In this document: in pieces, positions 1 to 34,939 of the stretch
How positions within the stretch are numbered: position 1 is the first letter of the stretch
Layout: each line of letters begins with the position of its first letter
The notes under the pieces: model-generated
The model's database searches: none
What the model was told of the DNA's origin: nothing
The model's input: the letters and a program-made list of their open reading frames with translations, nothing else
Program-made: the position numbers and the translations under genes
Assembly: GCA_001802125.1 (NCBI GenBank)
Contig: MGZK01000058.1
Span: 1 to 34,939 of the forward strand
Source: Geobacteraceae bacterium GWC2_55_20
Lineage (GTDB): Bacteria > Desulfobacterota > Desulfuromonadia > Geobacterales > Pseudopelobacteraceae
Direction of reading: 5' to 3'
DNA length: 34,939 nucleotides

Positions 1-3000
1 CAGTGCCAGGCCGGCCGGCAGGAATCCTGAGTAGATGCTCCAGGTGTAGGCGCCGGCACTGCCGGTGGCGGTCAGGGTCGCCGTGTAGGGGGTGCCGATC
101 AGACCGTCCGGAAGCGGTCCGGTGGTATGGACCAGGGGTTGGACGACGGTGATGGAATAGATCTGCGATGCGGTCCGTCCGCCGTTGTCGGTGACCCTGG
201 CGGTAAAGCTGTAGGTTCCCGTAACCGTGGGAGTACCGGAGATAACACCAGTCGTCGGGCTGAGCGTCAGGCCGGCGGGGAGAGTACCGCTGGTTTTGGT
301 GAAACTGTACGGTGTGGAGCCGCCGGCAGCCAGAACCGCTTCCACATAGGGTAAGCCGACATTTCCGTTGGGAAGGGTGGTGTTCAGGATCTGCAGCGGG
401 TTATAGACGTTGAAGATATAGGTTTTGAAAGTGCTCCGTCCTTCGATGTCCACAACCGAGATGCTGACCGTTTGCCTGGTGGCCACCAAGGGCGTACCGG
501 AGATAACGCCGGTGGAACTGTTGAAAGTCAGGCCGCTCGGCAAGGTTCCGGAGAAGATAAACCAGGTGTAGGCGCCATAGCCGCCGGAGGCGGTCAGTGT
601 GGCGGTGTAGGGGGCGCCGACGATCCCGTCAGCCAACGACCCGTCCGGCATGGTCACGGTGGTCTGGACAAGCGGATCGACAATGCCGATGGTGTAGCTC
701 CTGGTTGCGGTCCGGCCGCTTTTGTCGGTCACTTTCACGATGAAAGTATAGCTCCCCACTGATGTGGGAATGCCGCTTATTATCCCTGAAGGCGATAAAT
801 TCAGACCGGTGGGAAGTGTTCCGGGAATAGTCCCGCTGATTATGCTGAAAGTATATGGTTTGGCCCCGCCGCTGGCGGCGATGGTCTGGCTGTAGGAAAA
901 GTTCCGTGTTCCCCGGGGCAGGGTATCTGCAGTGGTGATGACGAGCGGGGCGGTTACCTCGATGCTGAAAGAGCCGGTTGCCTGGCGGTTCAGGTTCTCG
1001 GTGACGGTGATCGAGAACGGGTAGGTACCCGCCATGGTCGGCGTGCCGCTGATTGTGCCGAGGGTCGGGTCAAGGGCCACGCCTGGAGGCAGGCTGCCAC
1101 CAGCTGCCATTGTGAACGTGAAAGGCCCGGCACTGCCGGCAACGTAGACCTGCGTGGCATAGGGAGTTCCTGTGTCTGCTGGCGGAAATGGCACGGTGTC
1201 GTTGATGTTGAGTGGCCCGGGGGTGGTGAGGTCCATGATAGTGACAGAAAAATTCTTGGAGGCTGTCCATCCGTTACTGTCGGTGACCTTGGCGATAAAG
1301 GCAAAGGTTCCCGAATTTGAAGGAACTCCTGATATTACTCCGTCGGTCGAGATGTTCATGCCGGTGGGGAGAGGCCCCCCTGAATAGCTGAAGGTGTATG
1401 GCGCGGTCCCGCCGGTGGCGATGAGGCTCTGGGTGTAGAGGAAAGTGCGGATCCCCTGGGGCAGGATGTCGGCATTGGTGATCATGAGAACCGGTGGCAC
1501 CTTGATGGTGAACGAGCCTCGCGCCTGCGCATTAAGCCTGTCAGTGACAATGACCGTGAATGGGTATGTGCCGGCCGTGGTCGGCGTGCCGCTGATCGTG
1601 GCGATAACAGGGTCAATGGTCAGGCCGGGCGGCAGGGGAGTCGTGGGGTCCACGGAGAACACAAACGGGCCGCTGCCGCCGTTGGTGATGACCGGTCTGA
1701 TATAGGGCTTGCCGATTTCGGCCGGTGGAAACGGCACTGTGGAATTGATGGCTAGCAAGCCATTGGTGGTAAGGCCGAACTTCAGTAACGCGCTCTGCGT
1801 GGTAGAGAGGGCCACCCCGGTGATGGTGACGTTCCCGTAGCCAGATTTGCTGATGGTAACGTCATATGTTCCATATGCTGGAGGCGAGTTGAATATGAAG
1901 TTGCCGAGAGTGTCTGTCTGAGTGGTTGTACCACCGGTGATGGTCACCGTGGCCGATGCCAGAGGTGCGCCGATGGAAAGGTCGCGGACCGTGCCTGATA
2001 TAGTGGCGATGCCGGTGCCGGTCACTGGGATATCAAGAGTCGTGCCGTTGATTGTCAACTTCAACAGGGCATTCTTGTTCCCTACACTTGTTGGAATGAA
2101 ACCGATGGATAGGTTGCATTTTTCACCAACAGCCAAGGTTGGAGTTAGGCTGACGCAAGGGTTTGTGCCACCGGGAACAATGGTGAATTGCTCGGCGTTA
2201 GTTCCAGTAAGCCTTATGTCAGAGACTGCTTGCGGGGTTATGCCTTTGTTCTGCAGAGATACTTCCATCTGGGTACCGGTCGAGCTCAGGTCCTGAGTGC
2301 CAAACACGTTATTGCCCTGAACTACAATATTATCCAAAACCCAAATTCGACCTGAACGAACCGGCCATGTGATGGATGTGTTGGTTTTGTTTTGCCAACT
2401 TACACCTGCGTCGTACATTCTGATAATCCAGGCAAAAGCTCCAGAGGTAGAAGTGACTAAGGTAGATGAGGACCAGTAGCTGCTTGGCTGGATGTTGGTG
2501 AATGGGTGACCTGCTGGAAGCGGGGGAGACGGAGATGACAGGAAAGAGGTGCGGGAAATATCAATTAGACTGTCAAGTTGAGCCAAATTGGGGATACTCC
2601 AGTCACCTGCTATCGATCCATCAATGAGTCCGCATTGACCATTGGTAAGTCCGTTGGCGGATGATATTGCAGTACCCCAAGGCAGTGCTCCAAAACAATT
2701 GGCATTCTTCAGCCAAACAAGGCCGGTGAGCTTGTCGTGTACGGTACCGTCGTTCAGGTCGGTAAATCGCGGGATTGGCCAGGTTACTCCCATTTGTAAG
2801 GCGCCGTCGTCAGCTGGGGCATATGTTGCAGTCTGCCCGGTTCGGGGGAGTTGAACCGGGGCTGTGCTGGTTTGTCCCGAACGTACCGGCATTACATATG
2901 AGTTTGAGTTGGGAGGACCCTTACTTGAGGTGTTCATCACACCGCCATTTCCTGCATTGAAGTACCATGCAAAGTTAGTATTAACATTTGAGGTAGTGGA

Positions 3001-3483
3001 GGACCATGAACCGTTTATTAAGTTGATAAAGCCAATACTTCTCAGCCAAACTCCAAGATTTACCTGCTGAAGATTTATCAAACTATTTGATTCACGTAGG
3101 TTGGGTAACCGCCACTGACCTGCAGTTGATCCGTCGCTGAGGCCGCAAGCGCCGCTGGCCAATCCATTAGCGGAAGCGATGGCACCTGACCAAGATTGAA
3201 CACCGAAACAATTGGCGTTTTTCAGCCAGATCAGCCCGGTCAGGTTGTCTGTAATCGTTCCGTTCGGCGGGTTCGGTTCGGTGAACCTGGGTTCCGGCCA
3301 GGGGACACCCATTCGCGTGTCGCCGTCCTGGCCGGTTCCGGCGCAGGGGATAACGGCTCCGGTATCGCTATAGCAAGAAGTTTGACCCGTCTGTGGAACC
3401 AGGGCCATTTCGCCCCAGGCTGCAAGCGGCGTCAGGCAACAGGTAACCGCTATAAGAATCATGTTGTTAATTATCGCTCTCAT
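1..3483 (-). CDS. Giant secreted protein: two Lcl/DUF1566 domains plus tandem putative-Ig repeats (C-terminus beyond window)
   Basis: An uninterrupted reading frame of 1161 codons runs from ATG at 3483 to the left edge; I translated it line by line and met no stop. The start has a good ribosome site (AAGGAGG, rest of the upstream spacer AAAACCGG). Residues 1-22 look like a signal peptide. Two Lcl/DUF1566 domains follow (about 25-205 and 215-385), each with TGLIWLKNANCFG-like or TGLVWLKNANCFG-like cores, a WxLPN/WSIPN motif and a closing PVRSG. Next come a choice-of-anchor-D/ASH-like Ig domain (about 385-492), a carboxypeptidase-regulatory-like domain (about 493-565) and seven putative-Ig (He_PIG) repeats with ISGTP motifs. 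It lies 46 bp downstream of another giant Lcl protein, so the two are probably cotranscribed. It is likely exported and surface-bound or extracellular. The true C-terminus and any anchoring signal are outside the window, and its biological role is unknown. Confidence 0.88.
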   Translation of the reverse strand, partial: MRAIINNMILIAVTCCLTPLAAWGEMALVPQTGQTSCYSDTGAVIPCAGTGQDGDTRMGVPWPEPRFTEPNPPNGTITDNLTGLIWLKNANCFGVQSWSGAIASANGLASGACGLSDGSTAGQWRLPNLRESNSLINLQQVNLGVWLRSIGFINLINGSWSSTTSNVNTNFAWYFNAGNGGVMNTSSKGPPNSNSYVMPVRSGQTSTAPVQLPRTGQTATYAPADDGALQMGVTWPIPRFTDLNDGTVHDKLTGLVWLKNANCFGALPWGTAISSANGLTNGQCGLIDGSIAGDWSIPNLAQLDSLIDISRTSFLSSPSPPLPAGHPFTNIQPSSYWSSSTLVTSTSGAFAWIIRMYDAGVSWQNKTNTSITWPVRSGRIWVLDNIVVQGNNVFGTQDLSSTGTQMEVSLQNKGITPQAVSDIRLTGTNAEQFTIVPGGTNPCVSLTPTLAVGEKCNLSIGFIPTSVGNKNALLKLTINGTTLDIPVTGTGIATISGTVRDLSIGAPLASATVTITGGTTTQTDTLGNFIFNSPPAYGTYDVTISKSGYGNVTITGVALSTTQSALLKFGLTTNGLLAINSTVPFPPAEIGKPYIRPVITNGGSGPFVFSVDPTTPLPPGLTIDPVIATISGTPTTAGTYPFTVIVTDRLNAQARGSFTIKVPPVLMITNADILPQGIRTFLYTQSLIATGGTAPYTFSYSGGPLPTGMNISTDGVISGVPSNSGTFAFIAKVTDSNGWTASKNFSVTIMDLTTPGPLNINDTVPFPPADTGTPYATQVYVAGSAGPFTFTMAAGGSLPPGVALDPTLGTISGTPTMAGTYPFSITVTENLNRQATGSFSIEVTAPLVITTADTLPRGTRNFSYSQTIAASGGAKPYTFSIISGTIPGTLPTGLNLSPSGIISGIPTSVGSYTFIVKVTDKSGRTATRSYTIGIVDPLVQTTVTMPDGSLADGIVGAPYTATLTASGGYGAYTWFIFSGTLPSGLTFNSSTGVISGTPLVATRQTVSISVVDIEGRSTFKTYIFNVYNPLQILNTTLPNGNVGLPYVEAVLAAGGSTPYSFTKTSGTLPAGLTLSPTTGVISGTPTVTGTYSFTARVTDNGGRTASQIYSITVVQPLVHTTGPLPDGLIGTPYTATLTATGSAGAYTWSIYSGFLPAGLAL

Positions 3484-3529
3484 CCGGTTTTCCTCCTTAT
3501 CAGAGCCGTGATGTTCAGCAATACAGCTG

Positions 3530-6500
3530 TTACCTGATAATCAGTCGGTCCACAATCAGGCTCCCCTTCTGGATAGTTACCGTTCCCGCAATGGTCGACG
3601 TGCCGGACTTGGCCGAGTAGTCGGCGTTGTAGCCGCCGTCCAGCGTCAATTGAATATTCTTGTCAAGTGTAAAGCCCCCGGTAAAGGCAGTCGCCTGGAT
3701 CTTCATGACCGAATCGATTGCGACAGTTACATAGGCATCGAGTATGGTCAGATAGTCGGTATTGCCGAGCCGGACCGGCAGAATTTGGTTGAATGTGGCG
3801 CTGCAGACCAGGTTCAGGTCCGTGGAGATCAGGCAGTTCGGGTTTGAACCGCAACCGATGCAGGCGCCGCCCCAGCCGCCGAAAATGGATGTTGTGGCGT
3901 TGACTGCGTTGAGGGTAAAGGTAGCCCCGACCGGTTGTGATAAGGAGCATTTTCCCGACTGGGGCGGATAGTTGCAGTTCAGGCCATTGACCGGGTCGTT
4001 GGGTACGCTCTTGACTGAACCGCTGCCGCTGCCGATGATATTCACGGTCATGCTGACATTCATGCCCATGGTGGTGACGCTGAAGATCCCGTCTATCCCG
4101 CCGATGGACAGGGTGGCGGAAGTTGTGATGGAGAAACCGGTCGATGAGGTCAATCTTACTGTAACCGTGGAACCGTTGACGATCGTACCGGCTGCGCCGG
4201 TGTAGGGGCCGCCGTTGATGGAATAGGTTCCGCCCACGATGCTGATGGCAGCCGGGCCGTTGATTCCTGACACGGTTACTGGATTTGAGGAAACCACCGT
4301 GTTTGGAACCACGTCCGTCTGGGCGGTGAAACCGAACGGGTCGGGGATCGTATCGTTGTTCTGGTTGAAGATGGCTGTGACGTTCTTGAGCGCATTCATG
4401 GACAGCTGGCATGTGCCTGTGCCCGTACAGGCGCCGGACCATCCGGCGAAACTGCTGCCGGGGTCAGGTGCCGCTGACAGATTAAGCACCGTGTTCCAGA
4501 CGAGGTCTTTCTGGCAGGCGACGATGCAGTTGATCCCTGCCGCCGTGTCGTTCACTGTCCCGCCACCGCTGCCGCTGAACTGGATCATCAGCGGCATGAG
4601 CTGGTCCTGCGGTTTACCCGGGAAAGTGATTGAGTAACTGTTGTTGTTCTTGTCGTATTCCGTGACGCTGTTGGTCTCGTCCACTGCTACGAAGATCGGG
4701 TAATTGGGAGCGGACAGGGCGCTGATGTCGAAGGCGAAGGTGAAATCCTGGGTCGCGTTTACCGCCAGTGCAGGGACCAGCTGGGTTGATAATACCGCAC
4801 CGGTTGGGCCGTCACTGCGGAATGTGACGGTGGCCGCAGTCGACGGCAGAGCACCCTGATTGGCAACCCTGGCACTGATGTTGACCAGGTTATCCGATAG
4901 TTTATTCCAGGTGGCCGTGCTGACGGTCAGGTCGGGCGTGACCAGGTTGATGACAGCGGTATTGTCTGACCGGTTCAGTGGATCTAGGAGCGCGGCCGGA
5001 TCGATGACAGCGTAAACCGAAATCGGAACCGTCGTCGGCGGGATGGACATGGAGACGGTTGCGTCCCTGCTCTCACCGGCGTTGAAGACCCCGACAAGAA
5101 TTGTCTCACCGATCTTCATTCCGCCCAGGGCCGGATCGCCAAGATAAAAACTGACCACGGCATCGGTCACCGGTTTGTCACCCACGTTCATGGCGGTAAC
5201 GGTCAGTGTTGCCAGAACGCCAGGGAGCGGATTGGGCGGGGTGGCGAAGAAGTAGGCTCCATCCAGGGCCAGATCCACGCCCAGGTTGTGTTTGAGCATG
5301 TAGAGATCGGTAAAGGATGCTGTCGCGGGAACGGTTCCGTCGGCGTTGAGCAGCAGTTTCCGGTTATAGGTGGCGATCACCGTTTCGGTACCCAGAAAGG
5401 CGATGGAGGGATGGCTCTCGGTTTCCGCATCGGCTGTCAGTTGCTTCGGATTTCCCCAGATCCGGAAGAGCGGATCGAAAATGACGCCAAACAGGTCGGA
5501 ACTGCCGGTTTCCGAAGGCTGGGCATAGATGATGGCCACACGGCCGTCGGTGGTAGCACTCTGTTTGAAGTCAGCCAGGCTGCTGGAATATTCGGTGTCA
5601 TTCCGGATCACAGTCGGGTTGAAAAAATCGAAATTTAAAGCGCTGGACAGTTCGCCCCCCTTAACCCAGGTCAGTATGACGTTGTTGGCGGAGTCCAGTG
5701 TGAGCTGCGGATTGTCGTCGATGATCGTGTCCGTAGTCAGGCGGGTGAGTGCCCCCCAAGTCCGGTTGATCCAGGAGATGCTGTAGAGCTCCAGATTGGC
5801 AAGTGATGTCAGGTTGTCCGTGCTGTGGAGCGCCGCAACGATGTGCGCTGTCGTGCCATCATAGACCACGGAGTAGCGTTTGAGCGCATTGGGGATCGTG
5901 GCGGCCACCTGTGGAATGCTCCAGGCTGTTCCGTTGAAGAATGAGTACCAGATCCTGTTCGGCGCAAGGGAACTGCCGTACATATCGTTATTCTCGTTGC
6001 CGAGCCAGGTGAGGAGGACGTTGTTGCTGTCTTTACCTGACAGTTTGGGGGAGTGCTGCAGCGAGGCGGCGCCGCTCTGGCGCACCGCCGTGCCCCAGGT
6101 CCCGGTGACTGGATTATAGACAGCGGTATTGATTACCAGTCTGGACAGGGCATCGTTCAAGGTCGCGGTATCAGGCAGCACGGTGTTTTCATCTTCCCAG
6201 GTAGCCATGACTGTGCCATCGGTGAATGTGATGGCCACCGGATGGAAATCCGCCGTGGCGTCATTGGCCACCGGTTGCGGGGCGCTCCAGGCAGTGCCGT
6301 CAAAAGTTGAATGGACCAGCATGGTCCGGTTGGCGGCGCTGCGGATCGGGTTGTCGGTGACATAGAGGAGATTGACGTTATTCCCGGCCGAGGAGAGGAA
6401 CGAATCCGAGAGCGGGAATACTGAAGTCACAATGGGTGAAATGGCCACGCTGTATGGTTGTGTCACCGGCGCGGCAAAGGTCTTGAGGGTGTATTTCGGA

Positions 6501-8851
6501 GCGCTGGTAAAGTTGCCGGCGTTGGGCGCGTTCAGGTAGTCACGGGGAATAAGTGCACTGTCGGCACCAGTCTGGCTGGCAAATGCAGCTTTTGCCGGAA
6601 CGGGTTGCGGGGGACACGCTTCTGCCTGAGGGACGCAGCCATCCCATGGTCCGAAATTGACAAGACTCCACTGGAACAGTAATGCTGTTGCGTTGACAGC
6701 AACATCAGCCTTGAACTCTACGTACTTGATCAAGTGTGGTAAGCTCAGGTTTGCCGTTGCTTTGCCGGTAAACGTGCCGTCTACGCCGATCAAATCGTTG
6801 ATACCTAGCCCAGCGGTACCGATAATGTATGGTGCGAGCGTTGCCTGCCCGCTTAGGGTTCCATTTGTCAGCGAATCTGTTGCTTTCCAAAGAAAATCCG
6901 CTTCCCATCCAAATCCCCCTTTGAAGTACCACGGAACTGGCAGGGTGCCGAACGAGGGAAATTGACGCGTTACGGAAAAATCAGCTTTTCCTGCTATACC
7001 CACGGAAATGTTAGGCTTCCATACATTTGTACCGGAGTAGCAGTTCATCTGAACAAACTGTGATTCAATTTTGGCGTGGGGGTAAAACAGAAACTGCATG
7101 CCTCCGGCTTTAAAGTCCGGCATAACAGCTTTGTCAATTTTCCCTTTCTTTATAGCATCCTGGGTAGCCCTGAACAACTCACTCAGTCCCCATGGCTTGT
7201 TCCGACTGTTGTATTTCTGCTCCAACTCATCTTTGTAGGTAGCATCACCAAATTTAAGATCATACGATGCCAAGCCGTTGGAAGTGTTAAATTCAAAACT
7301 GAAGGCAGGAGTCCATTGGGCTGTAAAGGGAGAATCTCCAAGATATGGAATGTTTTCAGGGATTGTTCCTTTGGGAATGACCATGTCCATGAAAGGACTC
7401 GGGAGAGCCATGTCAAATTTATAAATCTTAGGAGTGCCCAAAAAATTATAATTTATACCGGGTGCGGCGAAAATTGATGGTTCCCGAGTCACAAAAAAAT
7501 CCGCTACCTTTTCTACTGACTTGGTCTTGTCACCGGTTGCGGCCACTGCCATTACCTTGAGGGTGTCGCATTGATTAATATTCAGCCCAACATTAACTGA
7601 ACCGGCAACGCTGGTGCCGGTGGCCGGGACATCAAAACTGGTGGTTGAAGTTATGAACCTGACCGTGCCTGGTGCATGTCCATTCCAGATTATGGTGGCA
7701 GTGTAATTAACCGGAAGACCTATTCCAGGCAGGAAGTATCGTGCATCCGGGTATTCGCTAACAATAGTAGTCACAGTAACCGGGAAGGGGACCAGGCTGA
7801 TATTGACGATATTTGTCTGTGACGCCAGCGGAGTCACCGGGACACTCTGGTCGACGAAGCCTATTTTGCTCACATTAACTGAATGGCTGCCTGGTGGGAG
7901 GTTAGTGCTCAGGTATTTTCCGTTTACGTCGGTGGTGTAGGGCTGCCCGTTGATAAACACCGTGGCATTTGCCAGCGGTGAGTCTGGAGGGTCGGAATTG
8001 GCATTGGTAACAGTGCCAGAGATGACTGTGTTCGGCGCAAGACTGAAATTCAGGGTTGCGGTCTGCCCTTTGATCACGGATGTCGAGGCGCTCTGGGGGA
8101 CAAACCCGGAAATACTCGCTGTCACGGTATATGTGCCGGCTAGTAGGTTGCCGCTCAGGTATCTGCCGGCCGCGTCAGTGATATATGTCTGGCCGTTGAT
8201 TACAACTGCAGCTCCCGCCAGTGGTGCAGTGGTGACGGCATTGGTGACGGTGCCGGAAATGTGACCGTATATAACCGGACAACTTCCAGCGCGAACGGGC
8301 CAGGCATAACCGATACCTCCTCCATTAGCGACTACCTGACTGCCGTTGCTGAAAACATTTCCGCTGCTCGTCTCTATCCACCAGATACTGTCTTGTATAA
8401 ATGGGTTATAAGTAGATGACCAATAATGTCTCTGAACTGACATAAATCCGATTGAAGTAAGCCAATTGTCAGGAGTGTTGACGAATCCAGTTGCTGAGTT
8501 GCTACCATCACAACCGTTATAAGCCCAGACAGGAGCTCCTGCTCCGCAAACGAGTGACTTAAGCTCATTTATGGTTGGCAGATGCCAGTCATTATAGCCT
8601 TTATAGACACCGGTGTTGAGTCTGGTAATTTGTGTAAAGGCGCTATTGAAAGATATATGCCCGGGATATCCTGGGTCGTCAGTATAGCCATACTGTGTAG
8701 CAATCGGATTCGCATCCTTGGTCCACATCAATCCAGTTCCGGTATCTGCAACCGTTCCGTCACCGCAGTCTTGAAAGGGGCCGGCCGCCCAGACCATTAA
8801 CGGGAGCAGGCAGCAGAGAGAAAAAATGAGGAGTTGCAGGCGGGGTTTCAT
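3530..8851 (-). CDS. Giant secreted multidomain protein (Lcl/DUF1566, carboxypeptidase-regulatory, beta-propeller-like, CARDB, bacterial repeat)
   Basis: A 1773-residue protein starting at ATG 8851 with AGAGGTG about 5 bases upstream. Residues 1-23 form a signal peptide ending near VWAAG. By position: Lcl/DUF1566 (about 24-195, with GLMWTKDANP and WHLPTINEL), two carboxypeptidase-regulatory-like domains (196-355, each with an ISGTVTNA start), an Ig-like stretch (356-465), and a region I do not recognise (466-750). A beta-propeller-like section follows (about 820-1170) with repeated FDGTAWSAP, FNGTAWSIP and NRTWGALT blade motifs. After it come two CARDB-type domains (about 1188-1395), two Cys-containing bacterial-repeat domains with FAGWSG and FGGWGG motifs, with an Ig/IPT-like domain between them. 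The protein ends in a short C-terminal module (about 1692-1773, ending LIVDRLIIR). No LPXTG or transmembrane anchor is visible. It is probably exported by Sec and located at or beyond the outer membrane. Ligand and function are unknown. Confidence 0.88.
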   Translation of the reverse strand: MKPRLQLLIFSLCCLLPLMVWAAGPFQDCGDGTVADTGTGLMWTKDANPIATQYGYTDDPGYPGHISFNSAFTQITRLNTGVYKGYNDWHLPTINELKSLVCGAGAPVWAYNGCDGSNSATGFVNTPDNWLTSIGFMSVQRHYWSSTYNPFIQDSIWWIETSSGNVFSNGSQVVANGGGIGYAWPVRAGSCPVIYGHISGTVTNAVTTAPLAGAAVVINGQTYITDAAGRYLSGNLLAGTYTVTASISGFVPQSASTSVIKGQTATLNFSLAPNTVISGTVTNANSDPPDSPLANATVFINGQPYTTDVNGKYLSTNLPPGSHSVNVSKIGFVDQSVPVTPLASQTNIVNISLVPFPVTVTTIVSEYPDARYFLPGIGLPVNYTATIIWNGHAPGTVRFITSTTSFDVPATGTSVAGSVNVGLNINQCDTLKVMAVAATGDKTKSVEKVADFFVTREPSIFAAPGINYNFLGTPKIYKFDMALPSPFMDMVIPKGTIPENIPYLGDSPFTAQWTPAFSFEFNTSNGLASYDLKFGDATYKDELEQKYNSRNKPWGLSELFRATQDAIKKGKIDKAVMPDFKAGGMQFLFYPHAKIESQFVQMNCYSGTNVWKPNISVGIAGKADFSVTRQFPSFGTLPVPWYFKGGFGWEADFLWKATDSLTNGTLSGQATLAPYIIGTAGLGINDLIGVDGTFTGKATANLSLPHLIKYVEFKADVAVNATALLFQWSLVNFGPWDGCVPQAEACPPQPVPAKAAFASQTGADSALIPRDYLNAPNAGNFTSAPKYTLKTFAAPVTQPYSVAISPIVTSVFPLSDSFLSSAGNNVNLLYVTDNPIRSAANRTMLVHSTFDGTAWSAPQPVANDATADFHPVAITFTDGTVMATWEDENTVLPDTATLNDALSRLVINTAVYNPVTGTWGTAVRQSGAASLQHSPKLSGKDSNNVLLTWLGNENNDMYGSSLAPNRIWYSFFNGTAWSIPQVAATIPNALKRYSVVYDGTTAHIVAALHSTDNLTSLANLELYSISWINRTWGALTRLTTDTIIDDNPQLTLDSANNVILTWVKGGELSSALNFDFFNPTVIRNDTEYSSSLADFKQSATTDGRVAIIYAQPSETGSSDLFGVIFDPLFRIWGNPKQLTADAETESHPSIAFLGTETVIATYNRKLLLNADGTVPATASFTDLYMLKHNLGVDLALDGAYFFATPPNPLPGVLATLTVTAMNVGDKPVTDAVVSFYLGDPALGGMKIGETILVGVFNAGESRDATVSMSIPPTTVPISVYAVIDPAALLDPLNRSDNTAVINLVTPDLTVSTATWNKLSDNLVNISARVANQGALPSTAATVTFRSDGPTGAVLSTQLVPALAVNATQDFTFAFDISALSAPNYPIFVAVDETNSVTEYDKNNNSYSITFPGKPQDQLMPLMIQFSGSGGGTVNDTAAGINCIVACQKDLVWNTVLNLSAAPDPGSSFAGWSGACTGTGTCQLSMNALKNVTAIFNQNNDTIPDPFGFTAQTDVVPNTVVSSNPVTVSGINGPAAISIVGGTYSINGGPYTGAAGTIVNGSTVTVRLTSSTGFSITTSATLSIGGIDGIFSVTTMGMNVSMTVNIIGSGSGSVKSVPNDPVNGLNCNYPPQSGKCSLSQPVGATFTLNAVNATTSIFGGWGGACIGCGSNPNCLISTDLNLVCSATFNQILPVRLGNTDYLTILDAYVTVAIDSVMKIQATAFTGGFTLDKNIQLTLDGGYNADYSAKSGTSTIAGTVTIQKGSLIVDRLIIR

Positions 8852-8883
8852 GATGACACCTCTTATTCTATTCGCGTTTCAGG

Positions 8884-8900
8884 GGCGCACCTCGTGCGCC
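8884..8900. other. Short perfect hairpin in the leader of the giant-protein operon
   Basis: GGCGCAC and GTGCGCC form a perfect 7-bp stem around the loop CTC. On the minus strand this would sit in the untranslated leader about 33 bases before the start codon at 8851. On the plus strand it is followed by TGCTTTTA, so a weak terminator is also possible. Its role is unknown. Confidence 0.45.
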
Positions 8901-9286
8901 TGCTTTTATGACATATCTGATTGCGACAGGAACCACAGGGAACTTTTTCATGCTGTGCCAACCTTTCCGTTAAGCTGATACGATATCTACAACTTTTTTT
9001 GCATCGACCGTGCCTACAAGTGCCTGTTTTATCGAGTTAGTAAACAAGATCTTTTTTGTCTGTTATTGGTTATTTACGTGTATATGCAAATTATGCTTTA
9101 TGGTATCCAGCTCTGTTTCGTCAGGCAGTTATCAGTCAAGTATCATGCGACTGTAAAGTTTTTCGACAGATTCTGTATAACATTTTTACATATGAGAAAG
9201 CTTGTCGTGTAACAGGCTGATCAGTTATTCGGAAGGATGAAAACGGGAGAATTTGTAATTGAGGAGGTGGGCTTACAGGAGAAGAT

Positions 9287-9326
9287 GTCCCGATCACTCT
9301 CCGCCAAAGGGATGAGTGATCGGGAC
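9287..9326 (-). terminator. Likely terminator hairpin after the small Cys-rich gene
   Basis: GTCCCGATCACTC (9287-9299) and GAGTGATCGGGAC (9314-9326) pair perfectly over 13 bp around a 14-base loop. The hairpin starts 16 bases past the stop codon of the small minus-strand gene. The bases that follow on that strand (ATCTTCTCCT) are pyrimidine-rich but not a clean U-tract, so intrinsic termination is likely rather than certain. Confidence 0.6.
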
Positions 9327-9341
9327 AGTCCTGGTTCATAT

Positions 9342-9524
9342 TTACTCGATCTTGGCCGGTTCACACAGGTTTTCGGCGCAATTGGCCTCGCCGCCGCAGG
9401 TAAAGCAGTAAAACTTCGGATCGCTGGTTACTTGCTGGATCTCTTCGTAGAGCCCATTGCTGCGCAACATGCACAGATGTCCATGATGGTCCGCTCCGCA
9501 GCGGCATTTTGATGCTTTTTCCAT
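9342..9524 (-). CDS. Small Cys/His-rich protein, probably metal-binding
   Basis: A 60-residue protein. I chose the internal ATG at 9524 (MEKASKCRCG) because AGGGGAG lies about 8 bases upstream; the longer frame to 9572 has no ribosome site. Visible features are CRCGADHHGHLC near the N-terminus and FCxYCFTCGG-like YCFTCGGEANCAENLC near the C-terminus, giving seven cysteines and three histidines in 60 residues. This pattern suggests bound zinc or another metal. There is no signal peptide, so it is probably cytoplasmic. It is monocistronic, with a hairpin terminator just downstream. I do not recognise a named family. Confidence 0.7.
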   Translation of the reverse strand: MEKASKCRCGADHHGHLCMLRSNGLYEEIQQVTSDPKFYCFTCGGEANCAENLCEPAKIE

Positions 9525-9599
9525 GGTCGTATCTCCCCTGAAATGAAAATCAGATGCAGTAAAGTGTTCCAATCATAGCAGGAAATATGCTAAAAAAGA

Positions 9600-9728
9600 A
9601 CGCTTGTATCCCAATTCCATATCAAGTCCCTCTCTTCGTTGGCTCGTCTTCGTCAGCTCAACGTACTTATCTGTACGCCTCGCTGCCTCATTCCTCGCCG
9701 CCTTGAGATCATCCTTGATCTGGAACCG
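9600..9728. repeat. Candidate dispersed intergenic repeat with palindromic core
   Basis: Between the small Cys-rich gene and rmlB lies a stretch with an inverted-repeat core: CGTAC (9662-9666) and GTACG (9673-9677) around the loop TTATCT. It is extended by CAGC (9654-9657) and GCTG (9682-9685) across a 4x4 internal loop that can form G-U pairs. The flanks are repetitive in style (several GCTC, CCTCGC and TCGTC words). From memory, similar elements with a GGCGTAC...GTACGTTGAG core recur between genes in Geobacter-type genomes; I could not check this. The 81-codon minus-strand frame running through it looks like a by-product of the repeat. Confidence 0.45.
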
Positions 9729-9759
9729 GTATAAATAACTTCGAGAGGAAGTCCACAAC

Positions 9760-10833
9760 GTGAAATTTGCTCCCGCGTCTGTCCTTGTTACCGGAGGAGC
9801 CGGCTTTATCGGTTCCAATTTTATCCATTCATTTATTGCCGCAAATCCAGGGTGTCAAGTTACAAATCTGGACTGCCTGACCTATGCCGGAAACCTGAAG
9901 AATCTGACCGCAATCGAGAACAATCCCGACTACAGTTTCGTCAAGGGCGACATCACTGATGCGCCGCTGGTTGCACAGATCCTGGCGGATCGCAGGATCG
10001 ATGCCGTGGTGCATTTTGCCGCCGAATCGCACGTGGACCGCTCCATTACCGGCCCGGAGATTTTTGTGCGCACCAACGTGCTTGGAACGCAGGTGCTGTT
10101 GGAGGAGAGCCGCAAACACTGGCAGTCCGGCGCCGTGGAAGGGTTCCGTTTCCTGCAGATATCCACCGATGAAGTCTACGGAAGCCTGGGAGATACCGGT
10201 TTCTTCACCGAAGAGACGCCGCTGGCAGCCAATTCGCCCTATTCGGCCAGCAAGGCCGGAGCCGACCTGCTGGTGCGGGCCTATCACGAGACCTTCGGCC
10301 TGCCGACCCTCAACACGCGCTGCTCCAACAACTACGGCCCCTACCACTTCCCGGAAAAGCTGATCCCGCTGCTGATCCACAACATCATCAACAACAAGGC
10401 GCTGCCGGTCTACGGCGATGGCCTCAATGTTCGGGACTGGCTGCACGTGCGCGACCATGCCACGGCGATTGAGGTCGTGCTCAAAACGGCTGTCCCCGGT
10501 TCGGTCTATAACATCGGCGGCAACAATGAGTGGAAAAACATCGATATCGTCAACCTGGTCTGTGATCTGCTGGACAGCCGCCTGGGGCGCGAGTCGGGCG
10601 AGAACCGGCGCTTGATCAGCTTTGTCAAGGACCGCCCCGGCCACGACCGGCGCTATGCGATCGACGCCTCGCGGCTCAAGAACGATCTGGGCTGGGAACC
10701 GGCCTACACTTTCGAACAGGGCATTGCCGAGACGATCGACTGGTATCTGGACAACCAGGAATGGGTTGCCGAGGTGACTTCCGGGGCGTACCGCGAGTAC
10801 TACCAGAAGCAGTATGGCGGAGGTGCCCGATGA
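9760..10833 (+). CDS. rfbB: dTDP-glucose 4,6-dehydratase
   Basis: A 357-residue short-chain dehydrogenase/reductase of the RmlB type. It converts dTDP-glucose to dTDP-4-keto-6-deoxyglucose, the second step of dTDP-rhamnose synthesis, in the cytoplasm. The NAD-binding motif TGGAGFIGSN is at residues 11-20, STDEVYG carries the family acid/base residues, and PYSASKAGAD contains the catalytic Tyr and Lys. The length is typical of the family. The start is GTG 9760, preceded by GAGAGGAAG about 8 bases upstream. Its stop codon overlaps the ATG of rfbD (ATGA), so the two are translationally coupled. The product probably feeds O-antigen or another surface glycan. The rfbA and rfbC partners are not in this window. 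Confidence 0.95.
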   Translation: MKFAPASVLVTGGAGFIGSNFIHSFIAANPGCQVTNLDCLTYAGNLKNLTAIENNPDYSFVKGDITDAPLVAQILADRRIDAVVHFAAESHVDRSITGPEIFVRTNVLGTQVLLEESRKHWQSGAVEGFRFLQISTDEVYGSLGDTGFFTEETPLAANSPYSASKAGADLLVRAYHETFGLPTLNTRCSNNYGPYHFPEKLIPLLIHNIINNKALPVYGDGLNVRDWLHVRDHATAIEVVLKTAVPGSVYNIGGNNEWKNIDIVNLVCDLLDSRLGRESGENRRLISFVKDRPGHDRRYAIDASRLKNDLGWEPAYTFEQGIAETIDWYLDNQEWVAEVTSGAYREYYQKQYGGGAR

Positions 10834-11696
10834 TTCTGGTTGTCGGAGCCAATGGCATGCTGGGGCGGGATCTTATGGATCTTCTCGGCGATCGGGCACG
10901 GGGAGTTGACATCGACGAAATCGATATCACTTCGATCGAGTCGGTTTTAAAGGTTGTTTCGGAGTTTAAGCCCGCTACTGTAATTAATTGTGCCGCCTAC
11001 ACCGATGTTGACGGCTGTGAAGCCAACAGTGAAAAGGCGATGGAGGTCAACGGCGAGGGGGTGGGCTACCTTGCGATGGCCTGCCGTGAAATCGGTGCGC
11101 TGCTGGTGCAGATCAGCACCGATTATGTTTTCGACGGCGGCAAGGGCTCTCCCTATCAGGAGTATGATGCCCCTCATCCACTCAGCATATATGGCGAGTC
11201 CAAGCTGGCCGGCGAGATGAACGCCGCCTTCTCTCCCGAACATCTGATTGTTCGAACCCAGTGGCTCTACGGTCTTCATGGCAAAAATTTCGTGGAGACC
11301 ATGCTGCGTCTGGGCACTGAAAAGGACCGGTTGACCGTGGTGGATGACCAGATCGGTTCGCCGACATGGACGGTTGATCTTGCCAAAGCCATCATCGCCC
11401 TGGTGGATAAAGGCTGCCGTGGTATCTACCATGCCGCCAACAGTGATTTCTGCTCCTGGAACGGTTTTGCCAAGGCTATCTTTGAAGAGTCCGGCCTGAC
11501 GGTTTCGGTGGTTCCAATGACAACCGTGGAGTTGAATCGTCCGGCCCGGCGGCCGCTCTACTCGACTCTGGACTGTGGCAGGCTGGTTGCCGACAGCGGT
11601 TTTGAACCGCAACCATGGCGCCAGGCGTTGAAGGAATATCTTAAGCTGCGTGCTGCTAATCAAAACGCGAAGGGAAGTACTAATGGAACGCGGTGA
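10830..11696 (+). CDS. rfbD: dTDP-4-dehydrorhamnose reductase
   Basis: A 288-residue RmlD-type reductase carrying out the last step to dTDP-L-rhamnose. The start is ATG 10830, which overlaps the rfbB stop and follows GGCGGAGGTG; a longer frame upstream lies inside rfbB and is not needed. The N-terminal nucleotide motif is VVGANGMLGRDL, ISTDYVFDG follows, and YGESKLAGE holds the catalytic Tyr and Lys. PxYSTLDC near the C-terminus is typical of the family (here PLYSTLDCGRL). It overlaps the next gene by 14 bp, continuing the operon. Confidence 0.94.
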   Translation: MILVVGANGMLGRDLMDLLGDRARGVDIDEIDITSIESVLKVVSEFKPATVINCAAYTDVDGCEANSEKAMEVNGEGVGYLAMACREIGALLVQISTDYVFDGGKGSPYQEYDAPHPLSIYGESKLAGEMNAAFSPEHLIVRTQWLYGLHGKNFVETMLRLGTEKDRLTVVDDQIGSPTWTVDLAKAIIALVDKGCRGIYHAANSDFCSWNGFAKAIFEESGLTVSVVPMTTVELNRPARRPLYSTLDCGRLVADSGFEPQPWRQALKEYLKLRAANQNAKGSTNGTR

Positions 11697-12042
11697 GCGC
11701 CCCTGGGGCACCTATACTGTTCTTGACGAGAACACCAGTTATAAAATCAAACGGATCGAGGTGCAACCCGGCCAGAGACTGTCGCTGCAAAAGCATCATC
11801 ACCGCAGCGAGCATTGGATCGTTGTGTCCGGAACCGCTCTGGTTACCTGTGGCGTACAGCAGCAGGTAATAAATGTCAATGAATCCACCTTCATTCCTAT
11901 CGGTCAGAATCACCGCCTGGAAAACCCGGGCAAGATTCCGCTGGTGATCATCGAGGTGCAGAGTGGTGAATATCTGGGAGAAGACGATATAGTCCGTTTT
12001 GACGATGACTACCAGCGTTGCGGCCAACCGGATGCCGAGTGA
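11683..12042 (+). CDS. Stand-alone cupin mannose-6-phosphate isomerase (type II PMI domain)
   Basis: A 119-residue single-domain cupin. It matches the C-terminal isomerase domain usually fused to mannose-1-phosphate guanylyltransferase in AlgA/ManC/XanB proteins: RPWGTYTVLDE at the start, PGQRLSLQKHHHRSEHW with the metal-binding His and Glu residues, HRLENPGKIPL, and IEVQSGEYLGEDDIVRFDD near the end. It should interconvert fructose-6-phosphate and mannose-6-phosphate. I chose ATG 11683 (upstream AAGGGAAG). It overlaps rfbD by 14 bp, and the matching guanylyltransferase lies one gene downstream. The family resemblance is strong; the isomerase activity of the isolated domain is inferred. Confidence 0.88.
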   Translation: MERGERPWGTYTVLDENTSYKIKRIEVQPGQRLSLQKHHHRSEHWIVVSGTALVTCGVQQQVINVNESTFIPIGQNHRLENPGKIPLVIIEVQSGEYLGEDDIVRFDDDYQRCGQPDAE

Positions 12043-12565
12043 TTTCAAGTTGCTTGCTTTGAAGTCGCGGATGCTTTGTTGGATTCTGTTCCTGCTCATG
12101 TTGTCGGCCTGCACAACCACCTCTACAACTATTATTGACGAAGAGGTGGTTACCAACCCCAAGCCGATGTATACCTACAAATCGCTTGTAATCCGTGATT
12201 TCGAGCTTAAACGGGAAATGTACACCGATTCAGCCGCTGCCGACATGAGCGGACGTGAAAGCAGGTATTCAAAGATACCGGCTGAGTTGTCCGGGCATAT
12301 TGAACGCTATGTCAAGGCCCGTCGTACCTATCGGGATGTTTCCAGGGACGGCCAGGTAAATGCGTCAACCCTGGTTGTAACGGGACGTTTCACCAGGGTG
12401 GGCCGTTTCAAAATATCGGTCGTTGTCAGTCTTCACGATGGTGACAGCGATCAGGAGGTGGCCTATTTCCGCCAGACCTTGTGGGATGTGATCGATACCA
12501 CCGAGACGATCAATAATCTGGGTCGGGAAGTGGCCGATTTCATCGACCGCATTCAATACAAATAG
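12032..12565 (+). CDS. Predicted lipoprotein, DUF4410-like
   Basis: A 177-residue protein with a lipoprotein signal peptide: a basic stretch (LKSR), a hydrophobic core (WILFLLML) and the lipobox LSAC, with Cys 27 as the predicted lipidation site. The mature part begins with a Thr-rich linker (TTTSTT). It contains a YKSLVIRDFEL strand and ends in an amphipathic helix (NNLGREVADFIDRIQ). The layout recalls DUF4410-type lipoproteins, but that match is from memory and tentative. The start is uncertain: ATG 12032 overlaps the previous stop but has a weak ribosome site, and ATG 12071 is an alternative that still keeps the lipobox. Its place between PMI and GMP suggests an envelope or polysaccharide-related role. 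Confidence 0.78.
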   Translation: MPSDFKLLALKSRMLCWILFLLMLSACTTTSTTIIDEEVVTNPKPMYTYKSLVIRDFELKREMYTDSAAADMSGRESRYSKIPAELSGHIERYVKARRTYRDVSRDGQVNASTLVVTGRFTRVGRFKISVVVSLHDGDSDQEVAYFRQTLWDVIDTTETINNLGREVADFIDRIQYK

Positions 12566-12593
12566 TCCCAATCCGGGAAATGGAGGGGTTGTT

Positions 12594-13670
12594 GTGTACA
12601 TAGTCATTCTTGCCGGTGGTTCCGGCACCCGCTTCTGGCCTCTTTCACGCAAGAGTCGTCCAAAGCAGCTGATTTCAATTACCGGTGACAGGAGCATGCT
12701 GCAGCGGACCGTCGAGCGCGTTCTGCCGCTCAAGCCCAAACGGATCCTGGTGATTACCAATCATTTGCAGGCTGAGGAGACCAAGCATCAGCTGCAGAGC
12801 TATCGCTCGGTTCCGATTGACGTCATCGCCGAGTCGGCCGCCCGTAATACCGCTCCGGCCATCGGACTGGCAGCCGCAATAATCGCGGCCCATGATCCGT
12901 CGGGGGTGATGACGGTGCTTCCGGCTGACCACTTCATCAAGGACGAAGAGGCGTTGCGTGACACCCTTCTGGCCGGCATGCATGCCGCACAGAATGGATA
13001 CCTGGTTACGCTCGGCATCATGCCTTCGCGCCCCGAGACCGGATACGGCTATATCGAGGCGGATATGGACCTGCGCGGCGAGGGTCCCTTTCCGGTCAGG
13101 CGTTTTGTGGAGAAACCGCCGCTGGACGAGGCGCTCCGTTATCTGGAAGAGGGAAATTACTTCTGGAACAGCGGCATGTTTATCTGGCGAGCCGATGTGA
13201 TTCTTCGCGAAATTGATACTCATATGCCTTCCCTTTACGCTTCCCTGATGCGAATCGCTTTCAATGATGATGTATGGGCACTTTCCGATCTGGAAGATCA
13301 GATCGGGAATATATATCAGGAGGTCGAGAGCGTTTCCATCGACTATGGTGTCATGGAAAAATCTGCCAATGTTCAGGTTATCCCGGTTGAAATGGGATGG
13401 AGCGACGTGGGAAGCTGGAGCGCTCTGCCGGAGGTCGTGGAGCCTGACGCTGAAGGGACGATCTGTATCAACGCCGCTGCACATGTTCCGGTGGATTCAT
13501 CCGGATGCCTGATTTATTCCGACGGCAGGATGGTTGCCACCGTGGGCATGCACAACGTGGTTATCGTCTCGACCCCGGATGCCCTGCTGGTCTGTGATCG
13601 AAGCCGCTGCCAGGATGTCAAGAAGGTGGTCGAATTGCTGGAAGCAAACGGACAGGCAGCCTGTCTGTAA
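12594..13670 (+). CDS. manC: Mannose-1-phosphate guanylyltransferase (single-domain)
   Basis: A 358-residue nucleotidyltransferase that makes GDP-mannose from mannose-1-phosphate and GTP. The N-terminal signature LAGGSGTRFWPLSR with RPKQ is at about residues 6-25. LPADHFI, FVEKPP and YFWNSGMFIW are all family motifs, as is MEKSANVQVIPVEMGWSDVG (residues about 258-277). It ends at a length matching the transferase domain alone, without the C-terminal cupin isomerase found in the bifunctional enzymes; that domain is encoded separately at 11683. The start is GTG 12594 with GGAGGGG upstream. It is followed after 14 bases by a histidine kinase. Confidence 0.93.
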   Translation: MYIVILAGGSGTRFWPLSRKSRPKQLISITGDRSMLQRTVERVLPLKPKRILVITNHLQAEETKHQLQSYRSVPIDVIAESAARNTAPAIGLAAAIIAAHDPSGVMTVLPADHFIKDEEALRDTLLAGMHAAQNGYLVTLGIMPSRPETGYGYIEADMDLRGEGPFPVRRFVEKPPLDEALRYLEEGNYFWNSGMFIWRADVILREIDTHMPSLYASLMRIAFNDDVWALSDLEDQIGNIYQEVESVSIDYGVMEKSANVQVIPVEMGWSDVGSWSALPEVVEPDAEGTICINAAAHVPVDSSGCLIYSDGRMVATVGMHNVVIVSTPDALLVCDRSRCQDVKKVVELLEANGQAACL

Positions 13671-13684
13671 GGGGAAAAGTGTTG

Positions 13685-14842
13685 ATGGAATCCTTTGGTG
13701 ATATGTTTTATACGGAGTTTGCGCCGGCTGTGCGTGCTTCCGCGATTGAGCTGCAAAGCCAGAGGAATTCCATTCAGTTGGAAGAGTTGCTGGATGCCCT
13801 GATGCAGGCCTTGCCCGGTTATGTGATGCTGATCAACAAACAACGGCAGATTGTGGCGGTCAATCCGGCCATGCTCTGCGTAACCGGGGTCGCTGACACG
13901 GCCGAACTGGTCGGTCTGCGACCGGGCGAGGCGCTAAACTGCATCCACTCGGATGATGCCCCGAACGGCTGCGGGACCAGTGAACATTGCTCGGTATGCG
14001 GAGCCGTACTGGCCATACTGGAGAGTCAGCATACCTCCGGTCAGGCCAGTCATGAATGCCATATTGCTTTCAAGGGAAACGAACAGCGTGTAATCGACCT
14101 GAAGGTTTTTGCAACGCCGATTGTCATCAGAGGGGAACAGTTCACCGTTCTTGCCCTTCAGGATATCAGTGGCGAAAAACGGCGGGATGTGCTGGAGCGG
14201 ACCTTTTTTCACGATGTGCTGAATACGGCCGGCGGTATACACGGACTGGCTACCCTGCTTGTCGAACACAAGAACGTACCGTCACACGTCGAGGATGAAT
14301 ACAAGAACTGGCTGGTGGAGATGTCCGGAAACCTGGTGGAGGAGATTCACCATCAACGCAAGCTGATGATGGCGGAGCGGGGTGAGTTTCAGCCTCAGAT
14401 CGTGCCGGTTGCGGTTCGTGACTTGCTGGAAGAGGTGCACAAGCTGTATCGGCATCACGACAGGACACCCGGCCGTGAACTGGTGCTGGCGGATGTGCCG
14501 GACTGTACCTTGTTGACCGACCGGTTGGTGCTGCGTCGCAGTATCGGCAACATGGTGATCAACGCCCTGGAGGCGACACCCATCGGTGGAACGGTAACCA
14601 TTTATGCCACTAAAACTTCCTCCGTTGTTTCCATTAACGTTCACAACGTTGGAGTAATGCCACGCGAGGTGCAGCTGCAGTTGTTCCTGCGTTCCTTCAG
14701 CACCAAGTCCAATGTCGGCCGGGGTATCGGCACATATAGCATGAAACTGTTTTGCGAACGCTACCTGAACGGAAAAGTCTACTACAGAAGCACCGCTGAT
14801 GAAGGAACTGTTTTTACGATTGAGCTGCCCTGTAATCCCTGA
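13685..14842 (+). CDS. PAS-domain sensor histidine kinase with four-cysteine cluster
   Basis: A 385-residue soluble kinase with no transmembrane segments. The start ATG 13685 was chosen over GTG 13679 for its spacing from AAGGGGAAAA. A PAS domain (about 25-160) holds an unusual cluster, Cys 86, 96, 102 and 105 ([13 protein letters not shown]). The phospho-acceptor is His 176 in [11 protein letters not shown]. The C-terminal HATPase domain has the N-box (NMVINALEA), a degenerate G1 box (VHNVGVMP in place of DxGxG), SFSTK and [12 protein letters not shown]. There is no receiver domain or adjacent response regulator, so the partner is unknown. It lies 14 bases after manC. The cysteines could bind a metal or sense redox state; that is inference. 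Confidence 0.87.
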
Positions 14843-14858
14843 TATTTTTTTACACAGA

Positions 14859-14891
14859 TTGTCAACCTCTGCGGTTTTCTAAGGTTGACTA
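14859..14891. promoter_or_regulatory. BirA-type biotin operator
   Basis: TTGTCAACC (14859-14867), a 15-base spacer and GGTTGACTA (14883-14891). The inner seven bases of each arm (GTCAACC and GGTTGAC) are perfectly inverted. The layout matches the known bacterial BirA operator TTGTAAACC-N14/16-GGTTTACAA, and it lies 13 bases before the start codon of bioF. Biotin-loaded BirA would repress the bioF-bioH-bioC operon from here. I could not place a clear -35/-10 pair around it. Confidence 0.85.
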
Positions 14892-14904
14892 CTTCGAGGG
14901 TCAT

Positions 14905-16080
14905 GTGAGTAGATCGATACAGGATGAATTGCAGGAGATCAGCAATAGCGGACTTTTCAGGTCAACCCGTCTGATTACCGGCCGGCAGTCGGCCCGGATC
15001 AGCCATGGTGGACGTGAGCTGTTGATGCTCTGTTCAAACAACTACCTGGGGCTGGCGGATCATCCGGCGCTTGCCAAGGCCGCCATAAACGCGGTCGAAA
15101 TTTACGGAACCTCCAGCGGCGCTTCACGGCTGGTTTCCGGCACCATGGAACTCCATGAGCTGCTGGAAGGCGCGGTGGCCGGATTCAAACGGAGCGAAGC
15201 CGCCTTGGTGTTCAACAGCGGGCACGCCGCCAATACCGGCATAATTCCGGCCCTTGTCAGGCGTGGTGACGTCGTCTTTTCAGACCGGCTCAACCATGCC
15301 AGCATCGTGGACGGCATTCTTTTGTCCGGGGCTCGACTGGTGCGCTATCCGCATAACGACCATTTGCGGTTGTCACGGTTGCTGGACAAGCATCGCGGCA
15401 AGGGGCGCGCCCTGATCGTGACTGATGGTGTATTCAGCATGGACGGCGACATGGCGCCCCTGGTAGAACTGGTTGCACTCAAGAAGGCGCATGAGGCCCT
15501 GTTGATGGTTGACGATGCGCACGGCAGCGGTGTTATCGGAAGCCAGGGCAGGGGCTGTGCCGAACATCTGGGAGTAGCGGATGGAGTCGATATAAAGATG
15601 GGCACATTCGGCAAGGCGTTGGGCAGTTTCGGAGCTTATGCCGCCGTCACGTCCGATATGAGGGATCTGCTTGTCAACCGCTGCCGCAGTTTCATCTTCT
15701 CAACTTCGCTTCCTCCGGCGGTATTGGCGGCATCGCTGGCAGCCCTGGAGCTGGTGCAGTCCGCTGAGGGTGACCTGCTTCGCGACAGAATCCATGCCAA
15801 CGCCGGATATTTTCGCCGTGGCCTGGTCGAGGCCGGATTTGACATTCCGGACGGCTCGACCCAGATCATTCCGCTGATAACCGGAGACTCCGAAACCACG
15901 ATGCGTTTCTCGGAGGAGCTGCTTGCCGAGGGCATCTTCGCCCAGGGTATCCGTCCTCCCACGGTGCCTGCCGGATCCGGGCGGATCCGCTTTACCGTTA
16001 TGGCAACTCACGATCTTGTAGATCTGGCATGGGCAGCCGGCCGCATCAAGGAAATCGGCATCAGGCTGGGAGTCGTCTGA
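14905..16080 (+). CDS. bioF: 8-amino-7-oxononanoate synthase
   Basis: A 391-residue PLP-dependent alpha-oxoamine synthase that condenses pimeloyl-ACP (or CoA) with alanine to give 8-amino-7-oxononanoate in biotin synthesis. Visible motifs are [12 protein letters not shown] near the N-terminus, [10 protein letters not shown]-like [36 protein letters not shown], the PLP-contacting VDDAHGSGV, and [12 protein letters not shown] with the Schiff-base Lys. GlyC-acetyltransferase (kbl) is a close relative, but the neighbours bioH and bioC and the BirA operator favour BioF. The start is GTG 14905 after CGAGGG; the ATG two bases earlier meets a stop at once. The stop overlaps the bioH start by one base. 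Confidence 0.93.
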
Positions 16081-16907
16081 TGCCCTGGTTTGAGAACCGT
16101 TTGGGAGAACAGCTGTGGTACGAAGATTCCGGTAGTGGTGTCCCGCTATTTTTTTTGCACGGCTGGTGCATGTCTTCGGTGGTCTGGCATCGACAGTTCA
16201 GCGGGCTTTCGGATACTTTCAGGCTTGTGGCACCGGATCTGCGGGGGCATGGGAAATCGCGTGGCGCATCCGGACAAATGGATTTCGGTCGTTTTGCCGC
16301 TGACCTGGAAGATCTGATTCATCATCTGGATCTGTCTCGGCTAGTGTTGGTCGGCTGGTCGATGGGAGCCCAGATCGCTCTGCAGTCCTATCGGCAGTTA
16401 CATGACAGGTTGGCCGGCCTGGTGCTGGTTTCCGCCACGCCGTGCTTCACAGCCAAGGATGATTTTCCGTTCGGTCTGCCCCGCAAGGAAGCAGCGGGAA
16501 TGCACCTTAAAGTCGAGCGGAATATCCGGCGGGCGTTGGATGGTTTTCATAGCCGCATGTTTGCCGATGGCGAGATTGTGGATCAGCAGGAGGCGCTGCA
16601 AATCAGGGCGCTGCTTGATTCGGTGGTCCCGCCTGATACCGCTGTGGCCGTTGACTCGCTGGACTCTCTTGCTGGAGCAGACATGCGACCGTTTCTGAAG
16701 GATATTTCGTTGCCGGTCCTGATTCTTAACGGAGACAGAGATGTCATCTGCCTTCCCCAGGCCTCCGACTACCTGGCAGAGCATATCAAATCATTCAGCC
16801 GGAGGGTTTTTGCCGGCTGCGGCCATGCAATTTTCCTCACCCGGTTGCAACAGTTCAATCAAGAGATCATTCATTATGCAGGGAGAATCTGTGATAGCAA
16901 TGCCTGA
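16080..16907 (+). CDS. bioH: Pimeloyl-[acyl-carrier protein] methyl ester esterase-like alpha/beta hydrolase
   Basis: A 275-residue alpha/beta hydrolase. The nucleophile is Ser 94 in GWSMG, the acid is probably Asp 221 in NGDRD, and His 249 lies in GCGHAIF; HGWC near residue 25 provides the oxyanion-hole region. BioH removes the methyl group from pimeloyl-ACP methyl ester, ending the pimelate stage. Sequence alone would allow a generic esterase, but its position between bioF and bioC strongly supports BioH. The start ATG 16080 shares one base with the bioF stop. It overlaps the following bioC frame at its 3' end. Confidence 0.85.
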   Translation: MPWFENRLGEQLWYEDSGSGVPLFFLHGWCMSSVVWHRQFSGLSDTFRLVAPDLRGHGKSRGASGQMDFGRFAADLEDLIHHLDLSRLVLVGWSMGAQIALQSYRQLHDRLAGLVLVSATPCFTAKDDFPFGLPRKEAAGMHLKVERNIRRALDGFHSRMFADGEIVDQQEALQIRALLDSVVPPDTAVAVDSLDSLAGADMRPFLKDISLPVLILNGDRDVICLPQASDYLAEHIKSFSRRVFAGCGHAIFLTRLQQFNQEIIHYAGRICDSNA

Positions 16908-17715
16908 ATCAAAAAAAATTGCAGCCGCATTTCATCAGAGAGCGGCTGATTATGACAAGCACATAGCGGTTCAGAAGAGAGTTGTCGAGAATCTTGTCAG
17001 GGACCTGCGTTCCCATAAGGAATTATCTCCAGGGAACATCCTCGATGTTGGTTCAGGCACCGGTTCGCTGTTGAGCCGATTGAGCTCGATCTGGCCGGAA
17101 GCGTCATTGTGCGGTGTGGACCTGGCCCATAACATGTGCCTGCGTTTGGCCGCCCGGTTGGGAGATACCTGCCTTGTGCTGAATGGTAATGCCGAACAGC
17201 TGCCTTTGAAATCCGGTACATACGATCTGGTTGTGTCTACATCTGCCTTGCAGTGGACTGCCGACCTGTCGCTAGCCCTGCACGAGTTGCGGCGGGTGAT
17301 GAAGCCTGGCGCAGCACTCTCCCTTGCTTTTTTCTGCGAAGGAACTCTGTGCGAGTTGCAAAGATGCATTCGTGAGGCGGTGGGAACTGTTTGCAACAGC
17401 AGGAGTCATGCTGAACGACTGCATAAGTTCAGAAGTGTCGAGGAAGTCGAGGCGATTCTTTCCGGAATGGATTTTGAGAGAGTTGTAGTCAACTGTGAAA
17501 CCGAGACCGACTGGTATGATGATCTTCAGTCGCTGTTGCGATCAATCAGGAACATAGGCGCCGGAACAGTTTCGGGAGGTACGGCGGGAGGATTGGCATG
17601 GCGGGGCATCATAAAAGAAACATCCCGGCTATACCGGGATTATTATGGTGGAAACGGCAAAATTCCTGTTACTTACAAGGTGTTGTATCTGATGGCTGAT
17701 CTTGCGAAGTTATAG
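16900..17715 (+). CDS. bioC: Malonyl-ACP O-methyltransferase
   Basis: A SAM-dependent class I methyltransferase of about 271 residues. It methylates malonyl-ACP so that the fatty-acid machinery can build the pimeloyl chain. The N-terminal IAAAFHQRAADYDKH stretch is typical of BioC. ILDVGSGTGSLLSRL is SAM motif I, GVDLAHNM the acidic loop, and STSALQW the BioC-like motif after motif II. The start is uncertain: ATG 16900 is used here, while GTG 16891 sits closer to GGGAGA and ATG 16876 is also in frame. It overlaps the 3' end of bioH and, convergently, 6 bp of the ArsR-family gene on the other strand. Confidence 0.9.
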   Translation: MPESKKIAAAFHQRAADYDKHIAVQKRVVENLVRDLRSHKELSPGNILDVGSGTGSLLSRLSSIWPEASLCGVDLAHNMCLRLAARLGDTCLVLNGNAEQLPLKSGTYDLVVSTSALQWTADLSLALHELRRVMKPGAALSLAFFCEGTLCELQRCIREAVGTVCNSRSHAERLHKFRSVEEVEAILSGMDFERVVVNCETETDWYDDLQSLLRSIRNIGAGTVSGGTAGGLAWRGIIKETSRLYRDYYGGNGKIPVTYKVLYLMADLAKL

Positions 17716-17982
17716 AGATTCAATGATCTTTTTGGCCAGAGGATCGATTACGCTGTAGTGAACCTCAACACCCTCCCGCTTGCCTTCGATGATGCCCTTG
17801 TGTTTCAGAAGCGCGAGGTGCTGCGATACTGTTGCCTGTGGAAGTCCGAGACATTCCCAGATATGTTTTACATTACACTCATGTGTGCAGAGACCGGCCA
17901 CAATCTTTAGGCGAACCGGATGGCCCAGTACCTTGAGTATCTCTGATTCTGCTTTGAATTGCTTGCTTTTATCGAATTCCAT
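17710..17982 (-). CDS. ArsR-family transcriptional repressor
   Basis: A 90-residue winged-helix regulator. The recognition helix region LPQATVSQHLALLKHKGI and the wing KREGVEVHYSV are clear. Cysteines occur in GLCTHECN and IWECLG, around the first helices of the HTH. They could serve as a metal or redox sensor, although the classic ELCVCDL motif is not present. The start is ATG 17982 with GGAG 8 bases upstream. Its own promoter contains a palindrome over the -10 region, which suggests autoregulation. No resistance or transport gene follows it; downstream it meets bioC tail to tail. The target is unknown. Confidence 0.9.
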   Translation of the reverse strand: MEFDKSKQFKAESEILKVLGHPVRLKIVAGLCTHECNVKHIWECLGLPQATVSQHLALLKHKGIIEGKREGVEVHYSVIDPLAKKIIESL

Positions 17983-18010
17983 TCGCCAGACTCCAAGTTA
18001 ATTTTTTAAT

Positions 18011-18039
18011 ATCATATATATGGAATTATGTTTAGTCAA
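18011..18039 (-). promoter_or_regulatory. Sigma-70 promoter with palindromic operator for the ArsR gene
   Basis: Read on the minus strand: -35 TTGACT (18039-18034), a 17-base spacer, and -10 TATGAT (18016-18011). A perfect 10-bp palindrome, CATATATATG (18013-18022), covers the -10 element. An AT-rich palindrome over the -10 is where ArsR/SmtB proteins commonly bind their own promoters, so autorepression is likely. Confidence 0.7.
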
Positions 18040-18088
18040 TGATAAAATCAGATTAACTAACAATGTTATAAAATTGCGTAGAACGGTA

Positions 18089-19063
18089 TCAGCCGTATAA
18101 TTGTTTGCTCAGATGGCAGGCAGCGCTGTGATCGGTGGCGTGTTCGGACAGCGGAGGTACTTCATGTCTGCAGATCTCGATTGCATGCCGGCAGCGCGGG
18201 TGAAAACGGCATCCAGACGGTATTGCCACCGGTGATGGCAGGTCATCGTTAAGCAGTCTGGCGCCGGGATTCTGCCTGTTGCCAAGTCCGGGAATGGCGG
18301 CCAGCAACGCTTCAGTGTAGGGATGGCGGCAGCGCAGGAACAGGCCGGCGGCGGGAGCGTTCTCAACCACTACCCCCAGGTACATGATGATGATTCTGCT
18401 GCAGATATGTCTCAAAACCATCAGGTTGTGAGAAATGATCATCATTGTCAGGTTGTAATCGTTCTTCATCTGCAACAGGAGATTGATGATCTGGGCTTGA
18501 ATCGAGATGTCGAGTGAGGAGACCGGCTCATCGGCTATCAGGATTTCCGGATTTGCGGCCAAAGCGCGGGCGATGCCGATTCGTTGGCGCTGTCCCCCTG
18601 AAAACTCGTCCGGAAACCGATTACTGAAATCCGCATCGAGTCCGACTGCGTTCATGATCCTTATCAGCTCCTGATGCCGGCGATCGGCAGACATTCCGGC
18701 GATGCCGAGCGGTTCGGAAATGCTGTCCCCGATTCTCATGCGCGGGTTCAGAGATGAGAAAGGATCCTGGAAAATCATCTGGACGGAGCGCCGGAAACGC
18801 AACTGTTCGTCTCTCGGCAATTCAGTCAGTGAAGTACCTTTGTAAGCAACGATTCCAAGATCCGGTTTCATCAGCCCCGCCATGATCTTGGCGAGAGTTG
18901 ACTTTCCGCACCCCGATTCTCCGGCGATTCCCAGCGATTCACCACTTGCCAGCTGCAGAGTGACGTCGTCCAGGGCGGTCAGGATCTTGGCCTGGTCGCG
19001 ATGTGTCGAAAGCCTGAATGTCTTCGACACTCCTGTGCCGGTCAGAATCAAGGGTTCATTCAT
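18089..19063 (-). CDS. Oligopeptide/dipeptide ABC transporter ATP-binding protein (OppF/DppF type)
   Basis: A 324-residue ABC ATPase: Walker A GESGCGKST, Q-loop QDPFSSLNPRM, signature FSGGQRQR, Walker B ILIADEPVSSLD, and a His switch (ISHN). The C-terminal oligopeptide-transporter extension contains GCRFHPRC and further cysteines (CRHEVPP, AACHL). It would power uptake of peptides, or of nickel or another small ligand, at the inner membrane together with OppD. ATG 19063 overlaps the end of the oppD-like gene by 4 bp (ATGA). No permease or binding-protein gene is beside it in this window. Confidence 0.9.
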   Translation of the reverse strand: MNEPLILTGTGVSKTFRLSTHRDQAKILTALDDVTLQLASGESLGIAGESGCGKSTLAKIMAGLMKPDLGIVAYKGTSLTELPRDEQLRFRRSVQMIFQDPFSSLNPRMRIGDSISEPLGIAGMSADRRHQELIRIMNAVGLDADFSNRFPDEFSGGQRQRIGIARALAANPEILIADEPVSSLDISIQAQIINLLLQMKNDYNLTMMIISHNLMVLRHICSRIIIMYLGVVVENAPAAGLFLRCRHPYTEALLAAIPGLGNRQNPGARLLNDDLPSPVAIPSGCRFHPRCRHAIEICRHEVPPLSEHATDHSAACHLSKQLYG

Positions 19064-20022
19064 AGAGATTTCCGGCAGCGTACCAGATGTGACGGGGATA
19101 TTTCACATAGTTCCTGTGGTCCGGACAGACACTCTTCATCGGCAATCGGGCAGCGCGCCGCATAGGCGCATCCCGAGCGCGGCGATGAGTCCGTGTCGGT
19201 GCGGACCGTGATTATATTCAGTGGCTTTCCCGGTTCGGCGTACTGGGGGAGGGATGCCAAAAGAGCCCTGGTATAGGGATGACGCGGCTCGGTCAACAGC
19301 AGGCCGGTCGGCGCGGACTCGACTATCCGGCCGGAATACATCACCGCGGTATGATCTGAACGTTCGGCAACAATTCCAAGGTCATGCGTGATCAGCAACA
19401 TACCCAGCCCGGTGTCCACTCTCAGGCTGTCCAAAAGTTCCAGAATCTGGGCCTGAATGGTTACATCCAGCGCCGTGGTGGGTTCATCTGCGATCAACAG
19501 TGCCGGATGACATGCCAGCGCCATTGCAATCATCACTCTCTGGCGCATGCCGCCACTCAATTGATGGGGATAGTCCCGCATCCGGTCGCCGGCGGAAGTG
19601 ATGCCGACCTTTTTCAGCAACTCCACACCCTGCTCCTCAGCTTCGCGTCCTGAGATCCTGTTATGCAGAAGCAGCGGTTCCGTAACCTGATCGCCGATTC
19701 TCAGGACAGGGTTCAGCGAAGTCATCGGTTCCTGGAAGATCATGGAAATGCGGCGTCCACGAACCGAGCGCATGGCCTCTTCCGAAAGCCCGGCCAGATC
19801 CTGCCCTTCAAAAAGAATCTCGCCCGCGCTCACCATACCCGGGGGGGGGACAAGACGCATGATCGAGAATGCCGTCATCGATTTGCCTGAACCGGATTCA
19901 CCGACCAGCGCCAGTACCGAACCTTTGTCCAATGCCAGGCTGACGCCGCTTACAGCTTCGACAACACCATGGGCGGACGGAAAAGATACATGCAGATCTT
20001 TGATGGTCAGCAGGTTGGACAC
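19060..20022 (-). CDS. Oligopeptide/dipeptide ABC transporter ATP-binding protein (OppD/DppD type)
   Basis: A 320-residue ABC ATPase: Walker [11 protein letters not shown]-loop [10 protein letters not shown], signature LSGGMRQRV, Walker [13 protein letters not shown], His switch ITHDLG. The C-terminal extension has [14 protein letters not shown]. It pairs with the OppF-type protein encoded directly downstream with a 4-bp overlap. The start is GTG 20022 with a modest GAGAG upstream. It lies 31 bases after the HD-GYP gene on the same strand and may be cotranscribed with it. The substrate cannot be told without the missing permease and binding-protein subunits. Confidence 0.9.
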
Positions 20023-20053
20023 GGATTACTCTCAAAAGGGAATGTGGTTCGTG

Positions 20054-22144
20054 TTATGCGGGCGGTATTGAGAACTGTCGCTGCGGCATGGCGGCAAATC
20101 GGGAGTGGAAAAAAGAACCTTCTTCCAGTATCGATATGAATACATCGACAATTTCCGGGTCGAATTGAGTTCCGGCATTATCGTTCAATTCAGCAATCGC
20201 AACATCCAACGGCAGAGCCTTGCGATAGGGACGATCGGAAGTCATTGCGTCAAATGCGTCTGCTACCGAGAGAATGCGTGCTTCAAGCAACTGTTCGCTG
20301 TTCTTTATGCGATGCGGATAGCCCAGACCGTCATAACGTTCATGATGCTGACCTATGCAGGTGCGAACGTCAAGCAGAAATTCAATCGGCTCCAGAATCT
20401 TCATTCCGATCAAGGGGTGTTGCTGGAGTTCGGTGATATCGTGTGACGACAGCTTGCCCTGCTTATGCAGAAGACTGAGATCTATTCCGATCTTGCCGAT
20501 GTCGTGCAGGATGGCCGCACGTTCGAGAATCTGCAACCGATCATTGGGGAGATTGAATTTCCGGCCGATCTCTATACTGTAACGGGTCACGCGTTCGGAG
20601 TGCCCCTTGGTATAGCTGTCGCTGGCTTCAATGGCCGACACCAGCGCCTGAATGGTGTTCAGATAGGTCTGTTGCTGTTCTTCGTAAAGAGTGGCGTTTT
20701 TGATGGCAATGGCCGCCTGGGCGGCTATCGTTGTCAGCATCTCCAATTCGTCTGAATAAAACTGGGAGTTGTCGATCTTGTTGACAACGCTAATGGTGCC
20801 AATGATTTCGTCTTTAACAATCAGCGGCACGCAGATCAGTGATTTTCGCTCGTATCCCAGATCACTGAAACGATCGAACTGGGGGGTCTGGTTGATGTCC
20901 GCGATCAGAAGCGGTTTGCGGTTATTGATTACCCAGGTTGAAACGCTGGTATCCTTCATGGCAATGGCTTTTTGCGGTGCTATCAGCTTGCCGCCACCGA
21001 TAAGGTTGGTGACGTTGAGTAGCTTCTCGTTCTTGTCGTACAGAATGATATAGCCGATCTGGGCATTCAGGGTGGTAGTCGTGGTGCGCACTACCAGATT
21101 AAACAGCCGGTCGATGTCCATGGTGGAGTTTATGGCCAGTCCGATCTTGTATATCGATGAAAGCCGTTCAACCGCATGTTCCAGGTTGGCGTTTTTCTGC
21201 TCCAGCTCTCCGGCCAGGTCGGCGATCGTGTAACTGGCTGTTTCAACTTCCTCGATACGCTCCTCCAGCGAAACGTTCAGGTTTTCGATTTCCCGCAGTT
21301 GCTCTTCGAGTTTGAGGTTCATCAGATGGGTGTCATGATGGTGTGAAAGTTTTTCTTCCGCCTTGGCCAGTTCGCGTTCGTTTATGATGGTTGTGTTCAT
21401 CAATTCTTTAAGCTGTGCAGCCATCAGATTGAAGTTCAGCGACAGCAGGTTCATCTCCTTGGAACTGTTGATAGAAACGCTGACATCAAAGTTACCGCGC
21501 TCTATCTGTTGCATCGAGCGGATCAGCGTTTGAACCGGTTTATCGACATAAATCATCAGAAACAGGAACAGGGCGCCGATAATCAGCAGGATCATCACCG
21601 ACGATGAGAGTACCGCATTAATCTTCTCGAGTTTGATGTATTTGGTCAGCTCATCGAGTGAAATCTCCGTTTCAATTACCGCAATGAACGGTTTACCGCT
21701 GTCGTGGCAACCATGGCAGTCTGGAGAGTTGACTATCCTGGTATAAGAATCGAATTCATTTTTGTCGTTGGAAAAATAATAATGGTCCTGAGCGGTATTC
21801 GTCAGTCGCGAGCGCTCGTCGTCCGAAAGCAAACGCCCGATCTCCCTGCTTTCCGCGGAATGAAGTATCCGGCCGTTTTCATCAACAATACGGAGCACCT
21901 TAACATGTTCCCGCCGTTTTACTTTTTTCAGAATGTCATTAACCGCCGAGGTGTGGCCGGTTTTCATCGCGGCCTGGATATTGGCAACTATACTCTCTAT
22001 CAGCGCTACCGAACTTTTTTCGGTGAGGTTTACAATCATCGATTTCTGCTCATGGTAATGCTTCCATGATGCGAAGGAAACCACCGCGATCACGATCAGC
22101 GCCACCAGGCTGACAATCTTGATTTTTAGAGAGTTAAGAAACAT
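20054..22144 (-). CDS. Membrane HD-GYP cyclic-di-GMP phosphodiesterase with periplasmic c-heme motif, HAMP and GAF
   Basis: A 696-residue signalling protein from ATG 22144; an upstream ATG at 22201 is in frame but has no ribosome site. Residues about 8-28 form a first transmembrane helix. The periplasmic sensor region contains CHGCH at 143-147, a CxxCH c-type heme attachment motif. A second helix (about 175-200) leads to a HAMP domain, a coiled coil (about 255-330), a GAF domain (about 335-490) and an HD-GYP domain (about 505-690). The HD-GYP domain carries HDIGKIG at 547-553, [11 protein letters not shown], and [13 protein letters not shown]. The catalytic residues look intact, so it should hydrolyse cyclic-di-GMP in response to a periplasmic redox or ligand signal. 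The signal itself is inferred. Confidence 0.92.
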
Positions 22145-22201
22145 AATCCCGTCTCTGTTGCCACGAATAAGATATCCGATAACGTCATATACCGCATCCA
22201 T

Positions 22202-22490
22202 AAAGCGATTTAGCTAAAAACTCAATATTATAAAACACTTATTGTTGCCGGGTTGCAATACAGGCAAGATAAAACAAAAACTCACAGGTACGGATAGTTA
22301 TGAGGTCATGGTTTTCAGCTGTCTGATAAAATAATGAGACAAGGCCAATCTGTATGTGATCAGTTTTATTGTTTATTTTGCTCGGAGATTGAAATATTCA
22401 GTATGTGTGCCAACATTTAATGAATGACATGGATTCTATATATATCAAGAAATATATAATAAATCAAAAAAATTGACACAATGGTTCTTT
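22202..22490. other. Divergent intergenic region between the HD-GYP and SpoIID-like genes
   Basis: About 290 AT-rich bases between divergent genes, with no gene seen. On the minus strand TATAAT (22232-22227) is a possible -10 for the HD-GYP gene, but no good -35 stands at 16-18 bases. On the plus strand TTGACA (22473-22478) resembles a -35 box just before the SpoIID-like gene, without a good -10. Neither is firm. Confidence 0.4.
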
Positions 22491-23651
22491 ATGTGGTTCT
22501 ATCATCAGGTTTTGCGCTCAGTTAATATACTCATCATATTGTTTATCATGCCGATTGCCGTGCTCTGGCCATGGGACGGCGTGGGAACTACCGACGCAGC
22601 ACTTCTGGATGAAACCATTCGGATAGCAATCGTCAAATCCGCCCAGGAAGTTACGGTGAGCGGAGAGGGATTGCTTATAACGGGTGACAGAGGCGAAGCT
22701 GTTGTGCTCAATCTTCCCGTCACGGTCAGGCCTACTAACGATGGGTTGACTGCAGATGGCAAGCAAATGCGTAGTCTTGTTTTTTCTGCTACTTCGGCCG
22801 TGTATATTAATAATAAACCGTATCGCGGTCTTGCCGAACTGTCGCGCACGGACAACGGAATTCAGGTCGTAAATCAGCTGTCGCTTGAGGATTATCTGGT
22901 TGGCCTGATAAATTGTGAGATATCTTCTGCGTGGCCGATAGAAGCGGTCAAGGCCCAGGCTGTGATAGCCAGGACATACGCGCTCAGCAGGAAGGCGGCC
23001 CGTGCAAACGCCCCTTACCATCTGGAGTCGTCGGTTATCGATCAGGTGTATGAGGGGTGTCAGATCGAAGATAGCCGTGCCCGCCGCGCTGTTGCCGAAA
23101 CCGAACGGGAGGTTCTTACGTTTGGGGGATCCATTATCCAGGCGTTTTATCATTCGTCCTGCGGTGGGAAAACCGAGGCATCGGAAAATGTATGGGGTTC
23201 TGCGCTACCATATCTGAAGGGTGTCGAGTGCCAGTACTGTCAGACATCGCAGGCAGCTACTCTCTGGGAGCAAAAGCTGTCTCTGCTTGAGATTGAAGAA
23301 CGGCTGAGGACGGCCGGTTATAAAATATCCGGATTGACCGGCATAAAGACCGGTCCGTTGAATTCACGCGGCCGGCTGAAGCAGGTCGTGATTGTAGCCG
23401 TCAAAGGTGGGTTTTCCCTGACCGGTGACCAGTTCCGGAAAGCTGTCGGCTATAGTGTGATCAAGAGCACCCGCTTCACGGTCAAGGTCACGGACGGAGA
23501 GGCCCGTTTTACAGGCAGCGGCAATGGGCATGGTGTCGGATTGTGCCAGTGGGGTTCAAAACAGCGCGCACTTGACGGTTTCAGCTACAACGAAATTCTC
23601 TCATACTATTATCCGGGCACCGAACTGCAGAAACTGTCCGGCCGCAGATAG
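22491..23651 (+). CDS. SpoIID/LytB-domain protein (probable peptidoglycan lytic transglycosylase)
   Basis: About 386 residues. An N-terminal hydrophobic segment (NILIILFIMPIAVLWPW) acts as a signal peptide or anchor. The SpoIID domain shows LEDYLVGLINCEIS with the presumed catalytic Glu, EAVKAQAVIARTYA, YHSSCGGKTEA followed by CQYC (probable zinc ligands), and the C-terminal NGHGVGLCQWG. SpoIID enzymes cleave glycan strands bare of stem peptides, and relatives in non-sporulating bacteria act in wall remodelling or division. The start is uncertain: ATG 22491 gives a good signal sequence but no clear ribosome site, and TTG 22473 or ATG 22548 are possible. It ends 13 bases before queA. Confidence 0.88.
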   Translation: MWFYHQVLRSVNILIILFIMPIAVLWPWDGVGTTDAALLDETIRIAIVKSAQEVTVSGEGLLITGDRGEAVVLNLPVTVRPTNDGLTADGKQMRSLVFSATSAVYINNKPYRGLAELSRTDNGIQVVNQLSLEDYLVGLINCEISSAWPIEAVKAQAVIARTYALSRKAARANAPYHLESSVIDQVYEGCQIEDSRARRAVAETEREVLTFGGSIIQAFYHSSCGGKTEASENVWGSALPYLKGVECQYCQTSQAATLWEQKLSLLEIEERLRTAGYKISGLTGIKTGPLNSRGRLKQVVIVAVKGGFSLTGDQFRKAVGYSVIKSTRFTVKVTDGEARFTGSGNGHGVGLCQWGSKQRALDGFSYNEILSYYYPGTELQKLSGRR

Positions 23652-23664
23652 AAAAATACTTTAT

Positions 23665-24693
23665 ATGCTTGTTAAAGATTTTACGTTCGATCTCCCCGCT
23701 GAGCTGATTGCGCGCTACCCGGCTCCGGAGCGTGACGGCTCGCGACTGATGCTGCTGAATCGCGAAACCGGGGCAATCGCTGAAACGGTTTTTAGGGATA
23801 TTGGGCAATATCTTGATTCCGGCGATCTGCTGGTGATGAACGATACCAGGGTAATTCCCGCCCGTCTGTTCGGCACGAAGCTGTCAGGAGGCAAGGTCGA
23901 GGTTTTTCTGCTGCGCCGATTGGTTGATTCCGATCAGTGGGAATGCATGCTGCGCGGCTCCAAAAAATTTCGTCCCGGCCAGCAGATCCTGTTCGGCTCG
24001 GGGATGACCGCGATCGTCAATTCCCGTTGCGGTACAGAAAACTGGCTGATTGATTTTTCCGGTTGCGAACCCTTTGACGCCTGGCTCGATCGGGAGGGAC
24101 ATATTCCCCTGCCTCCGTATCTGCAGCGAGAGGATTGCGCCAGCGACCGGGAACGCTACCAGACCGTGGTGGCAAGGAATTCAGGCGCAGTGGCAGCTCC
24201 TACGGCCGGTCTTCACTTCACGGCCGGGCTCCTTGACCAGCTGGCTGCCAGAGGGATCGCAACCGCGTTTTTGACCCTGCATACCGGGCTGGGAACCTTT
24301 CAGCCTGTGCGTGTGGAGAGGGTCCAGGAACATCGGATTCACTGTGAACGGTATTCGATACCGCCTGAAACCGTGGCTGTGATCAGGCGAACAAAAGCAG
24401 CAGGTGGCAGGGTAATCGCGGTTGGAACCACAACCGCCAGGACCCTGGAATATTCCGCCGGACTTGCCGGAGGCTTGGATGCCGGTGCTGGAGAGGCGGA
24501 TATATTCATCTATCCCGGATATCGTTTCAAGGTGGTGGATGCCTTGATTACCAATTTTCATCTGCCTGAATCGACTCTGCTGATGTTGGTGTCCGCCTTT
24601 GCCGGAAGAGAATTCGTGCTTGACGCATACAAAAATGCGGTTGCGTGCGGCTTCAGATTCTACAGCTACGGCGATGCGATGTTCATATATTGA
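23665..24693 (+). CDS. queA: S-adenosylmethionine:tRNA ribosyltransferase-isomerase
   Basis: A 342-residue enzyme that transfers and isomerises the ribosyl group of SAM onto preQ1-modified tRNA to make epoxyqueuosine. Family motifs are FDLPAELIARYPAPERDGSRLM near the N-terminus, MNDTRVIPARL, GKVEVFLLR, PLPPYLQRED, APTAGLHFT, TLHTGLGTFQPVRV, VGTTTARTLE, and TNFHLPESTLLMLVSAFAG at the C-terminus. The ATG at 23665 matches the usual N-terminus; an in-frame extension into spoIID is not needed. The ribosome site is weak. It is followed directly by tgt, which acts earlier in the same pathway. Confidence 0.96.
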   Translation: MLVKDFTFDLPAELIARYPAPERDGSRLMLLNRETGAIAETVFRDIGQYLDSGDLLVMNDTRVIPARLFGTKLSGGKVEVFLLRRLVDSDQWECMLRGSKKFRPGQQILFGSGMTAIVNSRCGTENWLIDFSGCEPFDAWLDREGHIPLPPYLQREDCASDRERYQTVVARNSGAVAAPTAGLHFTAGLLDQLAARGIATAFLTLHTGLGTFQPVRVERVQEHRIHCERYSIPPETVAVIRRTKAAGGRVIAVGTTTARTLEYSAGLAGGLDAGAGEADIFIYPGYRFKVVDALITNFHLPESTLLMLVSAFAGREFVLDAYKNAVACGFRFYSYGDAMFIY

Positions 24694-25839
<1,146 letters not shown>

Positions 25840-26166
25840 ATGTTTGGATTAGCTTTTGCAATGTCAGGTCCCGCCGGTGGGGCGGCCGGTCAGGCTGGCG
25901 GCGGTATGGCCGCTTTTCAGCAGATTATTCCGCTGGTATTCATGTTTGCAATATTCTATTTTTTATTGATCCGCCCTCAGCAGAAGAAGGCCAAGGAACA
26001 CAAGGCGCTGTTGGACGCGATGAAGAAGGGTGACAACGTTATCACCGCCGGTGGTGTGCATGGAAAGGTGATTGCCGTTGACGATTCGATCGTGACGCTC
26101 GAAATTGCCAACAATGTCAACATCAAGATTACAAAGAGCTATATCGCTTCGATCAAGAAAGACTAG
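25840..26166 (+). CDS. yajC: Sec translocase accessory protein YajC
   Basis: 108 residues with one transmembrane helix (IIPLVFMFAIFYFLLI) after a Gly/Ala-rich N-terminus. A cytoplasmic domain follows, with RPQQKKAKEHK and GDNVITAGGVHGKV, the hallmark of YajC. It binds SecD and SecF and supports Sec export. ATG 25840 directly follows the tgt stop, with GGAGGG just upstream inside tgt. The length is normal. Confidence 0.96.
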   Translation: MFGLAFAMSGPAGGAAGQAGGGMAAFQQIIPLVFMFAIFYFLLIRPQQKKAKEHKALLDAMKKGDNVITAGGVHGKVIAVDDSIVTLEIANNVNIKITKSYIASIKKD

Positions 26167-26198
26167 TAAAATTATTCCGGAAGGGAGAACCGATCCAT

Positions 26199-27791
26199 AT
26201 GCCAAAAGGAACTGGCTGGCGTATTAGCCTGATAGGCATTTTTGTACTGCTGTCTTTTCTGTATCTGACCCCGACACTGGTTGCACAACTCCCGGCATGG
26301 TGGGGAGGATTACTTCCAAAGGACAAGATCCATCTGGGACTTGACCTGCAGGGAGGTACTCATCTGGTTATGGAGGTTGACACTCAGAAAGCGGTGGAAG
26401 GGTCACTGGATCTTGTTGCCACCGATCTGGAAGACACGCTTAATTCTAAAAACCTCCGTTTTAAACATATCAGCAGAACCGGTTCCGACAAAGTTTCGCT
26501 GGTGGTGTATGAAAAAGGGACCGCAGCGGACGTCCAGAAGCTCCTCAAGGATAAATATCCCTCTTATGAACAGAGCCCGATCTTTGATGAAGGCGGATTT
26601 GCGGCCATTACGCTCCGGATGAATGAAAAAGACGCCCTGGACCGCAAGGACAAGGCCGTGCAGCAGGCTCTGGAAACCATCCGCAACAGGATTGACCAGT
26701 TCGGCGTATCAGAGCCGACCATCCAGCGCGAAGGTATCAATCACATAGTTGTGCAACTGCCTGGCATCAAGGATCCGCAACGCGCGATAGAGCTTATCGG
26801 CCGCACCGCCCGTCTCGAGTTTAAAATGGTGCGCGAGGATATCTCCCCGACCGCGACAACCATTCCGGATGATGCCGAGCTGCTGAAGGAAAAAATGGTG
26901 GATCCGACAACCGGCGCCGTGACTGAAATTCCGATCGTGGTGCAGAAAAAGTCGATGATCACCGGCGACCTTCTGACCGATGCCCAGGTGCGGATCGATT
27001 CCCAGTTCAATCAACCTTACGTGGCCATCGAATTCAACAACCTGGGAGCCAAGCTGTTCGATCAGGTTACCGCCGCCAATGTCGGCAAGCGCTTTGCCAT
27101 CGTTCTGGACAGTAATATTCACTCCGCTCCGGTGATCCGCGAACGCATTTCCGGAGGCAGCGCACAGATTTCCGGCAACTTTACCGAAAAAACCGCCGCC
27201 GACCTGGCAATAGTCCTGCGCGCCGGAGCGCTGCCGGCTCCGGTCAAGATCATCCAGAACGTTACCGTCGGTCCGTCCCTGGGGCAGGATTCGATCAGCA
27301 AGGGTCTCTATGCCGGATTGATCGGCGTTTTGCTGGTAGTCGTCTTCATGGCGGTCTACTACAAGCTGTCGGGCCTGATCGCGGACCTGGGCATGATCCT
27401 GAACATACTCTACCTGATGGGAGCGCTGGCCGCACTGGGCGCCACCCTGACACTGCCGGGTATTGCCGCGATCGTGCTGCTGATAGGAATGTCGGTTGAC
27501 TCGAACGTGATTATCTTCGAGCGTATCCGTGAGGAACTCAAGCTGGGTAAAACGCCCAAGGCTGCTCTGGATGCCGGTTACGACAAAGCCTTTCTGACGA
27601 TCATGGACTCGCATGTCACAACCCTGATTACCGCCGCGGTTCTGTTTCAGTTCGGCACTGGTCCGGTCAAGGGTTTTGCGGTATCACTCAGTCTGGGGGT
27701 ACTCATCAACCTGTTCACATCGCTGATCGGTACCAAGGTGATCTTCGACCTGTTCCTGCAAAAAGGAAACATCAAGAAACTGAGCATTTAA
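26199..27791 (+). CDS. secD: Protein translocase subunit SecD
   Basis: A 530-residue inner-membrane protein. An N-terminal helix is followed by the conserved LGLDLQGGTHLVMEV and a large periplasmic domain containing RNRIDQFGVSEPTIQREG and IVVQLPGI. GKRFAIVLD and the ISGNFT region precede five C-terminal membrane helices with GMSVDSNVIIFERIREEL. With SecF it uses the proton gradient to pull exported proteins through SecYEG. The ribosome site GGAAGGGAG lies about 10 bases before ATG 26199. secF follows after 15 bases. Confidence 0.97.
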   Translation: MPKGTGWRISLIGIFVLLSFLYLTPTLVAQLPAWWGGLLPKDKIHLGLDLQGGTHLVMEVDTQKAVEGSLDLVATDLEDTLNSKNLRFKHISRTGSDKVSLVVYEKGTAADVQKLLKDKYPSYEQSPIFDEGGFAAITLRMNEKDALDRKDKAVQQALETIRNRIDQFGVSEPTIQREGINHIVVQLPGIKDPQRAIELIGRTARLEFKMVREDISPTATTIPDDAELLKEKMVDPTTGAVTEIPIVVQKKSMITGDLLTDAQVRIDSQFNQPYVAIEFNNLGAKLFDQVTAANVGKRFAIVLDSNIHSAPVIRERISGGSAQISGNFTEKTAADLAIVLRAGALPAPVKIIQNVTVGPSLGQDSISKGLYAGLIGVLLVVVFMAVYYKLSGLIADLGMILNILYLMGALAALGATLTLPGIAAIVLLIGMSVDSNVIIFERIREELKLGKTPKAALDAGYDKAFLTIMDSHVTTLITAAVLFQFGTGPVKGFAVSLSLGVLINLFTSLIGTKVIFDLFLQKGNIKKLSI

Positions 27792-27806
27792 GGGGAGAAA
27801 GCGGAT

Positions 27807-28718
27807 ATGGAACTTTTGGGCAAGACCAATATAGACTTTATCGGCAAGCGCAATATCGCGTTTGTAGTCTCGTCGATTATCGCGATCATCGGTATTATCG
27901 GCATCATCCAGATCGGTCGCGGAGCCGCTAACATGGGAATAGATTTTTCCGGCGGCACGGCCATGCAACTGAAATTCAGCAAACCGTTCTCGATCGCCGA
28001 TGCCAGGACCGCGCTACACAAGCACGGGATTGCCAAGGCCGACCTGCAAGAGATCAAAAACGGCAACATGCTATTGGTCAAGATGGCGGGAGCCGCTGTC
28101 GGCAAACAATCGGAACTGGTTCAGACCTCTTTCAGGACCGAGTTTGCCGACAACCCCTTCACCGTTGAGAGCTCAACGGAAATCGGCCCTTCAATCGGTG
28201 ACAAGTTGCGCAAGGATACACTGATAGCCGTAGCTCTTTCACTTCTGGGCATAATTCTGTATATTGCCTGGCGCTTTGATTTAAAGTTCGGCATCGGGGC
28301 TACGATCGCCACCATGCATGATGTCCTGGCGATGGTGGCGGTATTCTTTGTGCTGAACAAGGAGATCAACCTGCTCTTTATTACTGCTGTTCTGACAATC
28401 GCCGGCTATTCCCTGACCGATACAGTGGTCATATTCGACCGTATTCGCGAAAACCTGCACAAAAACCTCAAGGGCGCGATGCACAACATCTTTAACGGCA
28501 GCATCAACGAGGTTTTGTCTCGTACCATTGTAACCTCTTTGACGACCTTTATAGCTGCAGCTTCACTGTTTATATTCGGCGGAGAAGTCATCCATGATTT
28601 CTCACTTGCGCTATTGATCGGAATCGGAGTTGCCACCTATTCATCGGTGTTTGTAGCCAGCCCGATCGTAGTGTTGCTTGAAAACCGGGCTTTGGCGAAG
28701 CAGGTTGAAAAAGCCTGA
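27807..28718 (+). CDS. secF: Protein translocase subunit SecF
   Basis: A 303-residue partner of SecD with six predicted membrane helices. MGIDFSGGTAMQLKF follows the first helix, and TDTVVIFDRIREN and SLTTFIAAASLFIFGG are the family signatures. The start ATG 27807 follows AAGGGGAG. It forms the membrane complex with SecD and YajC encoded upstream. The length is typical of the family. Confidence 0.97.
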   Translation: MELLGKTNIDFIGKRNIAFVVSSIIAIIGIIGIIQIGRGAANMGIDFSGGTAMQLKFSKPFSIADARTALHKHGIAKADLQEIKNGNMLLVKMAGAAVGKQSELVQTSFRTEFADNPFTVESSTEIGPSIGDKLRKDTLIAVALSLLGIILYIAWRFDLKFGIGATIATMHDVLAMVAVFFVLNKEINLLFITAVLTIAGYSLTDTVVIFDRIRENLHKNLKGAMHNIFNGSINEVLSRTIVTSLTTFIAAASLFIFGGEVIHDFSLALLIGIGVATYSSVFVASPIVVLLENRALAKQVEKA

Positions 28719-28749
28719 TTCGATTCAAACTTACACAAGGAGGTAATAA

Positions 28750-29328
28750 TTGAAAAAAGAATCCATACTTATTGCTGTAGTCGCCTTGATTGTAGGCCTT
28801 CTGGGCGGATATCTGGTTTTCAGCATCAGCAATTCAGGTAAAAGTCAACAGGCAACCACTCCGATCCCGGCTGGTTCCGGTTCTCCCACCGACTATACCC
28901 AGCGCATAGCCCAGGCAGAAAAAATTGTGGCTCAGGATCCCAAAAACCTGAATGCATGGATTTCTCTCGGCAACGATTACTTTGACACCGAACAGTCTCA
29001 AAAGTCGATCAATGCCTATGGCAAGGCCCTTGAGATAGAACCGAACAACCCGAATGTACTGACAGACCAGGGCGTGATGTTCAGAAAAGTCGGCTGGTAT
29101 GACAAGGCCATAATCAACTTCGAGAAGGCAAACCAGATTGACCCTAACCATCTGCAGAGTCTCTTCAATATCGGTATTGTATATGCCGTCGATCTGAAGC
29201 AACCTGATAAGGCCGCTGAATATTGGAACAGGTATCTGAAGATGGATTCTACCAGCTCCACCGCGATGCAGATAAAGAGCATGATGTCGCAAACCGCTAA
29301 TGGAATGCCGCCGGCCACGTTTAAATAA
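28750..29328 (+). CDS. Membrane-anchored TPR protein
   Basis: 192 residues with an N-terminal helix (LIAVVALIVGLLGGYLVF), a Ser/Thr/Gly-rich linker and about three tetratricopeptide repeats (DPKNLNAWISLGNDYFD, NNPNVLTDQGVMFRK, DPNHLQSLFNIGIVY). The start is a TTG at 28750 directly behind a near-perfect AAGGAGGT, so a TTG start is well supported. TPRs mediate protein contacts, and here they would lie on the periplasmic side. It is the last gene before a strong terminator, so it probably belongs to the sec operon. A specific role in export is only suggested by position. Confidence 0.88.
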   Translation: MKKESILIAVVALIVGLLGGYLVFSISNSGKSQQATTPIPAGSGSPTDYTQRIAQAEKIVAQDPKNLNAWISLGNDYFDTEQSQKSINAYGKALEIEPNNPNVLTDQGVMFRKVGWYDKAIINFEKANQIDPNHLQSLFNIGIVYAVDLKQPDKAAEYWNRYLKMDSTSSTAMQIKSMMSQTANGMPPATFK

Positions 29329-29335
29329 ACCGATC

Positions 29336-29365
29336 AAATCCCCCGCCTGACGGGGGATTTTTTTT
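29336..29365 (+). terminator. Rho-independent terminator of the queA-sec operon
   Basis: AAATCCCCCG (29336-29345) pairs with CGGGGGATTT (29351-29360) around the loop CCTGA, followed by an unbroken T-run (29358-29365). This is a 10-bp stem with a 5-base loop, 7 bases after the TPR-gene stop. Confidence 0.93.
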
Positions 29366-29384
29366 AACAGGATTTGAGAACGGC

Positions 29385-31094
29385 ATGGGGAAAAAATGGA
29401 TCATAAAGGACGTTGATCCTGCGTTGGCATCCGCACTGGCGGAATCCCTGGAACTGAGTCTCGTGGTAGCAACGATCCTGGCGGGTCGCGGTATATCATC
29501 ACGGGAAGAGGGGTTGTCCTTTCTGTCGCCGTCATTGTCATCGATGCCGGATCCGCTTCTGATGAAGGGCATCCAGGCCGCGGTAACGCGCCTTTGCCAT
29601 GCTCGCGGCAAAGGCGAAAAGATATGTGTCTACGGCGACTATGATGTGGATGGAATAACAGGGGCCGCCCTGCTGGTCTCTTTTCTTCGCCGCACCGGAT
29701 TCGACTGCGGCTATTTCATCCCCAATCGCTTTGATGACGGTTACGGTTTGAACCAGGATGCGCTGAAGCGCGTGATTGACACCGGTGTAACGCTGATACT
29801 GTCGGTTGACTGCGGTATTACCTCGGTAGTTGAAGCGGAATTCTGCCGCCGGCACGGAGCGGACCTGATAATCACCGATCACCACTCTCCCAAAGAGTCG
29901 CTGCCGGATGCCTGCGCGGTGGTTAACCCGTTGCAGCCCGGTTGTAACTATCCGTTCAAGTCACTTGCAGGTGTAGGGGTTGCCTTCAACCTGATTGTCG
30001 CTTTGCGCAGCCGTTTAAGGGCGGATGGTGCATTTGCAGGAGGCAGGGAACCGGACCTGCGGGAGTGGCTGGATCTTGTGGCGTTGGGAACAATTGCCGA
30101 TGTTGTGCCGCTGATTGGCCAGAACCGGATTTACGCATATTATGGGTTGAGGCTGCTGGGTGATAGCGCCAGGGTCGGGGTAGGCGCGCTCAAGCGGGTG
30201 GCCGGTGTCAATGGCAGCGTTAACTGTGGCCAGGTCGGATTCCGGCTGGCGCCGCGACTGAATGCGGCCGGCCGGATGGAGTGCGCCGTTCCCGGAGTAG
30301 AACTGCTGCTGGGAGACGACCCGCAACGGGCGGCTGCCATTGCCGAAGAGCTGGATGCCGCCAATGCCGAACGACAGGCCATAGAGCGTTCCATGCTGCA
30401 GGAGGCGATCAGTATGGTTGAAGCTGCGGGCAACTATCCTGACTGCCGTAGCATCGTGTTGGCTTCAGGTTCATGGCACCAGGGAGTGGTGGGGATTGTG
30501 GCTTCCAGGATGGTGGAACGCTATCACCGGCCGACAATCCTGATTGCTCTGGATCAGGACGGTAACGGCAAGGGCTCAGGACGGAGCATTCCGGGATTTC
30601 ACCTGTTGCAGGCTCTGAAAGCCTGTGCGGATAATCTGGAACGTTTCGGCGGGCATCAGTTCGCAGCCGGAATCTCCCTGAAGGCGGATAAACTGGAATC
30701 CTTTTCCGTAGCGTTCGAATCGGTTTCGGCCTGCATGCTGAGTGAAGACCAGCTTGTCCCGGCCATGACTGTCGATGCGCTGCTCGCTCCCGAAGATGTC
30801 ACCGTCGGTTTGATCGATGATCTGAAGCGTCTGGAGCCGTTCGGAGCCGGTAACCCCGAGCCGACGTTCATGATGCGGGGCGTTAAGGTTCTGGATCGGC
30901 GGGTGGTCGGGGATGGTCATCTGAAGCTGCGCCTGGCGTCTGGCGGCATGACCTTCGGCGCAATTGCCTTCAGACAGGCCGAGTGCGCCACGGATGGCTT
31001 GATCGATGTGGCCTTTTTTCCGGAGTTGAATGTCTGGAACAACGTTACGTCCGTTCAACTGAGAATCAAGGAATTCCGGGCGGCGGAGGGATGA
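29385..31094 (+). CDS. recJ: Single-stranded-DNA-specific exonuclease RecJ
   Basis: A 569-residue 5'-3' single-strand exonuclease of the DHH phosphoesterase family, used in recombination and mismatch repair. Motifs in order: YGDYDVDGITGAALL (motif I), LSVDCGITS, ITDHHSPK (DHH motif), and VNPLQPGCNYPFKSLAGVGV. RLAPRLNAAGRM comes next, then the DHHA1 part with SGRSIPGFHLLQAL and GGHQFAAGI. A C-terminal OB-like region follows (ending LRIKEFRA). The start ATG 29385 gives the usual N-terminus, with a weak ribosome site. The coding end overlaps the cation-transporter start (ATGA). Confidence 0.96.
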   Translation: MGKKWIIKDVDPALASALAESLELSLVVATILAGRGISSREEGLSFLSPSLSSMPDPLLMKGIQAAVTRLCHARGKGEKICVYGDYDVDGITGAALLVSFLRRTGFDCGYFIPNRFDDGYGLNQDALKRVIDTGVTLILSVDCGITSVVEAEFCRRHGADLIITDHHSPKESLPDACAVVNPLQPGCNYPFKSLAGVGVAFNLIVALRSRLRADGAFAGGREPDLREWLDLVALGTIADVVPLIGQNRIYAYYGLRLLGDSARVGVGALKRVAGVNGSVNCGQVGFRLAPRLNAAGRMECAVPGVELLLGDDPQRAAAIAEELDAANAERQAIERSMLQEAISMVEAAGNYPDCRSIVLASGSWHQGVVGIVASRMVERYHRPTILIALDQDGNGKGSGRSIPGFHLLQALKACADNLERFGGHQFAAGISLKADKLESFSVAFESVSACMLSEDQLVPAMTVDALLAPEDVTVGLIDDLKRLEPFGAGNPEPTFMMRGVKVLDRRVVGDGHLKLRLASGGMTFGAIAFRQAECATDGLIDVAFFPELNVWNNVTSVQLRIKEFRAAEG

Positions 31095-31993
31095 TGCAAC
31101 GCAATGAACGCTTCGACAGCGCCGACCGGATTATCAAGATCGGTTTCTGGGTCAACGCCATACTGATGGTCTTCAAGCTGTCGGCCGGTTACTGGGGACG
31201 GTCGGATGCGGTCTTTGCCGACGGTATCGAGAGCGCCTGCGATTTCGTGGCGATATTTGCAACGATGATGGCCCTCAAATTGGGCCGGCAACCGTTTGAC
31301 GCCAACCATCCCTACGGCCATGGCCGCGCGGAAAGCCTGGCCGCTCTGCTGATCTCACTGGTGATCTTTGTTACCGGTGGCTGGATCCTGTTTGAATCCG
31401 TTGTCACCATTATGGCCGGAGTATTCAGGACGCCAGGCTGGATCGCTGTCGTGGCCGCTTTTATTACGATCATCATCAAGGAATGGTTGCACCGCATCTC
31501 CCGCAAAACCGGCGAGAAGCTTGAAAGCCCGGCGCTGCTGGCGATTGCCAAGGATCATCGCAAGGATGCCATTACCTCGGTTGCGACATTGATCGGAGTT
31601 GCGGGAGCATTTTTCGGACTGGGAATCATGGATCCGCTGGCGGCCGGACTGACCTCTCTCTTCATACTGCACATCGGCTACCAGACCTTTATGGAGGCGG
31701 CCCACGACCTGATGGACGGCAGCGCTCCGGCCGATTTTATTGATGCGCTGCAGCAGTTGGCCGAAAGTGTGGAACGTGTCGAACATGTTCATGAAATTCG
31801 CGCCCGCCGTTCCGGTCAATACATGATCGTTGACCTGAAACTGGAGATGGACCCGGAAATGACGGTGAAGCAGTCCCATGACATCGCCACGGAGGTCAAG
31901 AAACTGATCTTCGATCATTATCCGGGAGTCGGCGATGTGATGATTCATATCAATCCCCATGAAGAGGAACACGAGGACCTGATCCGCTTATGA
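31091..31993 (+). CDS. Cation diffusion facilitator (CDF) family transporter
   Basis: About 300 residues with an N-terminal six-helix membrane domain and a C-terminal cytoplasmic domain. In helix 2 the metal motif is ADGIESACD, where Glu stands in the place usually taken by His or Asp. In helix 5 it is AKDHRKDA, with the usual His and Asp. PYGHGRAES is a family loop motif, and ARRSGQYMIVDL and HINPHEEEH lie in the C-terminal domain. It should export a divalent metal (zinc, iron or manganese) by proton antiport. ATG 31091 overlaps the recJ stop; ATG 31094 is also possible. The end overlaps resB by 4 bp. Confidence 0.9.
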   Translation: MMQRNERFDSADRIIKIGFWVNAILMVFKLSAGYWGRSDAVFADGIESACDFVAIFATMMALKLGRQPFDANHPYGHGRAESLAALLISLVIFVTGGWILFESVVTIMAGVFRTPGWIAVVAAFITIIIKEWLHRISRKTGEKLESPALLAIAKDHRKDAITSVATLIGVAGAFFGLGIMDPLAAGLTSLFILHIGYQTFMEAAHDLMDGSAPADFIDALQQLAESVERVEHVHEIRARRSGQYMIVDLKLEMDPEMTVKQSHDIATEVKKLIFDHYPGVGDVMIHINPHEEEHEDLIRL

Positions 31994-32709
31994 AGCTATG
32001 GCGTTTCCTGATGTCGATCGAATTATGCGTTGCGTTGCTGGCGCTGGTCTGCATTGTGATGGCGGCCGGTTCTTTCAGACTCTCCGGCGAATACGCGGCG
32101 GCAATCAATGCTGTGCCGCTCCTGGTCTGGCTGCGCGAGGTTCCGCCCGGTGTCTCCTGGTGGCTCTGGCTGACACTTGTCCTGCTGGCCCTGCTGGTAC
32201 TGAACACACTGCTCTGTTCTTGCGAAACAGTTCTAAACCGTTGGGGCAGGGGCGGGTGGGCGCTGCTGCTGGCACCGCAACTGATCCATGCCGGTTTCCT
32301 GCTGATCGTGCTGGCGCACCTGCTGAGCGCCGCCGCTTCATCGGTACTGCAGGTCGAAGTTCAGGAAGGGTTAGTGGTGAGTCTGCCGAACGGCAGTCAG
32401 TTCGGAGTGGCCGGGATCTCCGTCAATCTGTCGCCGAACGGCATGCCGACAGGCTTCAGCAGTGAGCTGGTAACCGATCTCAAGAACCCGGCCGGTCGGG
32501 TGGTTATAAGTCCCAATCATCCCTGGTTCTCGGGTGGATACGGGGTCTATATCAAGCAGGCCGAGGAGTTTCCGTTCCGGCGGGCCCTGCTGGAGTTGCA
32601 CCGTGAGCGCGGCGCCGGCATGGCGCTGGCCGGCGCAGTACTGTTTTCGGTCGGCAATGTCATTCTTCTTGCGGTACGGTCAAAGACCCTGGAAAACCGC
32701 TTCACCTGA
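31990..32709 (+). CDS. Short ResB-like cytochrome c biogenesis protein
   Basis: 239 residues with four predicted membrane helices: residues about 7-27, 53-73, 88-113 and a last one near 210-232. A soluble segment (VEVQEGLVVSLPNGSQFGV onward) lies between helices three and four. The opening SIELCVALLALVCIVMAAGS and the overall layout resemble ResB of system II cytochrome c maturation. Full ResB proteins are about twice as long, so this is a short form or a partial homologue. ATG 31990 overlaps the upstream stop (ATGA). The 3' end overlaps mtaB convergently by 30 bp. The adjacent genes give no second ResB half or CcsA. Confidence 0.75.
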   Translation: MKLWRFLMSIELCVALLALVCIVMAAGSFRLSGEYAAAINAVPLLVWLREVPPGVSWWLWLTLVLLALLVLNTLLCSCETVLNRWGRGGWALLLAPQLIHAGFLLIVLAHLLSAAASSVLQVEVQEGLVVSLPNGSQFGVAGISVNLSPNGMPTGFSSELVTDLKNPAGRVVISPNHPWFSGGYGVYIKQAEEFPFRRALLELHRERGAGMALAGAVLFSVGNVILLAVRSKTLENRFT

Positions 32710-33975
32710 ACAGTATTCGCCATTGCAGCCGAGAAGCCTGACGGTCAGCAGCCGGTTGATCATCTCCGGATTGCCGGCAAAACGGACACTCAGGTAGTTT
32801 GAAGTCAGACCGTTGCATTCCGAAGTCTTCCGGTTGTATCCCTGCACCAGCCCCTCCATCTCCCTGCCGATGAAACGTTCCATGAACTCCAGCTTCTTTA
32901 GATCGGCAACCTTTCGCAGAATGGCCGCCCGCTCCTTGATGATTTGTCCCGGAAGCTGTCCGGGCATGCCGGCGGCTTTGGTGCCGGGACGGCTGGAATA
33001 GGGGAACACGTGCAGGTCTGATAACTGCAATTGCTCCAGCAGCTTCAGCGTCTCCTTGAATTCAGCCTCGCTCTCGCCCGGAAAGCCTGCAATCAGGTCG
33101 GCGCCGATAAAGGCGTCCGGTAGGGCTGTCGTTGCCCTTGCAGTCAAATCGCGGAAAAAACCGGCGCTGTAACGTCTGCCCATCCTCTCCAGCACCGTAT
33201 CGCATCCGCTCTGCAGCGGCAGGTGCAGGTGCGGGCAGATGCAGCTTGATGATGACATCAGATCCAGCAGTTCGTCGCTTAACTCGTTTGGCTCAACCGA
33301 GCCGATTCTCAGGCGCGGGACGATCCGTTCCCGGTCGATCCGGGCGACGAGCCCGGTCAGCGAGGTCGCCGGGGTCAGGTCCAGGCCGTAGGCGCCCAGG
33401 TGGATGCCGGTCAGGACCACCTCCCGGTAACCGTTTTCCGCCAGATCCCGCACCCCCTGCAGCACCTCATCCAATTTTACACTGCGGCTGCGCCCCCTGG
33501 CGTATGGAACGATACAGTAGGAGCAGAACGAGTTGCAGCCGTTTTGGGCCTGGAGGAACGCGCGGGTATGTTCGGCAAAGCTGGTCAGCTTGAGTGGCTG
33601 GCTTTCCCTTTCGACGGAAATGTCCGAAACCTGATGGTTGGTTGATTCCAACAGCAGCGAAATATCCTGTTTCTCGCGGTTGCCGAGCACGCCGTCCAGT
33701 TCCGGCATCCGTTCCAGATCACCCGACGCCACCTGGGCATAGCACCCGGTGGCGACAATCCGGGCGAGCGGGTTCAGGCGTCTGGCGCGCCTGATGAGAC
33801 GGCGGGTCTCGGCGTCGGTGCGGGCGGTCACGGTGCAGGAGTTTATGATGCAGATGTCCGCCGGTTCGTCGAACGGGACCACTTGATATCCGGCTCTTTC
33901 AAGCTGCTCGATCATTGCCGCTGATTCGTACTGGTTGGTTTTGCATCCAAGCGTGGTGATTGCTACTCTCTTCAT
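32680..33975 (-). CDS. mtaB: tRNA t6A37 C2-methylthiotransferase (MtaB)
   Basis: A 431-residue radical-SAM methylthiotransferase. The N-terminal UPF0004 domain supplies the cysteines of the auxiliary cluster: TLGCKTNQYES, NSCTVTARTD and TGCYAQ. The radical-SAM motif is CNSFCSYC (CxxxCxxC). It adds a methylthio group to t6A at position 37 of ANN-decoding tRNAs. The TLGCK start and the shape of the C-terminal TRAM-like segment favour MtaB over MiaB or RimO. ATG 33975 overlaps the end of the MATE gene by 4 bp, so both are in one operon. The 3' end overlaps the ResB-like gene by 30 bp on the opposite strand. Confidence 0.93.
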   Translation of the reverse strand: MKRVAITTLGCKTNQYESAAMIEQLERAGYQVVPFDEPADICIINSCTVTARTDAETRRLIRRARRLNPLARIVATGCYAQVASGDLERMPELDGVLGNREKQDISLLLESTNHQVSDISVERESQPLKLTSFAEHTRAFLQAQNGCNSFCSYCIVPYARGRSRSVKLDEVLQGVRDLAENGYREVVLTGIHLGAYGLDLTPATSLTGLVARIDRERIVPRLRIGSVEPNELSDELLDLMSSSSCICPHLHLPLQSGCDTVLERMGRRYSAGFFRDLTARATTALPDAFIGADLIAGFPGESEAEFKETLKLLEQLQLSDLHVFPYSSRPGTKAAGMPGQLPGQIIKERAAILRKVADLKKLEFMERFIGREMEGLVQGYNRKTSECNGLTSNYLSVRFAGNPEMINRLLTVRLLGCNGEYCSGEAVFQGL

Positions 33976-34939
33976 ATGGTTATCTGTTCCTTCTCAAGTT
34001 TTGCAAGGGTGTGGCTGACATATACGACCACTATCAGCGCTGCTGACCATGTTACCGCAAGAATTCCCCACCAGATTCCGGCCAGCCCCAGTCCCAGCAC
34101 GACCGACAGCAGGTGAAATACCAGTACCGGTCCGGCTATCTGCCGGTACAGCCCGATCAGGAGGCCGAAGCCGGGCAGTTTGATGCCTTGCATGGCGGAA
34201 ATGCTGATGTAGAGCAAAACATAGGCCGGGAATACAAAAGCCTCGATACTCAGGAAACCGGAGCCGATCGCAGCCACAGCGCTATCCGCTGTGAACAGTC
34301 CCATCAGTTCGCTGCTGAACATTAATGACGCAAGTGTACCGGTCAGCGCAATTGCGAAGCCATAGCGGAGCGAGACCCGCAGAGTCTCGCGGATGCGGTC
34401 GATGCGGCCGGCCCCAAAATTCTGGGCGGTCAGCGCCAGGGTCGATATGTTGAGTCCCATGATCGGCAGCAATGCGATCTGCTCGATGCGGGTGCCGATG
34501 CCGTAGGCTGCCACCGCCGATTCGCCGAAGCGTCCCACGTACCAGGTAATGACAAAGATACCGATTGAAACCGTCATCATGTTCAACGCCGATGGATAGC
34601 CCTGTCTGAAAAGTTCACGAAACGGTTTCCATCTCGGGATCAGCTCTTTCAGCTGGAGGGAGGTCAGAATGCCGGATTTTGACAGTCGGCTGAAAAGGTA
34701 GAAGTTGCCCAGGCATTGGATCAGTATCGTGGCCAGCGCGATGCCCGCCAACCCGAAGGCGGGAAGCCCCAAACCGCCATACATGAACCAGGGATCGAGG
34801 ACAAGGTTCAGAAAGAAACCGCATATCAGGAAATTGCGATAGGGCTTTGTGTTGCCGTGCGAGTTGTGAATGGCGTTCATCACGAAGTTTAGCAGAAAGA
34901 AGGGGCTGCCGGCAAATATGACATTCATGTAGCTCAGCG
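33972..34939 (-). CDS. MATE-family efflux protein (5' end beyond window)
   Basis: The C-terminal 322 or so codons of a multidrug and toxin extrusion protein. The frame stays open to the right edge (LSYMNVIFAGSPFF...), so the ATG at 34928 is probably internal. Several membrane helices are visible. The FFLLNFVMNAIHNSHGNTK stretch is typical of MATE helix 4/5, and GIGTRIEQIALLPIMGLN and ALTAQNFGAGR are family motifs. It should export drugs or metabolites by sodium or proton antiport across the inner membrane. It is translationally coupled to mtaB through an ATGA overlap. Confidence 0.9.
   Translation of the reverse strand, partial: LSYMNVIFAGSPFFLLNFVMNAIHNSHGNTKPYRNFLICGFFLNLVLDPWFMYGGLGLPAFGLAGIALATILIQCLGNFYLFSRLSKSGILTSLQLKELIPRWKPFRELFRQGYPSALNMMTVSIGIFVITWYVGRFGESAVAAYGIGTRIEQIALLPIMGLNISTLALTAQNFGAGRIDRIRETLRVSLRYGFAIALTGTLASLMFSSELMGLFTADSAVAAIGSGFLSIEAFVFPAYVLLYISISAMQGIKLPGFGLLIGLYRQIAGPVLVFHLLSVVLGLGLAGIWWGILAVTWSAALIVVVYVSHTLAKLEKEQITI

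Follow-up and report, generated by a model that had tools for sequence, protein, structure and literature searches.

Gene content of the locus and the palindrome in front of bioF

The window (the whole stretch of 34,939 nucleotides from Geobacteraceae bacterium GWC2_55_20 that was analysed here) carries biotin synthesis genes in the order bioF-bioH-bioC, preceded by genes for a manC-type nucleotidyl transferase and for a histidine kinase, the latter ending at position 14842; an ArsR-type gene is located downstream. The coordinates are presented in Table 1. Against the NCBIfam model TIGR00858, bioF scored 451.6 bits (cut-off 426.45). It starts with the GTG at 14905; an ATG at 14903 is immediately followed by TGA. 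The bioH and bioC ORFs scored below the cut-offs of TIGR01738 (126.9 vs 206.95 bits) and TIGR02072 (163.7 vs 184.95 bits), respectively; thus, both names rest on the best match and on operon position. If its first ATG is taken, the bioC ORF overlaps bioH by 167 bases. Since the BioC match starts at residue 63, the true start is probably downstream, maybe near 16,910. The products of bioC and bioH make pimelate, and that of bioF starts ring assembly. Of 19 named loci examined (L012-L030), 17 keep the order bioF-bioH-bioC, and L026 and L029 show bioF only. The BioF of the window is 92-93% identical to the BioF of two metagenome-assembled genomes, Deltaproteobacteria bacterium E10_concoct.bin.77_sub and Pelobacter sp. 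GS8, Pelobacter being a member of Desulfuromonadales (NCBI taxonomy).

Table 1 Features around the predicted operator in front of bioF (window numbering)
Feature	Position	Strand	Basis or remark
Run of seven T	14845..14851	+	Just 5' of the operator; putative role
Predicted BirA operator, TTGTCAACC-N15-GGTTGACTA	14859..14891	+	Sequence, shuffles, genome scan, genus conservation
Gene-far arm of the operator, TTGTCAACC	14859..14867	+	Identical nine letters in 32/34 genus bioF operators
15-base spacer of the bioF operator	14868..14882	+	Without a -10-like hexamer at offset 4
Gene-near arm of the operator, GGTTGACTA	14883..14891	+	T at base 8, a relaxed position
GAGGG, likely ribosome-binding site of bioF	14896..14900	+	Sequence
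bioF, 8-amino-7-oxononanoate synthase, GTG start	14905..16080	+	TIGR00858, over cut-off
bioH-like alpha/beta hydrolase	16029..16907	+	Best match TIGR01738, below cut-off
bioC-like malonyl-ACP methyltransferase ORF	16741..17715	+	Best match TIGR02072, below cut-off

The intergenic region contains the palindrome TTGTCAACC-tctgcggttttctaa-GGTTGACTA, which starts 17 bases past the histidine kinase stop and is followed by CTTCGAGGGTCAT and the bioF GTG. The preliminary description had read it as a BirA operator, and its letters, coordinates, 15-base spacer and distance of 13 bases to the bioF start were all confirmed on the sequence, as were the perfectly inverted arms GTCAACC and GGTTGAC. At its outer ends the site reads TT (left) and TA (right), the latter in place of the AA of a full palindrome. 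It deviates from the BirA operator pattern TTGTNAACC-N14..16-GGTTNACAA at a single position, base 8 of the right arm, which is T instead of A, and biotin synthesis genes lie directly behind it. The pattern TTGTCAACC-N13..18-GGTTGAC has one match in the window and none in 100 dinucleotide shuffles.

A second predicted operator in front of bioB-bioD-bioA

The genome (4,550,560 bases, 186 contigs, 99.88% complete) was scanned with the pattern TTGTNAACC-N14..16-GGTTNAC, which occurs in two places, the bioF site and C48:61791-61824 before bioB; the reversed control gave no match in the whole genome. Read towards the gene, the C48 site is TTGTAAACC-N16-GGTTGACAA, ends 50 bases before the presumed bioB ATG and is closer to the consensus than the bioF site. 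The genes behind it are bioB (399 bits, over the cut-off), bioD (157.8 vs 83.3) and bioA (548.7 vs 405). A search for the same palindrome before other bio genes, as proposed in the preliminary description, therefore yields one further strict site, and both bio operons are predicted to be BirA-repressed.

Since bioB-bioD-bioA has a predicted operator of its own, enzymes encoded outside the window fall under the same signal, and the earlier remark that control is limited to the pimelate-forming half of the pathway does not hold genome-wide. For the locus in the window it was nearly right: it applies to bioC and bioH, but not to bioF with its role in ring assembly. BirA control limited to bioF-bioH-bioC throughout the genome is very improbable, given the closer-to-consensus operator before bioB-bioD-bioA and the sites in all bioB upstream regions of the genus (see below).

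Looser searches were dominated by background. When two mismatches were allowed in the N15 core, which has 12 fixed bases, the whole genome gave 128 forward matches vs 114 in the control; such rules drown in noise, so that only near-perfect sites are meaningful. With at most one mismatch, 4 places were found at N14 (control, 2) and 10, including the bioB site, at N16 (control, 3). No additional BirA targets could be separated from noise among these matches and among the N15 matches listed. The next best operator-like place in the window, TTGAAAACC-N16-GGTTGAAAA at 28678-28711 (score 15), falls within the terminal part of a SecF-type gene and is probably due to chance.

The biotin ligase

A BirA with an N-terminal DNA-binding domain had been predicted from the palindrome, and the genome indeed encodes one on contig C28, where birA is flanked by nadC and the gene of a type III pantothenate kinase. 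In this protein of 325 aa, residues 7-58 match the Pfam domain HTH_11 (PF08279) with 56.2 bits (cut-off 25), and the ligase catalytic domain PF03099 (72.2 bits) and the C-terminal domain PF02237 (30 bits) also exceed their Pfam cut-offs; with catalytic and C-terminal domains and an N-terminal HTH, it belongs to the group II biotin protein ligases. The NCBIfam ligase model TIGR00121 was passed (186.8, cut-off 83.1), the narrower TIGR00122 (birA_repr_reg) matched residues 18-75 below its cut-off (54.4 vs 70), and the full-length BirA models of NCBIfam also matched below theirs. The nearest solved chains carry the names biotin ligase or BirA, among them 4ha8 (1.8e-47) and 1bia (1.8e-38), the latter being the BirA protein of E. 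coli. In the genus, the N-terminal region aligned unbroken in all 36 full-length proteins, a count that leaves out the fragments of G022 and G026.

No operator-like site around birA (C28:22000-28000) scores above 12, and no BioY gene was found in the genome. A second gene with PF03099, on contig C135, does not appear to encode another BirA: its best NCBIfam models are lipoate-protein ligases (all below cut-off), with no biotin ligase among them, and it adjoins a lipA that passes its cut-off.

Conservation of the two predicted operators among relatives

The genus set comprised 39 genomes, including the genome studied, with BioB found in 35 (unmatched in G020, G023, G035 and G038) and BioF and BirA in 38 each (both unmatched in G038). 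Upstream regions were scanned with spacers of 12-18, and a score of at least 15 of 17 was counted as a site; 37 bioF regions remained after exclusion of G026, whose bioF match lies at a contig end and starts at residue 124. Sites were present in 34/37 bioF regions and 35/35 bioB regions, and in the 108 reversed genus loci (408,512 bases, spacers 14-16) none reached 15, the best score being 14. Three genus genomes have a bioF without the operator, namely L230 (G004), L231 (G008) and L232 (G014); the last of these retains an isolated right arm, GGTTGACCA, a short distance upstream of bioF.

One question is whether the palindrome could be a product of chance or the site of another regulator, for which the histidine kinase gene upstream and the ArsR-type gene downstream might be considered. 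The absence of matches in the shuffles, the conservation in the genus, the same motif before bioB and the agreement of the letters with the BirA signal published in PMC545781 make this explanation extremely unlikely.

Up to class level, a strict pattern, which forces the outer end of one arm, either one, to be intact, was found in 114 of 147 genomes, including the genome studied, compared with 5 of 147 in the reversed control. Thirty loci with the strict pattern, from 30 genomes outside the family but in the same order or class, were examined, one per genome; 28 of these sites lie directly before bioB (19) or bioF (9), and L095 and L103, with no bioB or bioF start within 700 bases, were assigned to neither gene. 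In a set of 80 named bioF relatives from many phyla, a score of at least 15 within 300 bases upstream was reached by 12, and most of the others score no better than shuffled sequence. With 12 of 80 relatives carrying a site, the arrangement appears to be confined to near relatives and a few others.

Promoters and entry of transcription

In all 35 genus bioB sites, the near arm contains TTGACA, the -35 consensus. In 24 of them TATCGA, which matches the -10 consensus at 3 of 6 positions, follows 17 or 18 bases past it, and a -10-like hexamer that agrees with TATAAT in at least five of its six bases occurs at spacer offset 4 in 11 of the 22 genus bioF operators with N15, although these counts are not independent because the sequences are related. 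The spacer hexamer is absent from the site in the window and from the four nearest by BioF identity (G001, G005, G011 and G024). No sigma-70-like promoter with -35 and -10 boxes 16-18 apart was found over the operator in 14700-15000, and the best -35/-10 pairing of the bioF site itself is weak; an overlap of operator and promoter would therefore be deduced from the relatives. TTTACA at 14849-14854, overlapping the T-run, is a possible -35 box. T-runs of at least six were observed within 20 bases 5' of 29/34 genus bioF operators vs 0/35 bioB operators, in some relatives after a terminator-like hairpin.

No terminator was called within 14700-15000 either; together with the short gap after the kinase gene, this makes read-through into bioF possible. 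The operator could then act mainly as a road-block in a longer manC-histidine kinase transcript, with BirA halting RNA polymerase before bioF rather than hiding a bioF promoter, and the order manC-kinase-bioF does recur in 4/19 named loci (L012, L013, L014 and L016). We consider this unlikely, because the operator stays when the upstream gene changes (manC lies directly upstream without a kinase match in L015, L017 and L018), the spacer holds a -10-like hexamer in half of the genus N15 bioF operators, and at least four relatives (G023, G028, G030 and G031), judged by eye, have a hairpin and a T-run just 5' of the operator.

Spacer lengths and lopsided arms

Spacers of 14, 15 and 16 bases are mixed even within single genomes: in the genus, bioB sites have 14 in 16 genomes, 15 in 14 and 16 in 5, and bioF sites have 14 in 11 genomes, 15 in 22 and 16 in 1. 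If all of these sites are bound, one BirA would have to accept spacers from 14 to 16. Co-evolution of the bioB and bioF spacers was unsupported, with equal lengths in 16/31 genomes vs 12.3 when shuffled (P = 0.09, kinship ignored).

The two operators are lopsided in opposite senses, the near arm being strict at bioB and relaxed at base 8 at bioF. At bioB, the gene-near arm is GGTTGACAA in 34/35 genus sites and the far arm varies; at bioF, the far arm TTGTCAACC is kept in 32/34, and 9/34 have A at base 8 of the near arm, the other 25/34 having a different base there. Over the 16 fixed positions, the bioB site is closer to the consensus than the bioF site of the same genome in 18 of 31 genomes, equal in 13 and worse in none. 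The pattern recurs in the 28 assigned sites outside the family, where 19/19 bioB sites have A and 9/9 bioF sites have G at base 8 of the near arm, the complete near arm GGTTGACAA is present in 17/19 bioB sites (by our own count), and the far bioB arm has C at base 2 in 9/19.

Tentatively, and with considerable doubt, the two operators in this order of bacteria might form a graded pair. Each would combine a strict with a looser arm, oriented oppositely relative to the two genes, since the strict near arm at bioB doubles as a -35 box while base 8 of the near arm at bioF is off consensus; with rising biotin, a single BirA, accepting spacers of 14-16 bases even within one genome, would silence bioB-bioD-bioA first and bioF-bioH-bioC later. 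This would be the sole new part of our interpretation. The lopsided operators and mixed 14-, 15- and 16-base spacers provide a small testable handle on how the BirA dimer fits its operator.

Predicted regulation and comparison with known BirA systems

The evidence obtained comprises the two sites and their degree of conservation, the genes that follow each of them and a biotin ligase with an HTH. The palindrome before bioF is, very probably, an operator of the biotin repressor BirA, with a second one before bioB-bioD-bioA, by which the pathway would be shut when biotin is plentiful; for a Desulfuromonadales-type bacterium, this gives genome-wide sequence support to predicted BirA control of both biotin operons. 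The ligand, the dimerisation and the repression itself we infer from the BirA systems of E. coli and B. subtilis. Once all biotin-accepting proteins are filled, BirA would retain its product biotinyl-5'-AMP and dimerise, and the two winged HTH domains of the dimer would grip both arms of the palindrome. Bound 13 bases 5' of the bioF start, the dimer would cover the start region of bioF-bioH-bioC and exclude RNA polymerase; over the -35 box of bioB it would block initiation likewise, so that the whole pathway would be off at plentiful biotin.

This scheme follows what has been described, as BirA holding biotinyl-5'-AMP dimerises and binds both arms, and the B. subtilis protein required both biotin and ATP for binding and did not bind a lone half-site (PMC4016012). 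According to the same source, DNA complexes of E. coli BirA and its operator had not yielded usable crystals as of 2014. BirA regulons with the core bioABCDF are reported for gamma- and deltaproteobacteria in PMC5343134. In the titles and abstract openings of the openly licensed literature, we came across no experiments that tested BirA in these bacteria.

The bioF site is an ordinary further member of an already described regulation: a 2004 study predicted for Geobacter a BirA regulon that has sites in front of bioF and bioB (PMC545781, Table 1). As given there, G. sulfurreducens and G. metallireducens have two sites per genome, before the same two genes, and the Geobacter bioF site TTGTcAACC-[N14]-GGTTgACgA has nearly the same letters as the site in the window. 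Base 8 of the near arm is likewise not A at bioF (GGTTgACgA), and the bioB arm reads aGTTgACAA (PMC545781). The Geobacter spacers are 14, however, compared with 15 (bioF) and 16 (bioB) here, and the table gives positions of -182 and -64, whereas the bioF site in the window ends 13 bases before the start (PMC545781).

B. subtilis similarly has a BirA with an HTH and several operators per genome, but its three operators, at bioWAFDBI, yuiG and yhfUTS, are of very similar affinity as reported in PMC4016012, and the two found here both precede biotin synthesis genes. The bioA/bioB operator of E. coli K-12 (L234) has the same arm signal and a spacer of 16, like the bioB site of the genome studied; there, a single site, perfect in both arms, lies between the divergently oriented bioA and bioB, in contrast to the two separate operators described here.
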